From Alcaligenaceae bacterium (GTDB taxonomy: Bacteria > Pseudomonadota > Gammaproteobacteria > Burkholderiales > Burkholderiaceae_B): a stretch of 64,000 bases of DNA. The stretch spans positions 248,001 to 312,000 of the forward strand of contig JAUNUJ010000003.1 of assembly GCA_030538235.1 (NCBI GenBank). The letters run 5' to 3'. The notes beneath the pieces were generated by a model. That model made no database searches and was not told the DNA's origin. It saw nothing but the letters and a program-made list of their open reading frames with translations. Both the position numbers and the translations under genes were made by a program. This document shows positions 1 through 64,000 of this stretch, piece by piece; within the stretch, counting starts at the first letter, position 1; each line of letters starts with the position of its first letter.

Positions 1-291
1 TTCCATTCGACTGAGCATTGCATAATCTGATTTCCTCTAGAGTGTTAAAAGTGTTGTTTAGCTATTTATTGTTTTTATCTTGAATATAACTAATCATTAT
101 GCCTTTAGACCATAGGAATAACAATTGTTTGAAAGAGGATGTGTGGCTAGGCATCAAATTTTCTGCTTAAAAATCGGCACATTAAATACCTTTCATGGTT
201 CAAATGTCAAAAATACAACATTTGACACTTTTGTTAGGGTTTTCATTAGTTTTTTCTTGCAACGCAGCAAAACTTTTGATATTATTTAGAT
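1..291. other. Gene-free leader with operator-like inverted repeats
   Basis: I see no convincing gene here. Nested inverted repeats lie at 200-227: TCAAATGT (200-207) faces ACATTTGA (218-225), and TGTCAAA (205-211) faces TTTGACA (221-227). The right arm contains a perfect -35 hexamer TTGACA (222-227), so a protein bound to the repeat could block a promoter that reads rightward toward the small-RNA candidate. The matching -10 (ATTAGT or CATTAG near 244-250) is poor. The reading frame starting at 195 runs through a terminator and is not credible as a protein. Confidence 0.4.
257..285 (+). promoter_or_regulatory. Predicted sigma-70 promoter of the small-RNA candidate
   Basis: TTGCAA at 257-262 is followed after 17 nt by TATTAT at 280-285, close to the sigma-70 consensus. 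It predicts a transcript start near 292. Transcription from here to the terminator ending at 452 gives an RNA of about 160 nt. An alternative promoter uses the perfect TTGACA at 222-227. Confidence 0.5.
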
Positions 292-452
292 GTTGTCGAG
301 TTGATAGGTTTTTTGTTTTCAGCTCGCAGGAATTTAAACTGAAGTCTCTTTTTGTCTCCTTATCGTTTGGGGCTTCAGTTTATGCAGTTGTCTCCTCCAC
401 CCTCCTCCTTTGGTGGATTTGCCCGGAATCTTTTGATTCCGGGTTTTTTTTT
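292..452 (+). ncRNA. Candidate small RNA with exposed anti-Shine-Dalgarno loops
   Basis: Three stem-loops lie in a row. Stem 1 pairs AAACTGAAG (336-344) with CTTCAGTTT (373-381). Stem 2 pairs TCCACC (396-401) with GGTGGA (412-417) and shows CTCCTCCTTT in its loop (402-411). Stem 3 is the terminator at 422-452. The stem 2 loop contains CCTCCTTT, which equals the anti-SD core at the 3' end of bacterial 16S rRNA, and a second TCTCCTCC sits just before it (391-398). C-rich CUCCUCC loops are known in trans-acting small RNAs that pair with ribosome-binding sites. An anti-SD toxic RNA has also been described in betaproteobacteria, from memory. Identity with any named family is not shown. It could instead be the 3' end of an upstream transcript. 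Confidence 0.55.
422..452 (+). terminator. Strong intrinsic terminator
   Basis: A perfect 9-bp stem CCCGGAATC / GATTCCGGG (422-430, 435-443) with a TTTT loop is followed by nine T residues (444-452). No protein gene precedes it within the window, which supports a non-coding transcript ending here. Confidence 0.9.
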
Positions 453-708
453 GGAAACTCAAAAAAGTGCTATGCTTATTCAGAGCTTGGTGCTGAGATG
501 TGTGTCTATTTTTGTCTATATCAAACTGATGTGACAAGCGTTTTAATCACAAATAATCACTGTTGCAAATTACAATAGATTTTAACGCTTTTAAATTTCC
601 TAAGCTGTTAGACTTGCAGCTCACAGGGCACAGGTAGTAAGCAGTAGCCCGAGTCTCGAAGCCATCAAGTGATAATAAATGATTAATACTTTTTTATAGT
701 AGAACGTT
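453..708 (+). promoter_or_regulatory. Leader of the polysaccharide operon with an ops/JUMPstart-like motif
   Basis: No gene is visible. At 626-651 a GGGC...GCCC hairpin encloses AGGTAGTAAGCAGTAG. The segment GCAGTAGCCCG (641-651) matches the enterobacterial ops core GCGGTAGCGTG at 8 of 11 positions. In enterobacteria that element recruits RfaH to long polysaccharide operons. It lies about 60 nt before the first gene of such an operon. The resemblance is partial and may be chance. A weak promoter candidate is GTGACA-17-TAATCA near 530-560. Confidence 0.3.
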
Positions 709-1827
709 GTGACGGATGCTTGGCAATATCTTCTAATTTGTATTGTGGCCTTTTCGGTGGGCGGTATGATTATCGCGTCCGAGCGTTGGCATGGGCGCTT
801 TACCGGTGATTCGGATCTGGATAAACCACAAGCCTCTCATGTGCGATCAACCCCACGTATTGGTGGGTTGGCGGTCTTTGCCGGGACGCTCGCAGGGCTG
901 TTAGTGCTCGGTAAACCTGATAATACGACCTTAAATTGGTTTTGGCCGGCTTTATTTGTATCGGCTATGCCGGTTTTTGTGGCGGGTATCTTAGAGGATA
1001 TTACTAAAGATATTGGGTCCGGTAAGCGTTTGCTCGCGGCTTTTGCCTCGGCTGCTATTGCCTGGTGGCTTTTTGGGGGTGTTTCTCGGGTCGGTTTTAC
1101 CTGGTTTGATTGGGCCCTTAGTTTTTGGCCGATTTCTTTATTATTTACCATGGTGGCGGTGGGTGGTTGTACTCATGCTATGAATCTGATCGACGGCATG
1201 AATGGTCTGGCCGGCATGGTGTCTTGTTTAATTGCGATTTCACTGGCGCTGGTGGCCTATCAAGTGAATGACATGGCTATCTTTGCGATAGCGTTGGCCA
1301 TGGCCTCTGCAGTGTTTGGTTTTTTGGTCTGGAATTTTCCTTTTGGTCGAGTGTTTCTGGGTGATGGGGGCGCTTATTTTATCGGTTTCATGTTGGCCGA
1401 GTTAGCAGTACAGTTGGTGGCGCGCAATCCATCCGTTTCGCCTTTTTATGCCATTGCAGTCCTGTTTTATCCTGTCTTTGAAACCATGTTTTCGATTTGG
1501 CGTAGACGCTTTATTCGTAAAGTACGTGTCGACCAACCGGATGCTTTACACTTACATCAATTAATTTTCAGACGTTTAGTCAGAGTGACCTTTAGTCGCG
1601 ACAGTCGTTACCGTGTGCCGGCTTTATGTAATGCCTTGACGTCACCGTATTTGTGGGTGCTTTGTCTAATCGGTTTAGTGCCGGCCACGATATTCTGGGA
1701 TAATTCTTGGATGTTATGCTTGTCCATGTTGATATTTTCCGGTCTCTATTTATGGTTGTATTCACGCTTGGTTAATTGGCGCTGCCCCCGTTGGTTGTTA
1801 TTGCCCTCGGTATTTAGTCGCAGATAG
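709..1827 (+). CDS. WecA/MraY-like undecaprenyl-phosphate glycosyl-1-phosphate transferase
   Basis: Predicted integral membrane enzyme that moves a sugar-1-phosphate (usually GlcNAc-1-P or a related HexNAc) from a UDP-sugar to undecaprenyl phosphate, starting a lipid-linked polysaccharide. The 372 residues contain about ten hydrophobic segments and the family motifs: NLIDGMNG near residues 158-165, FLGDGGAY near 214-221, and HLHQ near 281-284 in a basic cytoplasmic loop. It starts with GTG and has only a weak ribosome-binding site. It is the first gene of the 709-10330 operon. It could be wecA, wbpL or tagO-like; the sugar donor cannot be read from the sequence. MraY itself is unlikely, since no mur genes are nearby. 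Confidence 0.88.
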   Translation: MTDAWQYLLICIVAFSVGGMIIASERWHGRFTGDSDLDKPQASHVRSTPRIGGLAVFAGTLAGLLVLGKPDNTTLNWFWPALFVSAMPVFVAGILEDITKDIGSGKRLLAAFASAAIAWWLFGGVSRVGFTWFDWALSFWPISLLFTMVAVGGCTHAMNLIDGMNGLAGMVSCLIAISLALVAYQVNDMAIFAIALAMASAVFGFLVWNFPFGRVFLGDGGAYFIGFMLAELAVQLVARNPSVSPFYAIAVLFYPVFETMFSIWRRRFIRKVRVDQPDALHLHQLIFRRLVRVTFSRDSRYRVPALCNALTSPYLWVLCLIGLVPATIFWDNSWMLCLSMLIFSGLYLWLYSRLVNWRCPRWLLLPSVFSRR

Positions 1828-1880
1828 TCATCATTTATAATTAAATTATCAAGAATTTAAAAAATTGTTAGGAGTTTGCC

Positions 1881-3155
1881 TTGAAGCTGGAAGATATTAA
1901 ACTGGCAGTTATTGGTTTGGGTTATGTGGGTTTGCCGCTTGCCGTTGAGTTTGCTAAAAAGCGCTCTGTTATTGGTTTTGATATTAATCATCAACGCGTT
2001 GAGGAACTAAAAGCCGGTCAAGACCATACGCTTGAAGTCGAGCCCGAGGACTTACAAGCTGCCAAGTATCTAAGCTGTACTGATCAGCCTGAGGATTTAC
2101 GTGAGGCTAACGTCTTTATCGTGACTGTACCAACGCCTATTGATGAGTATAAGCGCCCCGACTTGAGCCCTCTAATCAAGGCTTCCGAGATGCTCGGTAA
2201 AGTGCTTAATCAGGGTGATATCGTTATTTATGAGTCAACCGTTTATCCTGGCGCAACTGAGGATGATTGTGTTCCGGTTTTGGAAAAGTTTTCAGGTCTA
2301 AAATTAAACGAGGATTTCTTTGTCGGTTATAGCCCTGAGCGCATTAATCCGGGTGACAAGGATCGTCGAGTGTCCAATATCGTTAAAGTAACCTCCGGCT
2401 CTACGCCGGAAGCTGCTGAGTTAATTGATCAGCTGTATCAGCAAATTATTACTGTGGGTACACACAAAGCGTCAAGCATCAAAGTGGCTGAAGCAGCCAA
2501 GGTGATTGAAAATACACAACGTGATGTCAATATCGCACTAATTAATGAATTGGCGATTATTTTTAATCGTATGGGCATTGATACCGAAGCGGTGCTAGAA
2601 GCTGCCGGTACCAAATGGAACTTTTTGCCATTCCGCCCAGGTTTGGTTGGGGGCCATTGTATTGGTGTGGATCCGTATTATCTTACGCATAAGGCTCAGT
2701 CTATTGGCTATCATCCTGAGATTGTCCTAGCGGGCCGTCGTTTAAATGACAGTATGGGCACTTATGTGGTGGCTCAGTTAATCAAAGCCATGACTAAAAA
2801 GCGCATTCAGGTACAAGACTCACGTGTCTTAGTGATGGGGTTGACTTTTAAGGAGAATTGTCCTGATTTGCGTAATACGCGAGTTGTCGATATTATTCAT
2901 GAGCTAGCTGAGTACAACATCAACGTCGATGTTTACGATCCGTGGGTTGATCCGGCAGAGTGTGAGCGTGAATATGGTATTAAGCCGATTCAGACACTGG
3001 AAGAGGGCGTTTATGATGCGATAGTCCTAGCGGTTGCACATCAGCAATTTAAAGCGATGGGTGTTCAGGAAATTCGTGCTACTGGCAAGGCGTCACATGT
3101 GCTTTATGATCTTAAATACCTATTTGATCAGCAAGACGCCGATATCCGTCTCTAA
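1881..3155 (+). CDS. UDP-N-acetylhexosamine 6-dehydrogenase (TviB/WbpO type)
   Basis: NAD-dependent oxidation of UDP-GlcNAc or UDP-GalNAc at C6 to the uronic acid, giving an acidic sugar nucleotide. The 424-residue protein has the UDP-glucose/GDP-mannose dehydrogenase layout: a Rossmann motif GLGYVG near residues 12-17, the catalytic-Cys segment [12 protein letters not shown] near 257-268, and the C-terminal UDP-binding part with [15 protein letters not shown] near 320-334. These segments resemble TviB/WbpO more than UDP-glucose dehydrogenase Ugd. It starts at TTG, 6 nt after TAGGAG. The next gene encodes the matching 4-epimerase, as in the Vi-antigen tviB-tviC and Pseudomonas wbpO-wbpP pairs, so UDP-GalNAcA is a likely product (inference). 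Confidence 0.87.
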
Positions 3156-3191
3156 AGACGCACTTAAATCATTCTTTTATATAAGTTTCTT

Positions 3192-4217
3192 ATGTCTACC
3201 AAGTTCGAACAAGTTAAACAACAATTATTAGCGCAGCCAAAAACTTGGTTGCTGACCGGTTGTGCCGGTTTTATCGGCTCTAATTTATTGGAGTTTTTAT
3301 TAGCGCATAATCAAAAAGTAGTGGGCTTAGATAACTTTGCTACCGGTTTCCAGCATAATCTGGATGAGGTGCAAAGCTTGGTCACAGCTGAGCAATGGGC
3401 AAGTTTTCGCTTTATTGAGGGTGATATTCGTGATTTAGAGACATGCCGTGAAGCGGTTAAAGGTGTGAATTATGTGTCACATCAGGCAGCCTTAGGCTCG
3501 GTGCCGCGCTCATTAAACGACCCGATCACCACTAACGCGGTCAATATTGACGGCTTTTTAAATATGTTGGTCGCTTGTCGTGACGAGGGTGTCGAGTCCT
3601 TTGTCTTTGCTGCTTCTAGCTCGACTTACGGTGATCATCCGGCCTTACCTAAGGAAGAGCCAAATATCGGTAATCCCTTATCACCTTATGCTGTCACTAA
3701 GTACGTTAATGAGCTTTATGCCCGAGTCTTTGCTTTGAACTACGGTTTCAAATCCATTGGTCTGCGGTATTTTAATGTCTTCGGCAAACGTCAAACTCCT
3801 GACGGTGCTTATGCTGCTGTGATCCCCAAGTGGACCGGTGCAATGATTCATGGTCAGGAGGTGACAATCAATGGTGATGGTGAGACCAGTAGAGACTTCT
3901 GTTATATAGAAAATACGGTGCAAGCTAATATCCTGAGTTCTGTGCAAATGCCGACGTCGGGTTTTGAGATTTATAATGTCGCTTTGAATCATCGCACGTC
4001 TCTAAATGAGCTTTTCGGTTTTTTAAAAGAGTTGTTAGTAGAAAATGGCCTTAATTACGATAAAGAAGCTAATTATCAGGATTTTAGAGCCGGTGATGTA
4101 CGTCACTCTCAAGCCGATATTTCTAAAATCAGCGAACAATTAGCCTATTTGCCGAGCCATAGTATTAGACAGGGTTTGGCTGAAGCGATGCCCTGGTATA
4201 TCAACTTCTTGAAGTAG
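3192..4217 (+). CDS. UDP-N-acetylglucosamine(-uronate) 4-epimerase (WbpP/TviC type)
   Basis: Short-chain dehydrogenase/reductase family sugar-nucleotide epimerase that interconverts UDP-GlcNAc/UDP-GalNAc or their uronates through a 4-keto intermediate with bound NAD. The 341 residues show the NAD-binding glycine motif GCAGFIGS near 23-30, the SSST stretch near 141-144, and the catalytic YAVTK (Y near 166, K near 170). The N-terminal extension before the Rossmann fold (KTWLLTG) is typical of WbpP and TviC and not of GalE. It lies 36 nt after the dehydrogenase gene, and both products would act in one pathway. Whether epimerisation precedes or follows oxidation cannot be told. Confidence 0.87.
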
Positions 4218-4220
4218 AAC

Positions 4221-5567
4221 GTGTTTTTTAAGCGCTTAAAAACTCTTGATGGAGACCACCTGCGAATAGCCAAAGGCGCCTTGCGGGTGGCTTTTTTCTT
4301 GTTTATCGGGAAAATAGCGGGCGCTCTCAAAGAAATAGCAGTCGCTAATCGCTACGGGGTCAGTGAGGTGGTGGATGCGTATCAGTTCACTATGACGATG
4401 AGCACCTGGTTGCCGGTCACCCTGGTTGGGGTGTTTTCTATCGTTCTGATTCCGAGTTTTGTTAAGCTACGTCATGAAGCGGCCGAGGAGCAGCAGCGAT
4501 TTATCTCACAAAGCGAAGGAATACTACTGCTTATCGGTGTATTGCTCAGTACATTGACCTTTTTTCTATGGCCTTGGGTGTTGGGCAACGCCGCTGTCGG
4601 TTTTAGTTCTGAAGTAAAAGCGATTAGTCAGACCTTGATTTATGGTTTTGCACCTTCGGTTTTATTGATCCTCTTGATCGGTCTTAGCATGTCGCGTTTG
4701 CGAGCACGTGAGCGTCATATCAATACGCTATTGGACAGTTTGCCGGCGCTCTTTATTTTGCTTTGGATTTTGGCTAGCCCGGGCGATACCACGGTGATGC
4801 CGTTATTATGGGGTACCTTGATTGGCTATCTTGTACAGACCTTTATCTTGCAGATATTGGCTGTGCGTGCTGAAGCAAGTAAGCGTTGGCTCAGGCCGTC
4901 TATTAGCTTGTCGTCACCCTATTGGGCCGCAGTGATTAGTGCCTCGGGCGTGATGTTAATCGGTCAAGTAGCGATGAGTTTTGTCGGTCCTTTGGATCAA
5001 ATGATTGCCGCTAAATTGGGTGATAATGCCAATGCGACTTTAGGTTACGCAGCTCGTGTGTTGTCACTGATTATCGGTTTGGGGGCCGCCTCTGTGGGGC
5101 GTGCGGCCTTGCCGGTGCTTGCCGATATTCAGGCTCAGGGCGAGTACTTGCGGGCGCGCATGGTTGCTTTGAAGTGGGCATTAGGCATGTTGGGAATCGG
5201 TGTATTAGTGGTGATCGTGTTGTGGTGGCTCAGTCCCTGGTTAGTGCAGCTTTTGTTTCAACGGGGGGCCTTTACTGCGGATAATACGTTAACTGTGACG
5301 TCAGTGATGCGTTATGGTTTATTGCAGTTGCCTTTTTATTTTGGCGTTTTGATTTTAGTTCAACTGATGGCGAGTCAAAATCGCTATACTTTGATGGCAT
5401 TGATTGCGGTCGCGAATTTTTCCTTAAAAGCCTTATTAAGTTTTTACTTAGCTCCTATTATGGGGGCCGAAGGTATTATGTTAGCGACAAGTTTGATGTA
5501 TTTGCTGTCTTTTGTCTGCTATTTTGTAGCTGTGACTGTGATCAAGCCGGGACTCAAGAAAATCTAA
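4221..5567 (+). CDS. MurJ/MviN-family lipid-linked oligosaccharide flippase
   Basis: Polytopic membrane protein (448 residues, about 12-14 hydrophobic helices) of the MOP superfamily MurJ branch. The N-terminal GKIAGALKEIAVANRYG segment resembles the MurJ first helix. In this setting it probably flips the undecaprenyl-linked repeat unit across the inner membrane in place of a Wzx flippase. Peptidoglycan lipid II flipping is less likely, because a housekeeping murJ normally sits elsewhere. It starts with GTG 3 nt after the epimerase stop, so translation is probably coupled. It is somewhat shorter than classical MurJ (about 510). Confidence 0.8.
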   Translation: MFFKRLKTLDGDHLRIAKGALRVAFFLFIGKIAGALKEIAVANRYGVSEVVDAYQFTMTMSTWLPVTLVGVFSIVLIPSFVKLRHEAAEEQQRFISQSEGILLLIGVLLSTLTFFLWPWVLGNAAVGFSSEVKAISQTLIYGFAPSVLLILLIGLSMSRLRARERHINTLLDSLPALFILLWILASPGDTTVMPLLWGTLIGYLVQTFILQILAVRAEASKRWLRPSISLSSPYWAAVISASGVMLIGQVAMSFVGPLDQMIAAKLGDNANATLGYAARVLSLIIGLGAASVGRAALPVLADIQAQGEYLRARMVALKWALGMLGIGVLVVIVLWWLSPWLVQLLFQRGAFTADNTLTVTSVMRYGLLQLPFYFGVLILVQLMASQNRYTLMALIAVANFSLKALLSFYLAPIMGAEGIMLATSLMYLLSFVCYFVAVTVIKPGLKKI

Positions 5568-5647
5568 GAATAAAGAGCTTTCCGATAGTCAAGCGCTGCT
5601 AAATTTCTTAAAATTATAACGAGCTTGGCTAAATTACAACAGGTCTT

Positions 5648-6772
5648 ATGTTAAATAATCAATCCAATAGTCGCATTCTTCTGTATATTCCTTCCCTTCG
5701 TGGCGGAGGGGCGGAGCGTGTCGCTGTTGAACTGGCAAGACGTTGGGCTTACGATGGTCACGAAGTTATTTTTTTGACTCAATCCGAGCCTACCACTGAT
5801 GCCTATCAACTTGATTCGCGAGTGCAACGGGTCAGTTTAAATACCTTTGCTAAAGTCGGTTTTTTTGGGCACTTGACGCAAATTACTCGCTTGCGCCGTG
5901 AATTAAAGCGTTATCGGCCTGATGTGGTGGTGTCTTTTATGACGTCGGCTTCGATTTTTGCGATTATTGCTGCCATGGCTTTACCTTGCAAAGTGATTGC
6001 TACCGAACATGCTTATCCACCCTTTCAGAAGTTGTCCGGAGCTTGGAAGCGACTGAGAAAGTTCTTTTATCCCAAAGCAGCGCAGGTGGTGACTTTAACG
6101 CAAGCAACGGCGGATTACTTAAAAAAAGCGATCCCCAAAGCTAAATTCAGCGTGATTCCAAACGCTGTCCAATGGCCACTTGATATGCATGAGCCGGAAA
6201 TTCAAATGCACAAAGCAGCCGGTAGAAAGTGGCTCTTAGGTGTGGGTCGTTTACACCGCGTCAAGGGCTTTGATTTACTGATAGACAGCTTTGCTAAATT
6301 TGCCGATGCCTATCCTGATTGGGATTTACTGATTTTGGGTGAGGGACCAGAGCGCGATAATCTGGCTCAACAGATTGAACGAGCCGGCTTGCAGCAGCGC
6401 GCTTTTTTAGTAGGCCGCGTCGGCAATATGCAATGGTGGTACACCAAGGGCGATTTATTTGTCCTTAGTTCCCGCTCTGAGGGCTTGTCTAATAGCCTTC
6501 AAGAGGCCATGTCCTGTGGCTTGCCCTGTGTCGCTTTTGATTGTGATGTGGGGCCTCGTGAGTTGATTCGTCATGAAATTGATGGTTATTTGATTGAGCA
6601 GAGTGAGTCAGTGGACTCCCTAAGTGAGGGTATTGTCAAGCTGATCAATGACCCTGAGCGCATGTTGGATTATTCCAAGCGTGCCGTGGATATGCGTGAC
6701 CGCTATAGTATGCGTCGCATCAGCGGTATGTGGAACGAGCTTTTCCAAGAAGTCTTACAAGAAAAAATCTAA
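5648..6772 (+). CDS. Glycosyltransferase family 4 (GT-B fold)
   Basis: Cytoplasmic or membrane-associated retaining glycosyltransferase that should add one sugar to the lipid-linked repeat unit. The 374 residues have an N-terminal acceptor domain beginning LRGGGAERVAVELARRW and a C-terminal nucleotide-sugar domain. The latter carries GVGRLHRVKGFDLLI and the EX7E-type segment SEGLSNSLQEAMSCGLPCV. The donor and linkage are unknown. An AGG ribosome-binding site precedes the ATG. It is followed 10 nt later by the double glycosyltransferase gene, whose N-terminal half resembles it (GGAERVA, PDVVVSF), suggesting duplication. Confidence 0.87.
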   Translation: MLNNQSNSRILLYIPSLRGGGAERVAVELARRWAYDGHEVIFLTQSEPTTDAYQLDSRVQRVSLNTFAKVGFFGHLTQITRLRRELKRYRPDVVVSFMTSASIFAIIAAMALPCKVIATEHAYPPFQKLSGAWKRLRKFFYPKAAQVVTLTQATADYLKKAIPKAKFSVIPNAVQWPLDMHEPEIQMHKAAGRKWLLGVGRLHRVKGFDLLIDSFAKFADAYPDWDLLILGEGPERDNLAQQIERAGLQQRAFLVGRVGNMQWWYTKGDLFVLSSRSEGLSNSLQEAMSCGLPCVAFDCDVGPRELIRHEIDGYLIEQSESVDSLSEGIVKLINDPERMLDYSKRAVDMRDRYSMRRISGMWNELFQEVLQEKI

Positions 6773-6782
6773 AAGGCCATTT

Positions 6783-9209
6783 ATGCAGCCTCTTGTCACG
6801 CCCCAACATGGTAGAAAAATTGCACTGCTTATCAGCTCGATGAATGCAGGCGGTGCTGAGCGAGTAGCAGCGGCTTTGGCCAATGGTTGGGTGGCCTTGG
6901 GGCATGAAGTGTGCATCGTCCCGTGTTTTTCTCAAGGTAGCGGCCAGTCTTTTTACCCATTAGATGATCGGGTTGATTTGCACTGGTTAGCACAGGATTT
7001 ACCCAATTCCGGACTCCTTAGCCGTGTGATTAAACCCTTGGTTTTGCGTCGTTTGCTCAAACAACGTCAACCCGATGTGGTGGTGTCTTTTTTAACCAAT
7101 GTCAATATCACTGCCTTATTAGCCACTCGTGGTCTAGATATCCCGGTTATCGTTTGTGAACGTACGAACCCACTCTCTGACAGTCACTTGCCGAGGCTTT
7201 TAAGGAAGCTTAGAAAAGTCCTTTATCCCCAAGCGTCAGCGGTCATGATGCAGACTGAAGCGGCGGCTAGGGACTATGCTGAGCGCACCCCGTCGGTGAA
7301 AAGAGTGCCGACCATTCCCAACCCGATTTCGGATGCTTTGCTGGATGAATTACAGGCTGTACAGGCGATGGTGACAGTTGAGGAGAGCCAGACAGAGCCT
7401 AGTGCTTCAAGACCTAAGGTACTGTTAAGCATGGGGCGCTTGGTTGAACTGAAGCAGTTCGGTTTTTTAATAGATTGTTTTGCTGAAGTAGCAAAGGATT
7501 TTCCTGATTGGCAGTTGCATATCTACGGTTCGGGCCCCTTAGCGACTAAATTACAGGGACAAATCGAGGCCTTGGCCTTATCTGAACAGGTTTTTTTAAA
7601 GGGCGCCACGACAAAACCATGGGAAACTATGCGTAGAGCTGATGCCTTTGCGATGACGTCTGAGCGTGAGGGCTTTCCAAATGTTTTGCTAGAGGCGATG
7701 GCTAATGGTTTAGCCACGATTGCTATTGATTGCCCTTATGGTCCGGCAGAATTGAGTTTAGGGGGCGAGCTGGGACTTTTGGTGCCGCTGAAAATGTCGC
7801 CGACAGAGGCTGTCTATAGTCAAATAACACGGTCAGATTTTATCGATGGCCTAAGAAAGCTGATGGGTGATGAGCTATTGCGCCAAAACTTAGCCCGTCA
7901 AGGGCAAGTCCATGTTCTCCAAACCTATTCGCAAGACAATGTGCTACAGCGTTGGGAGCAGTTATTTCAAGTTTTAAGTATAAAGTCAAGCGTAAATCAC
8001 GTTAATCGCATAAATCACGTGACTCAACCGCTGCAAGCTGACGCAGTAGATTCTCTAACCGTCGTGCATTTGATCAGTGGCTTAGGTCATGGTGGCGCTG
8101 AGACGGTGTTATATCGCTTGGTGGCCCATGCTCATAAAGATAAGCATATTGTTTTGAGTATGCAGGATGAGGGTGTAATGGGCGATAGCCTAAGAGAGGC
8201 GGGGGTTGAATTGCACTGTCTCAATATGCCCGCAGGTAAAATGAGTCCTGCGGATTTTTGGCGTTTACGTAATAAATTAAAGCAGTTGGCCCCGGATGTC
8301 GTCCAATGTTGGATGTATCATGCCGATATAGTTGGTGGCTTAGCTGCGCGTTTGGCGGGCATCAAGGCGGTGCTTTGGGGGATACGTAATTCAGGTGATA
8401 ATCTAGCCCGTAGTAGTCGCTCTTCCTATTTATTAGCGCGATATTTTTCTTGGACTTCTTATTTTATTCCGCGTTTGATTGTGGCCTGTGCTGAATTAGC
8501 GGCCAAGCGTCATATCGCCTGGGGCTATCAGCGTTCGAAGTTTCGCGTGATTCCTAATGGCTATGATTTAAGCCGTTGGCGGCCCTTAGATTCGGCAAGC
8601 AAAAAACAGCAAAGAGAAAATTTAAATTTGAGTCCGGATGAGGAAGTAATCGCGTTTGTGGCTCGATGGAATCCTTTAAAGGATCATGCTAATTTAATTC
8701 AGGCCATGTCGCTGCTCATTCAAAAGAGACCGACAGTGAAGTTGTTGCTGATTGGTGAAGGTTTGGATCAGGATAATGCAGAATTGATGGCGTTATTGGC
8801 AGAGGCCAAATTGGAAGTGTCTCACCATGTTTTGCTTTTAGGCCGTCGTGACGACGTGCCTGAGCTGATGCCTTTGTTGGATTTACATGTGTTGGCCAGT
8901 CTCGCGGAGGGCTTTCCAAACGTTGTGGCCGAAGCCATGGCGTGTGAAGTGCCCAATGTCGTTACCAATGTCGGAGATGCAGCTTTTATTGTGGGCTCCT
9001 ATGGCTGGGTGGTATCACCACAACAGTCGGAGCTCTTGGCCGGCGCAATTAATCAGGCGCTAGACTTTTTAAAGAGTTCAGAGGCATCGGTGTTTAAGCA
9101 GCAATGTCGTCAGCGAGTTCTTGAAAATTTCAGTTTAGACAAAATGATTCAAAACTATGAGCAAGTTTGGCGAGAAGCCATAGAGAAAAAAAGAGTTCTG
9201 TGTCAATGA
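6783..9209 (+). CDS. Fused double GT4 glycosyltransferase
   Basis: This 808-residue protein contains two complete GT-B glycosyltransferases. Half 1 (about 1-400) starts with MNAGGAERVAAALANGW and ends with the donor-site segment EREGFPNVLLEAMANGLATI. A linker of about 25 residues follows. Half 2 (about 422-808) restarts with HLISGLGHGGAETVLYRL and has its own AEGFPNVVAEAMACEVPNVV. It probably adds two successive sugars to the repeat unit. The frame is open further upstream, but the start is placed at the ATG after AAAGG because the extra 45 residues would overlap the previous gene and resemble nothing. The stop overlaps the next start (ATGA). No frameshift or internal stop marks the junction. 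Confidence 0.86.
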   Translation: MQPLVTPQHGRKIALLISSMNAGGAERVAAALANGWVALGHEVCIVPCFSQGSGQSFYPLDDRVDLHWLAQDLPNSGLLSRVIKPLVLRRLLKQRQPDVVVSFLTNVNITALLATRGLDIPVIVCERTNPLSDSHLPRLLRKLRKVLYPQASAVMMQTEAAARDYAERTPSVKRVPTIPNPISDALLDELQAVQAMVTVEESQTEPSASRPKVLLSMGRLVELKQFGFLIDCFAEVAKDFPDWQLHIYGSGPLATKLQGQIEALALSEQVFLKGATTKPWETMRRADAFAMTSEREGFPNVLLEAMANGLATIAIDCPYGPAELSLGGELGLLVPLKMSPTEAVYSQITRSDFIDGLRKLMGDELLRQNLARQGQVHVLQTYSQDNVLQRWEQLFQVLSIKSSVNHVNRINHVTQPLQADAVDSLTVVHLISGLGHGGAETVLYRLVAHAHKDKHIVLSMQDEGVMGDSLREAGVELHCLNMPAGKMSPADFWRLRNKLKQLAPDVVQCWMYHADIVGGLAARLAGIKAVLWGIRNSGDNLARSSRSSYLLARYFSWTSYFIPRLIVACAELAAKRHIAWGYQRSKFRVIPNGYDLSRWRPLDSASKKQQRENLNLSPDEEVIAFVARWNPLKDHANLIQAMSLLIQKRPTVKLLLIGEGLDQDNAELMALLAEAKLEVSHHVLLLGRRDDVPELMPLLDLHVLASLAEGFPNVVAEAMACEVPNVVTNVGDAAFIVGSYGWVVSPQQSELLAGAINQALDFLKSSEASVFKQQCRQRVLENFSLDKMIQNYEQVWREAIEKKRVLCQ

Positions 9210-10330
9210 AAAAAATTTTAATTGCCGTCAATAATCCCGCTTTTTTTCTATCACATCGCTTAAATATTGCTCAAGAAGCAAAAGCGCAGGGCTACCATGT
9301 GATCGTCTCGACCATGGATGGTCCGGCGGTGCAGACTATTAAGGATCATGGTTTTGAGCATGTGGTTTTTCCAATGCGACGTAGCGGGATGAATCCTTTG
9401 ACGGAATTGATGACGATTTTTTCTCTTTATAAGACGTTTAAACAGCTCAAACCGGATCTGGTTCATCTAGTCACTATCAAGCCGGTGCTCTATGGTGGTA
9501 TTGCCGCGCGTTTAGCAAAAGTGCCGGCCGTGGTTTATGCTATTTCCGGCATGGGCTTTTTATTTACTAAGAAACGCGCTAAGTTTGACCCTGTTTCTCT
9601 GATTACTCGTCTGCTTTATCGCCTTGCCTTAGCGCACCCCAAGGGTCGAGTGATTGTGCAAAACACGACTGACAAAGCGTTGTTGCAGGAAATGAGTTCG
9701 CTTAACGATGAGCAATTGGTTCTAATTCGCGGTTCCGGGGCGGATTTAAATCGCTACTGCTATGTGCCGGAACCGATTAAGCCGCCACTGATTGTCACCA
9801 TGGCTGCGCGTTTACTTAAAGACAAAGGTGTCATTGAATATGTTCAGGCAGCGCGTATAGCTGCTAGTCAAGGCAGAAGCGATATTGTGTGGCAATTGGC
9901 CGGTAGTCCGGATCCGGGTAACCCGGCTTCAATCACGGATAAAGAATTGTCAGCCTGTCAAACAGATATTCACTACCTTGGCGAAGTTGCCGATATAGCC
10001 AAGCTGTATAGTGAATCTCATATTATTGCCTTACCTTCTTATCGAGAGGGTTTACCGAAATCCTTAGTCGAAGCGGCGGCATGCGGGCGAGCGGTGGTCA
10101 CTACTGATGCGCCAGGCTGTCGAGATGCTATTGAGCCCGGAGTCACCGGTCTTTTAGTAGACGTTTGCAGCGCCAAGTCACTATACGAGGCGATCATTGA
10201 GCTTAGTGATGATGACGAGCTCCGCCAATCGATGGGCCGGGCTGGCCATCAATTGGCTTTGGAGGAGTTTGACGAGAACGTTATAGCGAAAAAGCAAGTG
10301 GCGATTTATAAAGAGTTGCTTAAAAGCTAA
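9206..10330 (+). CDS. Glycosyltransferase family 4, PglA/TuaC-like
   Basis: Single GT-B glycosyltransferase of 374 residues. It shows LVTIKPVLYGGIAARLAKVP in the acceptor half, the SGMGFLF segment common in capsule and N-glycan transferases, and SYREGLPKSLVEAAACGRAVV in the donor half. The start is the ATG of the ATGA overlap with the double glycosyltransferase, so the two are translationally coupled; an upstream in-frame ATG at 9167 lies inside the preceding gene. It is the last gene of the polysaccharide operon. The donor sugar is unknown. It stops 13 nt before the tail of the convergent phosphomutase gene. Confidence 0.85.
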   Translation: MKKILIAVNNPAFFLSHRLNIAQEAKAQGYHVIVSTMDGPAVQTIKDHGFEHVVFPMRRSGMNPLTELMTIFSLYKTFKQLKPDLVHLVTIKPVLYGGIAARLAKVPAVVYAISGMGFLFTKKRAKFDPVSLITRLLYRLALAHPKGRVIVQNTTDKALLQEMSSLNDEQLVLIRGSGADLNRYCYVPEPIKPPLIVTMAARLLKDKGVIEYVQAARIAASQGRSDIVWQLAGSPDPGNPASITDKELSACQTDIHYLGEVADIAKLYSESHIIALPSYREGLPKSLVEAAACGRAVVTTDAPGCRDAIEPGVTGLLVDVCSAKSLYEAIIELSDDDELRQSMGRAGHQLALEEFDENVIAKKQVAIYKELLKS

Positions 10331-10343
10331 GGCTTTAATCGGT

Positions 10344-11753
10344 TTAAAAGGGCAATTCGCTCTCGGGGGCCAGTTTTAAAATGGCTTCCCTAAACTCAGC
10401 CTTAATTCGATTTAGAGCCTCATCGTTTTGTGCCTCAAAACGTAAAACAACAACCGGTGTGGTGTTTGAGGCACGGGCTAGGCCAAAGCCATCAGCGTAT
10501 TCTGCTCGTACACCGTCGATTTTATTAGTACTTTGGGCAGTGGGAAACACAGCTTCTGTTTGTAAGCGTTCAATCAAGGCATGAGGTTCGCCCTCTTGCA
10601 TAGGGAGCTTTAATTCCGGGGTAGAAAGGTCCTGTGGCAAGGCTTCTAGAGTGGCATTAGGGTCTTCGACCTTGGAAAGAATTTCCAATAGACGAGCGCC
10701 AGCATAAAGGCCGTCATCAAAACCGTACCAACGCTCTTTAAAGAAAATATGTCCACTCATTTCACCGGCCAATGGGCAATCAATCTCTGCCATTTTAGCT
10801 TTTACTAGAGAATGGCCGGTTTTCCACATTAAGGGGACACCGCCGGCAGCCTTAATTGATTCACCGACGTGGCGACTGCATTTGACGTCATAAATAATAG
10901 TCGCACCGGGTACGCGCTCGAGGACATCCCGTAGAAACAAAATCAACTGACGATCAGGCCAGATAATCTGCCCGCTTTTAGTGACGACACCCAAACGATC
11001 GGCGTCACCATCAAAGGCTAAACCTAATTCACAATCACTGTTTTTTAGGTGTTCAATAATGTCTTGCAAGTTGTTGGGATCGGCCGGATCCGGATGGTGG
11101 TTAGGAAAATCACCATCGACTTCGCAATAAAGCTCATCGACTGCACAGCCCAAACGCTTAAAAAGCTCTGTAGCGGCCACGGCACCAACGCCATTACCGC
11201 AGTCCAGCACGATCTTCATGGGACGCGTTAGCTTTACATCACCGACAATACGTTGGATATATTCTTCAATGACATCGCGCGAGACAGTGGTTCCGACAGC
11301 AGAGTTGTCAGGTTCAGCCGCACTGTGATTGCTTATCAGAGCTTGCATGTCTGAATACAGAGACAGAATCTCAGCGCCGTGGATGGCGCGACCATCCAGC
11401 ATAATCTTGAAGCCATTGTACGCGGGTGGATTGTGACTGCCGGTAATCGCCACAGCTAGGCCAATGCGATGCTCGGCAGCTTGATAATAGACCATAGGGG
11501 TAGGGACCATGCCGATATCTAGCGTGTTAATACCCTCGGTGCGCATGCCCTCAGCTAAAGCAGCTGCCAGTTCAGGACTGCTGTGACGACCGTCATAGCC
11601 GATAACTGCTTGTTGAATACCCAGTTTGATAGCCCGCATCGCCAGAGCTCGACCTAATAAAAGAGCGAATGTCGTATTTAATTCCGCCGGCACGATACCG
11701 CGAATATCGTAAGCTTTATAAACCTGGAATGGGAGTTCATATAATTGCGTCAC
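10344..11753 (-). CDS. Phosphomannomutase/phosphoglucomutase
   Basis: Interconverts mannose- or glucose-6-phosphate and the 1-phosphate, feeding GDP-mannose and UDP-glucose pools for LPS and exopolysaccharide. The 469 residues follow the alpha-D-phosphohexomutase order: KAYDIRG near 13-19, the phosphoserine loop ITGSHNPPAYNGFK near 102-115, the metal loop DGDADRLG, the sugar-specificity loop GEMSGHIFF, and a C-terminal phosphate-binding domain. It matches the ManB/AlgC (CpsG) type rather than GlmM. The start is GTG preceded by AAAGG. It is transcribed toward the polysaccharide operon with almost no gap and no visible terminator, which fits a shared role. Confidence 0.9.
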   Translation of the reverse strand: MTQLYELPFQVYKAYDIRGIVPAELNTTFALLLGRALAMRAIKLGIQQAVIGYDGRHSSPELAAALAEGMRTEGINTLDIGMVPTPMVYYQAAEHRIGLAVAITGSHNPPAYNGFKIMLDGRAIHGAEILSLYSDMQALISNHSAAEPDNSAVGTTVSRDVIEEYIQRIVGDVKLTRPMKIVLDCGNGVGAVAATELFKRLGCAVDELYCEVDGDFPNHHPDPADPNNLQDIIEHLKNSDCELGLAFDGDADRLGVVTKSGQIIWPDRQLILFLRDVLERVPGATIIYDVKCSRHVGESIKAAGGVPLMWKTGHSLVKAKMAEIDCPLAGEMSGHIFFKERWYGFDDGLYAGARLLEILSKVEDPNATLEALPQDLSTPELKLPMQEGEPHALIERLQTEAVFPTAQSTNKIDGVRAEYADGFGLARASNTTPVVVLRFEAQNDEALNRIKAEFREAILKLAPESELPF

Positions 11754-11854
11754 AAAATTACCTTTGCTTGAAGAACACTACATTAAATGGTTAAAGCAGT
11801 ATAATACCAGTACATTAGGATATGTCCGCATTCATCTATTATTTAGGTTCAATA

Positions 11855-13273
11855 ATGAGTTTAATCAATGATTTAATTAGTATCGTTGGCGCTGATCACG
11901 TGTTAGAGGGAGAAGAAGCAGCGCCGTATTTAACCGATTGGCGCAATCGCTATACCGGCCGTGCCCAAGCAGTCGTTCGTCCGGCCAATACGCAAGAGAT
12001 CGCTGATGTGGTCAAGCTGTGTGCACGTTATGAAGTGCCGATGGTTACTCAGGGCGGCAATACCGGTCTTTGTGGTGGCGCCACACCAAGCAACAAAGGC
12101 GATGCGGTACTGATTTTGACTACTCGTCTGAATCATATTCTAAATATCGATACCGTCAACGATACGATGACGGTACAAGCCGGTTGTATTTTGCAGCAGA
12201 TTCAGGAAGCAGCGGAAAAGCACGACCGTTTGTTCCCTCTCAGCTTAGCCGCAGAGGGTAGTTGCACCATCGGCGGCAACTTAGCGACTAATGCCGGGGG
12301 TACCCAGGTCTTACGCTATGGCAATGCCCGCGACCTCGCCTTAGGTCTTGAAGTGGTCACTCCCGAGGGTGATATTCTTAACGGTCTCAAGGTTTTGCGC
12401 AAGGACAATACCGGCTATGATCTACGCAATCTCTATATCGGTAGTGAGGGTACTTTAGGTATTATTACTGCCGCCACTTTAAAGCTCTATCCACGACCGG
12501 CAGCAGAATGCACTGCATTAGTTGCTTTTGAAACTCTTGAAGATGCCTTATATATGTTGAATTATTCACGTAAAGGCTTTGCTTCAAAACTCGAAGGCTT
12601 CGAGCTGATGTCCGACTACTGTCTGAAAATCGTCACTGATTGCTTCCCCGAGCAGACATTACCTTTAAGCTTAGACTATCCTTGGTATGCTTTGATTCAT
12701 ATCGCTGATAGCCAAAGTGAGGAGCTGGCGCGCGAGACTTTCCATCGTGTTTTAGAGAGTGCTTTCGAGGATGATATTATTCAGGATGCCGTGTTAGCTG
12801 AGTCTATTCAGCAAGCGAATGATTTATGGCATTTGCGCGAGAGTATTCCATTGGCCGAGGCTTTGGTTGGTCAGGGCATTAAAAATGACATTTCTGTCCC
12901 TATCTCCAGAATCGCGCCTTTTGTCGATGATACAAATACAGCCTTGCAGTCATGGTATCCGGGCGTCCGTCATATTATTTTCGGCCATCTGGGCGATGGT
13001 AACTTGCACTACAATATCGGTGCGCCTCTCGGCGAAGAAGAGGGTTTCCTGTCCAAACAGGACGAGGCCTTTAAAATTGTCTTTGATAGTGTTGTTGACT
13101 ATGATGGTTCCATCAGTGCCGAGCATGGCGTTGGTCAACTCAAAAAAGATATGCTACCTGACTACAAAGACGAAGTCGAAATCGCCGTGATGCGAAAAAT
13201 CAAACGCGCTTTGGATCCTCTCGGTTTAATGAACCCGGGCAAAGTCGTTGATAGTGTGGATTTTGATTATTAA
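11855..13273 (+). CDS. FAD-binding 2-hydroxyacid dehydrogenase (GlcD / D-2-hydroxyglutarate dehydrogenase-like)
   Basis: Flavoprotein of the FAD_binding_4 / FAD-oxidase_C family that oxidises a D-2-hydroxyacid. The 472 residues hold the FAD-binding segment TQGGNTGLCGGATPSNKG, then SLAAEGSCTIGGNLATNAGG and YIGSEGTLGIIT, and the C-terminal domain with FGHLGDGNLHYN and SAEHGVGQLKKDML. These match the bacterial D-2-hydroxyglutarate/lactate dehydrogenase clade. The ATG at 11855 is preferred over 11822 because AGG stands 7 nt before it and family members start about here. The partner subunits of glycolate oxidase (GlcE, GlcF) are absent, favouring a stand-alone dehydrogenase. An intrinsic terminator follows. 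Confidence 0.84.
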   Translation: MSLINDLISIVGADHVLEGEEAAPYLTDWRNRYTGRAQAVVRPANTQEIADVVKLCARYEVPMVTQGGNTGLCGGATPSNKGDAVLILTTRLNHILNIDTVNDTMTVQAGCILQQIQEAAEKHDRLFPLSLAAEGSCTIGGNLATNAGGTQVLRYGNARDLALGLEVVTPEGDILNGLKVLRKDNTGYDLRNLYIGSEGTLGIITAATLKLYPRPAAECTALVAFETLEDALYMLNYSRKGFASKLEGFELMSDYCLKIVTDCFPEQTLPLSLDYPWYALIHIADSQSEELARETFHRVLESAFEDDIIQDAVLAESIQQANDLWHLRESIPLAEALVGQGIKNDISVPISRIAPFVDDTNTALQSWYPGVRHIIFGHLGDGNLHYNIGAPLGEEEGFLSKQDEAFKIVFDSVVDYDGSISAEHGVGQLKKDMLPDYKDEVEIAVMRKIKRALDPLGLMNPGKVVDSVDFDY

Positions 13274-13302
13274 CTAATCGGTCTACACCGCAAGTTTAGT
13301 TG

Positions 13303-13341
13303 ATGCCTATCGTGCTTAGCTAGCATGGTAGGCATTTTTTT
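13303..13341 (+). terminator. Intrinsic terminator after the FAD-dehydrogenase gene
   Basis: ATGCCTATC (13303-13311) pairs with GGTAGGCAT (13327-13335) using one G-T pair, followed by a run of T residues to 13341. It ends the rightward transcript between two convergent genes. Confidence 0.8.
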
Positions 13342-13359
13342 CGCTATGGGTTGATTAAT

Positions 13360-14187
13360 TTAGTGGCGCTGGCATTTGACGCAGTAATAGGTGGCGCGTT
13401 GAGCTTGAACGATTTTTCTGATAGGTGTCTCACAGACATGACAGGGCTCATCTGCGCGATTATAGACATTGGCATGAATTTCAAAATAACTACCTGGCTC
13501 ACCACTGGCATTTAAAAAGTCTCTTAAGGTGCTACCACCGCTTTCCAAAGCCGCGCTCAGGGTTTTTAAAATAGCCGCATGTAACCGCGTAACCCGGATT
13601 TTGGATAATGACTGAGCACTGATTTTAGGATTGATATTGGCGAGGAAAAGACTTTCAGAGGCGTAAATATTGCCCACACCTACCACCACATCACCATCCA
13701 ACAGGGCGGTTTTAATCGACTTTTTCTTGGCTTTTAAGCCCCAGTATAAATGCTCGACCGTAAACTCCTCACTAAAAGGCTCAACCCCTAGATGGCGGAG
13801 TAAGCGATGTTGCAGAATCGGACCGTCGCTATGAGGGTGCCAGACCACAGCGCCAAAACGACGTGGGTCATTTAGCCGCACCGTGATGGCCCCAAAGTCC
13901 CAGATCACATGATCATGCTTTCTGAGTAGCTCATCTGCATGACATAAACGCATGGAGCCTGACATACCTAAATGCACTAAAAGCACACCGCTTTCAAAGT
14001 GCAATAAAAGGTATTTACCACGACGTTCACACTTTATTAATATTTGCTCACTCAAAAGCTCAGCTAACTCAGGTAAAATGGGCCAACGTAGCTGATTTTG
14101 ATAAATGCTTAGCTTTTTTAGGCGCTGACCCTCGATAGCAGGAGCGAGTCCTCTGCGAGTGGTTTCCACCTCCGGTAATTCTGGCAT
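13360..14187 (-). CDS. mutM: Formamidopyrimidine-DNA glycosylase
   Basis: Base-excision repair enzyme that removes 8-oxoguanine and formamidopyrimidines and nicks the abasic site. The 275 residues begin MPELPEVETTRRGL, giving the catalytic N-terminal Pro and Glu. The Lys in CERRGKYLLLHF (near 57) belongs to the helix-two-turn-helix active site. The C-terminal zinc finger is C-X2-C ... C-X2-C (CHVC near 246, CVKC near 269). The length is normal. It is divergent from the TPR gene, as in other Burkholderiales. The 43-nt gap between the two starts must contain both ribosome-binding sites and leaves little room for promoters. Confidence 0.95.
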   Translation of the reverse strand: MPELPEVETTRRGLAPAIEGQRLKKLSIYQNQLRWPILPELAELLSEQILIKCERRGKYLLLHFESGVLLVHLGMSGSMRLCHADELLRKHDHVIWDFGAITVRLNDPRRFGAVVWHPHSDGPILQHRLLRHLGVEPFSEEFTVEHLYWGLKAKKKSIKTALLDGDVVVGVGNIYASESLFLANINPKISAQSLSKIRVTRLHAAILKTLSAALESGGSTLRDFLNASGEPGSYFEIHANVYNRADEPCHVCETPIRKIVQAQRATYYCVKCQRH

Positions 14188-14230
14188 AATGTTTTATTGA
14201 AATAGTATATTTGCTTGAGGCAATTTTGTT

Positions 14231-16243
14231 TTGCTAAAAAAAATACTCACAATTCTCACTCTATCACTTTCTGTCCAGACTAGTAGTCTGGCTGCGGCGG
14301 AGTACGCTCAAGAATTTGAACTGAGCGCTTTTCCTGTCAGTACACCCCATCTGGTTTTTAAAACTGAAGAGGAGATGGGTGAGATCGTGCTTAAGCCTTA
14401 TGTGAGTGTAGAGGATATCTACCAACTCACGATCATGCATTTGGCGATAGAAGAAAATCAGTTTGATATTGCTGGCCCCATTGCACTGGATTTAGCCAAG
14501 GCCAAAAGCTCTCGAGAATTGGCAAAAATGGCCAGTGCCTTGTATTCTATGCTTGACGAATCAGAGCGATCGCTGGAGGCCGCTGCGTTATGGCGTAGCC
14601 TCGATAGCGAGAGTGAAGAGGCTCACCTCAATTACTTGATAGTTGCCGGACAGGCCGGCGAGTACGATGGTTTAACAGAAGAATTGAAGCGTCGTTTGGC
14701 CAAGCAAATTGTTCATCCTGAAATGGCTTTGGCCGAGGTGGCGGACTTCTTGCGCCGCTTAAATCAACCACAAAAGGCCCTGGAAATCTTCCAAGAGCTA
14801 GTATCTGAGCAGGCGCAGGTACAACCCGGTTTAATCAATATGTTTTTGTCGGATTTTGCGATGTATGCCGGCCAAGAAGAGATGGCTTGGAGCAACGCTC
14901 TCAAAGCGCTTAACGATAAAAACTTAAACCCCGAAGTCGGCGGGATGGCAGCGATGCGTTTATTGCAGCTGTCTGAGGGACCGCGCAATTTTCAAGCCTT
15001 GCACTTGGTGAGTCAATATATTGAAGCTAATCCGACTCAGCGTGCGGTGCGTTTGTTCTATGCGCATGTGCTGACGCGTGACAAAAAATTTGATTTGGCT
15101 TTGACTGAACTGGCCAAAATGAATGAACAAAATCCCGAAGACTTTGATTTACTTTACTACCGAGCACAAGTTGAGTATCAAGCCGGTAATTTACACGAAG
15201 CCGTGGCTTATTTAGAGCAATATCTCTCAGTTCAGGAGCAGCGCCGTCAAGCCTTGCCGGATAATCGAACCACTGCTCAGGCCTCTGCCACTGATGCGTA
15301 TTTTTTAATGGCAAAGATATACGAGGAGCTGGGCGAGTACCAAAAGGGGATTGAGCAATTAGCCCTGATTGATGAGCCGCAGGCTCGATATGATGTTTTG
15401 ACTGAGCAAGCCTCACTTTATATTAAGCTTAAAAGCTATACCCAGGCTCATGCCCTATTAGAGCAAATTCAGCCCGAAGACGATGAAGACGTTTATGTAC
15501 GTGCTTTATTGATGAATGCAACGCTCAGTCGTGAGCGAGGTGAGTACGCTCAAGGCCTTGAATATGTAGAGCGTGCGCTTAAATACTATCCAAATAACCT
15601 TTATATACGTTATAGCCAGGCCATGATGTTTGAGCATATGGGTGAGGTTGACAGAGCGGTTGAGTTATTAGAGCAAATCCTGTTGGACTATCCTTATGAA
15701 TCCGAATCCTATAATGGCCTCGGCTATGTTTTGGCTGACAATAATCTCCGCTTAAACGAGGCTCAGGAGTTAATTGAGCGTGCGTTGGCCATGTCGCCGG
15801 ATAGCGTGCATATTCAAGATAGTTATGGTTGGGTAAATTTTCGTTTGGGTAATTTAGTGCTTGCCAAAAATTACCTTGAAATGGCCTGGAATCAGGAGCC
15901 TATGGCCGAGGTAGCGGCGCATCTGGCCGATGTGCATTATGCATTAGAGGAAAAAGCCCAAGCCTATGAGTATTTGCAAAAAGGCTATGAGTTGGATTCC
16001 GAAGATAGGGCTTTATTGGCTACCATTGAGCGTCTGGGTTACGAGGTGACCGAACCTAAGCTTGAACCTGTGCCCGATGTAATAATCGAGCCTATTGAGG
16101 TTTCCGAGAAAGCAAACGCCGAAGAAGTCGTAGCCCCCGAAGCACAAAGCTCAGGTGTTCAAGATCACGATCAGCCTCTTGATCAAGCTCCAACTGCCGA
16201 TGATGCCGCGGTAGACACAAACCATAAAACACAAAGCAATTAG
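14231..16243 (+). CDS. Exported tetratricopeptide-repeat protein
   Basis: The 670-residue protein begins with a signal peptide (KK, hydrophobic core, cleavage near SLAAA) and is then nearly all TPR-like helical repeats. Recognisable units include LFYAHVLTRDKKFDLALTEL and YNGLGYVLADNNLRLNEAQE. The C-terminal 60 residues are Glu/Pro/Ala-rich and probably disordered. It is likely a periplasmic or outer-membrane-associated scaffold; no enzymatic motif is visible. The start is TTG with GAGG 10 nt upstream. It is followed 10 nt later by lolB, a pairing conserved in Burkholderiales, which hints at a role in envelope or lipoprotein biogenesis (inference). Confidence 0.82.
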   Translation: MLKKILTILTLSLSVQTSSLAAAEYAQEFELSAFPVSTPHLVFKTEEEMGEIVLKPYVSVEDIYQLTIMHLAIEENQFDIAGPIALDLAKAKSSRELAKMASALYSMLDESERSLEAAALWRSLDSESEEAHLNYLIVAGQAGEYDGLTEELKRRLAKQIVHPEMALAEVADFLRRLNQPQKALEIFQELVSEQAQVQPGLINMFLSDFAMYAGQEEMAWSNALKALNDKNLNPEVGGMAAMRLLQLSEGPRNFQALHLVSQYIEANPTQRAVRLFYAHVLTRDKKFDLALTELAKMNEQNPEDFDLLYYRAQVEYQAGNLHEAVAYLEQYLSVQEQRRQALPDNRTTAQASATDAYFLMAKIYEELGEYQKGIEQLALIDEPQARYDVLTEQASLYIKLKSYTQAHALLEQIQPEDDEDVYVRALLMNATLSRERGEYAQGLEYVERALKYYPNNLYIRYSQAMMFEHMGEVDRAVELLEQILLDYPYESESYNGLGYVLADNNLRLNEAQELIERALAMSPDSVHIQDSYGWVNFRLGNLVLAKNYLEMAWNQEPMAEVAAHLADVHYALEEKAQAYEYLQKGYELDSEDRALLATIERLGYEVTEPKLEPVPDVIIEPIEVSEKANAEEVVAPEAQSSGVQDHDQPLDQAPTADDAAVDTNHKTQSN

Positions 16244-16253
16244 GTATATAGAT

Positions 16254-16838
16254 ATGCAGCAATTTTTAAAACGCTTTTTTGGCCCTTTATTTTTATTAAG
16301 CGTTGTCTTGCTATCGGCGTGCACGTTCACACCCATAGTAAATGATGAGCAGATTACTGAGGAAACACGAGTTGGTCGTTTTGCGGTGTTGTCTTTTGAT
16401 AAGCGTGAAAATATCAATAAAGATGCGGTGCAAGGTGGTTTTGTTTGGCGTGATTTTGGTCGTTATTTGGAGTTGGATCTGACTAATCCTTTGGGCAATA
16501 CCTTGGCGCGTGTTGAGGTCAATGATTTTCAATCGGTCCTAATTAATAGCTCAGGTCAACGCTTGGTTGCCGCTAGTCCGGACGATTTAATTGCCAGAGC
16601 TCTCGATGGTCGCCCTTTGCCGGTCAGCGGTATTCGTTACTGGGTCAAGGGAGAGCTTATGCCCTCTATCCCCGCACAAGAAATAGAGCGCGATGAACAA
16701 GGTCGTTTGTTGTCTGCTTTTCAAAACGGTTGGCAGGTTTCACTCAGTAACTATGACGCCAAGGGACCGACCCGTCTGCATTTGCTGCGCAATGAGCCTG
16801 CCGAGCGTATTACTGTGCGCCTCACTGTTGATCAGTAA
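16254..16838 (+). CDS. lolB: Outer-membrane lipoprotein insertion protein LolB
   Basis: Accepts lipoproteins from the periplasmic carrier LolA and inserts them into the inner leaflet of the outer membrane. The 194-residue precursor has a lipoprotein signal peptide ending in the lipobox LLSAC (acylated Cys near residue 23). The mature part is consistent with the LolA/LolB half-barrel and includes RYWVKGELMPSIPA. Length is typical. It lies between the TPR gene and ispE, a position known for betaproteobacterial lolB. Sequence similarity within LolB is low, so the call rests on lipobox, length and context together. Confidence 0.85.
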   Translation: MQQFLKRFFGPLFLLSVVLLSACTFTPIVNDEQITEETRVGRFAVLSFDKRENINKDAVQGGFVWRDFGRYLELDLTNPLGNTLARVEVNDFQSVLINSSGQRLVAASPDDLIARALDGRPLPVSGIRYWVKGELMPSIPAQEIERDEQGRLLSAFQNGWQVSLSNYDAKGPTRLHLLRNEPAERITVRLTVDQ

Positions 16839-16844
16839 GCCATC

Positions 16845-17765
16845 ATGACAGCTGCCTTTGATATTCAGGCGCCGGCCAAGTTAAATCTGTTTTTGCATGT
16901 GACCGGCAGACGTGATGATGGTTATCATTTACTGCAAAGTCTTTTTGTGCCCATCGCTCTGTATGACAGTTTAAGCTTCAAGATAAATGAAGGGGGTCGG
17001 GTGCGTCGCTTAAGTGAGATTGCCGGGATTGCCGAAGCAGATGATCTGGTTATCAAGGCGGCTGGTTTATTAAAGGCGCATTGTGGTAGGGCGGAATTAG
17101 GCGTTGATATCGAATTGCAAAAAGTCATTCCCAGTGGCGCAGGGCTTGGGGGCGGCTCTAGCGATGCGGCAGCGACCTTATTGGCCTTAAATACGCTCTG
17201 GGATTTACAGCTAAGCAAAGAGCAATTATTACCATTGGCATTAAGTCTGGGTGCTGATGTGCCGTTTTTTTTATATGCGATGCCGGCCATTGTTGAGGGT
17301 ATCGGTGAGCAAATTACGATACTGCCCAATGACTTGACGACTAGCTTAGGGGATACGCACTATGTGCTGTTCATACCGCAGTTGGCGATTCCTACTGTTA
17401 GCATTTTTAAAGCTCCCAATTTAAAAAGAGATACGCCTAGATTAACGCAGCAGCAATTAGTTAGTGAGCTAAGTCGAGCAGCGCCTGTTTGGCACTATGG
17501 TCACAATGATCTGCAGGCAGTTGCCTGTGCTCAGCATCTGGCGCTGGACAGTTTAAGCCGTTTTTTACTTGAGCAGGGAATCAACGCCCGTATGAGTGGG
17601 GCGGGTTCGGTTTTTTTTGCAGCCTTTGCAACAAAAGAACAAGCAAGCATGGCACAACAGCAAGTGTCAGGGGCTTATGCTGAATTGATACTCGCCGAGC
17701 CCGAAAATCCATTGTCTGCCCTACAGTTGTGTTGTTTAACAGTCGCTGCACACCCACTTCAATAG
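16845..17765 (+). CDS. ispE: 4-diphosphocytidyl-2-C-methyl-D-erythritol kinase
   Basis: GHMP-family kinase of the MEP isoprenoid pathway; it phosphorylates CDP-methylerythritol at the 2-hydroxyl. The 306 residues open with APAKLNLFLHVTGRRDDGYH, the conserved substrate-binding start. The ATP-binding loop is IPSGAGLGGGSSDAAATL near residues 96-113, and MSGAGSVFFAAF forms the third GHMP motif near the C-terminus. It starts 6 nt after the lolB stop and is probably cotranscribed with it. The product supports undecaprenyl phosphate synthesis, but that is generic to the cell. Confidence 0.95.
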   Translation: MTAAFDIQAPAKLNLFLHVTGRRDDGYHLLQSLFVPIALYDSLSFKINEGGRVRRLSEIAGIAEADDLVIKAAGLLKAHCGRAELGVDIELQKVIPSGAGLGGGSSDAAATLLALNTLWDLQLSKEQLLPLALSLGADVPFFLYAMPAIVEGIGEQITILPNDLTTSLGDTHYVLFIPQLAIPTVSIFKAPNLKRDTPRLTQQQLVSELSRAAPVWHYGHNDLQAVACAQHLALDSLSRFLLEQGINARMSGAGSVFFAAFATKEQASMAQQQVSGAYAELILAEPENPLSALQLCCLTVAAHPLQ

Positions 17766-17770
17766 AGTCG

Positions 17771-17817
17771 ATTTATTGCTCTGTTGCGTTTTTGAAACAA
17801 TAAATATCCCTTTTTTA
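17771..17817 (+). terminator. Possible terminator after ispE
   Basis: ATTTATTG (17771-17778) pairs with CAATAAAT (17798-17805) around a loop that can form an inner GTTT/AAAC stem. TCCC and a T run follow. The stem is AT-rich, so termination may be partial. Confidence 0.4.
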
Positions 17818-17836
17818 TGAGAAAACGCTAAAGCAC

Positions 17837-17864
17837 TTGTCTTTGTTTCAAAACGATGTATAAT
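17837..17864 (+). promoter_or_regulatory. Promoter of tRNA-Gln
   Basis: TTGTCT (17837-17842), a 16-nt spacer and a perfect TATAAT (17859-17864). It would start transcription about 10 nt before the tRNA. Confidence 0.7.
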
Positions 17865-17880
17865 TTTATCTTTCAGGTGT

Positions 17881-17957
17881 TGGGCTGTAGCCAAGCTGGT
17901 TAAGGCACCGGATTTTGATTCCGGCACGCGAAGGTTCGAATCCTTCCAGCCCAGCCA
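17881..17957 (+). tRNA. tRNA-Gln (anticodon TTG)
   Basis: A 77-nt cloverleaf. The acceptor arm TGGGCTG pairs with CAGCCCA, followed by G and an encoded CCA (17955-17957). The anticodon stem CCGGA/TCCGG encloses the loop TTTTGAT with TTG at 17915-17917, reading CAA (and CAG by wobble). The T arm contains GGTTCGAATCC. The first acceptor base pair is T-A, as in many bacterial glutamine tRNAs. Position between ispE and prs is conserved in Burkholderiales. Confidence 0.96.
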
Positions 17958-17980
17958 TCACCCTTGATGCTTTTAGATTG

Positions 17981-18049
17981 ACCGTACGCTTACGACTAGT
18001 GCAACACAGATTATGTGCCTTTTTTGGTTGTAGCTAGTACGGTTTTTTT
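17981..18049 (+). terminator. Terminator after tRNA-Gln
   Basis: ACCGTAC (17981-17987) pairs with GTACGGT (18037-18043), directly followed by T residues to 18049. The long loop is partly structured. It separates the tRNA transcript from prs. Confidence 0.6.
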
Positions 18050-18090
18050 GTGCCAAAATTATTCTATCTGACACAATCTCAGGTATTGTC

Positions 18091-19074
18091 ATGACCCATA
18101 ACCCCAATTTGCACGAACAGGCTTTTGACCCACATCATTTTATGATTTTTACGGGTACAGCCAACCCTCGTCTAGCCGTTGATGTTGTTAATCACTTAAA
18201 TATGTCCTTGGGGCAGATGACAGTCGGTCGCTTCTCTGATGGAGAGGTGATGGTTGAGATTCTTGAAAATGTTCGTGGCCGTGATGTCTTCGTCTTGCAG
18301 CCGACCTGCGCACCGACTAATGATAATCTTATGGAGATTATGGTGATGGTTGATGCTTTGCGTCGTGCTTCAGCCGGTCGAATTACTGCCGCTATCCCAT
18401 ATTTCGGTTATGCTCGTCAGGATCGTCGTCCGCGCTCTGCGCGTGTTGCGATTACGGCCAAAGTGGTTGCCAATATGTTGCAACGAGTTGGTGTGGATCG
18501 TGTGTTAACGATGGATTTACACGCCGATCAGATTCAGGGCTTTTTTGATATCCCTGTGGATAATATCTACGCCGGACCTGTATTGCTGGCAGATATTGCC
18601 AAACAAAATTATCAGAATTTATTAGTTGTTTCACCCGATATCGGTGGTGTGGTTCGTGCCCGCGCTTTAGCTAAGCAGTTAGAGGCTGACTTAGCAATTA
18701 TTGACAAGCGCCGCCCACGTGCCAATGTCTCCGAGGTGATGAATATTATCGGTGATGTCGACGGTCGTACATGTTTGTTGATGGACGATATGGTCGATAC
18801 GGCCGGTACCTTATGTAAAGCGGCTTCGGCTCTAAAGGATCGTGGCGCTAAAGAAGTTTATGCTTATTGTACGCATCCGGTGCTATCCGGTGGTGCAGTT
18901 GAGCGTGTGGCAAATTCAGCACTTGATGGTTTAGTGGTCACTGATAGTATTCCACTACGCGATGATGCCAAAGCTTGCTCTAAAATCCGACAACTCTCAG
19001 CGGCAGCCTTATTAGGTGAAACCATTGAGCGTATCGCTTCAGCCGAGTCTGTTAGCTCTTTATTTGTCGAGTAG
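18091..19074 (+). CDS. prs: Ribose-phosphate pyrophosphokinase
   Basis: Makes PRPP from ribose-5-phosphate and ATP for purine, pyrimidine, histidine, tryptophan and NAD synthesis. The 327 residues include the flexible-loop region [18 protein letters not shown] (near 111-128), the catalytic metal site [14 protein letters not shown], and the PRPP-binding loop [14 protein letters not shown] near 229-242. It is about 12 residues longer at the N-terminus than E. coli Prs ([17 protein letters not shown]...). The ATG with AGGT 8 nt upstream supports the longer start. Confidence 0.95.
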
Positions 19075-19125
19075 CAAGTCATTTAAAAGGTTTTAGCTTG
19101 GGCGCTGGTCGCGGCGCCAAGCAAG

Positions 19126-19152
19126 CGTTTACTGTCATTTTTACAGTAAACG
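19126..19152 (+). promoter_or_regulatory. Perfect hairpin in the prs-rplY gap
   Basis: CGTTTACTGT (19126-19135) and ACAGTAAACG (19143-19152) form a perfect 10-bp stem with a 7-nt loop 48 nt before rplY. No T run follows, so it is not a standard terminator. It may be an RNA-processing site or a leader structure to which L25 could respond; that is speculation. A second, imperfect stem GCTTGG/CCAAGC stands just upstream (19096-19122). Confidence 0.45.
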
Positions 19153-19200
19153 TAACTATCGCCTGATTGATTCAGGTATTTTTAATCTTGGAGTTTTTTT

Positions 19201-19830
19201 ATGAAATTTTCAGCCACTACGCGTAGCGTTCAGGGTTCGAGTGCGAGCCGCCGCCTGCGTCGCGCCGGCCGAGTACCAGCCATTGTTTATGGTGGTAAGG
19301 ATGAGGCCCAAAGCATCGAGTTAGACCACAACGAAATTTACCACGCTTTGCGTAAACCGGGTTTCGGTTCTTCAGTTCTCGAAATGGATCTTGGAGGCAA
19401 AGCGCAAAAGGTATTATTACGTGCAGTCCAATGGCACCCGTACAAGCCAATCGTTTTACACGTTGACTTCCAGCGTGTTCGTGCGGACGTTGCTATTGTT
19501 ACTCGTGTACCTATCTCTTATATCAATGGTGACGAATCACCAGCGGTTAAATTAGATGGCGCCAGTATCAATATCGTTCTTAACGATATTGAAGTTAGCT
19601 GCTTACCGGGTGATTTACCATCTGAGATCGTTGTTGATCTCGGTGAAATGCAAAACGGTGACGTGTTATCAGTGAGTTCTATTACTGCGCCTAAAGGTGT
19701 TGATTTCTTGACTGCTGAGACTGAGACTATTGCAACTGCTGCTGTTGTTGCGGTTCAAGCTGAAGAAGCTAGTGAAGACGCAGGCGAAGCAGCTGATTCC
19801 GCTGCGGGTGAAGAGCCTACAGAAGAATAA
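19201..19830 (+). CDS. rplY: 50S ribosomal protein L25, Ctc form
   Basis: 5S rRNA-binding ribosomal protein. The 209 residues have an N-terminal L25 domain (about 1-95, SSASRRLRRAGRVPAIVYGG) and the C-terminal TL5/Ctc beta domain (about 100-190, INIVLNDIEVSCLPGDLPSE). An acidic tail rich in Ala/Glu ends the protein. E. coli L25 lacks the second domain; Betaproteobacteria normally have it. It is preceded by GGAG about 10 nt before the ATG and followed by a strong terminator. The codon choice (GTT, GCT, GGT) suggests high expression. Confidence 0.95.
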   Translation: MKFSATTRSVQGSSASRRLRRAGRVPAIVYGGKDEAQSIELDHNEIYHALRKPGFGSSVLEMDLGGKAQKVLLRAVQWHPYKPIVLHVDFQRVRADVAIVTRVPISYINGDESPAVKLDGASINIVLNDIEVSCLPGDLPSEIVVDLGEMQNGDVLSVSSITAPKGVDFLTAETETIATAAVVAVQAEEASEDAGEAADSAAGEEPTEE

Positions 19831-19852
19831 TTTCAATCAGAAAATATTCTTA

Positions 19853-19891
19853 ACCCTTGCATGCGTTAAACTGGCGTGCAAGGGTTTTTTT
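19853..19891 (+). terminator. Intrinsic terminator after rplY
   Basis: ACCCTTGCA (19853-19861) pairs with TGCAAGGGT (19877-19885), extended by further pairs inside, followed by seven T residues. It lies between rplY and pth, so pth needs read-through or its own promoter. Confidence 0.88.
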
Positions 19892-19906
19892 ATTTAATTT
19901 AGGAAA

Positions 19907-20500
19907 ATGACAGAGCCAATTCGTTTAGTCGTCGGTTTAGGTAATCCCGGCGCCAAGTATGAAGCTACCAGGCACAATGCCGGATTTTGGATGGTCGACT
20001 TATTAGCAGATGACTTTCATGCTAACTTCAAGCTTGAAAATAATTTTTTTGGTGAAGTAGCTAAGTTCAGACGTGGTGGGGAAAGTATCTATCTACTGAA
20101 GCCGGCTACTTATATGAACTTATCAGGCAAAGCAGTACAAGCGATTAGCCATTTTTATAAAATTCCGCTAGAGAGCATACTGGTCGTTCACGATGAACTT
20201 GATCTGATGCCGGGACAGATTAAATTAAAAAAAGGTGGTGGGCATGCCGGTCACAATGGCCTGCGTGATATTCAGAACAAGATGAGCAGTAGTGATTATT
20301 GGCGTTTGCGCGTTGGTATTGGTCACCCCCGCACGCTTAACCTTAGCCAAGGGGTGGCGGATTTTGTGCTGCATATGCCTTCAAAAGAGGATCATGAGCG
20401 GATTTTGGACAGTTTGTACCGCGCAAGGCATGCTATTCCGGCCTTGCTTGATGGCGACCGAGATAAAGCCAATCGCCTCTTAGCCGAAGCGAAAACATAG
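19907..20500 (+). CDS. pth: Peptidyl-tRNA hydrolase
   Basis: Releases tRNA from prematurely dropped peptidyl-tRNA. The 197 residues carry [20 protein letters not shown] (catalytic His in RHNAG near residue 24), [10 protein letters not shown] near 67, and [26 protein letters not shown] near 97-122, the classic Pth signatures. The ATG follows TTAGGA. Downstream is the CPBP gene after 8 nt. Close linkage with rplY is conserved across proteobacteria. Confidence 0.95.
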
Positions 20501-20508
20501 GATTAGGC

Positions 20509-21327
20509 ATGAGTGATAACAGTTTTTTTACTAAGCCGCAACGAGATCATAAAAAATCACCGACACCACATGAAGCCGAACGCTTTCGAGAGCAGTTAGG
20601 TGATTTTTTTCGATTTATTGTTAAACCTGATTTTCGTCGCGGCCATGGTCGAGGTACAGGCGATGGTTGGTTTAAAGACTGGCAATTAAATCTGCCTTGG
20701 AAGCGTTTATTCCAATGGGCGGCCTTTATGTGGGCGATAAACATCTTGGTTCTGGCCCCGATTGCACTAGTCGCTGCCGGTGGTGTTAATGCAACGCACC
20801 GCTTACAGTTCTCTTATATGTTGCTCCCATTGGCGGTACTATGGGCGCCGATTGTAGAGGAAATCCTATTTCGTTTCAATATACGCCGGCCCTTATTGGC
20901 GCTCTGGATGGTTCCGGTTATGATTTTTGTGCTCTTGATGCAGGGCACGGTCATCGGGACGCTTTGTCTGATTGCGGTGGTGGCGATTGTGATGATTCTC
21001 TATCCCAAGTTGGGACTTGATAACTACCGTGGGCGCTGGCGCTTACGCTTCAAGTATCTGAAGTTGTATCGCAAGTACTTCGTCGTTATTATGCATTTAT
21101 TGGTTTTTGGTTTCGCCTATATACATATTTTTAATTATGAGTTTGACGCAATTAATGTGATGACGACCTTAGTGATGGTGATGCCTCAATGGTTTTCAGG
21201 TTTAGCCTTGATGTGGATGCGGGTTCGTTACGGTATTGGTAATGCGATTTATTTGCATGCCATTTTTAATGGCGGTCCGGTCTTTTTGATTATGACTTTA
21301 AAGCTTTTAGGCGTTCCTTTGACTTAA
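20509..21327 (+). CDS. CPBP-family intramembrane metalloprotease
   Basis: A 272-residue protein with a charged N-terminal 65 residues followed by several transmembrane helices. It has the three CPBP (CAAX protease/bacteriocin-processing, Abi) motifs: EEILFR (EExxxR), FAYIH (FxxxH) and HAIFN (HxxxN), in correct order inside helices. The motifs predict a membrane-embedded metal-dependent endopeptidase. Substrates in Betaproteobacteria are not known; some relatives protect against bacteriocins. It follows pth by 8 nt, likely cotranscribed. The long N-terminal cytosolic part is unusual and unexplained. Confidence 0.72.
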   Translation: MSDNSFFTKPQRDHKKSPTPHEAERFREQLGDFFRFIVKPDFRRGHGRGTGDGWFKDWQLNLPWKRLFQWAAFMWAINILVLAPIALVAAGGVNATHRLQFSYMLLPLAVLWAPIVEEILFRFNIRRPLLALWMVPVMIFVLLMQGTVIGTLCLIAVVAIVMILYPKLGLDNYRGRWRLRFKYLKLYRKYFVVIMHLLVFGFAYIHIFNYEFDAINVMTTLVMVMPQWFSGLALMWMRVRYGIGNAIYLHAIFNGGPVFLIMTLKLLGVPLT

Positions 21328-21469
21328 ACCGCAAGGAGTGCTGTGAGTCTGCTTATTTAAGTCTTTTATGCAAAAACCAATAAAGCGTTATTTCTCTGTA
21401 TATATCTGATTTTACGGTTAAAATAGCGGGTTATTATTTATATATATCTAATTAATTTTCAGGATTAAT

Positions 21470-22561
21470 ATGGCACTTCAATGTGGTATTGTCGGTTTAC
21501 CTAACGTCGGTAAATCAACCTTATTTAATGCACTTACCAAAGCGGGTATTGCTGCAGAAAACTATCCCTTCTGTACTATCGAGCCTAACGTCGGTATTGT
21601 CGAAGTACCTGATCCGCGTCTTGATCAACTGGCTGAGATTGTTAAGCCTCAGCGCACTTTACCTGCGACGGTAGAGTTTGTTGATATCGCCGGTTTAGTG
21701 GCAGGCGCCTCTAAGGGTGAGGGTTTAGGTAATCAGTTCTTGGCCAATATCCGAGAAACCCACGCGATTACGCATGTGGTACGCTGTTTTGAAGATGATA
21801 ATGTGGTTCACGTGTCCGGTCGTGTCGATCCTATCTCCGATATCGAAGTGATTAATACTGAGTTAGCCTTGGCGGATTTGGCCTCGGTTGAAAGAGCCTT
21901 AGATCGCGCGCAGCGCACAGCGCGCTCAGGCGACAAGGAAGCTCAAAAGCTTTGTGCTGTTTTAGAGCGCATTGTACCGATTCTTAACGAAGCAAAAAGC
22001 ATTCGTAGTATGGATCTGGATGACGATGATTTAGCCATGATTAAAGGCTTTAGTTTTATTACTGCCAAACCGGTGCTTTACGTCGCTAACGTTCGCGAAG
22101 ATGGTTTTACTGATAATCCCCATCTGGCCGCAGTCGAAGAGTATGCGGCGGCGGAAAAGGCTCAAGTAGTTGCCGTCTGTGCTGCGGTTGAAGCGGAGAT
22201 TGCCGATTTGGATGACGAGGATAAATTGGTTTTCCTCGAGGATATGGGTATGGATGAGCCGGGTCTAAATCGAGTGATTCGTGCTGCCTACAAATTATTA
22301 GGTTTGCAAACTTACTTTACGGCCGGTGTTAAGGAGGTCAGAGCCTGGACTATTCGTGCCGGTGATACAGCACCGCAAGCTGCGGGCGTGATTCACACCG
22401 ACTTTGAGCGTGGTTTTATTCGTGCTCAAACTATTGCCTTTGATGATTTTATTAATTTCAAAGGTGAAAACGGCGCCAAGGAAGCCGGTAAAATGCGCGC
22501 CGAGGGCAAGGACTATGTTGTTCATGATGGCGATGTAATCAACTTCTTATTCAATGTCTAA
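21470..22561 (+). CDS. ychF: Redox-regulated ATPase YchF
   Basis: Obg-family P-loop protein that prefers ATP, associates with ribosomes and modulates stress responses. The 363 residues have G1 [14 protein letters not shown] near 8-21, the switch region ending [20 protein letters not shown], the altered specificity motif near 200, a coiled-coil insertion and a C-terminal TGS domain (about 278-361). The length equals E. coli YchF. It overlaps nothing and is followed 6 nt later by the AsmA-family gene. Confidence 0.95.
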
Positions 22562-22567
22562 TGTTTC

Positions 22568-25048
22568 ATGAATAAATGGCTTAAGCGCAGTGGAGTTGCC
22601 TTAGTACTCCTACTACTGACAGCAGTGGTAGGCGGGGCGATTTTTTTGCTTAATTTTGACCCAAAAGTCTATCAAGATCGCTTGGTCAAAGAGATTAAAC
22701 TGCGCTATGAGCGAGATCTTAAAATTAACGGGGATTTGGATTTATCACTGTTCCCCCGTATCGGTCTTAGAGTAACCGATGTCACTCTATCGAATAAAAA
22801 CTCTGATGAGGAGTTTAGTTCGATGAAGGAAGTGCGTTTTGCGGTTGCTTTATGGCCTTTGTTATTTGATCGATTTTTGGTTGATCATGTTAAGGTCAAC
22901 GGTTTTAAAACCCATATTATTCGTTATGCCGATGGCAGTCTAAATATCGATGATTTCTATGAGCTGCCGCTCGACTTTGACGAAGAGCATATGGCTCATC
23001 GTCGCCAACAGGCTGAGGCTGAAGAGTTGGTAGTGCCGACTAGTCCGATGGCAGCTAATGAATTCAAGATTGATATTGCTGGGTTGGACTTGGAAAATGG
23101 CAGTATTTTGGTTGAAGATGAAGCCAGTAAGCGTCAATTCAGCCTTGAAAACATGAGCATTTATACGGGTCGTATTACTTTTGGTCAGCCTTTTTCTTTA
23201 TCCCTCAATGCCAAGGTAGACGCTCGTCACCCCACCGATAACGCCAATTTAAATGTGCGTGGCATGATGCGTCTTGATCCGGCCGGGTTTATTTATCAAG
23301 CGGAGCGCTTAAATGCGACGCTACAAGGTCAGATTAAGGGGTATAGGATCGACGAGGCTAGCCTAAGCGGTAATTTCAGTCTAGACAACTTTGCCGGTTA
23401 CGCTAATGGTACGGCAGTGCAATTTCTATTAGGACTCAGTGCGCTCGAAAACAGTAATCGGCTATCTCATATTAAGTTCGATGTGCAAGCCGGTGAGGTA
23501 GGTTTAAATCGTATTGATACCCAATTGCTGGCAAAGGATCTAAAGCTTATAGGCAGTACGGCTGATGCGCAGAAACGCACTTTAGCGTGGCAGCTCAATA
23601 GCCCTAATTTGAATCTTTCCGGATTTGATGCAGCGGGTGATCCGCTAACCGGAACAGTTGAGTTTAGAGGTGAGGAAAGCATGGATCTCAATGTGTCACT
23701 TGATGGTTTCAGTGGCTTAGCCTCTAATCTCAAGGTGCGCGAAAATACCCTTAAGGGCCAATACCTAACCTCGGCTAATCGGGCCATTGAAATTGATTTT
23801 TCCTCACCCTTGACCATTAATATACTAACAGGTGAGTTTGCTTATACCGCTCTTAGCGGTTTGGTGCGTTTGAGTGATGATACTGTGCTACAAGAAGCGC
23901 CGGTCATTGCCTCAATCAATGGTGATTTGCGAAGCGGTTCGATGGATTTTAATGTTGATGCCGTCATGGACTCCGAGCGGATGAGTTTGGTCGGTTCATT
24001 AGAGAGTTTTTCAAAACCACAGATAGATTTTAAATTAACTGCTGAGTCGTTAGCGTTGGATCATATTTTGGGTGTCGACACCAGTTTGCCTTTGACTACC
24101 CTAGTGTTTGAGGCGGACCAGACTGTACCGTCGGTGACTCAAGCGACTGAACCGACCGCAACAACCGTCGTCTCAGAAGATCAACCGGGAGTTAGCGCAG
24201 AGGTGATAACAGATGCTGCGAAGATATCAAGTGAAACAATGACTGACGAGGCGGCTACAGATTCTAGAAGTTTAAGTTTAAAGCAAGAGCTTCTGTCTCG
24301 ACTAAGTGGTGTGGGAGTGTTTGATATCGACAGGATGAGTTATCGTGATTTGGAGTTTAGTGATCTAGAGGCGACCATCCATTTTGGTTCTTCCAGTGAG
24401 ATTAGAATTGACTCTTTACTAGCCGGGCTTTTTGGTGGAGAGCTGCAGGCTAAGAGTGATATGTCAATTGACGATGGTAGTGTCAGTCTTGATCTGAGGC
24501 TGAGCGATGTTGATATGCAGGCGCTCTTGCAGAGTTTAAAGGCGCGAATTTTGTTGAGCGGTAAAGCGGATATCAGTCTCGATTTGGCTTCCCAAGGGTT
24601 CAGTGAAAGGGAGTTGCTGCAAAATCTGCAAGGTCAATTGATGTTTGATGGAAGTGATGGCGCCATACAGGGTTTTGCCATGAATAGGGTGCTGGATGAT
24701 ATCAACTATGTCATTGATACAGGCGCGGGACAGTTATTATTTGATAGCAGTGAGCAAACAGCATTTGAGCGCTTAAAGTTTGTCGCCGAGGTCGATGATG
24801 GCATTGTTAATTTCGATAGCTTGGCATTCGAAGAGAGAGACTTTTCTCTGCACAATAAGGATCGTAACAGCCGTTATAATATGCTCAACGGCAATTTTGA
24901 TTTGATTCTGCAGCTCACCTCAAAACGTCCGGTCAGTGTGCAACGACAGGGCGTTAGGGTCCAAGTCAAGGGTTTCAGTATTCCCATACAGCTTTGGAAT
25001 GAACAGGATTCAATTCAAATTAAGACGGAAATTCAAGGACTATATTAA
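22568..25048 (+). CDS. AsmA-family envelope protein
   Basis: An 826-residue protein with one N-terminal transmembrane helix (about 9-30) and a long periplasmic region. The start NFDPKVYQDRLVKEIKLRYERDLKINGDLDLSLFPRIGL is typical of AsmA, and the C-terminal AsmA_2-like part ends near ISIPIQLW-type sequence. AsmA-like proteins are related to the bridge-type phospholipid transporters (TamB, YhdP) between inner and outer membranes. Residues about 515-565 form a Thr/Val/Ala/Glu-rich linker that looks disordered and separates the two folded halves. It follows ychF by 6 nt and ends at a terminator. Confidence 0.85.
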   Translation: MNKWLKRSGVALVLLLLTAVVGGAIFLLNFDPKVYQDRLVKEIKLRYERDLKINGDLDLSLFPRIGLRVTDVTLSNKNSDEEFSSMKEVRFAVALWPLLFDRFLVDHVKVNGFKTHIIRYADGSLNIDDFYELPLDFDEEHMAHRRQQAEAEELVVPTSPMAANEFKIDIAGLDLENGSILVEDEASKRQFSLENMSIYTGRITFGQPFSLSLNAKVDARHPTDNANLNVRGMMRLDPAGFIYQAERLNATLQGQIKGYRIDEASLSGNFSLDNFAGYANGTAVQFLLGLSALENSNRLSHIKFDVQAGEVGLNRIDTQLLAKDLKLIGSTADAQKRTLAWQLNSPNLNLSGFDAAGDPLTGTVEFRGEESMDLNVSLDGFSGLASNLKVRENTLKGQYLTSANRAIEIDFSSPLTINILTGEFAYTALSGLVRLSDDTVLQEAPVIASINGDLRSGSMDFNVDAVMDSERMSLVGSLESFSKPQIDFKLTAESLALDHILGVDTSLPLTTLVFEADQTVPSVTQATEPTATTVVSEDQPGVSAEVITDAAKISSETMTDEAATDSRSLSLKQELLSRLSGVGVFDIDRMSYRDLEFSDLEATIHFGSSSEIRIDSLLAGLFGGELQAKSDMSIDDGSVSLDLRLSDVDMQALLQSLKARILLSGKADISLDLASQGFSERELLQNLQGQLMFDGSDGAIQGFAMNRVLDDINYVIDTGAGQLLFDSSEQTAFERLKFVAEVDDGIVNFDSLAFEERDFSLHNKDRNSRYNMLNGNFDLILQLTSKRPVSVQRQGVRVQVKGFSIPIQLWNEQDSIQIKTEIQGLY

Positions 25049-25051
25049 TAA

Positions 25052-25080
25052 AAAGGCTCGCTAAATTGAATCGAGCCTTT
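25052..25080 (+). terminator. Terminator between the convergent AsmA and ferredoxin genes
   Basis: AAAGGCTCG (25052-25060) pairs with CGAGCCTTT (25072-25080). The A run on the left and T run on the right mean it can work in both directions. Confidence 0.65.
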
Positions 25081-25105
25081 GTGCTTAACGGCTATCGACA
25101 ACTAA

Positions 25106-25369
25106 TCAGACGGGTGGTTGTTTGTCGGCGGTGAGTTGACGAAATTTTTCCATCAGTTCCTCGTCTGATTCTTTCCATTCTGGGTCCGGAAAAATACAGT
25201 CAATGGGACAAATCACCTGACACTGCGGCTCATCGTGGTGACCGATGCATTCCGTGCACTTTGCCGGATCGATCACATATACCTCGGGACCCATATAAAT
25301 CGCTTCATTTGGGCATTGGGGTTCACATACATCGCAGTTGATGCATTCGTGATCAATATAAAGGGCCAT
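25106..25369 (-). CDS. YfhL-like 4Fe-4S ferredoxin
   Basis: An 87-residue bacterial ferredoxin with two cluster motifs. The first is CINCDVCEPQCP (CX2CX2CX3CP, residues about 9-20). The second is CTECIGHHDEPQCQVICP (CX2CX8CX3CP), whose eight-residue insertion marks the Allochromatium-type group. Such proteins have low potentials; the partner is unknown here. It is the last gene of a leftward set with coaD and rsmD. An electron donor role in Fe-S assembly or another reductase is possible but not shown by context. Confidence 0.92.
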   Translation of the reverse strand: MALYIDHECINCDVCEPQCPNEAIYMGPEVYVIDPAKCTECIGHHDEPQCQVICPIDCIFPDPEWKESDEELMEKFRQLTADKQPPV

Positions 25370-25397
25370 AATTTACCTTAAACTAAAAATTAAATGC

Positions 25398-25955
25398 TTA
25401 GCTTAAGCCTTTATTTTTTGTTAGGGCTTCATTTAAAAGCGCCACTTTTTCTTTGGCTTCAGCTAAGGATGCTTGGCGTTCATCGGCCTTTTCTTTGAGC
25501 CAACGCTCGACAGAAGGGAAGACCAACTTACTGACATCACCACCCATTAAGGCTACTTCGCGCACAAATGTGCCTGAAATAAACTGGTACTGATCGGATG
25601 GTGTCATGAACATGGTTTCTACATCAGGTAGTAGATAGCGGTTCATGCCGGCCATCTGGAATTCATATTCGAAATCCGAGACAGCGCGTAGACCACGGAT
25701 AATAACGCGGCCATTATTTTCGCGGACGAACTCTTTGAGTAGACCGCTAAAACCCTTAACGGTGACGTTAGGGTAGTGTTCCAGTACTTCGTGAGCAATA
25801 CTAAGGCGCTCCTCCAAAGTAAAACAGGGGCTTTTACCTGCACTGCGAGCAACTCCGACCACCACATGATCGAAAAGACTGGCGGCACGACGTACTAGAT
25901 CCTCGTGTCCGCGAGTTAATGGGTCAAAAGTACCCGGATAAATTGCAATTTTCAT
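25398..25955 (-). CDS. coaD: Phosphopantetheine adenylyltransferase
   Basis: Catalyses the reversible adenylation of 4'-phosphopantetheine to dephospho-CoA, the fourth step of CoA synthesis. The first 160 residues match the family: [19 protein letters not shown] (with TxGH, near 5-23), [20 protein letters not shown] (near 90-109), and the ISGTFVRE loop near 127. The protein has 185 residues, about 25 more than E. coli CoaD. The charged C-terminal tail ([20 protein letters not shown]) is probably a short helix. It lies between rsmD and the ferredoxin gene, an order shared with many Betaproteobacteria. Confidence 0.94.
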
Positions 25956-25998
25956 TATATTTTTCCCTGATTAATCTGAGCAAGATATTATAAGATAT

Positions 25999-26595
25999 TT
26001 AGACTTTGGTTTCAGAAATATAATGATACAAATAAAAGTGACTTGCGCCGGCTTTGTCCTCTCTAAGTAGTTCAAAAGAATCGAGCGGGGCTAAAGGAGT
26101 AGCACTTTCAACGTAAACTAGGGTGCCTTTTGTGCAAATTTTACTCAGGGCTGCGAGTGTTTCCTGCAGCAGCGAGTCATCAGCAAAGGGCGGATCAATC
26201 AGGATTAGATCAAAGCGACTGTCATCCATGCGCTTCAAGACCAAGCGGGCATCATGATCGTTGATGCGGACCTGCTCGAGTTGATGCTTATCACGGAATT
26301 GGCGCAAGGCAGCCACGGCTTTAGGGTGGCTTTCGACCATCTGTACATGTTGTGCGCCGCGTGATGCCGCTTCAAATCCCAGTGCGCCACTACCGGCAAA
26401 CAAGTCCAAGACTGCTTTATCAGTAAAATCACCGTCCCAGAAATAGTTTAACCAGTTAAAAAGTGTTTCGCGCACACGGTCAGGAGTGGGTCGTAAACCA
26501 TCAAGGTCAACAACCGCAATGGTGCTGCGTTTCAAGGCGCCACTAATAATACGAATTTTTTGCGGCATCGTGCGTGCTTTGGGTGATTTACTCAT
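25999..26595 (-). CDS. rsmD: 16S rRNA (guanine(966)-N2)-methyltransferase
   Basis: AdoMet-dependent methyltransferase that modifies G966 of 16S rRNA in the small subunit. The 198 residues show the RsmD signature RIISGALKRSTIAV, the sequence GLRPTPDRVRETLFNWL, the AdoMet motif LDLFAGSGALGFEAASRGA and the catalytic LILIDPPF. There is a start alternative at Met10 (MPQKIRII). It is next to coaD and divergent from ftsY, an order conserved from E. coli to Burkholderia. Confidence 0.93.
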   Translation of the reverse strand: MSKSPKARTMPQKIRIISGALKRSTIAVVDLDGLRPTPDRVRETLFNWLNYFWDGDFTDKAVLDLFAGSGALGFEAASRGAQHVQMVESHPKAVAALRQFRDKHQLEQVRINDHDARLVLKRMDDSRFDLILIDPPFADDSLLQETLAALSKICTKGTLVYVESATPLAPLDSFELLREDKAGASHFYLYHYISETKV

Positions 26596-26739
26596 TGATC
26601 GAATCGTATCCTAATTTCGACTCATTTCCATTGATTTTATATTAATCTATAACATTGCTATAAACCAGTATAATATGGGCCGTAATAAGGTTATTGCAAA
26701 GTTTCTATAAATGTGCCAATGGCCATTAAGTGAGATAGT

Positions 26740-28071
26740 ATGTTCAGATTTTTTAGACGTAAAAAGTCAAAAGAAGAAAATAACGCCAGTCCGGAGACTG
26801 ACGTTGTTCAGACAGTTGAAGAGCGTCAAGACGTAGAGGTCGCAGAGGATGTGGCGATCGTCAATGCTGTGGAGACTGAATCCATAGAATCCAAGTCAGT
26901 TTTAGAGGCAGCCACAGAGCCTCAAGAGTTTGAGGTTGAGACGCTGGCAGCGCCCGAGATGGCACCGATAGAGCATTCGGACGTTGTGTCAATTGCTACT
27001 CCTGAGCGCAAGCCGGAGTCAGAGACAATCGCTCCTGTTGAGAGAGAGCCTTCTTTTACCGCCGAAGTTCCTACGTCGCTTGAAACCGTTCAGCATCAGG
27101 AGATTTTTCCTGTCGAAGAGGCAGCGCATCATGCCACAACGGTTGAGGCGAGTACGCCAAAAGCATCATGGATGCAGCGCTTACGTAAAGGTCTTTCCCG
27201 AACCGGTTCGAGTATCGGTTCCTTATTTGTAGGGGTTAAGGTCAACGAAGAGCTTTTTGAAGAGTTGGAAATGGCCTTGTTGATGGCGGACGCAGGAATT
27301 GAGGCCACGGAGTCTTTGTTGAATAAACTAAGAGCTCGCGTCAAGCAGCAAAGAATTGAAGATGGTGAACAGGTCAGAGAGGCCTTAAAAGAGCTTTTAA
27401 CTGAGCATTTACAGCCACTGGAAAAGTCATTTATGTTGCCCCTGGATGGTACCTCGGTGGTTATGATTGCCGGGGTTAATGGTGCTGGCAAAACAACCTC
27501 TATCGGTAAGTTGGCACATCATTTTCAGGCTGCCGGCGCCAGTGTCTTATTGGCTGCCGGAGATACGTTCCGTGCCGCAGCGCGTGAGCAGTTAGTTGAG
27601 TGGGGCAAGAGAAATAATGTTGCCGTTATTTCGCAAGATGGTGGTGACCCTGCAGCCGTCGCCTTTGATGCGGTCAATGCCGGTAAAGCGCGTAAAGCGA
27701 ATGTCGTTATGGTCGACACAGCCGGCCGTCTACCCACACAGTTACACCTGATGGAAGAGCTTAAGAAAATTAAGCGAGTGATAAATAAAGCCGATAGTGA
27801 CGCACCTCACGAAGTGTTATTGGTGGTCGACGGCAATACCGGTCAAAACGTGATCACGCAAATTAAAACCTTCGATGCCGCTTTGGGTCTTACTGGTCTA
27901 GTGGTAACTAAGCTTGATGGTACGGCCAAAGGCGGTACTTTAGCAGCAGTCGCTGCCGGTAGCCAAGGGGTTAGGCCGATACCGGTGTATTGGATTGGAG
28001 TCGGAGAATCATTGCACGACTTACAGCCATTTTCAGCCGCTGAATTTGCTAATGCCCTATTAGGTTCGTGA
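26740..28071 (+). CDS. ftsY: Signal recognition particle receptor FtsY
   Basis: SRP GTPase at the inner membrane that receives ribosome-nascent-chain complexes from Ffh. In 443 residues, the first 145 form an acidic, Glu/Val-rich A domain starting with a basic FRFFRRKKSK membrane-targeting patch. The N domain follows, then the G domain: GVNGAGKTTSIGKLA near 243-257, DTAGR near 327 and TKLDGTAKGG near 388. The A domain is longer and more repetitive than the core and its length varies freely in relatives. The 144-nt gap to rsmD must hold both divergent promoters; a TATAAT lies near 26675. Confidence 0.95.
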   Translation: MFRFFRRKKSKEENNASPETDVVQTVEERQDVEVAEDVAIVNAVETESIESKSVLEAATEPQEFEVETLAAPEMAPIEHSDVVSIATPERKPESETIAPVEREPSFTAEVPTSLETVQHQEIFPVEEAAHHATTVEASTPKASWMQRLRKGLSRTGSSIGSLFVGVKVNEELFEELEMALLMADAGIEATESLLNKLRARVKQQRIEDGEQVREALKELLTEHLQPLEKSFMLPLDGTSVVMIAGVNGAGKTTSIGKLAHHFQAAGASVLLAAGDTFRAAAREQLVEWGKRNNVAVISQDGGDPAAVAFDAVNAGKARKANVVMVDTAGRLPTQLHLMEELKKIKRVINKADSDAPHEVLLVVDGNTGQNVITQIKTFDAALGLTGLVVTKLDGTAKGGTLAAVAAGSQGVRPIPVYWIGVGESLHDLQPFSAAEFANALLGS

Positions 28072-28109
28072 CTGATTTTAACTGGTCGCGCGGTATCGCT
28101 GCCTTGCTC

Positions 28110-29222
28110 TTAATCTAAGATGGTCCAGGCCAAGACTTTTAGTAAGTACTGTTGAAAGTCGGCGCTTGCAGATAGCTTGCTCGCCTGCCGTGCTGCCTTA
28201 GTTTGCATCGCAGGGTCTAGGCAGTCGTCATTTCCTGTGGCGTAGGGCGAGGCAAGGCTTAGTTTTGAGAACTTCTCTTGATAGGTATTGAGGGTGTGTA
28301 GTAGCTCTTGTGGAGGGGCGATAATAGTTTCAGTTGCTCTAAAGGCTGACCACAGAAGAGACATTTTGTGAAGACCGCGACATAGATGATAGATATGTTC
28401 GGAGCAATCAAAATCCGCTTTGATTGACATATCAGAGCGTTCAATGCCGGCGATAATTGCAGCATTTCTGGCAATTTGCTCTAAATACGTTTGACTGTGC
28501 TTTTTTAGATGGTGATTGGTCTTGTCTAGGTCGTTGAACTCTGCACCATCATCCTGAAAAGCTTGCCATAATTTAAACTCTTTGAAAATGGTATTTATGT
28601 TGAGGTGGTCATCGGACTTGCTTTGTGCTGCTAAGGCAATGGCTTCATGAGCTAACGCGTCACCACGTTCAGCTTTGCTTCTGAAATCCAGTAGAAATCC
28701 ATGTTGTGCTTGCCATGCTTCAGCAAGCTCAAAGATAGCGGCCGGTTCCCCCTCTTTGAGCTCGAATTCAATTTCGCACACCGGTATTTCAAGTGCGTCT
28801 GAGCGTATCACACCCACGTCATAGGCTAGTTCGATCAGACCGTGAGCTGTGTTTTGTAGTCTTAGCGTGCGATAAATATCGGTTTCAAAGCGACTAAGCA
28901 AAGGGCTTTTTAATTGGGTAAATGTGGATTCTGCCGGTGTTGATATATAAACTCCGAGATCTAGGGTGGCATCGGGGCGATGATGGTTTAATTCGATTTT
29001 ACTTAAGGCGTCTGCGCCCGGTAGTTTGATGGTTTGTATCCAACCTTCGGGCTCTTTGCGTAAACGCAGAGCAATACCGGCTTTGGCCAGCTCTCTATCA
29101 TGAGTATCAAAATAGTAAGCGTGCAAATGAATGGTCTCGGCCTCAGCAGTGTCGACAATGGCTTTTACTGCTTGGCGAGACTCTTTTAGTACATGAAGCT
29201 TCAGTTCTTGTTCGACTGACAT
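28110..29222 (-). CDS. CYTH domain protein with a short CHAD domain (triphosphatase-like)
   Basis: The N-terminal CYTH domain (about 1-195) carries the diagnostic EQELK (ExExK, residues 4-8) and alternating charged strands such as IALRLRKEPEGWIQTIK, which line a triphosphate tunnel. Relatives such as E. coli YgiF hydrolyse inorganic triphosphate. The C-terminal part (about 220-370) is helical with HHLKKHSQTYLEQIARN and RSDMSIKADFDCSEHIYHLCRGLHKM, resembling CHAD. It is shorter than the usual CHAD and has fewer of its conserved histidines. The total of 370 residues is below YgiF (433). Cellular role unknown. It is followed upstream by the MarR gene, 18 nt away, probably in one transcript. Confidence 0.75.
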   Translation of the reverse strand: MSVEQELKLHVLKESRQAVKAIVDTAEAETIHLHAYYFDTHDRELAKAGIALRLRKEPEGWIQTIKLPGADALSKIELNHHRPDATLDLGVYISTPAESTFTQLKSPLLSRFETDIYRTLRLQNTAHGLIELAYDVGVIRSDALEIPVCEIEFELKEGEPAAIFELAEAWQAQHGFLLDFRSKAERGDALAHEAIALAAQSKSDDHLNINTIFKEFKLWQAFQDDGAEFNDLDKTNHHLKKHSQTYLEQIARNAAIIAGIERSDMSIKADFDCSEHIYHLCRGLHKMSLLWSAFRATETIIAPPQELLHTLNTYQEKFSKLSLASPYATGNDDCLDPAMQTKAARQASKLSASADFQQYLLKVLAWTILD

Positions 29223-29240
29223 ATGAAAAGGCAGCCTAAA

Positions 29241-29732
29241 CTATTTGTTTGTGGACGTATCACTCAGAACCGCTGCAATAGCTTCTTTGCCTTCGGCTAA
29301 ACTTTTGTATAGATGATTTTTGCTCTGCTCAGGTAATTTACTGAGTAACTGTTCGACCCATTGGTTATAAGCAGTTTCCATCTTGGCATAGGCTTTTTTG
29401 CCTTTTGCGGTCATTTTAATAAAGGTGCTGCGACGATCTTGGCGATTGGTAGTGCGGCTAATTAAACCGACCTTTTCTAGTTGTAGGCTAATCGCAGTGA
29501 TGTTACCGTTACTTACCATTAAGCGTTCAGACAGCTCGCCCATCTTGAGGCCTTGGGGTTCATTTGCCAGTTGTGCTAGCAAATCATACCGCGGCGCGGT
29601 CATATCAAATTCCAGACGTAAGCGGTTTCGGAGCTCGTTTTGAATCAAGTTGTTTAAAGCGGCTAGGCGAAGTACTAGTCGTAAGTCGTCACTACTGGAA
29701 TCATTGATCCTGGTCTCTAAGTCGGTATTCAT
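29241..29732 (-). CDS. MarR-family transcriptional regulator
   Basis: Winged-helix repressor of 163 residues. Features are an N-terminal dimerisation helix, the recognition region LMVSNGNITAISLQLEKVGLISR (about 72-94), and the wing RQDRRSTFIKMTAKGKK. The family usually binds small aromatic ligands and represses neighbouring genes. It is the first gene of a leftward unit with the CYTH/CHAD gene and is divergent from ribB. A perfect 7-bp inverted repeat in the shared gap (29869-29887) is a plausible operator. Ligand and targets are unknown. Confidence 0.88.
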   Translation of the reverse strand: MNTDLETRINDSSSDDLRLVLRLAALNNLIQNELRNRLRLEFDMTAPRYDLLAQLANEPQGLKMGELSERLMVSNGNITAISLQLEKVGLISRTTNRQDRRSTFIKMTAKGKKAYAKMETAYNQWVEQLLSKLPEQSKNHLYKSLAEGKEAIAAVLSDTSTNK

Positions 29733-30115
29733 AGGGATTCCTTTATGGCTAACTTGTTGGAAAAAATTTAAAAGCCCGCAAATTTCGGTTGGCGAGTATA
29801 AACTAAGGTAAATTTGTTTTATCTTATAATGATTTTTACATAAAAAGCATATTTTTGCGATAGCTTAAATGTAAACTATTTTTACATAAGTCGTTTTTGT
29901 CAGTTATTTGTACGCTTCAAAAATACGCTATAAACTATTTCAAAGCTAAAGTTGTTGTTAGATTTCATGAACTATTTTTAGTTTTGACTGCTCTGCATGT
30001 TGATAAAGACTATTATCAGTCATTTTGACCCTAAAAAAATTACTCTTTAACCCTATGAAGTAACGCTTAAGGGTACAATAGCTTCATCTTTTTTAATAGT
30101 TGGATAAGTATTAAT
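29733..30115. promoter_or_regulatory. MarR / ribB intergenic region
   Basis: A 383-nt AT-rich gap without a gene. It holds the palindrome ATGTAAA-CTATT-TTTACAT (29869-29887) and a 12-nt direct repeat ATTTTTACATAA at 29832-29843 and 29878-29889. The motif AACTATTT recurs at 29874, 29933 and 29970. Near ribB, ATGAAG (30055-30060) can pair with CTTCAT (30082-30087) ahead of six T residues, which is a weak attenuator-like hairpin. I found no FMN riboswitch signature. Promoter positions cannot be fixed with confidence. Confidence 0.45.
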
Positions 30116-31309
30116 ATGAGTTCTGAACAGAGCCGGAGCAAGGACTTAGTTGGAGCCGGTGAATTTTCTTCGGTTATTTCCTCAGTTACCGAGATTGTTG
30201 AGGAGTTACGCCAAGGTCGTATGGTGATTCTGGTTGATGAAGAGGATCGCGAAAACGAAGGCGATCTTCTGATGGCAGCCGATTTTGTGACGCCTGAAGC
30301 GATTAATTTCATGGTCACACATGCGCGTGGCTTGGTTTGTTTGACGCTGACAGGCGAGCGTAGTGAGCAGCTCGGTTTGGGTTTAATGACCAGTAATAAC
30401 CAGAGTGGTTTCGAAACTAATTTTACGATTTCTATCGAAGCGGCTGAGGGGGTGACTACTGGTATCTCAGCGGCGGATCGTGCGACGACAATCAAAGCAG
30501 CGGTGGCTGCTGATGCGGGCCCCGAGGATATTGTATCGCCAGGTCATATTTTCCCGGTGCGTGCAGTACCTGGTGGTGTATTGATTCGTGCGGGTCATAC
30601 CGAGGCCGGATGTGATCTCACCGCGATGGCCGGTTTAACCCCTGCGGCGGTTATTTGTGAGATTCTAAAGCCCGATGGCGATATGGCTCGTTTGCCGGAT
30701 TTAATTGAGTTTTCAAAGCAATTCGGTATTAAGATCGGCACGATTGAGGACTTGATTCAGTATCGCAGTGAGCATGAGTCCATGATTAAGCGTTTGAGCA
30801 GTAAGCAAATGCTGACTCCTTGGGGTAGCTTTCAAGCCATCTCTTATCAGGACAAGACCTCCGATGCCACGCATATTGCCTTAGTGCACGGTGAGATTGA
30901 GCCAGAGCGCGAGGTTTTGGTGCGAGTGCACGAACCGGTGACTATGTTGGATGTTTTAGATTGCGAAGATAGCTCTCATAGTTGGGGTGTGGCTGCTGCA
31001 CTTGAGGCAATCAGCAAGTCAGACTGCGGTGTGATGGTGATGCTTAATTGTGATCAGGCGCATAGTAGCGCCGAGGTCGCCAATCAGGTTGCTGCTTGGG
31101 GTGTTGAAACCAAGCTTGAAAGCCCTAAAGTTCGCAAACATGATCGTTATAATTTACGTACCTATGGTGTCGGGGCACAGATTTTAAGAGATTTAAATGT
31201 CTCACAAATGCGTTTGATGGCTACACCAGTTAAAATGCCAAGTATGGCCGGTTTTGGTTTAACCGTTACCGGTTTTTATCAGGATCAATCCGAATCTCAT
31301 GATGCCTAG
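30116..31309 (+). CDS. ribB: 3,4-dihydroxy-2-butanone 4-phosphate synthase with degenerate RibA domain (RibBX type)
   Basis: The N-terminal domain (about 25-225) is a complete DHBP synthase: DEEDRENEGDLLMAADFVT near 38-56, THARGLVCL, GVTTGISAADRATTI and the metal-binding GHTEAGCDL near 161. It makes the four-carbon precursor of riboflavin from ribulose-5-phosphate. The C-terminal 170 residues align with GTP cyclohydrolase II but lack the zinc-binding GDVFGSLRCDC segment (VLDCEDSSHSWGVAAALEA stands there) and its catalytic residues. This domain cannot be a normal cyclohydrolase; a separate ribA should exist elsewhere. Similar proteins are known as RibBX. It starts the ribH-nusB-thiL-pgpA-pncC run. 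Confidence 0.9.
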   Translation: MSSEQSRSKDLVGAGEFSSVISSVTEIVEELRQGRMVILVDEEDRENEGDLLMAADFVTPEAINFMVTHARGLVCLTLTGERSEQLGLGLMTSNNQSGFETNFTISIEAAEGVTTGISAADRATTIKAAVAADAGPEDIVSPGHIFPVRAVPGGVLIRAGHTEAGCDLTAMAGLTPAAVICEILKPDGDMARLPDLIEFSKQFGIKIGTIEDLIQYRSEHESMIKRLSSKQMLTPWGSFQAISYQDKTSDATHIALVHGEIEPEREVLVRVHEPVTMLDVLDCEDSSHSWGVAAALEAISKSDCGVMVMLNCDQAHSSAEVANQVAAWGVETKLESPKVRKHDRYNLRTYGVGAQILRDLNVSQMRLMATPVKMPSMAGFGLTVTGFYQDQSESHDA

Positions 31310-31354
31310 TGGCTCATCGAGCTTAATCAAGCTTTTACTACAAAGGACTTTACT

Positions 31355-31927
31355 ATGAAACCCTACACTTTAGCGCCCGATTTAAATGGTGAAGATCTGC
31401 ACATTGGCATTGTTTGTGCTCGATTTACTGAGGAAATTACCTTTATGGAATTAGAAGCTTGTCTGGCCCAGTTAGGTGAATTGGGTGTAGATGAGGAAAA
31501 TATCATGGTGGTCACGGTACCGGGTGCCCTAGAGGCAGGTTTTGCTCTGCATGAGATGGCGCAAACTGACGAGTTCGATGCCCTAATCGCTTTAGGTGCA
31601 GTGATTCGCGGTGATACCTACCATTTTGAGATTGTTAGCAATGAATCCGCAGCAGCTATTACTCGTGTTTCTTTAGAAACCGGTGTACCTATCGCCAACG
31701 GTATTCTCACCACCGAAGACGAGGAACAAGCTCAGGTTCGCGCCGAACAAAAGGGCATTGATTGTGCGATTGTTGCGGTTGAAATGGCAAATCTTGTCAG
31801 TTATCTAGCACCGGAGTATGAATTCCTTGATGACGATGACGATGACGAAGACGATGACGACGACGATGATTTTGATGATGAAGTCTTCGACGAAGATGAG
31901 ATCGACGAAGATGATGATGAGAAGTAG
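31355..31927 (+). CDS. ribH: 6,7-dimethyl-8-ribityllumazine synthase with a poly-acidic tail
   Basis: Condenses the pyrimidinedione intermediate with 3,4-dihydroxybutanone phosphate in the penultimate riboflavin step; it forms pentamers or 60-mers. Residues 1-155 hold the family: ICARFTEEI near 20-28, [11 protein letters not shown] near 55-65, and [19 protein letters not shown] with the catalytic His near residue 90. Residues 157-190 are almost only Asp and Glu, absent from E. coli RibH (156 residues). The tail is encoded by a GAT/GAC/GAA triplet-rich tract (31830-31925). It is not a frameshift, since the stop is followed at once by nusB. The tail function is unknown. Confidence 0.93.
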
Positions 31928-31938
31928 AAGGGAATAAG

Positions 31939-32382
31939 TTGAGTATTAAAAAAAGTGCACGACGACGTGCTCGCGAGTTGGTGTTGCAGGGTTTGTATGG
32001 TTGGTTTATCGCCCCTGATGGTGCCGAGATAGGATTGATTGAGGCCAATCTTAGAGAGCTAGAGGGTTTCGATAAGGCTGACCAAAAGCTTCTGGACAAC
32101 TTATTGCATGGCGTCATTAACGAGCATACTGCCTTGCAGAGCGATATTGAACCTTATCTGGATCGACCGGTAAATGAATTATCGCCGGTCGAATACAGTG
32201 TGTTAATGATCGCGGCTTATGAGCTTAAAAACAGCCTTGATGTGCCTTATCGTGTCGTTATTAATGAAGCGGTAGAGATGACCAAGGAGTTTGGTGGTAC
32301 CGATGGTTTCAAGTTTGTTAATGGCGTGCTTGATAAGTTAGCGGCTGAATTGCGCTCAGTTGAGGTGCAAGGCGGTCGCTAG
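31939..32382 (+). CDS. nusB: Transcription antitermination factor NusB
   Basis: All-helical RNA-binding factor that with NusE (S10) recognises boxA in rRNA operons. The 147 residues begin with SIKKSARRRARELVLQGLYGW, matching the NusB helix 1, and end with the conserved RVVINEAVEMTKEFGGTDGFKFVNGVLDKL stretch near 105-135. The start is TTG with GGGA upstream. Downstream, thiL overlaps its stop by one base (TAGTG). Lumazine synthase-NusB linkage is universal in proteobacteria. Confidence 0.94.
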   Translation: MSIKKSARRRARELVLQGLYGWFIAPDGAEIGLIEANLRELEGFDKADQKLLDNLLHGVINEHTALQSDIEPYLDRPVNELSPVEYSVLMIAAYELKNSLDVPYRVVINEAVEMTKEFGGTDGFKFVNGVLDKLAAELRSVEVQGGR

Positions 32383-33362
32383 TGGACGAGTTTGCTATCA
32401 TTCGCCAATACTTCAGTCATAGTTCGGCCTCTCTTACTGAGAGTGCGTCTTTTGTGGGTATTGGCGATGATTGCGCGGTTTTAGATGTGCGGCAAGGCGA
32501 GTTGGTCATCTGTAAGGATGTATTAATTGAGGGTAGGCATTTTTTTTCAGATGTCGACCCTTTTTTATTGGGCCATAAGGCCCTGGCAGTCAATCTTTCC
32601 GATATCGCCGCCATGGCTGCCAAACCCATCGCCTGTTTATTAGGTTTGGCTTTGCCCAAAGCCGATGTCTCGTGGCTTGAGGCTTTTAGCCGAGGTTTCA
32701 AAACCCTTGCCGAGCGTTATGATTGTGCCTTAATCGGTGGTGATACAACGCGTAGCGAGCAGGGCATCTTTATTAGCGTGACTGCCTTGGGTACAGCAAA
32801 TCAGCCACAGATCCTACGCTCAAAAGCCATGGTTGGTGATGATGTCTGGGTTAGCGGTGAACTGGGGGCACCCAAGATAGCTCTTGAGCTGTTGTTAAAA
32901 CAAAAACAGATGATACTCAGCCGGAGCGAATCAGCGTTGCTTAAGGCGACACGTCAGCGACTTGAGCAGCCGGAACCCCAAGTAGCGCTAGCTCTTCAAT
33001 TAAAGCCTTATATTCATGCCATGATCGATATATCCGACGGCTTATTACAAGATTTATCGCATATTCTTAAGGCCAGTCAGGTCGGTGCTTTGATTTATGC
33101 TGATAGGGTGCCTATACACGCTGCCCTGCTCGAGGTGAATGTCAAACAGCGCACAGAGGCTGTGCTGGCCGGAGGCGACGAATATCAATTATGTTTTACT
33201 GCACCTAAAAAATACCGCCCCGAGATAGAGCAATGTGCAGTAAACTCAACTGGTAAACTGTATCGCATAGGTCAGATAACCACAGGCAATGATTTACAGT
33301 TGCATGACTCAACAGGTCAAATAATAAAAAATCTACCCCAAGGTTTTAATCACTTTTTATAG
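32382..33362 (+). CDS. thiL: Thiamine-monophosphate kinase
   Basis: ATP-dependent conversion of thiamine monophosphate to the active diphosphate. The 326 residues belong to the PurM/AIR synthase superfamily with GIGDDCAVL near 25-33, GHKALAVNLSDIAAMAAKP near 66-84, the GGDTTRS loop near 120 and DISDGLLQDLSHI near 212. It starts with GTG in a 1-nt overlap with the nusB stop, so translation is coupled. The thiO-thiS-thiG genes at 39.7-41.8 kb belong to the same pathway but are on the other strand. Confidence 0.93.
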   Translation: MDEFAIIRQYFSHSSASLTESASFVGIGDDCAVLDVRQGELVICKDVLIEGRHFFSDVDPFLLGHKALAVNLSDIAAMAAKPIACLLGLALPKADVSWLEAFSRGFKTLAERYDCALIGGDTTRSEQGIFISVTALGTANQPQILRSKAMVGDDVWVSGELGAPKIALELLLKQKQMILSRSESALLKATRQRLEQPEPQVALALQLKPYIHAMIDISDGLLQDLSHILKASQVGALIYADRVPIHAALLEVNVKQRTEAVLAGGDEYQLCFTAPKKYRPEIEQCAVNSTGKLYRIGQITTGNDLQLHDSTGQIIKNLPQGFNHFL

Positions 33363-33378
33363 TGTCAATTTTTGTGTT

Positions 33379-33915
33379 ATGAAAGAACAAAGTATCGCTC
33401 CGCTTAATCCGCTAAAACCCGGTCTTGCCTGGATTCTTAAGAGTCCGCATCGATTTTTGGCTTTTGGTTTTGGCTCAGGTCTTATACGTCCTGCGCCGGG
33501 GACTTGGGGGACTTTATTAGCTTTGTTTCTCTGGTTGCCCTTATCTCATTTCATTAGCAATGAATGGGCCATGGCCGGCTTTTTATTCCTTTGTTTCTTA
33601 TACGGAATTTATTGCAGTCAAAAAGTCTGCAATGAGCTCGGTGTCAGCGACCACGGTGGTATTGTCTGGGACGAATGGGTCGCATTTTGGTTAGTGCTGT
33701 TTATTACCACACCAATTGCCGACTCGCCTCTATGGTATCTGATTTACTTCGTGCTTTTTAGAATCTTTGATATATTAAAACCTTGGCCGATCAAATATTT
33801 TGATCAGCATCTGAAAAACGGCTTTGGCGTGATGTGGGATGATATCGTGGCTGCCATGTATGTGCTGTTTTCAGTGGCCCTTATTGTTCGATTGATGAGA
33901 GTGGTCTTAGGCTAA
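33379..33915 (+). CDS. pgpA: Phosphatidylglycerophosphatase A
   Basis: Dephosphorylates phosphatidylglycerophosphate to phosphatidylglycerol in the inner membrane. The 178 residues have about four hydrophobic segments and the family sequences FGFGSGLIRPAPGTWGTLLAL (near 32-52), IVWDEWVAFWLVL (near 95-107), and FRIFDILKPWPIKYFDQ (near 128-144) plus MWDDIVAA. The Asp/Glu residues in these segments are the expected metal ligands. The stop overlaps the pncC start by one base (TAATG). Confidence 0.93.
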   Translation: MKEQSIAPLNPLKPGLAWILKSPHRFLAFGFGSGLIRPAPGTWGTLLALFLWLPLSHFISNEWAMAGFLFLCFLYGIYCSQKVCNELGVSDHGGIVWDEWVAFWLVLFITTPIADSPLWYLIYFVLFRIFDILKPWPIKYFDQHLKNGFGVMWDDIVAAMYVLFSVALIVRLMRVVLG

Positions 33916-34427
33916 TGAAAGAAGTTTTTGATGAGTTTGCTGAGCAATCTGCTTTACTAGGCAAGTATTTACAACATCATGGGGTCTTGTTGAGTACGGC
34001 AGAGTCTTGTACTGGCGGTATTTTGAGTGGCATTATCACCATGACACCGGGTTCCAGTCTGTGGTTTGACCGTGGGTTTGTGACTTACAGCAATGACGCC
34101 AAAATGGCCATGTTGGATGTGAGTGCCAATACTCTAGAAAAGCATGGTGCCGTTAGTGAAGAGGTGGCCATACAGATGGCCGAGGGTGTTTTGTTTAATG
34201 TCCCTACCTCAACCCTCGCCGTTAGTATTACGGGTGTTGCCGGTCCCGGTGGGGGCACCGCAGCTAAACCGGTAGGTATGGTCTGTTTTGGCTTAGCTAA
34301 ACGGACGTCTGAGGGGATCGTGACCTTGCCATTTACCCGTCATTTTGAAGGCGATCGCGCAGAGGTTAGACTGCAGAGTTGTTACTTTATTATTGATCAA
34401 CTGATCAATATGCTAGAGCCACTTTAG
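33915..34427 (+). CDS. pncC: Nicotinamide-nucleotide amidohydrolase PncC (CinA C-domain)
   Basis: Deamidates nicotinamide mononucleotide to nicotinate mononucleotide in pyridine-nucleotide salvage. The 170 residues carry STAESCTGGILSGIIT (near 29-44) with catalytic Ser and SITGVAGPGGGTAAKPVGMV (near 102-121), matching stand-alone CinA C-domain proteins. A separate gene with only the N-terminal MoCF-like CinA domain lies at 53924. It is the last gene of the riboflavin-NusB-thiL run and starts in a 1-nt overlap with pgpA. Confidence 0.92.
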   Translation: MKEVFDEFAEQSALLGKYLQHHGVLLSTAESCTGGILSGIITMTPGSSLWFDRGFVTYSNDAKMAMLDVSANTLEKHGAVSEEVAIQMAEGVLFNVPTSTLAVSITGVAGPGGGTAAKPVGMVCFGLAKRTSEGIVTLPFTRHFEGDRAEVRLQSCYFIIDQLINMLEPL

Positions 34428-34481
34428 CCGACTAGGCTTTAATGGCTCTCTGGGTCGGCATTAATCGCCGGAGAGTATTGC

Positions 34482-35342
34482 TTAGGCTTCTTGGGGCTTG
34501 GTCTTAGCTGCTAAAAACTGTTCGCGCGCCAGATTAATGCTGTCACGAGTTTTGCGAGCTTCCTCAGCAGCGGCTTCTTGCCAATCGCTATCAGAGCTGG
34601 CGTATAAAATTGCTCGCGATGAGTTGATTAACAGACCCTGACCTTTGCTGTTGGCACCTGCCATCACAGTGGCTTCAATATCACCGCCTTGGGCACCGAT
34701 GCCTGGCACTAATAAAGGCATTTCATCACCAACACACTCGCGCACTTTGGCAATTTCTTCAGGGAAGGTTGCACCAACGACGAGGGCACATTGGCCCGAT
34801 AAATTCCATTTGTCAGCAACGGTTTTTGCTACTTCAAGATAAAGTGGGGTGCCGTCAGCTGATTCAAAGAATTGGAAATCCGAACCCCCCTGATTTGAGG
34901 TGCGACAAAGAATAATCACCCCTTTGTTTTCCCAAGCCAAATAGGGTTCGATCGAATCGAAACCTAGATAAGGATTGACCGTAATCGCATCTGCACGATA
35001 GCGTTCAAAAGCCTCTTTGGCATAATGATCTGCGGTGGTGCCGATATCGCCACGTTTGGAGTCAAGCAGGATGGGTAAATCGGGATAGGTACTGCTAATG
35101 TAATGGCAAAGCTGAGTTAATGCCATTTCAGCACCCTGAGAGGCAAAATAAGCAATTTGAGGCTTAAAGGCACAAACATATTCAGCCGTTGCGTCGACGA
35201 TTCCTTTGCAGAAATCAAAGATTGGGGTCTTGCTTTGTAAAATGGACTCCGGCATACGCTGCTGATCAGGGTCTAAACCAACGACCAGTAAAGAGTTTTG
35301 TTTATCCCAAGCGTTTTGTAATTTATCAGTAAATTTATACAT
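34482..35342 (-). CDS. pyrF: Orotidine 5'-phosphate decarboxylase (type 2)
   Basis: Final step of UMP synthesis. From [12 protein letters not shown] the protein has 286 residues and resembles the longer type 2 family (about 270): [17 protein letters not shown] near 17-33, catalytic [22 protein letters not shown] near 91-112 and [17 protein letters not shown] near 207-223. The open frame reaches 35411, where an AGGA stands 6 nt before the ATG. That would add 23 residues of no family likeness, so the start is uncertain. It lies downstream of groEL but a strong terminator separates them. Confidence 0.9.
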
Positions 35343-35450
35343 ACAATTTATATCAGAGAATAGCATTTGTTGATTCAAATCTGCTGCCCTTATTGTAGGT
35401 CTAACCGGCATGCTATATCCTGGGAAACAGGCAAAATCAAAATAAAAGAC

Positions 35451-35482
35451 AAAAAAAACGGCACCTCACAATGAGGCGCCGT
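35451..35482 (-). terminator. Intrinsic terminator after groEL
   Basis: Read leftward, ACGGCGCCTCA and TGAGGTGCCGT form an 11-bp stem with a 3-nt loop (35458-35482), followed by eight T residues (A run 35451-35458 on the plus strand). Confidence 0.93.
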
Positions 35483-35533
35483 TTTGTGCTATAGGCAGCT
35501 AATAGCTACTGATATGTCATGCAGTGACTTTGT

Positions 35534-37213
<1,680 letters not shown>

Positions 37214-37288
37214 TCAGGATGGATTAAAAATTCTTTATAAAATTTTCGCTGAGTCTTATAACAGCGAAAGGGCATCTATAGCGGGCGA

Positions 37289-37576
37289 TTAGTCAATAAT
37301 CGCTAAGATATCGTCTTCTGAGATGACTAATAAGTCTTCGCCATCAACTTTGACAGTCTGACCGGTGTATTTGCTGAATAACACTTTATCGCCAACCTTA
37401 ACTTCCAAAGGAATAACAGTGCCGTTGTCAGCTTTTTTGCCGGCGCCAACAGCGATAACTTCACCTTGATCAGGTTTTTCAGCAGCGCTTTCAGGGATAA
37501 CAATACCTGAGGCAGTAGTGCGTTCATTGTCTAAACGCTTGATGATGACGCGATCTTGTAAAGGACGCAATGCCAT
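37289..37576 (-). CDS. groS: Co-chaperonin GroES
   Basis: The 10-kDa lid of the GroEL ring. The 95 residues begin [16 protein letters not shown], with the mobile loop [20 protein letters not shown] near 18-37 and the DDILAIID end. Length and motifs are normal. It is the first gene of the heat-shock operon with a perfect CIRCE operator and a sigma-32 promoter 58-112 nt upstream. The GroES-GroEL gap holds a small hairpin (CCTGA/TCAGG, 37203-37218), possibly a processing point. Confidence 0.97.
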
Positions 37577-37633
37577 AGGAAACTCCTTAAAGAATTAGAA
37601 AATTAAATTAATACTCATAAGAACGGGTAAGTC

Positions 37634-37660
37634 TTAGCACTCTACCCCAATGAGTGCTAA
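37634..37660 (-). promoter_or_regulatory. CIRCE operator (HrcA-binding site)
   Basis: TTAGCACTC (37634-37642), a 9-nt spacer and GAGTGCTAA (37652-37660) match the CIRCE consensus at all positions. HrcA repressor binding here would repress groESL. An hrcA gene is not inside this window. Confidence 0.95.
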
Positions 37661-37662
37661 TT

Positions 37663-37688
37663 ATATGGGCGATTGATTAACTTTCAAG
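37663..37688 (-). promoter_or_regulatory. Sigma-32 (RpoH) heat-shock promoter of groESL
   Basis: Read leftward, CTTGAAA (37688-37682), a 12-nt spacer and CCCATAT (37669-37663) reproduce the E. coli sigma-32 consensus CTTGAAA-N11-16-CCCATnT. The -10 lies just before the CIRCE operator, so both controls act on one promoter. Confidence 0.9.
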
Positions 37689-37729
37689 AGAGCGATAATG
37701 AATTGTTACAATTTAACTAAAGCCACCGT

Positions 37730-38698
37730 CTAGAGGGGGATCGGGAAACCATAGAAATAATCCCAGAGTGCGAGGACTGTACTTAAACTGATAAATGATG
37801 CCAGAGTCATCACAATCAAATTGCCCGAGGTAGTACCACCTTCGCCGTATTGGATCCCAATCAGTGCATAGAGGGTGGCGGCAGGGGCTGAGGCCAACAG
37901 AACACCGGACATAACAGTCACCGGGTCCTCGACGCCGAAGAGTCTGAAACCTAAAAATATCAAACTAGGAAACAGCACTAATTTACCTAGGGTAATAGGT
38001 ATAGCCCCTTTAATACTAGAGCGGAAGCGAATCGCGTTGAGATTGGCACCAATCGCAAATAATGCCACCGGAGCCGCAGCAATGCTGAGCATGGTTAAGG
38101 TTTTTCTGAGCGGTTCAATCACCCCAAGTCCCAGCAGCGAGAAAATAATACCACTGATAATCGCGATAATTGGCGGGCTACTGAAGATTTTCTTAAGTGC
38201 GGTCAGGAACAATTTAAAGATGTTTTTCTTTTTGCCGGCGGATAATTCACAGAGAAGAATGGTAGGTAAAACACCCAGTAAATTTTCAAAAAGTAGGTTC
38301 ATACTTAAGAAGATCGCTGCTTTTTCAAAACCAATGACTTGAGCTAACACGGGATAGCCCAAAAAGGCCGTATTGCAAAAGATAAGACCAAGTCCATTAA
38401 GGGCTGATTGTACTGTTTTGCGACCGAGAAATTTAAGACTGATTAAAACGCCGGACCAATAAAGCAAAATAGTAATGCCACCATAAATAAAGACATACTC
38501 ATAGATAAAGGCACTTCCGATATCCAAGGTAGAAATGGCATTAAAGACCAAGGCAGGGTAGGCAAAGTTGAGTACATAACTGCCTAAACCGCGATTTTGT
38601 TCTAAGTTTAAAAAACCAAGTTTAATGGCGCTATAACCAACACCAATTAAAAGAAAAAGTGGCAAAGTAATATTAAGAATCGCCAGCATAGGAAGCAA
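37730..38698 (-). CDS. AEC-family permease (auxin efflux carrier-like)
   Basis: A 322-residue inner-membrane carrier with about ten helices in two five-helix halves, opening LNITLPLFLLIGVGYSAIKLGFL. Segments such as FCNTAFLGYPVLAQVIG and the Gly/Pro-rich SAPAATLYALIGIQYG are typical of bacterial AEC proteins, often called malate or malonate permeases. The substrate is unknown. It is a single gene between groES and the peroxiredoxin gene, with its own leftward transcription. The N-terminus could be a few residues shorter. Confidence 0.82.
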   Translation of the reverse strand: MLPMLAILNITLPLFLLIGVGYSAIKLGFLNLEQNRGLGSYVLNFAYPALVFNAISTLDIGSAFIYEYVFIYGGITILLYWSGVLISLKFLGRKTVQSALNGLGLIFCNTAFLGYPVLAQVIGFEKAAIFLSMNLLFENLLGVLPTILLCELSAGKKKNIFKLFLTALKKIFSSPPIIAIISGIIFSLLGLGVIEPLRKTLTMLSIAAAPVALFAIGANLNAIRFRSSIKGAIPITLGKLVLFPSLIFLGFRLFGVEDPVTVMSGVLLASAPAATLYALIGIQYGEGGTTSGNLIVMTLASFISLSTVLALWDYFYGFPIPL

Positions 38699-38921
38699 CC
38701 CTGATTATTAGGAAAATCTAAAGCAAATACATTAGCAATAGCTAAAGTCTATACAGAAGATTGGAATTATTAGCAAAAATGTTCAATTTACTGTGTTAGT
38801 ATCTAAACATTGGGTCGACAATATAAATTGTGATTAACGGCCAATTTAGTACCAACAAACAACAATGTATCATGTTGCATAAAATACATTAATTTTTCAA
38901 CTAGATTATCAAGGAGTTCTT
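38699..38921 (+). promoter_or_regulatory. Leader of the peroxiredoxin gene
   Basis: The divergent gap between the AEC gene and the peroxiredoxin gene contains the palindrome ACAAT-ATAA-ATTGT (38818-38831) about 90 nt before the start. A looser repeat TGTAT...ATACA lies near 38870-38890. A stress regulator may bind there, but neither matches the OxyR consensus well. An AAGGAG ribosome-binding site stands 7 nt before the ATG. Confidence 0.4.
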
Positions 38922-39581
38922 ATGTCGTTACGTATTAATGATATCGCACCGGATTTTACTGCTGATTCTACCGAGGGTGAAATCAAACTACACAATTGGA
39001 TTGGCGATAGCTACGCTATTATATTCTCACACCCCAAAGACTTTACACCGGTTTGTACCACTGAGTTTGGTGCCGTTGCAAAATTAGCTGCTGAATTTGA
39101 AAAGCGCAACACCAAGGTTCTTGGCGTATCAGTAGATGACGTCGAAGATCACGTTAAGTGGAAGAACGATATCAGCCAAGTAGCTCAAGTTCCTGCTAAC
39201 TTCCCTATTATTGATGACACCTCGCTTAGCGTTGCTAAGTTATACGATATGTTGCCTGCTGAAGCTTACTTAGCAGATGGTCGTACAGCGGCCGATAGCG
39301 CAACTGTGCGTACTGTATTTATTATCGGTCCTGACAAAAAAGTTCGCTTAACAATGACTTACCCAATGTCTGTTGGTCGTAATTTTGCTGAAATCCTTCG
39401 TGCTTTAGATGCGATTCAGACCACTGACGGTGTTGCTATTGCAACGCCTGCTGACTGGCAGCCGGGCGAGGATGTGATTGTTGCGCTTAGCTTAGATGAC
39501 GCTCAAGCTGAAGCCAAGTTCGGTGAGCTCAACAAGGTATTACCTTATTTACGTTTTGCTAAGTGCCCAGAGTCTAAGTAA
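38922..39581 (+). CDS. 1-Cys peroxiredoxin (Prx6 family)
   Basis: Thiol peroxidase that reduces hydrogen peroxide, alkyl hydroperoxides and perhaps peroxynitrite. The 219 residues show IFSHPKDFTPVCTTEFGAVA with the peroxidatic Cys near residue 47, and the Prx6-type C-terminal arm with WQPGEDVIVALSLDD, which AhpC lacks. The length is standard. A strong ribosome-binding site and GTT/GCT-rich codons suggest high expression. It is a single gene with its own terminator. The reductant is unknown. Confidence 0.92.
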   Translation: MSLRINDIAPDFTADSTEGEIKLHNWIGDSYAIIFSHPKDFTPVCTTEFGAVAKLAAEFEKRNTKVLGVSVDDVEDHVKWKNDISQVAQVPANFPIIDDTSLSVAKLYDMLPAEAYLADGRTAADSATVRTVFIIGPDKKVRLTMTYPMSVGRNFAEILRALDAIQTTDGVAIATPADWQPGEDVIVALSLDDAQAEAKFGELNKVLPYLRFAKCPESK

Positions 39582-39618
39582 TTTCTTACGACATTTAAGC
39601 ACTAGCGATCAGCTGTAA

Positions 39619-39663
39619 ACTTAGGGCTTAGTTTCCGTATGGATTCTAAGCCCTAAGTGTTTT
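39619..39663 (+). terminator. Terminator after the peroxiredoxin gene
   Basis: ACTTAGGGCTTAG (39619-39631) and CTAAGCCCTAAGT (39646-39658) form a perfect 13-bp stem, followed by GTTTTAT. It lies between convergent genes. Confidence 0.85.
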
Positions 39664-39682
39664 ATGGCTCACGTCGCTGTGA

Positions 39683-40498
39683 TTAGTCCAGCAAAAATGG
39701 TCGTCCGGTGACCGGGGTGCTGGGTGAGGCCATATCCTGTTTAGACATAATCCCTGCCTCATAGGCCAAGCGACCTGCGCGAATTGCCAGTTTAAACGCC
39801 TCGGCCATTTTGACCGGATTGTGGGCTTTGGCCACCGCTGAATTTAATAAGACGCCATCAAAACCCATCTGCATGGCAAGCGCTGCATCGGCCGGTGAGC
39901 CGATACCGGCATCCACAATCAGAGGGACATCAGGTAGTCGATTGCGCAAAATACGTAAGGCATGTGGATTAGTTAGGCCCTGACCTGAACCAATAGGCGC
40001 GCCCCATGGCATTAAGACCTTGCAGCCTACATCAAGCAGACGCCTGCAAGTCACCAGATCATCAGTGCAGTAGGGGAAGACTTCAAAGCCGTCTTTTACC
40101 AGTTGTTCTGCCGCATCAATCAGGTTGATTGGATCAGGTTGCAGCGTGTAATCGTCACCGATCACCTCTAATTTAATCCAGTTAGTCTCAAAGATTTCAC
40201 GTGCCATATAAGCTAAGGTAATGGCTTCCTTTGCAGTCTTGCAGCCAGCGGTATTAGGCAGTAAGTGCTTACCACTTTGTTTGAGAATTTGAAAAAAGGG
40301 ATTGTCCACCCCCTCAGTGGTGCTCTGGGTAAGAGGATTGGCGCCGGCGGGTAACTGGCGCTTTAGACCGACGGTAATAACATCGGTCTCAGCAGCTTCG
40401 ATAGCCTCGGCCAATACCTTGGGTGAGGGGTAGAGTGCGGTGCCTAAGAAAAAGCGACTGCTAAGCTTAACGCCGCCAATATTAAATACATCCGACAT
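39683..40498 (-). CDS. thiG: Thiazole synthase
   Basis: Makes thiazole phosphate from 1-deoxyxylulose 5-phosphate, dehydroglycine and ThiS-thiocarboxylate. From the ATG at 40498 it has 271 residues (a TTG six bases upstream is also open). It carries SRFFLGTALYPSPKVL near 14-29, the catalytic Lys in TNWIKLEVIGDD near 95-106 and the phosphate-binding VDAGIGSPADAALAMQMG near 195-212. It is downstream of thiO and thiS in one leftward unit. No thiE or thiC is seen here. Confidence 0.94.
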   Translation of the reverse strand: MSDVFNIGGVKLSSRFFLGTALYPSPKVLAEAIEAAETDVITVGLKRQLPAGANPLTQSTTEGVDNPFFQILKQSGKHLLPNTAGCKTAKEAITLAYMAREIFETNWIKLEVIGDDYTLQPDPINLIDAAEQLVKDGFEVFPYCTDDLVTCRRLLDVGCKVLMPWGAPIGSGQGLTNPHALRILRNRLPDVPLIVDAGIGSPADAALAMQMGFDGVLLNSAVAKAHNPVKMAEAFKLAIRAGRLAYEAGIMSKQDMASPSTPVTGRPFLLD

Positions 40499-40504
40499 AA
40501 TCAA

Positions 40505-40726
40505 TTAGCCCCCGGTGATTGGTGAAAAGGTAAAGACTTCGTCTTGTGCTTGTAAGATGTATTCAGCCCGTTGTTGACGTGGAATAAACACCTCATTGAC
40601 AGCGGTCGCCACTAGCGAAGGGTCAGGCTCCTGACCGGCTTCTTGCTGTAATATCTCAATTAGTTGGGACAAGTCTGTGCCCTCAGGGAGTTGTTTATCT
40701 TCTCCATTAACTTTTACTGTTATCAT
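40505..40726 (-). CDS. thiS: Sulfur carrier protein ThiS
   Basis: Ubiquitin-like 73-residue protein that carries sulfur as a C-terminal thiocarboxylate for thiazole formation. It begins MITVKVNGEDKQL and ends in the required Gly-Gly (SPITGG). The central DEVFTFSPITGG strand is typical; the loop is slightly longer than in E. coli ThiS (66). It lies between thiO and thiG with almost no gap to either. Confidence 0.93.
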   Translation of the reverse strand: MITVKVNGEDKQLPEGTDLSQLIEILQQEAGQEPDPSLVATAVNEVFIPRQQRAEYILQAQDEVFTFSPITGG

Positions 40727-40741
40727 TTTAAATCTCTGCTT

Positions 40742-41812
40742 TTAATCTTGAGCTAAGACCGCTATATCAAATGCCGCTTGCATTGCTTCTTCAATCATGC
40801 CGGGGGCAATCATCCAACCATGCCTGAAGAGACCATTTATTCGACTCAGGCCTGCTTCAGTTTCAATGCGTGGGAAGTTGTCGACCAATGCTGGACGTAA
40901 ATTGGTTTCAGTGTGGATCAGTCTGCCTTCGGATAAGCCGGGTAATACGCTGTGAGCAGCAGCTAGTAATTCTACTGTGGTGCGTACTGAGACCGGTGAG
41001 CGATCCTCACTCTCAATCGAACTGGCACCGATAACAAAGACATTGTCTTGGCGCGGTACGATATAGACGTGGTAGCGTGGGTGTAGTAGACGCAGCGGTC
41101 TATTTAATTCAACCTCAGGTGCCTGTACCCAAAAGATTTCGCCACGCACGCCACGGACATTTTGACATGAAAGCTCAGTCGGGTGGGGGTGTTTAAGACG
41201 TCTGGCGCCTACCCCACGGGTATCAAAGACCCAATCAAAGTGATGCTTGTTTTCACCAATAACGATTTCGCCGGGATTTAACTCATCAACTGTGCAGCCC
41301 CAGTGCCAACTGACTCCCGTGGCCTCTGACCATAGGGCATTCATGGCTAAAGTGGTGTCTACCTGACCCTCAAAGGGCAAGAACCATGCGTGAGCAGGAC
41401 CATGAACTGATGGCTCCATGTCCTTTAGCTCTTTGATGCTAATGGCTCTGGGGACATCCTCAGGGTTAGGTGACTTGCGATGCAGTAAACTGATCATCTG
41501 TTCGGCGGCGCCCTCATCACCTTGGTGGGCCAGCATCAAACTGCCATTGAGTCTCAGATCGATTTTGTTATCTGTGAGTTGCGCAATCTCACTCCAAATC
41601 TCCAGCGAGCGTTGACCTAATTGATAAACATAATCATCGCCGGTGTCCATCTCGGCTAGCGGACAAAGCATACCGGCGGCGGTCCAACCGGCAGCTATAC
41701 GTGCATGTGGGTTAGGGGCCGGATCAAACACGTCGACATGATGACCATGGGTAGATAGGGCATAGGCCAATAAACGACCGGCCAAACCGGCGCCTGCGAT
41801 TCCAATTTGCAT
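40742..41812 (-). CDS. thiO: Glycine oxidase ThiO (FAD-dependent)
   Basis: Oxidises glycine to iminoglycine, the nitrogen donor for thiazole; this oxygen-dependent route replaces ThiH. The 356 residues start with the FAD-binding IGIAGAGLAGRLLAYALSTHG (GxGxxG near 5-10), have GWTAAGMLCPLAE near 42-54 and end with the second flavin site LFRHGWMIAPGM near 328-339. It is the first gene of the leftward thiOSG unit and divergent from recQ. I found no TPP riboswitch in the 80-nt gap. Confidence 0.9.
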   Translation of the reverse strand: MQIGIAGAGLAGRLLAYALSTHGHHVDVFDPAPNPHARIAAGWTAAGMLCPLAEMDTGDDYVYQLGQRSLEIWSEIAQLTDNKIDLRLNGSLMLAHQGDEGAAEQMISLLHRKSPNPEDVPRAISIKELKDMEPSVHGPAHAWFLPFEGQVDTTLAMNALWSEATGVSWHWGCTVDELNPGEIVIGENKHHFDWVFDTRGVGARRLKHPHPTELSCQNVRGVRGEIFWVQAPEVELNRPLRLLHPRYHVYIVPRQDNVFVIGASSIESEDRSPVSVRTTVELLAAAHSVLPGLSEGRLIHTETNLRPALVDNFPRIETEAGLSRINGLFRHGWMIAPGMIEEAMQAAFDIAVLAQD

Positions 41813-41896
41813 AACAAACTTTAATTAAAGGTAGAACTAAAAATCAATCATATAGTATAGCGTGTGGGGGTGGTACACTAATATCTTTTTATATTG

Positions 41897-43723
41897 ATGC
41901 AGGATAAAGTCTTGTCAGCAAAAGATGTGCTTCGGCACGTATTTGGCTATGAAGAGTTTCGTCGTGGCCAAGAAGCCATTGTTGAGCATTTGATTAGAGG
42001 CGAGGATGCTTTAATCTTGATGCCGACGGGTGCTGGTAAATCGCTTTGTTATCAAATTCCCGGCTTGGTCAGACCAGGTCTTGCGGTGGTGGTATCCCCT
42101 TTGGTCGCGCTTATGCATGATCAAGTTGATGCGTTACGCGCTTTAGGTGTCAGTGCGGTGAGTTTGCACTCCGGTATGGAGTGGGATCAATTACGCGCAG
42201 CGGAACATGCCTTGGAATGTGGTGAGGTGGAGTTTTTATATGTAGCTCCTGAGCGCTTTGAAAATCCTCGCTTTTTGCGTTTGTTGGACGGTCTGAAGAT
42301 CGCTATTTTTGCGATTGATGAAGCGCACTGTGTGTCACAGTGGGGGCATGATTTTAGACCGGCTTATTTGGATTTATCCATTTTGCCCGAGCGTTGGCCT
42401 GAGGTGCCTCGGGTTGCCTTAACTGCCACAGCGACAGAGTTAACTCGTCAAGAAATAGTTGAGCGATTACAGCTGCAAGAGGCCGAACAGTTTATCAGCA
42501 GTTTTGACCGACCGAATATTCGCTACGAAGTGGTTGAAAAAAATAAAGAAAGACAACAATTACTCAGTTTTATTAATCAACAACATGCGGGTGATTCCGG
42601 CATTGTCTACTGTCTTTCCAGACAAAAAACTGAGGGCATCGCTACATTTCTACAAAAAGCGGGTATCAGAGCGTTGGCTTATCACGCTGGCCTTAGTGCT
42701 GAAGAGCGTTATGAGAATCAACGTCTGTTTCAACAAGAAGATGGGGTGGTGATAGTTTCAACTATTGCGTTTGGGATGGGGATTAATAAACCGGATGTGC
42801 GTTTTGTTGCACATATTGATATACCACGTTCCATTGAAGCTTATTATCAGGAAACCGGTCGCGCTGGTCGGGACGGTTTGCCGGCTACCGCGTGGTTAGC
42901 TTATGGTTTACAGGACTTGATGCAGCAACGCAAATTAATTGAATCCTCAAATGGCGATGAGGCGTTCAAGCAGCGATCGGCTGAGGCCTTAAATGCTATG
43001 CTGGCTTTTTGTGAGACATCGTCTTGTCGACGCCAACGCCTATTAGCTTATTTTGGCGAAGAGGCTGACGCTTGTGGTAATTGCGATATTTGCCTCGAAC
43101 CGCCGGAACTATGGGATGCTACGGTGGCGGCACAAAAATTATTATCAACTATTTATCGTCTGCAACATGAATATGGCGAGGTTAGCGGCGCCAAACATCT
43201 GATTGATATCTTGCATGGTAAAAACACCGATCGCGTGATTCAACAAAAGCATGATGCGCTGACGGTTTTCGGTATTGGCCGTGACTTGGATGAAGGCCAA
43301 TGGCGTGGTCTGATTCGTCAACTTTTGGCGGCAGAGTATTTGGAAATGGAATCAGAGGGTTTTAGGACGACGTATTGTTTAGCTAAAAAAAGCTTTGATT
43401 TGTTGCTCGGTAAAAAGAAAATTCGTCTAAGAAAAATTAATCCACTCAGTCGAAGTCGTTCCAATAATCAGATGCTGAGTCAAAATCGTCCGGTCTTTGA
43501 TTTAACTCCTAGTGACGCCAAGCTCTTTGATGATTTAAAAAAATGGCGCCTAGAAGAGGCTAAAAGCAATGGCGTGCCAGCTTATGTGGTCTTTAAGGAC
43601 GTTACACTCTATCAAATCGTCATCAATAAACCACAAAATCTAGAGGCTTTGGCGCAGATTGAAGGAATTGGCGATAAGAAAATCGCCAATTATGGGGCCG
43701 CCATTCTAAGGCTTTTAAAATAA
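41897..43723 (+). CDS. recQ: ATP-dependent DNA helicase RecQ
   Basis: 3'-5' helicase of recombination and replication-fork repair. In about 608 residues: [16 protein letters not shown] near 42-57, [15 protein letters not shown] near 140-154, motif [12 protein letters not shown] near 318-327, the zinc-binding cysteines (CRRQRLL, CGNCDIC) near 377-400, RQC winged helix, and a C-terminal HRDC domain (about 535-608). The start is uncertain: TTG 41894, ATG 41897, or TTG 41912 with AGGA 7 nt upstream. It ends 9 nt inside the ruvB tail. Confidence 0.94.
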
Positions 43724-44794
43724 GCTCGGACTATCGCTGTCCGCGCCACCTAGGCTACTAGGTGCCTTTAGGCCCAGGTGTTGCCAAGCGATCGCCGTGG
43801 CCATACGGCCGCGGGTGGTACGTTGTAAGTAGCCGTTTTGAATCAAATAAGGTTCAATCACATCCTCGATGGTGTCGCGCTCTTCGCCAATCGCGGCAGC
43901 TAAGTTATCAACCCCGACAGGACCGCCATTAAACTTATGAATAATGGTTTCTAGCAACTTTCTATCCATCAGATCTAGGCCCTGAGGGTCGACTTCCAAC
44001 ATGCTTAGGGCAGCTTTGGCGGTGGCTTCATCAATGAGACCGTTATTGCGTATATCAGCAAAGTCGCGAACTCGGCGTAACAGTCGATTAGCAATACGTG
44101 GTGTACCGCGTGAGCGATTGGCAATTTCCAGGCTACCGCCGGGGGCTAATTGTACTTTTAATAAATTGGCGCTGCGACTGATGATTTGCTGCAATTCGCT
44201 ACTACTATAAAACTCCAGACGTTGAGTAATACCAAAGCGATCGCGCAGAGGATTGGTCAACATGCCCGCGCGAGTCGTTGCACCAACCAAAGTAAATGGC
44301 TGTAAGTCGATTTTGACGCTACGAGCAGCGGGGCCTTCACCAATCAAAATATCAATCTGGAAGTCTTCCAATGCCGGGTAGAGAATTTCCTCGACGACTG
44401 GTGATAAACGATGGATCTCATCAATAAAAAGCACATCGTTTTTTTCTAGATTGGTTAGGAGAGCAGCGAGATCACCGGCTCGTTCCAATACCGGACCGGA
44501 GGTCTGATGCATCTGCGAACCCATCTCATGAGCAATAATATGCGCTAGGGTGGTTTTACCCAAACCTGGAGGACCGAAGAGGAGAACATGGTCGAGCGCC
44601 TCACCACGTCGTTTGGTGGCTTCGATAAAAATCTCTAATTGCTCGCGAGCACGTGTTTGACCGGTGTAGTCAGCTAGACGCTTCGGGCGTAAGGCGCGCT
44701 CTACCGATTCCTCAGCACCGGAGGCGGATTGGCCGGATACCAAACGCGGTTCCGTCTCTAGTTGTGTGCTTAGATTATCGGAAAAAATTGCCAT
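43715..44794 (-). CDS. ruvB: Holliday junction branch-migration ATPase RuvB
   Basis: Hexameric AAA+ motor that drives branch migration with RuvA. The 359 residues contain [12 protein letters not shown] near 36-47, Walker [14 protein letters not shown] near 75-87, Walker B FIDEIHRL near 121-128, sensor and arginine-finger regions ([18 protein letters not shown]) and a C-terminal winged helix with RTTRGRMAT. It is the last gene of the leftward dusB-fis-purH-ruvCAB set. Its stop codon overlaps the convergent recQ end by 9 bases. Confidence 0.97.
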
Positions 44795-44813
44795 AACTAC
44801 CTTTTTAAATCAA

Positions 44814-45392
44814 TTACTTGGACAAAAGCTTTAAGGCTTGTCGAATGCCTTCGGTGACCTCGATGTTTGGGTCCAGCTCTTTGAGTACTTTTTGCAGCTC
44901 TCTTTCTGAATAGCCTAGGGCCATAAGCGCATTGGCAATGTCTTGACGCTGATTGGCAGGGCTAGCACTAGCAGATGTTGTCGGCACAATAGCCCCTAAT
45001 TTACCACGTAATTCTAAAACAATGCGCTCTGCCGTCTTTTTGCCAATGCCCGGTATTTTACAGAGTAAATTCAGATCCTCTTCTTCAACCGCGAGAGCTA
45101 ATTGCTCCGCGCTGATGCCGGAAAGAATGGCTAAGCCGGTGCGTGGACCGATGCCGGTGATTTTGATTAGGGTTCTAAAGGTTTGACGTTCAGCATCATG
45201 GATAAAACCATAGAGTTGTTGTACATCTTCACGCACCACAAAGTGGGTAAATAGTTGCACCTCTTGGCCAAGCTCCGGTAGATCGTACAGATCGTTCATC
45301 GGTACATGGACATCGTAACCGAGGCCATTGACATCGACGCAGATTAAGGGAGGTGATTTTTCAATTAGTTTGCCGCGTAAACGACCAATCAT
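44814..45392 (-). CDS. ruvA: Holliday junction-binding protein RuvA
   Basis: Tetrameric four-way-junction binder that loads RuvB. The 192 residues begin [15 protein letters not shown], have the OB-fold domain 1 (about 1-62), the two helix-hairpin-helix motifs [15 protein letters not shown] near 73-87 and [16 protein letters not shown] near 113-128, and the RuvB-contacting domain III at the end. Spacing of 19 nt to ruvB shows one transcript. Confidence 0.96.
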
Positions 45393-45412
45393 TTATTGCT
45401 CCGAGAATAAAA

Positions 45413-45958
45413 TTAACCGATTAAACGGCCGCCGCGAATACGATGTTTGACCGTTAAGGTGCTTTTATTATGTTCTTGTAATCGTTGCGATAGGGGCGAG
45501 GCATGGGCATGACAAATAGCACAAGCCAGAGCATCAGCCGGGTCCGATCCGGGTTGAGCCGATAGTTTCAGGATATATTGCACCATGGCCTGGACTTGTT
45601 CTTTTTGAGCGTGACCACGACCTACCACGGCCTTTTTGATTTGTAGTGCTGTGTACTCGGACACCGCTAAGCCTTTTTGCGCCAAGCTAAGCATGGCGGC
45701 ACCGCGCGCATGGCCGAGTAACAGAGTCGATTGAGGATTGGTGTTGAGGAAGACTTTTTCGATGACCGCCACCTCGGGATTATACTTTTCAATTACCTCA
45801 AAGAGATGCACACTGATCTCTCTTAGACGTTGATAAAGCTCTTGCCCCGAGGGTACCACAATGGTACCGCTAGCTACATAGCTGAGCTTGGCACCTTCTT
45901 GGTCGATGATGCCGAAGCCGGTTTGACGAAGTCCGGGGTCAATGCCCAAAATCCTCAT
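45413..45958 (-). CDS. ruvC: Holliday junction resolvase RuvC
   Basis: Homodimeric endonuclease that cuts Holliday junctions. The 181 residues begin [18 protein letters not shown] with the first catalytic Asp (residue 7). Glu in [11 protein letters not shown] near 67 and the C-terminal [12 protein letters not shown] with its Asp pair near 140-146 complete the active site. It lies 20 nt before ruvA and after purH in the same leftward set. Confidence 0.95.
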
Positions 45959-45994
45959 GTAGTCTCAAATATCCTCTTTTGATGAGTTTAAGTT

Positions 45995-47587
45995 TTAGTG
46001 ACGGAAGTGACGCATTTTAGTGAAGACCATGGCAATACCATGTTCATCGGCTGCGGCAATAACTTCATCATCACGAATACTACCACCCGGTTGGATCACA
46101 CAGTTAGCGCCGGCTTCGACCACCACATCCAAGCCGTCACGGAAGGGGAAGAAGGCATCTGAAGCGACAGCAGTTCCTTTTAAGCTTAAACCATTGGCCT
46201 CTGCCTTGATGGCAGCAATGCGAGAAGAGTCTAAGCGGCTCATTTGACCGGCACCCACGCCCATAGTCATGCCGTCAGCACAGAACACGATGGCATTAGA
46301 CTTGACAAAGTGAGCTACTTGCCATGCAAATAACAGATCCTTCATCTGTTTTTCAGTGGGTTGTTGCTTGGTCACCACTTCGATTTGAGTCGGATCTAAA
46401 GGGGTTAGATCAGGGTCTTGGATTAACCAACCACCACCAACACGCTTCGCATCAAAGGCGTTGCGACCGTCACCGGCAGGGATCTCCAAGACGCGGACAT
46501 TTTTCTTGCTTGCTAAGAACTCCAAGGCTTCTTTACTGTAAGAGGTCGCTAAAAGCACCTCGAGGAACTGTTCACTAACCGCTTTAGCCGTGGCTAAGTC
46601 AACTTCACGGTTAAAGGCGATGATGCCGCCAAAGGCAGAAGTCGGGTCAGTTTTAAAGGCTTTTTGATAGGCCTGTAGAGGACCTTCAGCCATGGCTACG
46701 CCACAAGGGTTGGCGTGCTTAACGATCACACAAGCAGGTACTTTAAATGAGCGCGCGCATTCCCAAGCGGCATCGGCGTCGGCAATGTTGTTATAAGACA
46801 GCTCTTTGCCTTGGTGTTGCTTGTAGGTACCAAGTAAACCGGTAGCACCCTGGTTGCTGTCTAAATAGAAGGCAGCACTTTGGTGCGGGTTCTCACCATA
46901 GCGCATGGCTTGGTGTTGTTTCATTTGTACAGTGATAATATCCGGCCAAGTTTTTTGTGCAGGAGCTTCATGTTGAGCCGGTTCTGCGTCTTCTAGGCCA
47001 CTTAAGTAAGAGGCGATGGCACCATCGTAAGCTGAGGTATGGGCGTAGACTTTGGTTGCTAAGCGTAAACGTAAACCGTAGGAGGTTTGGCCTTTTTCAT
47101 CGAGCTCTTTTAGCACTGCTTCGTAGTCTTGAGGGTCGATAATTACTGTTACTCCACCTTTTTCTGTACCGTGGTTCTTAGCCGCAGCGCGCAACATGGC
47201 GGGACCACCGATATCGATATTTTCAACCGCATCGGCAAAAGTACAATCCACTTTAGCAATGGTTTCTTGGAACGGATAAAGATTGACCACCAATAGATCA
47301 ATGGTGTCAATGCCATGCTCAGCAATCGTGCTTAGGTGATTTTCATCATCGCGACGAGCTAATAAGCCACCGTGAACTTTAGGGTGTAGGGTCTTGACGC
47401 GACCGTCCAGGATTTCGGGAGAACCGGTGTATTCGGCTACTTCAGTTACCTGAAGACCTTCGGATTTTAGAAGTTTGGCGGTACCACCCGTCGATAAAAG
47501 CTTAACGCCACGGGCGCTTAAGGCTTTGGCAAAGTCAACAATACCTGTTTTATCGGATACTGAAAGAAGTGCAGTGATTTGTTTCAT
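45995..47587 (-). CDS. purH: Bifunctional AICAR transformylase / IMP cyclohydrolase
   Basis: The last two steps of IMP synthesis. In 530 residues, the N-terminal MGS-like cyclohydrolase domain (about 1-200; [26 protein letters not shown]) precedes the AICAR transformylase domain (about 205-530; [10 protein letters not shown] near 289-298 with catalytic Lys-His, and [15 protein letters not shown] near 480-494). It lies 7 nt after fis and before ruvC in the same direction. Fis-PurH adjacency is known in Betaproteobacteria. Confidence 0.96.
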
Positions 47588-47594
47588 AGTATTT

Positions 47595-47846
47595 TTATTT
47601 AAGGATTTCGTAGGAAAGAAGTTTTTTGCGTAAGGTGTTGCGCGTAATGCCTAGCATCTCCGCAGCTTTGGATTGGTTAAATTGGCTTTTCTCCATCACC
47701 ATTTCGAGGGTGGCTTTTTCGACGCACTGCATGACCATACTCCAGATCTGAGTGGCCTCTGCCTCGTCTCCCAAGGTGTTGAAATAAGCCTCCAAATGAG
47801 CATGCACACAATCGTGCAACGGTGGGGTTTGGGGCTGCTTACTCAT
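47595..47846 (-). CDS. fis: Fis-family DNA-binding protein
   Basis: Nucleoid-associated regulator with a C-terminal Fis helix-turn-helix. The 83 residues end in [26 protein letters not shown], the typical HTH with NQSKAA and RNTLRKKL. The N-terminal beta-hairpin arm is shorter and less charged than in E. coli Fis (98 residues). It is translated between dusB and purH, matching the dusB-fis order of enterobacteria. Betaproteobacterial forms may not have all enteric Fis functions. Confidence 0.93.
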
Positions 47847-47905
47847 GATTAAAAATCTTTATTTATCAGCTGATTAATTTGTTATTGGGTTTTTATTATC
47901 GAGAC

Positions 47906-48898
47906 TTAGGCGTTGAGCTCAAGCTCAGCTTGATGGTCAAACCAATCAGCTAGGACTTGACTTTGCAGCTGACAAGACTCGATCGTGTTTAAATGGCGAC
48001 GTAAGGCGTCACTGCTAGGGAAGCGGCTCAAATACCAAGCGATATGCTTACGTGCAGTACGCACTCCCGTGTGAGCGCCGTAAAATTGATAGTGTTCCTC
48101 AAGATGCTCTAATAGCACCTCTTTCATCTCGAGTAGAGTAGGAGGGGCCAGCAACTCGCCGGTACTTAGATAATGGTCAATCTCTCTGAAGATCCAAGGA
48201 TTGCCTTGCGAGGCGCGACCAATCATAACGGCATCCGCACCTGTATAGTCTAGCACCTGCTTGGCCTTTTGAGGGCTATCAATATCACCATTAGCTATTA
48301 TAGGTAGTTTGACGAGTTTTTTCACCGCGGCAATGGTTTTATATTCTGCATTACCCTGATAAAAATCACATCGAGTGCGTCCATGAATCGTCAAAGCGCT
48401 AATACCGCTGTCCTCAGCTAGCTGAGCAATTTCTGTGGCATTGATGCTGTCTCGATCCCAACCGGTACGTATTTTAAGGGTGACCGGTGTATCATAAGGA
48501 CGACATGCCTTAACTACGGCCTCTAATATCCGGGCGACCAGCTCTTTGTCTCTTAATAAGGCTGAGCCGGTAGCGACCTTGCAGACTTTTTTGGCCGGGC
48601 AACCCATATTGATATCGATGATTTTGGCACCTTTTTCAATATTAAAAACGGCCGCTTGTGCCATCATGTCGGGTTCGGCGCCAAGGATTTGTACCGCAAT
48701 GGGGTCGACTTCGCCTTGGTGGTTTAAGCGTCTGGCGGTCTTGATCGTATCCCATAGTTGGGGGTTGCTGGCGGCCATTTCGGACACAGCATAGCCCGCC
48801 CCTAGGCGCTTACATAAACGCCTAAAGGGTCTATCGGTCACGCCCGCCATGGGTGCAACAAAGACTTTATTGGGTAACTGCCAAGGACCTATCTGCAT
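47906..48898 (-). CDS. dusB: tRNA-dihydrouridine synthase B
   Basis: FMN-dependent reductase that makes dihydrouridine in the tRNA D loop. The 330 residues contain VFVAPMAGVTDRPFRRLCKRLGAG near 10-33, DINMGCPAKKVCKVATGSALLRD near 95-117 with the catalytic Cys, ALTIHGRTRCDFYQG near 165-179 and ADAVMIGRASQGNPWIF near 218-234. It is the first gene of the dusB-fis-purH-ruvCAB set. The divergent gap to ctaG is 108 nt. Confidence 0.95.
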   Translation of the reverse strand: MQIGPWQLPNKVFVAPMAGVTDRPFRRLCKRLGAGYAVSEMAASNPQLWDTIKTARRLNHQGEVDPIAVQILGAEPDMMAQAAVFNIEKGAKIIDINMGCPAKKVCKVATGSALLRDKELVARILEAVVKACRPYDTPVTLKIRTGWDRDSINATEIAQLAEDSGISALTIHGRTRCDFYQGNAEYKTIAAVKKLVKLPIIANGDIDSPQKAKQVLDYTGADAVMIGRASQGNPWIFREIDHYLSTGELLAPPTLLEMKEVLLEHLEEHYQFYGAHTGVRTARKHIAWYLSRFPSSDALRRHLNTIESCQLQSQVLADWFDHQAELELNA

Positions 48899-49006
48899 AA
48901 CTGCTTAATAATATTACGGAAATTAATTTTTTGAGGTAAAATCAATCGAGCATTATAACGCTCATTAGCATCACAAAGACGGTAGTAAAAGCTTTTTCTT
49001 CTTAAT

Positions 49007-49939
49007 ATGAACTTAACACTTGCTCATTGGCTCAGGCCATGGGAGTTTTCTCCGACCTTAATTATTTGCTTTTTGCTCTCAGCCTATCTGTTTTTTATGG
49101 GTAGTCGCAAAAAGCCAATCAATCTGTCACGCCAGATCTTGTTCTGGTCGGGATGGGTGTTGTTGTATCTCTCTATGCATACCCATGTGGATTACTACGC
49201 AGAGCGGGTGTTTTTTATCCACCGGGCACAGCATTTGGTTTTACACCACTTGGCGCCGCTGATTATTATGCTGTCTTATCCCGGCCAGGTGATGCGTGCC
49301 GGTATGACGCGCGGTATGCGTTTGCAGCTAAATCGTTTTACTCAATCGGCTTTTGGTCAAGCGCTGATTTATTGGCTTACCCATAAGCTCTTTATTCCAT
49401 TCTTATTTGTCTTTTTGGTGATTATCTGGTTGTTCCCGACGATACAGTTTTATTCGATGTTAAATGTCAATATTTATCGATTTATGAACTGGTCTGTGGT
49501 GCTGAGCGGCATCCTTTACTGGAATTTAATCCTTGATAGACGACCCTATCATCCACCGGTGATTACAGCTAAAAGCCGTTTGGGCCAATGGTGGCAAAGA
49601 CGCACTTTGGCCGGTAGTCCGGCCGTGATGTCGCCGTTAGAGCGTGTTTTATCACCTATGTTTACCATGGCACCGCAAATTGTGGCGGGGGCTTATATTG
49701 CCTTTAACTCGACTGATTTGTATCCGCTGTTTGAAATTTGCGGTCGAGCGCTTCCCATCACCGCAGTGCAAGATCAGGGGTGGGGTGGTCTGATTATGTG
49801 GGTGCCTGCGGGGGCGGTCGAGACCTTCGGGATTTTGGTTGCTGCCATGACTTGGTGGCGTCTCCATGCGCAGGGCAGGATTTATCATAAAAGTGATGTG
49901 ACTGCTGCTTATGAGAGTAGACGGGTTAGGCCGGCTTGA
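49007..49939 (+). CDS. Caa3-type cytochrome oxidase assembly-like membrane protein (CtaG family)
   Basis: A 310-residue inner-membrane protein with seven or so helices of the caa3_CtaG family, whose Bacillus member is needed for copper insertion into cytochrome caa3 oxidase. Features are HTHVDYYAERVFFIHRAQHLVLHHLAPLIIMLSYPG near 57-92 with many His residues that may bind metal, and a long cytoplasmic loop (RRPYHPPVITAKSRLGQWW). No oxidase genes are next to it in the window. It differs from the unrelated Cox11/CtaG of mitochondrial type. The exact role here is uncertain. Confidence 0.78.
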   Translation: MNLTLAHWLRPWEFSPTLIICFLLSAYLFFMGSRKKPINLSRQILFWSGWVLLYLSMHTHVDYYAERVFFIHRAQHLVLHHLAPLIIMLSYPGQVMRAGMTRGMRLQLNRFTQSAFGQALIYWLTHKLFIPFLFVFLVIIWLFPTIQFYSMLNVNIYRFMNWSVVLSGILYWNLILDRRPYHPPVITAKSRLGQWWQRRTLAGSPAVMSPLERVLSPMFTMAPQIVAGAYIAFNSTDLYPLFEICGRALPITAVQDQGWGGLIMWVPAGAVETFGILVAAMTWWRLHAQGRIYHKSDVTAAYESRRVRPA

Positions 49940-50245
49940 TTTTAAATGCGTGAGGGGTCTCAGCACTACCGTCATGGTTGTTTTTACACGCAAGCTATAA
50001 GCTCATAAGTAAAGGCTATGGGGCGCTTAATGACGCCTAGTCATTGCCACAATCTTCGCTAAATTTCTAATCGATTAAAGTTGCAAAAATAATGCAAAGA
50101 ATTGGCTTCTCAATAACAGAGGCAGTTATGGCGTTAAAAATGTCCCAAAACAACTGAGCATGTAAAAAAATAATCACATGATGGTCATCGCTTTGTCATA
50201 TGGAATCATTAGTCTTTATTGAAAATGAATTTCGAGGAGCTTATG
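49940..50245. other. AT-rich gap before the Tae4 gene
   Basis: A 306-nt gap without a convincing gene or terminator. It turns AT-rich after about 50040. A weak promoter for the effector pair may be TTGTCA (50194-50199) with a poor -10 near 50215. No terminal repeats or att-like sequence could be matched with the gap after the immunity gene. Confidence 0.35.
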
Positions 50246-50746
50246 ATGAGCAAAATTGATTTTAAAAAGGCTTGGTTTGCTGCAAACTATATTTATCTAC
50301 CATCAGTTGATTCAGCTGAGCGCGTAGCCAAGATCATCGGTGGCCGTGTTGCTTTTAATATTAAGGATGTCGCTAAAGAGCATCAGTGGCGCAACACCTG
50401 TGCAGTCAGAATGAGTTATATACTTAATCAATCTGGATTAAAGGTGCCTGCCACAATGGGGAAAACATCCTCAGGTGCTGACGGTAGTCATTACTTTTTT
50501 AGAGTAAAGGATCTCACTGTATTTTTAACGACAAATTTGGGTCGTCCCGAAGTTTTGAACAAAAACTCGCAAATTTCCACATTATCAGATAAAAAAGGGA
50601 TTCTTTTGTTTGAGGTGTCAGGCTGGGGGGATGCAACGGGGCATGCCACGCTTTTTGATGGTAGTACGTGCTATGACGCATGTTATTTTAACTATGATGA
50701 AGCAAGGTATCGTAGCAATAGAATTCTTTTTTGGGAGCTCAAGTGA
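50246..50746 (+). CDS. Type VI secretion amidase effector, Tae4 family
   Basis: Predicted peptidoglycan amidase that cleaves gamma-D-Glu-mDAP bonds in rival cells. The 166 residues match Tae4: NTCAVRMSYILNQSG with the catalytic Cys at 52, GHATLFDG with the catalytic His at 133, and Asp at 144, 11 residues after His as in Salmonella Tae4 (C44/H126/D137). There is no signal peptide, as expected for a type VI substrate. The ATG at 50246 is chosen because GAGGAG stands 6 nt before it. It overlaps the immunity gene by GTGA. No hcp, vgrG or other T6SS gene is in the window. Confidence 0.86.
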   Translation: MSKIDFKKAWFAANYIYLPSVDSAERVAKIIGGRVAFNIKDVAKEHQWRNTCAVRMSYILNQSGLKVPATMGKTSSGADGSHYFFRVKDLTVFLTTNLGRPEVLNKNSQISTLSDKKGILLFEVSGWGDATGHATLFDGSTCYDACYFNYDEARYRSNRILFWELK

Positions 50747-51219
50747 AAAATCAATTAAAGAAAATCTTTTCGGTGAGAAAATGCGATTTTTTCACTTTTT
50801 TTATCGCTTCAGCGCTCAGCTTGCTTGTGACTATAACGCCTTCACATGCGGCAAACGAAGACAGCATCACAGGGCCACGAGCAGCTGAACGGAGCTATGC
50901 GCAAAATTTTAAGGACATGGCGCTAGCCCGTTGTCTGGCCAAGGCCTACGAGGGTGATGCGTCCATTTTGAGTGATATAGCGAGTAGTCACAGTGCTTTA
51001 ATCGAATGGACTTACTTTGACCTGGAAAATGCGCCTGAAGCCACTATATCTTTGGTTGAGGAGTTTTTGAGTCGGGATTATACAAATCCTCTTGCTGAAG
51101 CTGAAGCCCCGGGTTTGCGATTTGATTTTTTAAAGTGCTTGGATCTCTACCATAGCGCGGAACTGGATGCCTTAACGCAAGCTATGGTGGCAGAACCTAA
51201 TGCTCGAATAGCGCCTTAG
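50743..51219 (+). CDS. Tae4 immunity protein, Tai4 family
   Basis: Periplasmic inhibitor that protects the producer from its own or sister-cell Tae4. The 158-residue precursor starts at GTG inside the effector stop (GTGA), with GGGAG upstream. It has a signal peptide (KK, then FFIASALSLLVTITPSHA) ending near residue 38. The mature part YAQNFKDMALARCLAKAY, SALIEWTYFD, FLSRDYTNPLAEAEAPG and RFDFLKCLDLYHSAELDAL matches Tai4, including two Cys positions that likely form the conserved disulfide. The overlap indicates translational coupling to the effector, the normal order for this family. Confidence 0.85.
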   Translation: MKNQLKKIFSVRKCDFFTFFIASALSLLVTITPSHAANEDSITGPRAAERSYAQNFKDMALARCLAKAYEGDASILSDIASSHSALIEWTYFDLENAPEATISLVEEFLSRDYTNPLAEAEAPGLRFDFLKCLDLYHSAELDALTQAMVAEPNARIAP

Positions 51220-51403
51220 GGATTTTGTGTTGTCTGTCAAGGGATTAGAGACGACGAACCTAGCACTGTGTCGGAAAATCTTTAGCCGATTTACTGTTGA
51301 GTAGGGAAATTGTTTTGCTTTGCATAGCGATTCATACATCTCATCGAATCAAGCAAGGTCAATTGTTTTCAAATGGAGTCAATCAAAGTCTCCCTCAAAA
51401 ATA

Positions 51404-51431
51404 AACGCCATTCCGAAATCAGAATGGCGTT
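51404..51431. terminator. Hairpin after the Tae4/Tai4 pair
   Basis: AACGCCATTC (51404-51413) and GAATGGCGTT (51422-51431) form a perfect 10-bp stem with an 8-nt loop. An AT stretch follows on the right and an A run lies on the left. It probably serves both the rightward Tai4 transcript and the leftward zinc-finger gene. Confidence 0.6.
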
Positions 51432-51481
51432 ATATATAACTTAATCTACAGCGCTAATATAAAATCGCTTATTTCTAATAA

Positions 51482-51736
51482 CTAAGCAGAAGTCACTGAA
51501 TCTGCTGCTGCCAAAGTCGTTGAGGTAGGTTCGGTATCAGTCGCGTGCGTAGCTAAGTGCTCAGCTTGTAGGGCATAATGCGCACCACAATAAGCACACG
51601 TCGCTTCGCCGGTTTGGGTGACATCTAGGAAAACACGTGGGTGCATACTCCAACGTGGTGCCTTTGGACCGGGACAATAAACAGGTAGGTCCTTGGCGCT
51701 GACTTGAATCGTTTCAATTTGCTTTGGTGCAGGCAT
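51482..51736 (-). CDS. zf-CHCC zinc-finger protein (NDUFS6-like)
   Basis: Small 84-residue protein with the zf-CHCC layout: VYCPGP (Cys near 19), WSMHPRVFLDV (His near 32), and CAYCGAHY (two Cys near 47-50). The family resembles the mitochondrial complex I subunit NDUFS6 and YP-type bacterial zinc proteins of unknown role. The ATG at 51736 is chosen because GGAGG stands 5 nt upstream. The upstream in-frame extension is unlike the family. The C-terminal 25 residues are Ala/Thr-rich and variable. Confidence 0.83.
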   Translation of the reverse strand: MPAPKQIETIQVSAKDLPVYCPGPKAPRWSMHPRVFLDVTQTGEATCAYCGAHYALQAEHLATHATDTEPTSTTLAAADSVTSA

Positions 51737-51925
51737 ATCTTCCTCCAGAATTACTATTTGCAAATATTGTACTCTTTAGGCGGGGGGATTTGTGCACTAA
51801 TAGTTTAATTGCCTTGTTTTAGCAATTTAAAGTTTAGTCACTTAATTAGAGTAGTGAGTACTGCCTGTAGTAAAATGGTTAGTTACACCATAGATTTTAT
51901 AAAGACATAGGTATTACATATCAAT

Positions 51926-53362
51926 ATGCAGAGTCATTCAAGCAATAACAATAATAATTCAACTACCTCAGAGATTAGCCAATCTGCAGATAGCGAAGTC
52001 TCGACTTTTAGTGATTTCGGTTTGCACGCCGATCTGTTAAAAGCCATTGCTAAAAGCGGCTATACCAAGCCGACACCTATTCAAGCGCAGGCTATCCCTC
52101 CCGTCTTGGCAGGACGTGATGTGATGGGGGCAGCCCAAACCGGTACGGGTAAAACAGCAGCTTTTACGCTACCGGTTTTGCACCGTATTATGCCTTTTGC
52201 CAGCCATAGCACCTCGCCGGCTAGACACCCGGTACGTGCTTTGATCCTGACTCCAACACGTGAGTTGGCTGATCAGGTGGCGGAAAATGTTCAGCGTTAT
52301 TGTAGTACTTCAGCTTTGCGTTCAGCGGCAATCTATGGCGGGGTGGATATTCGCCCCCAAAAAGAGGAGCTGCGACAGGGTTGTGAGTTGTTAATTGCGA
52401 CACCCGGTCGTTTATTGGATCACCTTGAGCAAAAAAACGTCAATCTAAGTCAAGTCGGAGTTTTGGTGTTGGATGAAGCTGACCGTATGCTGGATATGGG
52501 CTTTATGCCGGACCTAGAGCGCATTGTCAGTTATTTGCCAAAGCAACGCCAAAACTTGATGTTCTCAGCAACCTTTAGTCCGGAGATTCGTAAGCTTGCA
52601 CGCAGCATTTTAAGTGAGCCGGTAGAGATCACGGTAGCTAATAAAAACCAGACCGCTGATACGGTGACTCAGATCGTCTATAACGTTCGCGAACAGGATA
52701 AACGCTCGGCTTTACTGTATTTGCTGATGACTCACTATTCAGAGCAGGTCATTGTATTTGCCAATACGCGCTTGGAAGTAAATCGCCTGAGCCGTTTCCT
52801 GACTCAAGAGGGTGTGTCTGCCGAGGCTATTCATGGTGATCGCTCGCAGTTTGAGCGTACTAAAACTTTAGAAGATTTCAAGGCCGGTAAGGTGCAGGTT
52901 CTGGTCGCGACTGATGTGGCAGCACGCGGACTGGATGTGGCCGGTTTACCTTGCGTGATTAACTACGACTTGCCATTTAACCCCGAAGACTATGTGCATC
53001 GTATTGGTCGAACCGGTCGTGCCGGTGCCGAGGGTACAGCCATTGCTTTTTATAATGAAGCTGATGAATCACAGCAATTAGCTAATATTCAGCAAATGGT
53101 CAATAAGGACTTTAAGCGAGAGCGTTTGGAAATTCCTGAGCAGTTTAGAGGTCGCTCCAAAGAGCAGCCGCGACGCTCTTCATATCATCAGCAGACCAAG
53201 CGTGAGCCGATTGATGCCTTTTTCTTTAAGCCCTATGAGCCTGATTTAAGTGATGCGGCGGCACAACCCTCAAAGCCACAAAATCAACAGGATAAAGATG
53301 AGCCGATGGTCGCGATATTGCTAGGGGGCGGTAGAAAAATCAAAACTCAGGATAAGTCATAA
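51926..53362 (+). CDS. rhlE: DEAD-box RNA helicase (RhlE-type)
   Basis: ATP-dependent RNA remodelling in ribosome maturation and mRNA turnover. The 478 residues begin with a Ser/Asn-rich tail. The core has the Q motif KPTPIQAQAIP near 49-59, AQTGTGKT near 70-77, PTRELADQ, VLDEADRMLDMGF near 180-192, SAT, and HRIGRTGRAGAEG near 350-362. The tail is short and basic. RhlE is the best fit by length and motif neighbours; RhlB and DbpA are less likely. It is convergent with the thioredoxin gene. Confidence 0.9.
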   Translation: MQSHSSNNNNNSTTSEISQSADSEVSTFSDFGLHADLLKAIAKSGYTKPTPIQAQAIPPVLAGRDVMGAAQTGTGKTAAFTLPVLHRIMPFASHSTSPARHPVRALILTPTRELADQVAENVQRYCSTSALRSAAIYGGVDIRPQKEELRQGCELLIATPGRLLDHLEQKNVNLSQVGVLVLDEADRMLDMGFMPDLERIVSYLPKQRQNLMFSATFSPEIRKLARSILSEPVEITVANKNQTADTVTQIVYNVREQDKRSALLYLLMTHYSEQVIVFANTRLEVNRLSRFLTQEGVSAEAIHGDRSQFERTKTLEDFKAGKVQVLVATDVAARGLDVAGLPCVINYDLPFNPEDYVHRIGRTGRAGAEGTAIAFYNEADESQQLANIQQMVNKDFKRERLEIPEQFRGRSKEQPRRSSYHQQTKREPIDAFFFKPYEPDLSDAAAQPSKPQNQQDKDEPMVAILLGGGRKIKTQDKS

Positions 53363-53377
53363 GCGACTCTAAAGTCT

Positions 53378-53405
53378 GAAGCCGCTATTAATCCTCGGCG
53401 GCTTC
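53378..53405. terminator. Possible terminator at the rhlE/thioredoxin junction
   Basis: GAAGCCGC (53378-53385) and GCGGCTTC (53398-53405) form an 8-bp stem that covers the last codons of the leftward gene. There is no clear T run, so confidence is low. Confidence 0.35.
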
Positions 53406-53786
53406 TTCAAGTAATTCAGCGATCGGGGCGGGTCCCTCATCACTTTTAATAATCTGACCGTCTTGCGTGTTGATAATCATGCGCTCAAGATGCCCTATGT
53501 ACGGCAGCATGGTACCAAAAAATAGATTGGTGCCATTTTCCTGAATCAGGATAGTCGGGAAGTTTTCCACATCCAAATCATCTAATAAGGACTCTTCGTC
53601 CTCAATATCAACCCATAAAAATACATGCTCCGGGAATTTTTCGCTTAATACCTGAAAAGCATCTAAGTAACTATCACAGGTGCGACACCACGCCGCGCAG
53701 TAGCAAACAACGATGCGCTGATTATTGGCCTCAAGTGCCTGTTGAATTTCTTTGGTTTGCTCAAAAGGTTTTATAAAAAAAGACAT
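53388..53786 (-). CDS. Thioredoxin-like protein
   Basis: A 132-residue thioredoxin-fold protein with active site WCRTC (in AAWCRTCDSYLDAFQ near 33-47) and the cis-Pro segment ENFPTILIQENG near 76-87. No signal peptide is seen, so it should act in the cytoplasm. The redox motif CRTC differs from CGPC of TrxA; the partner is unknown. Betaproteobacteria often have such a small thioredoxin beside housekeeping genes. It overlaps nothing but ends very near the convergent rhlE. Confidence 0.86.
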   Translation of the reverse strand: MSFFIKPFEQTKEIQQALEANNQRIVVCYCAAWCRTCDSYLDAFQVLSEKFPEHVFLWVDIEDEESLLDDLDVENFPTILIQENGTNLFFGTMLPYIGHLERMIINTQDGQIIKSDEGPAPIAELLEEAAED

Positions 53787-53923
53787 GGATAAACCCGTAG
53801 TACGGAAGCGATTTGATAAACTTCTATTTATATTTTGCCATTCAAGTTATACCTGAATTAGCAAATACAGTCTATTATTATGGGCAATTTAATTAAGAAG
53901 TTTTAATTCACAGGGGAGAACCT

Positions 53924-54718
53924 ATGCCTAAGTCTAGAAAATTCGGTTTAGTAATTGTAGGCGATGAAATCTTATCCGGTCGTCGACAGGACAAGCATTT
54001 GAGCAAGGTGATCGAATTGCTCGATACTCGTGGTATGGAGCTGTCTTGGGCGCGTTTAGTAGGCGATGATACCGACGAATTGGTTCGTATCTATAAGGAA
54101 ACATTTGCTAGCGGCGATGTTGTTTTTTCGACCGGCGGCATTGGTGCGACTCCCGATGATAAGACCCGTGAGGCAGCGGCTCAAGCCTTGGGTGTGCCTT
54201 TGGTGCTGCATCCTGAGGCGGAAGCTTTGATTATGGAGTACGTCAATAGCAGAGCAGCCATTGGCAAGATCGATCAGGATATCGGGGCACCGGAAAATCA
54301 GCGCCGTCTGGCCATGGGCGTATTCCCCGAGGGTGCCGAGATTGTGCCTAATTTCTTTAATCGTATCCCCGGTTTCTTTATCAAGGATCATACTTTTGTG
54401 CCCGGTTTCCCCGAAATGGCTTGGTCCATGTTTGAGTGGGTCTTGGACAATAAGTACCTCGAATTGCAAAATAATCCGACCAAAACCATGGCGGTTAATG
54501 TCTACCATTTACCTGAGTCGCGCATTGCCCCGTCATTAGAGGAAATTGAGCTCCGCTGGGGTGATGTGACAACCTTTAGCCTACCGAAAATGGCCACGGG
54601 CGATACCCCGGGTTTTATCGATTTAGGGGTCAGAGGTAAAAATGATCTGTCTCTCAAAGAGGCCTATGACTTCTTGCGTGGCGAAGTGCTGCGAGTTGGT
54701 GGCCGTTTTAGTTATTAA
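53924..54718 (+). CDS. Molybdopterin-binding (CinA N-domain) protein
   Basis: A 264-residue protein of the MoCF_biosynth/CinA N-terminal family, with FGLVIVGDEILSGRRQDKHL near 6-25, VVFSTGGIGATPDDKTREAAA near 66-86 and RIPGFFIKDHTFVPGFPEM near 147-165. It lacks the PncC domain; that domain is encoded separately at 33915. Relatives are called competence/damage-inducible protein A, but the family's biochemical activity in this form (ADP-ribose pyrophosphatase in some CinA proteins) is not proven. GGGGAG precedes the ATG. Confidence 0.82.
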   Translation: MPKSRKFGLVIVGDEILSGRRQDKHLSKVIELLDTRGMELSWARLVGDDTDELVRIYKETFASGDVVFSTGGIGATPDDKTREAAAQALGVPLVLHPEAEALIMEYVNSRAAIGKIDQDIGAPENQRRLAMGVFPEGAEIVPNFFNRIPGFFIKDHTFVPGFPEMAWSMFEWVLDNKYLELQNNPTKTMAVNVYHLPESRIAPSLEEIELRWGDVTTFSLPKMATGDTPGFIDLGVRGKNDLSLKEAYDFLRGEVLRVGGRFSY

Positions 54719-54752
54719 TTACAGAGGCATTCACTAAGTTTGTCTTGACCCT

Positions 54753-55517
54753 ATGTCCTCAGAATCTCCTAAATACTCCATTCAGGTACTTGAAAGAGCG
54801 ACTTTATTAGTCGAGTTGCTCGCGCAGTCCTCAGAGCCTTTAAGTCTCAAGGACTTAGTTGCCCGAAGTGGTTTAAATATCTCCACTTGCCATCGCATCT
54901 TAAATGATCTTGTGATTGGTCAGTTTGTAGAGCATTTAGCCGGTGGTCGCTACCAACTGGGTTTGCGCCTATTGGAGTTGGGTAATCTGGTAAAAAACCG
55001 TCTCAATATCCAGGAGTTGGCCTATCCTCAAATGCAGGAGCTGCATCGAATAACCGGTGAAACGATTAATCTCTCCATCCGGCAGGGTGATGATATTGTC
55101 TATATCGAACGCTGTTGGAGCGGACAGTCGGGGATTCATGTGGTGAGACCGATTGGGGGGCGCGCACCTTTACATCTGACCGCTGTGGGTAAGCTTTTCT
55201 TAGCCGATCTGGATGCGGTCGAGTTACTCGACTATGTTAAGCGTACCGGTATACCTGCCAGCACCTCCAAGAGTGTTAATGAATTACAACGATTAAAAAA
55301 TGAATTAGCCGCTGTTCATCAACAAGGCTTTGCCATTGACAACGAAGAGTTAGAAGAGGGGGTACGTTGTTTGGCAGCTGCCATCTTTAATGAGCAGGGT
55401 AAAGTGGTCGCCGGTTTATCCTTATCAGCGCTAGCACAGCGTATTCAATATGCTTGGAGTCAGGATCTTAAACGTGCCGCAAAAGACATCTCTCGTGAGT
55501 TGGGGTGTTATCTATAA
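54753..55517 (+). CDS. IclR-family transcriptional regulator
   Basis: A 254-residue regulator with an N-terminal winged helix (about 8-75; SLKDLVARSGLNISTCHRILNDL is the HTH) and a C-terminal effector domain (GETINLSIRQGDDIVYIE ... HLTAVGKLFLADL ... GFAIDNEELEEGVRCLAAAI). IclR proteins usually control catabolic genes by binding small acids. The next gene is the phasin, with operator-like repeats between them, so it may regulate that gene or an unlinked pathway. The effector is unknown. It begins 34 nt after the CinA gene and may share its transcript. Confidence 0.9.
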   Translation: MSSESPKYSIQVLERATLLVELLAQSSEPLSLKDLVARSGLNISTCHRILNDLVIGQFVEHLAGGRYQLGLRLLELGNLVKNRLNIQELAYPQMQELHRITGETINLSIRQGDDIVYIERCWSGQSGIHVVRPIGGRAPLHLTAVGKLFLADLDAVELLDYVKRTGIPASTSKSVNELQRLKNELAAVHQQGFAIDNEELEEGVRCLAAAIFNEQGKVVAGLSLSALAQRIQYAWSQDLKRAAKDISRELGCYL

Positions 55518-55561
55518 GCTTATGTAGTTGTTTGATCTATATGAAGTTTCTTTTATGCAAC

Positions 55562-55587
55562 GCATTTTGTGCATCGCAACAAAATGC
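55562..55587. repeat. Inverted repeat upstream of the phasin promoter
   Basis: GCATTTTGT (55562-55570) and ACAAAATGC (55579-55587) are perfect 9-bp arms with an 8-nt spacer, ending one base before the phasin -35 box. It may terminate the iclR transcript or be an operator for an activator or repressor of the phasin gene. Confidence 0.6.
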
Positions 55588-55637
55588 TTGACACAAGAAT
55601 AGAACTTTGGAATAATAGCAATTGTTGCGCTGCAACA
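55588..55637 (+). promoter_or_regulatory. Phasin promoter and TTGC-GCAA operator-like palindrome
   Basis: A perfect -35 TTGACA (55588-55593), a 17-nt spacer and AATAAT (55611-55616) make a strong sigma-70 promoter. TGTTGC-GCT-GCAACA (55623-55637) lies over the expected start point, where a repressor would act. PhaR, the polyhydroxyalkanoate-responsive repressor, binds TGC-rich palindromes before phasin genes, so PhaR is a plausible ligand (inference). Confidence 0.7.
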
Positions 55638-55716
55638 CGAGTTTAAAAATAATGGCTGCAACAACAATTGAAGTATTCAAATCTATCACTGTCTCGTACT
55701 ACTTAAGGAAATTATT

Positions 55717-56295
55717 ATGAATAACCAAGTTCAACAGCAATTATTAGAGCGCCAAAAAGAAGCTATCGATACTTTCGTATCTGTTCAAGGTTCTTTATTC
55801 AGCGGTTTCGAAAAACTAGTTGATTTAAACCTAAAAGCTATCAAAAGCGTTATCGCTGAAGCTGCTGACCAAACTCAACAAGTTGCTGAGTTAAAAGACC
55901 CTCAAGAAGCTGCTAGCTACGTTGCTGCTATCGCTCAGCCTAACGCTGAAAAAGCAGTTGCTTACACTCAAGACGTTTACGCTATCATGAACGAAGTTAG
56001 CAAAGAGCTAATCAAGTTAACTGAAGAGCAAGTTGCTGAGTCTCAAAAGAAAATGGAAGAAGCTTTAGAGCAATTCGCTAAAAACGCTCCTACCGGTTCT
56101 GAAAGCGCTATCGCTTTACTAAAATCTAGCTTTGCTACTGCTAGCAACGCTTACGATTCTATCAACAAAGCTGCTAAACAAGCTGCTGAAGTTGCTCAGA
56201 ACAACTTAGCTGCTGCTACTAACGCGACTTTAAAAGCAACTGAAAATGCGACTAAAGTTGCTACTAAAACAGCTGCTAAAGTTGCTGCTAAGTAA
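55717..56295 (+). CDS. phaP: Phasin family protein
   Basis: Amphipathic protein that coats polyhydroxyalkanoate granules. The 192 residues show a phasin_2-type core (about 1-120: FVSVQGSLFSGFEKLVDLNLKA, YVAAIAQPNAEKAVAYTQDVYAI). A C-terminal Ala/Lys/Thr-rich helix (NAYDSINKAAKQAAEVAQNN, ending AAKVAAK) follows. Codons are extremely uniform (GCT, AAA, GTT, AAC), as in the most highly expressed genes. It is a single gene with a strong promoter and terminator. The polymerase and other pha genes are not in the window. Confidence 0.92.
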   Translation: MNNQVQQQLLERQKEAIDTFVSVQGSLFSGFEKLVDLNLKAIKSVIAEAADQTQQVAELKDPQEAASYVAAIAQPNAEKAVAYTQDVYAIMNEVSKELIKLTEEQVAESQKKMEEALEQFAKNAPTGSESAIALLKSSFATASNAYDSINKAAKQAAEVAQNNLAAATNATLKATENATKVATKTAAKVAAK

Positions 56296-56350
56296 TTAGT
56301 ATTAGGCTAATTTAGCTTGAGGCTGAGCTTCAAGTTTTAGCTAAGGTACA

Positions 56351-56388
56351 AAATGCCCCTAGATCAATCGCGATCTAGGGGCATTTTT
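56351..56388 (+). terminator. Strong terminator after the phasin gene
   Basis: AAATGCCCCTAGATC (56351-56365) and GATCTAGGGGCATTT (56372-56386) form a perfect 15-bp stem with a 6-nt loop, then T residues. Confidence 0.93.
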
Positions 56389-56525
56389 ATTTGTTGAAGT
56401 ATAAGCTAGGGCGCTGTAAAGATTTTGGCCCCTTGGGAGCCAGATCGATACGCAGTCAATTGCGCTTAGCTTTAAAATCCAAAATCAATCATACAATTTA
56501 TAAGCGCTAGTGAAATAATTAATAC

Positions 56526-57578
56526 CTAAACACCACTCGCTTTAATCGAATTGACACAATCTTTGACTAGCTGTGGTCCTTTGTAAATCAAACCGGTATA
56601 AATTTGCACCAGATCAGCACCGGCTTCGAGCTTTTCGACAGCGTCACGGCCTTGGTTAATACCACCGACACCGATAATTGCCACATCAGGGCCCAAGTGA
56701 CGGCGTAAGGTTTTAATCACTTCTAGAGACATGGCATGAACCGGAGGGCCTGATAAACCACCGGTTTCATTTGCATGGTCAAAACCCTGCACATACTCTC
56801 TGGACAAGGTGGTGTTAGTCGCAATGATACCGTCCAGCTTATGCTCACGCACAACGTTGCAAATAACGATGCATTGCTCTTCACTGATATCGGGCGCGAT
56901 TTTTAATAGGATAGGCACTTGTTTAGACTGCGCTTGGGCCAGTACCTCGCGCTCTTCGACCAAGGCGCTCAGCAGTTTGTTGAGTTCATCCTCACCTTGT
57001 AAAGAGCGCAGATTTTCGGTGTTTGGTGAGGAAATATTGACCGTGATATAGTCAGCGTGGGCATAGACCCCGCGCAAACCAATTAAATAATCATCAACAG
57101 CGTGTTCAATAGGTGTCGCGGCATTTTTGCCGATATTTAAACCTAAAATACCGCCATGGTCACGGTAGCGATGCTTTTGTACATTGGCTAAAAAGGTGTC
57201 GAGACCCTGATTATTAAAACCCATGCGGTTAATCAGACACTCTCTTTCGGGAATACGGAATAGGCGTGGCTGAGGATTACCGGCTTGGGCTTTTGGTGTC
57301 ACCGTACCCACTTCAATAAAGCCAAAACCTAAAGAGCCTAGCGCATCGATAAATTCGCCATTTTTATCCAAACCGGCAGCTAAGCCGACCGGATTTAAAA
57401 AGGTTAGTCCCATCACTTTTTTTGGAATTTGCGGCACATTGGCAGTTAGACAATTTTTTAATAAATTGATGCTGGAAACTTTACTCAACATATCTAAGGT
57501 CTTATGGTGAGCAGTTTCGGCGTCCAGACGAAATAACAGTGGACGCACCAGCGGATAAAAGTTGAAATTTGAAAGCAT
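56526..57578 (-). CDS. pyrD: Dihydroorotate dehydrogenase (quinone), class 2
   Basis: Membrane-associated FMN enzyme that oxidises dihydroorotate with quinone in pyrimidine synthesis. From the ATG at 57578 it has 350 residues (a TTG two codons upstream is also possible). Signatures are the N-terminal membrane-binding [41 protein letters not shown] near 60-81, [22 protein letters not shown] near 85-106, with [11 protein letters not shown] near 180 and a C-terminal phosphate-binding [20 protein letters not shown]. It is followed by the transferase pair after 28 nt. Confidence 0.95.
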
Positions 57579-57612
57579 ACTCAATACGGCCTAAAAAATA
57601 ATAATTAAGTTC

Positions 57613-58320
57613 TTATAACTGATTATAAGGAATCCAAGCACCATCACGGAAAATCTCGGCGGGTTGATAGTCTATTTTATAGTTTAGTTTGCTACAATCC
57701 TCAACCCAATAGCCCAGATAAAGCCATTGTTTTGAGGAGATTTTACATAAATCCACTTGGCATAAAATACCGTAGTGGCCCAAGCTGTTTTTATCCTCGG
57801 GATCATAAAAGGTATAAACAGCTGAGATACCATCATCGATAATATCAATTAAGGACACCATTTTTAATTGATTATCTTGGTCGCGATATTCCAGAAGAGC
57901 GCTGTTAACGTAGCTATTTAAAATAAAGTCCCGATAATCTGCACGCATCCGCGAGGCTTCGGCTTGCTCCCCATGACGCGCTGTTTGATAGCGCATATAG
58001 AGTTCAACATGTTCATCGTCCCAGCGTAAGGGGAGTTGACGACATTGCAGGTGTCGGTTCTTACTAATAATGCGTTTAAAACGCTTTGAAATCTCAAACT
58101 TTGCTACTTCAACACGTAGCGACAAACAGGCACTGCAACTACCACAATGAGGTCGATAAACAAAAGCACCACTACGTCTAAAACCCTGACGTAGCAAAGG
58201 TCCGAAATATTTGCTATTAACCTCATGAGGCGGCACAATGATCTGCGAGCTTGATTGCATATCTTCTAGATAGCTGCATTTACCGGGGGGCGAAAGATGA
58301 AGGTCAAAGGATTTAGTCAT
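57613..58320 (-). CDS. bpt: Aspartate/glutamate leucyltransferase Bpt
   Basis: Transfers Leu from Leu-tRNA to proteins with N-terminal Asp or Glu, marking them for ClpAPS. The 235 residues match the bacterial Ate1-like Bpt family: an N-terminal Cys-rich part (CSYLED near 14, RPHCGSCSACLSLRV near 57-71), RMRADYRDF near 123 and YFDPED-like YTFYDPEDKNSLG near 169-181. It is 8 nt from aat, whose enzyme acts on Lys and Arg N-termini, so both secondary-degron writers form one operon. Confidence 0.92.
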   Translation of the reverse strand: MTKSFDLHLSPPGKCSYLEDMQSSSQIIVPPHEVNSKYFGPLLRQGFRRSGAFVYRPHCGSCSACLSLRVEVAKFEISKRFKRIISKNRHLQCRQLPLRWDDEHVELYMRYQTARHGEQAEASRMRADYRDFILNSYVNSALLEYRDQDNQLKMVSLIDIIDDGISAVYTFYDPEDKNSLGHYGILCQVDLCKISSKQWLYLGYWVEDCSKLNYKIDYQPAEIFRDGAWIPYNQL

Positions 58321-58328
58321 GAGCGATT

Positions 58329-59120
58329 TCAGTAAGACTGGCTTTGTGCATGACGCTTTATCACATCGTCTTGGATATAGTGACCATTAAATGAGATGCG
58401 TCCTGCGGGTAGGGCAGTAATTTGTGCACTCTGGCTGAGTTGATGGAGATGGAATTCATAATCTGAGCGAGAAATCAGGGTGGCTCCTAGGCTTCTTAAG
58501 TATGCTGAGTCTTGTTGGCAGTCAATTAGTTCAATACCCAGATTAGTCAGAAATTTGACTGCATGACTAAAAGCAATGCGTGATGCTTGTGATTGCTTGC
58601 TAAACATGGATTCGCCGCAAAATATCCTGCCCATCCGGACCCCATAAAGTCCACCCACTAAATCACCATCTTGCCAAGTCTCGAAACTATGGGCAAGGCC
58701 TTGACGATGTAATTCACTATACGCTTCAATGATTTCCTCGGAGATCCAAGCGCCGTCAAATTCTTGGCGTCGAGGTAATATGGCACAATTCCTGATAACC
58801 TCTTCGAAACGGTGATTGATAGTGACTTGAATGTCAGCTTGCGGGTTATGTTCTTCGCGGATAATGCGCTTAAGAAGTTTTTTAAAGTTTTTTGATATAT
58901 GTAAATCTTGTGGACGTAAAATCATACGCTCGGCCGGTGCCCACCAGAGTGTGACTTGCTCACCGACAGGACTGCAAGGGTAATAGCCGTGATGATAGGC
59001 GCGCCAAACCAGTTTGGCTGTGACCCTTTCACTGACCGCAATCAGACCATCGGGGTCATCCAAGGCGAAGTGACTCGGTGGTAATTCACTCTCTTCATCA
59101 ATTAAGTAAAGCGGGGTCAT
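58329..59120 (-). CDS. aat: Leucyl/phenylalanyl-tRNA-protein transferase Aat
   Basis: Adds Leu or Phe to N-terminal Lys or Arg of substrate proteins. The 263 residues have PPSHFALDDPDGLIAVS near 14-30, the YHHGYYPCSPVGEQVTLWWAP stretch near 43-63, the transferase motif GLAHSFETWQDGDLVGGLYG near 141-160 and FSKQSQASRIAFSHAVKFL near 173-191. The central GNAT-like fold is intact. It is 2 nt from the NUDIX gene and 8 nt from bpt. Confidence 0.93.
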   Translation of the reverse strand: MTPLYLIDEESELPPSHFALDDPDGLIAVSERVTAKLVWRAYHHGYYPCSPVGEQVTLWWAPAERMILRPQDLHISKNFKKLLKRIIREEHNPQADIQVTINHRFEEVIRNCAILPRRQEFDGAWISEEIIEAYSELHRQGLAHSFETWQDGDLVGGLYGVRMGRIFCGESMFSKQSQASRIAFSHAVKFLTNLGIELIDCQQDSAYLRSLGATLISRSDYEFHLHQLSQSAQITALPAGRISFNGHYIQDDVIKRHAQSQSY

Positions 59121-59122
59121 GG

Positions 59123-59695
59123 TTACTCAAGGATGTAGTTAAAGGGCCCGTAGTAGCCTGTGTCCAAAGCCCGCACATAATGCTCCAATGTGGTCTTGAT
59201 GCTTCTAAAGGCCAGATTGTCCCAAGGAATATCCTTTATATCAAAATAGGCAGCCTCTAAGCTTTCAATGCCGGGGTCAAGATGATCGTCAAGGGCTTCC
59301 GCTAAATAATAAAGATGCACCTGATTAGCGCTTGGGACATCAATGATGGTAAATAAATCACCGATCTCAACCAGGGCGCCTGCTTCTTCGAGCGTTTCTC
59401 GCTTAGCGCCGGCCTCACTGCTTTCTGCTAATTCCATGAAACCGGCGGGAAAGGTCCACGTGTCATAGCGTGGTTCGATAGCACGTTTGCAGAGTAGGAT
59501 CTTGTTCTGATAGACCGGAATGGCACCGACCACTAAGAGTGGGTTGCGGTAGTGAACCGCACCGCATTCTAAGCAGGTGTCACGTGGCATATTGTCCTCA
59601 GGTGGTATGATTCGACTGAGTTTTGAGCCGCATTGAGTGCAAAAGTTTTGCTTAACAGGGGCAGGGAAGAAAAAAGATACGTCGTGTTTGTTCAT
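59123..59695 (-). CDS. NUDIX hydrolase with N-terminal zinc ribbon
   Basis: A 190-residue hydrolase. The N-terminal CTQCGSKLSRIIPP...CLECGAVHYRNPL is a four-Cys zinc ribbon (about 18-46). The NUDIX box GFMELAESSEAGAKRETLEEAGAL lies at about 84-107 and keeps all catalytic Glu residues (REXXEE). This layout resembles NudC-like NADH pyrophosphatases but is shorter, and many relatives hydrolyse ADP-ribose or dinucleotides. The true substrate is unknown. It is 2 nt before aat in one leftward operon. Confidence 0.85.
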   Translation of the reverse strand: MNKHDVSFFFPAPVKQNFCTQCGSKLSRIIPPEDNMPRDTCLECGAVHYRNPLLVVGAIPVYQNKILLCKRAIEPRYDTWTFPAGFMELAESSEAGAKRETLEEAGALVEIGDLFTIIDVPSANQVHLYYLAEALDDHLDPGIESLEAAYFDIKDIPWDNLAFRSIKTTLEHYVRALDTGYYGPFNYILE

Positions 59696-59751
59696 TAGCT
59701 AATCTTTATGAGATTTTTTACTATTAACTTCTTTGTGCTTTCTACTATAGC

Positions 59752-62004
59752 CTAGTTTAATCCCAAGGCAGTAGCTTCTTGCTTAAGTACTTGGGAGGCC
59801 TTGTACATCTGCTTGAGCGGGAAACGCATGCTGATATAGTCTTGACCGGATTCGATCGGTGGCGGTTCGTCTTGACAGTGAAAAGGCTTTAAAGTCAGCA
59901 TGTTGTAAACATAGTCAATGTTCTTTTCCAGATCCTCAGGGATATCATCAAATTGAATCATCAGAGGCACCATGGAGTTAATTTGACTGGCTAGCGCATC
60001 GGCTTCCAGCAAGATACGGTTCAGACGAATAATATCCATCTGGCGTCTATCGGGTTCGCTCATCATGCGATTTAAACTATCCGTAAAGAGCGCATAGGCA
60101 TCTTGCATTTTTTTGCGTGATAAGTGCATGGCTAATAAGCTCGGTTCTGTCGGCTCTGCTATACGCTGCTCTTTGGGCAAGGCTTGTAGCACCCGTACAT
60201 AGGCAATCGTGTCGTGCAAGTAGTGATAAAGCGCGTCAATTGTGTTGCTAACGTACTTGGGCAGCTGATCTCTTTCCCACCAAGGTAGTAGAAAACTAAA
60301 GACAAAAGTAATCGCCGAAGCAATCAGGGTATCCAATGCGCGTTCACCCACCAACCAATAAAAACCGGGGGTGAGAAAGTGGAAACCAATCAAGATATAG
60401 ACCGTGATAAAAACCGAACCGAGTCGGAAATTGTCCTTGATGTAGGTGTTGCCTAAAATCATCGCCACAAACATCACTGTCATAATCACAAAGTTATTAT
60501 TAGTAATGGCAAACAGTCCGATGGTGATTATGCAACCAATCAAGGTGCCGATTAAACGCCAGCTTGTTCGTTGTTGAGTTAGCGTAAAACCGGGGCGCAT
60601 GATGAGTAATACAGTGACCAGAATCCAATTGGTGTGATTACTAAGGTTCTGATAGACGCTGTCTTCTAGCGGCATTAAAAATAATAAGGCAGTGCCTAAC
60701 TGCACAAAGAGGACAGCAGCAGTAACACGCAGTGAATAACGTACAATCGCCGACTTTAGACCCATTTTGAGCTGATTTAATAGTCGCGAAAATGAATAGT
60801 CATTGGTCGAACGAAATTGTAGCAAGGAAGGACTGATGGTCACGGCTTCCTTGGCACTTGCTACACACTCATGCCCGGACTGTCTGGGATCCGGCGGTCC
60901 TTGGAAGTTTTTAACATAGCGTAGGTTATTACTGATTTCTTCAACATTAAAGTGCGTGTTTCTCAGGCGACGATAAATTTGAATCACTAAGCTATAAATT
61001 TCGGGTTCTTCCTGTGGCAGGTTGTGTGCTCGAAACTGCTCGATTTCAAATTCCAAGGCACGTAACTCGGCCTTGACACTACTACGATAAGAAAGCGGTT
61101 CATTACGAATTAAGTCGGTGGCTGCGTGGTTTAGAGTGGCACTCAAAATAACCAAGGTGTCGCGCATAAAAAGCAAGGCATCATGGTCGCTCAACTTTTT
61201 TCGCAAATACTGATAGTCAGTATGAGTAGCCACCATATTGTCCATAATGGCTACCATCCGGTTAAAGATATTCCATAGCCGGGTCCGCTGTTCGTAAGTA
61301 CTGCTTTCATCTGAGCTGGGTAAATGGCGCAAAATCATGTCTCGAGCCGCTTGTTGAGTCTCAATCATGCGCGAGGTTTGATTGATTAGTTTATGGAAAC
61401 TTTTATCTAAATCGCGCTCTACATCATATAAACGGGCACGGGCCAACATGTAATTAGCGGTGGCATACAAAGCGCTGGCGATTATTAAACGCTGTTCGTA
61501 CTTCCGAAATAGATAACTGATGCTGACACTAAAGAACCAATAGGAGGTACAGCCCAGAAAGGTCAATGCGCTATGCACCATGGCTTCATCATAGGGTTTG
61601 ACAAAGTTATGGTTCATCAAAATAGCCAGTAAGGCTGCAAATCCAATCAAGGTGCCGGATTTGCCATAGACCGCTAGAATCGAATACAGGAAAACCAATG
61701 CGGTAATCATGACCCAAGAGACTTCGTGGTAGGGGCCGAGCAGGTTGACAAAAAAGGTCCCGACACTACATAACATCAAAGTCGCTAAGAGCTCATTGCT
61801 GCGAGCTCTCAAGCTATAGGCTGCCGGTGGATCGACAATCGACATGCAGAGCACGCCACTGGCAAAAGCCACCCCATGCTCATAGTCCTGCAAAAGACCG
61901 AAAAACACGAAGATGGCAACAAACAAACCGAAAGCCTTACGCACGCCGAAATACAGCTCCGGACTGTGGAAGAACTTATTGAGGGTATCGGTTCCTATGT
62001 GCAC
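59752..62004 (-). CDS. FUSC-family inner-membrane protein (YccS-like)
   Basis: A 750-residue protein with two sets of membrane helices (about 22-165 and 420-560) separated by a soluble helical region of about 250 residues. It has a C-terminal cytoplasmic tail. The sequence SWRLIGTLIGCIITIGLFAI near 475-494 and the PWWERDQLPKYVS segment match the FUSC/YccS aromatic-acid exporter-like family. The transport substrate is not known. The start is GTG with AGGTGA upstream. It is a single leftward gene with a long gap before ilvI. Confidence 0.85.
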   Translation of the reverse strand: MHIGTDTLNKFFHSPELYFGVRKAFGLFVAIFVFFGLLQDYEHGVAFASGVLCMSIVDPPAAYSLRARSNELLATLMLCSVGTFFVNLLGPYHEVSWVMITALVFLYSILAVYGKSGTLIGFAALLAILMNHNFVKPYDEAMVHSALTFLGCTSYWFFSVSISYLFRKYEQRLIIASALYATANYMLARARLYDVERDLDKSFHKLINQTSRMIETQQAARDMILRHLPSSDESSTYEQRTRLWNIFNRMVAIMDNMVATHTDYQYLRKKLSDHDALLFMRDTLVILSATLNHAATDLIRNEPLSYRSSVKAELRALEFEIEQFRAHNLPQEEPEIYSLVIQIYRRLRNTHFNVEEISNNLRYVKNFQGPPDPRQSGHECVASAKEAVTISPSLLQFRSTNDYSFSRLLNQLKMGLKSAIVRYSLRVTAAVLFVQLGTALLFLMPLEDSVYQNLSNHTNWILVTVLLIMRPGFTLTQQRTSWRLIGTLIGCIITIGLFAITNNNFVIMTVMFVAMILGNTYIKDNFRLGSVFITVYILIGFHFLTPGFYWLVGERALDTLIASAITFVFSFLLPWWERDQLPKYVSNTIDALYHYLHDTIAYVRVLQALPKEQRIAEPTEPSLLAMHLSRKKMQDAYALFTDSLNRMMSEPDRRQMDIIRLNRILLEADALASQINSMVPLMIQFDDIPEDLEKNIDYVYNMLTLKPFHCQDEPPPIESGQDYISMRFPLKQMYKASQVLKQEATALGLN

Positions 62005-62575
62005 TTTGCAATCACCTAAATCTTAGCGCATGAAAACAAGCTCTTATTATAAACATTTGTAGTGCTTTCTTTGAGTTTTGAGGCAGTGGTTGCGCGACTG
62101 CATTTTGATTTATCGAGTAGGGAGGGTTTAATCCGCCTAAAGTGTGGTGTTTTATCTATGATTTAACTGACAAATAAGCTGATTTTAGCTCCTGCCATTG
62201 ATTTTTTGATGGCAATGGGCTAATGTTTCACTTTGTGTCTTTTTTTATCATAAAAAAGCACTGGACTTATAGACGATAAATACTCAGTTACCCATTGAGT
62301 ATCAGTGACAAGTCACACACATTGTCATAGCGCTATAGCCCTAAGTTTAGAAAAAATCTGTCGTATCTTGCCACAAGCAAATTCGCAGACTCCGTTTCTG
62401 ACTTTTATGCATAGTTTTAATGCGATGTACAAGCCTCTGAAGGCCTTTATCGAGCTGAATAGCTGTTGTGGGTGGCGACTCTCCGTGAGGGTCAAAGCGC
62501 TGCGATGGCCTTCCGGTTGCGACAGATGCCGCTTCGTCAGGTGTGCGATGTACCGGTTATGAAAGGAATATAAAA
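62005..62575 (+). promoter_or_regulatory. Leader region of ilvI with possible RNA structure
   Basis: A 571-nt gap with no supported gene. ATACTCA (62280-62286) pairs with TGAGTAT (62296-62302). GACTCTC (62477-62483) can pair with GAGGGTC (62487-62493) in a segment (62440-62560) that is clearly more GC-rich than its surroundings. TGCCAT/ATGGCA pairs at 62193-62214. A long frame at 62305-62562 lacks branched-chain codon runs and is not a credible leader peptide. Structured leaders before acetolactate synthase genes exist (for example the ilvH motif), but membership cannot be tested here. GAAAGGA stands 8 nt before the ilvI ATG. Confidence 0.4.
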
Positions 62576-64000
62576 ATGGAACAATTAACGGGCGCAGAGA
62601 TTGTTGTTCGCTGTCTGGCCGAACAAGGTGTTGAGCATATCTTCGGTTATCCGGGTGGCGCAGTACTATATATCTATGACGCTATTTTCAGTCAAAAAGA
62701 TTTTCAGCACATTCTAGTGCGTCATGAGCAGGCTGCTGTTCACGCTGCCGACGCTTACTCCCGCTCTTCTAATAAAGTCGGCGTTGCTTTAGTCACCAGT
62801 GGCCCTGGTCTGACCAATGCCGTGACCGGTTTGGCGACGGCCTATATGGACTCGATTCCTATGGTCCTGATTAGTGGCCAGGTTGGCACCAAGATGATTG
62901 GCGAAGACGCTTTCCAAGAATGTGATGCGGTGGGTATTACCCGTCCTTGTGTTAAACACAATTTCCTCGTGCGTGATGTCAAAGACTTAGCCGACACCAT
63001 GCGCAAGGCTTTCCATATCGCCAGCACTGGCCGACCTGGTCCGGTCTTGGTTGATATCCCCAAAGACGTTACCATCGATACGTGGCGCTATGCTCCCCCT
63101 AAGAGCGAGGTTAAAATGCGTTCGTACAATCCGGTGGTCAAAGGGCACCAAGGTCAGATTAAAAAAGCTGTTATGGCCTTACGTTCAGCTTCCCGCCCTA
63201 TGGTTTATGCGGGTGGTGGTGTGATCTTGTCGGATGCTGCAGAGGAACTACGTGAGTTAGTTGATCTGCTCGACGCCCCATGTACGACTACCTTGATGGC
63301 GTTAGGCGGTCTTAATGCCAGCCATCCTAATTATGTCGGGATGCCGGGCATGCATGGTAACTATGAAGCCAATATGTCCATGCAAAACAGCGATGTGCTA
63401 ATTTGTGTGGGCGCGCGTTTTGATGACCGTGTCGTTGCTAATCCTAAGCATTTCGGTCAGGTACAGCGCAAAATTATTCATATTGACGTGGACCCGTCTT
63501 CTATTTCCAAGCGCGTTAGAGCCGACTTGCCGATTGTGGGCAATGTCAAAGACGTGCTGCAAGAGATGAATTCACAACTACGTGAGCTCAAAGGTAATTC
63601 TGAGAAACCGGCTAAAAACATTGATGGTTGGTGGGAGCAAATTAATCAGTGGCGTGATCGTAAGTGTCTAGCTTATACGCAGTCTGATGATATTATCAAG
63701 CCTCAGTTTGTGGTTGAAAAGCTCTGGGAAGTGACCGGCGGTGAGGCCTTTGTCAGTTCAGACGTTGGTCAGCATCAGATGTTTGCTGCACAGTATTACG
63801 GTTTTGAAAAACCACGTCGATGGTTGAATTCCGGTGGTCTAGGTACCATGGGTGTCGGTCTACCGTATGCTATGGGCGCCCAGATGGCTAATCCCGACGG
63901 CATGTTTGCTTGTATTACCGGCGAAGGCTCGATCCAGATGAATATCCAGGAACTAGCCACTTGTAAGCAATACGGCTTTACTCCTAAGATTATTTGTCTC
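62576..64000 (+). CDS. ilvI: Acetolactate synthase large subunit (partial, 3' end outside)
   Basis: ThDP-dependent first step of valine/leucine and isoleucine synthesis. The first 475 codons are present and open to the window edge. They show IFGYPGGAVLYIYDAIF near 20-36, the catalytic Glu51 in VRHEQAAVHAADAYS, TSGPGLTNAVTGLATAYMDS near 75-94, and the ThDP-metal motif region ITGEGSIQMNIQELA near 447-461. The residue after the first Gly is Glu, not the usual Asp of GDG (see findings). IlvI/IlvB forms cannot be separated exactly, but the ilvIHC-type operon of Betaproteobacteria is expected. Confidence 0.95.
   Translation, partial: MEQLTGAEIVVRCLAEQGVEHIFGYPGGAVLYIYDAIFSQKDFQHILVRHEQAAVHAADAYSRSSNKVGVALVTSGPGLTNAVTGLATAYMDSIPMVLISGQVGTKMIGEDAFQECDAVGITRPCVKHNFLVRDVKDLADTMRKAFHIASTGRPGPVLVDIPKDVTIDTWRYAPPKSEVKMRSYNPVVKGHQGQIKKAVMALRSASRPMVYAGGGVILSDAAEELRELVDLLDAPCTTTLMALGGLNASHPNYVGMPGMHGNYEANMSMQNSDVLICVGARFDDRVVANPKHFGQVQRKIIHIDVDPSSISKRVRADLPIVGNVKDVLQEMNSQLRELKGNSEKPAKNIDGWWEQINQWRDRKCLAYTQSDDIIKPQFVVEKLWEVTGGEAFVSSDVGQHQMFAAQYYGFEKPRRWLNSGGLGTMGVGLPYAMGAQMANPDGMFACITGEGSIQMNIQELATCKQYGFTPKIICL

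What the first reader, a model, noticed from the sequence alone, without database searches (positions are those of the whole stretch)
292..452. Candidate small RNA that mimics the 16S anti-Shine-Dalgarno sequence
A promoter-like pair (257-285), three consecutive perfect hairpins and a textbook terminator define an RNA of about 160 nt with no protein gene. The middle hairpin shows CTCCTCCTTT as its loop, and CCTCCTTT equals the 16S rRNA 3' tail. A second TCTCCTCC sits unpaired just before it. Such an RNA could cover ribosome-binding sites of many mRNAs. Comparable C-rich loops occur in alphaproteobacterial and betaproteobacterial small RNAs, including a toxic one recalled from the literature.
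Basis: partly seen in the sequence, partly recalled or inferred. Interest (0 to 1): 0.72.

Follow-up and report, generated by a model that had tools for sequence, protein, structure and literature searches.

The report
Carbon-store-linked anti-ribosome-site small RNA
This is a real small regulatory RNA of a known betaproteobacterial family that imitates the ribosome's mRNA-binding tail, and its promoter carries what looks like a binding site for PhaR, the sensor of the cell's carbon-storage granules, a link that the searches made here did not find in print for this family.

Summary
Window 389-451 matches Rfam RF02278 (Betaproteobacteria toxic sRNA) at 66.5 bits, cut-off 50. By core sequence and gene order it corresponds to sRNA S17 of Bordetella. 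It is single-copy in this Oligella-like genome.

(1) In 6 of 7 loci of the genus an extra 5' hairpin covaries in its stem (6 of 14 pairs changed on both sides) and keeps UCUCCU in its loop, a third anti-Shine-Dalgarno motif. (2) The -35 region is a near-consensus operator of PhaR, the repressor titrated by poly-hydroxybutyrate granules. In this genome the exact motif occurs at three places: before a phasin gene, an acetoacetyl-CoA reductase gene and this sRNA. Across 138 fetched copies the box lies upstream in 79 of 101 from PhaR+ genomes and 0 of 37 from PhaR- genomes; shuffles predict 1.5 and 0.3. Within Alcaligenaceae, of six PhaR-lacking genomes examined four lack the box and two keep it.

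Proposed mechanism: granules titrate PhaR, the sRNA is made, and its CU-rich loops block ribosome-binding sites. PhaR control is inferred, not shown.

The parts
254..270 (+). PhaR-type operator TTCTTGCAACGCAGCAA, overlapping the -35
   Evidence: One mismatch to the published consensus YTKNTGCRNYGCANMAR; exact genome hit of TTGCRNYGCARCAW at 257-270
257..285 (+). sigma-70-type promoter TTGCAA-17-TATTAT
   Evidence: aligned in the genus
234..246 (+). conserved box TTAGGGTTTTCAT of unknown role, upstream of the operator
   Evidence: Genus alignment
292..452 (+). predicted primary transcript (long form)
   Evidence: Position from promoter and terminator; fold z -7.0; ends not measured
293..329 (+). 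first 5' hairpin of the long form
   Evidence: MFE fold; similar hairpin in folds of congeneric loci
335..382 (+). genus-specific hairpin; its loop exposes TGTCTCCTT (353-361), a third anti-SD motif
   Evidence: covariation in 6 loci; motif count
389..451 (+). RF02278 core, expected processed short form (S17S-like)
   Evidence: 66.5 bits, E 3.3e-11 for the window
389..398 (+). anti-SD site 1, TGTCTCCTCC
   Evidence: NGTCTCCTCY begins 136 of 138 fetched copies
396..417 (+). hairpin whose loop 402-411 is anti-SD site 2, CTCCTCCTTT
   Evidence: alignment
421..452 (+). intrinsic terminator with T tract
55569..55638 (+). two PhaR-type sites in front of the phasin gene of the same window
   Evidence: (C13:303569, one mismatch; 303622-303638, exact on the minus strand)
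55717..56295 (+). phasin gene, predicted co-regulated by PhaR
   Evidence: PF09361 E 7.6e-22; TIGR01841 63.3 bits, cut-off 30.2

Best explanation
It is the Oligella member of the RF02278 small-RNA family and, by core sequence and neighbourhood, the ortholog of Bordetella S17. A sigma-70 promoter at 257-285 makes a roughly 160-nt RNA, expected to be cut near 388/389 into a stable roughly 63-nt form. The CU-rich site 1 and loop 2 of the short form, and in this genus perhaps a third CU-rich loop in the long form, pair with purine-rich ribosome-binding sites and block translation initiation, mainly of carbon-uptake and catabolic genes. The promoter is repressed by PhaR bound over its -35. When storage granules form they soak up PhaR, so the sRNA rises together with the phasin and damps further carbon intake. 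Shown here: family membership, conserved core, covarying extra hairpin, operator sequence and its co-occurrence with PhaR. Taken from relatives: processing and RBS pairing. Inferred: PhaR binding at this promoter, direction of control, and targets in this organism.
For: RF02278 match. Matches at E <= 0.001 in 7 of 8 genus genomes, 47 of 61 genomes of the relatives sample, own included (40 over the cut-off) and 188 of 300 of the order (114 over the cut-off). Gene order: OsmC gene on the upstream side in 38 of 58 loci from eight families, GT4 glycosyltransferase downstream in 28 of 58, all in the own family (flanks about 1.5 kb for most). Literature PhaR consensus. Three exact operator places in the own genome. 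PhaR gene present. Box in 79/101 PhaR+ versus 0/37 PhaR- copies, control stretches 10/101 and 12/101 versus 0/37 and 0/37; shuffles expect 1.5 and 0.3; families 17 of 18 versus 0 of 6. Inside Alcaligenaceae G005, G514, G477 and G392 lack PhaR and box, while 19 of 20 examined copies from PhaR+ genomes of re-tested genera have it. S17 authors postulate an unidentified repressor of its promoter. In B. cenocepacia ncS03, ncS05 and ncS27 rise 8.0-, 6.9- and 4.3-fold in glucose medium (PMC5688073 Table 2 passage).
Against: No RNA or protein-DNA data from this organism. 22 of 101 PhaR+ copies lack the strict box, including 3 of the 6 PhaR+ Oligella loci, where only a degenerate box is seen. Two Alcaligenaceae genomes without detected PhaR keep it (G475, 95% complete, 310 contigs; G361, 57% complete), and G391 has PhaR but no box. 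Two of the four genomes that lack both are draft assemblies too (G477, G392). The genomes are related, so Fisher p-values overstate independence, and the box definition (200 nt, at most 3 mismatches) was set after first looks; with 260 nt and no mismatch limit it is 83/101 versus 1/37. The B. cenocepacia RNAs also rise in biofilm, and ncS03/05/27 2.6- to 3.9-fold in starvation, so glucose is not a specific trigger. Extended complementarity to site 1 is not in excess in the genome (41 hits, reversed-pattern control 45).
Confidence: 0.75

Rival explanations
1. It is an RF02278 sRNA, but the TGC-N3-GCA box is only a conserved -35 element or the site of another regulator; PhaR is not involved.
For: The box overlaps the -35 in many loci; 22 of 101 PhaR+ copies lack it; two genomes without detected PhaR keep it.
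Against: In G514 and G477 a -35/-10-like pair persists while the right half of the palindrome is gone. The same exact motif is in front of phasin and acetoacetyl-CoA reductase genes in this genome. The consensus comes from independent PhaR work. In several families the box lies beside, not on, the -35 (by eye).
Confidence: 0.17
2. The RNA acts on the ribosome or as a general translation inhibitor (a toxin) rather than on chosen mRNAs.
For: Family name from growth inhibition in E. coli (Kimelman 2012, which could not be opened; cited in passages).
Against: [quoted passage not shown] NcS27 overexpression slows growth on several substrates and not on others (PMC10987360 passage). NmsR regulation depends on the anti-SD letters and on named target mRNAs (PMC5362039 passages).
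Confidence: 0.05
3. The 5' part (292-388) is only a leader that is discarded, and the third CU-rich loop has no function.
For: S17L of Bordetella is unstable (half-life under 2 min) and S17S is the stable form. TCTCCT 5-60 nt upstream of the core is found in 1 of 30 other Alcaligenaceae copies and 0 of 101 copies of other families, and not in G005.
Against: The stem covaries (6 of 14 pairs with a change on both sides) and the loop keeps TCTCCT in the 6 of 7 genus loci that have the hairpin.
Confidence: 0.35
4. Chance hairpins without a transcript.
For: The promoter pattern alone is not above chance.
Against: E 3.3e-11 for the family, conserved core and gene order.
Confidence: 0.01

Closest known systems
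S17 of Bordetella pertussis (PMC11722255: abstract, RESULTS part 1, passages)
   Same: Conserved core, glycosyltransferase as neighbour, two CU-rich sites, terminator; its stated promoter TTGCAT-17-TACTAT is found letter for letter in unnamed relatives L019 and L041, inside a PhaR-type box
   Different: No third CU-rich hairpin mentioned in the text seen; has a 32-codon ORF, 4 codons here; other neighbour is coq7, here OsmC; its repressor is unnamed. The B. pertussis DNA itself was not examined
ncS03/ncS05/ncS27/ncS62 of Burkholderia cenocepacia, RF02278 (PMC5688073 passages)
   Same: Double hairpin, CU-rich single strands, same Rfam family; three share an upstream motif that is not named in the passages seen
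   Different: Several copies per genome; three of the four are very short
MmgR of Sinorhizobium meliloti, RF00519 (PMC8401924 and PMC12542648 passages)
   Same: A PHB-linked sRNA whose promoter is bound and repressed by PhaR (AniA)
   Different: Alphaproteobacterial; RF00519 scores only 19.4 bits here and 20.4 on L008, cut-off 41, so common descent is not shown
NmsRA/NmsRB of Neisseria (RF02877; PMC5362039 passages)
   Same: Three stem-loops, two anti-SD motifs, represses TCA genes
   Different: 33.6 bits, below cut-off 52

Membership tests
RF02278 Betaproteobacteria_toxic_sRNA | Covariance-model score above the gathering cut-off (50 bits) | tested here: met
   66.5 bits, whole model 1-64
RF02278 Betaproteobacteria_toxic_sRNA | CU-rich 5' strand, CU-rich loop, terminator hairpin | tested here: met
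RF02278 Betaproteobacteria_toxic_sRNA | Growth inhibition on expression in E. coli | not testable with these tools
   Not seen in exponential growth for S17S (passage)
S17 orthologs | Conserved gene neighbourhood | tested here: met
   GT4 downstream and OsmC upstream in the window's genome and in L019/L041, there OsmC at about 1.5 kb; coq7 not tested
S17 orthologs | RNase E processing to a short form, Hfq binding | not testable with these tools
   Needs RNA work
RF02877 NmsRb | Score above cut-off 52 | tested here: not met
   33.6 bits
RF00519 MmgR | Score above cut-off 41 | tested here: not met
   19.4 bits; 20.4 bits on L008
PhaR regulon | Operator matching the consensus at the promoter | tested here: met
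   One mismatch
PhaR regulon | PhaR gene in the genome | tested here: met
   PF07879 99.7 bits in G000; gene read in L102
PhaR regulon | PhaR binds and changes expression | not testable with these tools
   EMSA and phaR deletion needed

The most novel reading that the evidence does not exclude
RF02278 small RNAs are an order-wide output of the storage-granule sensor PhaR in Burkholderiales: granule formation frees the promoter, and the anti-SD sRNA then shuts carbon import and catabolism. Together with PhaR-repressed MmgR in Alphaproteobacteria this would make 'PhaR controls a CU-rich sRNA' an old or repeatedly evolved carbon-storage circuit, and would name the missing repressor of Bordetella S17.
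Probability: 0.65. Interest if true: 0.75.

Novelty: new variant of a known kind. Interest (0 to 1): 0.6.

Why it matters
RF02278 RNAs are widespread (matches in 188 of 300 genomes of the order, 114 over the cut-off), yet no direct transcription factor for them is named in the passages seen here, and the S17 authors state that an unknown repressor must exist. A named candidate, PhaR, with a precise site makes that directly testable. It would also fit the rise of these RNAs in glucose medium and their carbon-uptake targets, and would tie bioplastic storage to translation control in a large bacterial order.

Tried and rejected
Homology to MmgR (RF00519) or NmsR by covariance model: below cut-off, so not claimed. 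Genome-wide excess of extended complementarity: none for site 1 (41 versus 45 control hits); for loop 2 103 versus 76 with two mismatches, which ordinary SD sequences could explain. Of these 144 places 60 were held as loci; 16 of the 60 had an ORF of at least 60 codons starting near the match, some at internal GTG/TTG codons. They include a fumarylacetoacetate-hydrolase-like, a carboxyltransferase-like, a rhodanese-like and a monooxygenase-like frame; these names are from reading the letters, no family search was run, and they are only candidates. A conserved small ORF as in S17: not conserved here. First genus alignment was wrong because minus-strand loci are not turned; redone. Promoter pattern as stand-alone evidence: rejected.

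Rows dropped or not examined: G157 (sRNA match, PhaR not found, 85% complete) was not fetched; L253 had only 23 nt upstream, and L266 and L267 (G481, PhaR not found, 72% complete) were not located by the script's core pattern. The match listings were truncated by the tool; copies were taken from the listed ones over the cut-off, mostly one per genome (138 copies from 127 genomes).

Full report
Observation. Window 389-451 is a full-length match to RF02278, 66.5 bits; the other Rfam matches to this stretch stay below their cut-offs. The strand 292-452 folds with z = -7.0. The promoter pattern is present but not significant by itself; alignment in relatives supplies the support. The genome is Oligella-like: two congeners have sRNA contigs of the same length as O. 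ureolytica and O. urethralis records that carry the same pattern. It carries one copy.

Family and orthology. Matches at E <= 0.001 are found in 7 of 8 genomes of the genus (the miss is 84% complete), 47 of 61 genomes of the relatives sample (40 over the cut-off) and 188 of 300 of the order (114 over the cut-off). The 31-nt core TGTCTCCTCCACCCTCCTCCTTTGGTGGATT is exact in 34 of 36 Alcaligenaceae loci, 42 of the 58 loci printed and 47 of all 138 fetched copies; NGTCTCCTCY begins 136 of 138. The terminator stem varies. An OsmC-like gene lies on the upstream side in 38 of 58 loci from eight families and a GT4 glycosyltransferase downstream in 28 of 58, all in the own family. Bordetella S17 lies between a glycosyltransferase and coq7 and has promoter TTGCAT-17-TACTAT (PMC11722255). 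Unnamed relatives L019 and L041 show exactly that promoter, inside the box TTCTTGCATCGCACAAA; the B. pertussis DNA itself was not examined.

Third anti-SD hairpin. In six of seven Oligella loci the 5' part holds a hairpin with TCTCCT in its loop. Of 14 stem pairs 6 have changes on both sides (5 of 500 shuffles reach that), 96.4% of cells pair (0 of 500), slid controls reach at most 57%; the number of pair types is not in excess (178 of 500). TCTCCT occurs 5-60 nt upstream of the core in 6 of 7 genus loci, 1 of 30 other Alcaligenaceae copies and 0 of 101 copies of other families. Six sequences are few, and function is untested.

PhaR operator. The consensus deduced for Ralstonia eutropha is YTKNTGCRNYGCANMAR (PMC12849132 passages). 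The box 254-270 has one mismatch and covers the -35. In the own genome TTGCRNYGCARCAW has four exact hits at three places: the phasin gene of this same window, an acetoacetyl-CoA reductase gene above its NCBIfam cut-off, and this sRNA. With up to one mismatch there are 58 hits against 22 for the reversed pattern. PhaR is in 7 of 8 genus genomes; only G005 lacks it, and the G005 sRNA has no box. The own phaR gene follows a phaB-like reading frame.

Order-wide test. A box (exact TGCRNYGCA core, at most 3 mismatches in 17) starts within 200 nt upstream in 79 of 101 copies from PhaR+ genomes and 0 of 37 from PhaR- genomes; by genome 79 of 99 versus 0 of 28; by family 17 of 18 versus 0 of 6. Control stretches downstream give 10 of 101 and 0 of 37, further upstream 12 of 101 and 0 of 37 (PhaR status). 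Shuffles expect 1.5 and 0.3. The definition was fixed after first looks; other settings give 81/101 and 0/37, or 83/101 and 1/37. A TAnnnT hexamer follows the box's TTGC hexamer at 16-18 nt in 53 of 79; in several other families the box lies beside the -35 (by eye). Against: 22 PhaR+ copies lack the strict box, among them three of six PhaR+ Oligella loci where it is degenerate; and the genomes share ancestry, so the Fisher p of 1.7e-18 overstates independence.

Losses inside Alcaligenaceae. PhaR is found in 245 of 268 genomes of the family. Of six PhaR-lacking genomes whose sRNA could be examined, G005 and G514 (both 100% complete), G477 (91%, about 200 contigs) and G392 (86%, about 210 contigs) have no box, though G514 and G477 keep a -35/-10-like pair; G475 (95%, about 310 contigs) and G361 (57%) keep the box. 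In G475 and G361 PhaR may be missed by the assembly; the same caveat holds for G477 and G392. From PhaR+ genomes of the genera re-tested, 19 of 20 copies with enough upstream sequence have it; the miss is G391.

Mechanism. PhaR represses phasin genes and is drawn off by nascent storage granules (PMC12849132, PMC6414382 passages). The same logic at this promoter would raise the sRNA when carbon is in surplus. Relatives are reported to repress transporter genes (S17), to attenuate growth on several carbon sources (NcS27) and to repress TCA enzymes (NmsR). Three B. cenocepacia members rise 8.0-, 6.9- and 4.3-fold in glucose medium, but also in biofilm and starvation. The S17 authors state that an unidentified repressor must act on its promoter. 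PhaR repression of a different sRNA, MmgR, is published in S. meliloti with EMSA, so the wiring has a precedent.

Print check. The four held papers naming RF02278 were searched for PhaR: in three it does not occur and in PMC4603805 the two 'phar' hits are 'Pharmaceutical'. Searches listed no paper whose title or abstract links PhaR to this family; two searches listed only 20 of 818 and 20 of 150 papers, and listings and passages were seen, not whole texts. Main texts only; supplementary files were not open to me.

Noticed in passing
window 234-246: TTAGGGTTTTCAT, or close to it, is conserved just upstream of the PhaR box in the six similar Oligella loci; similar TAGGGTT stretches occur in G514 and G477. 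Role unknown.
   Followed up: partly
window 55520-56295: Phasin gene with two PhaR-type sites; an IclR-family regulator gene lies just upstream (54753-55517).
   Followed up: yes
G042: Nine copies of RF02278 in one genome; several other genomes of its family f7 also have 5-8, so the family has been amplified there.
   Followed up: no
L055 9601-10023: OsmC-like gene on the upstream side of the sRNA in eight Burkholderiales families: a stable neighbour that helps to call orthologs.
   Followed up: partly
L103-L137, L053, L007 (PhaR-lacking genomes): The sRNA persists in PhaR-lacking lineages without the box, so it must be controlled differently there.
   Followed up: no
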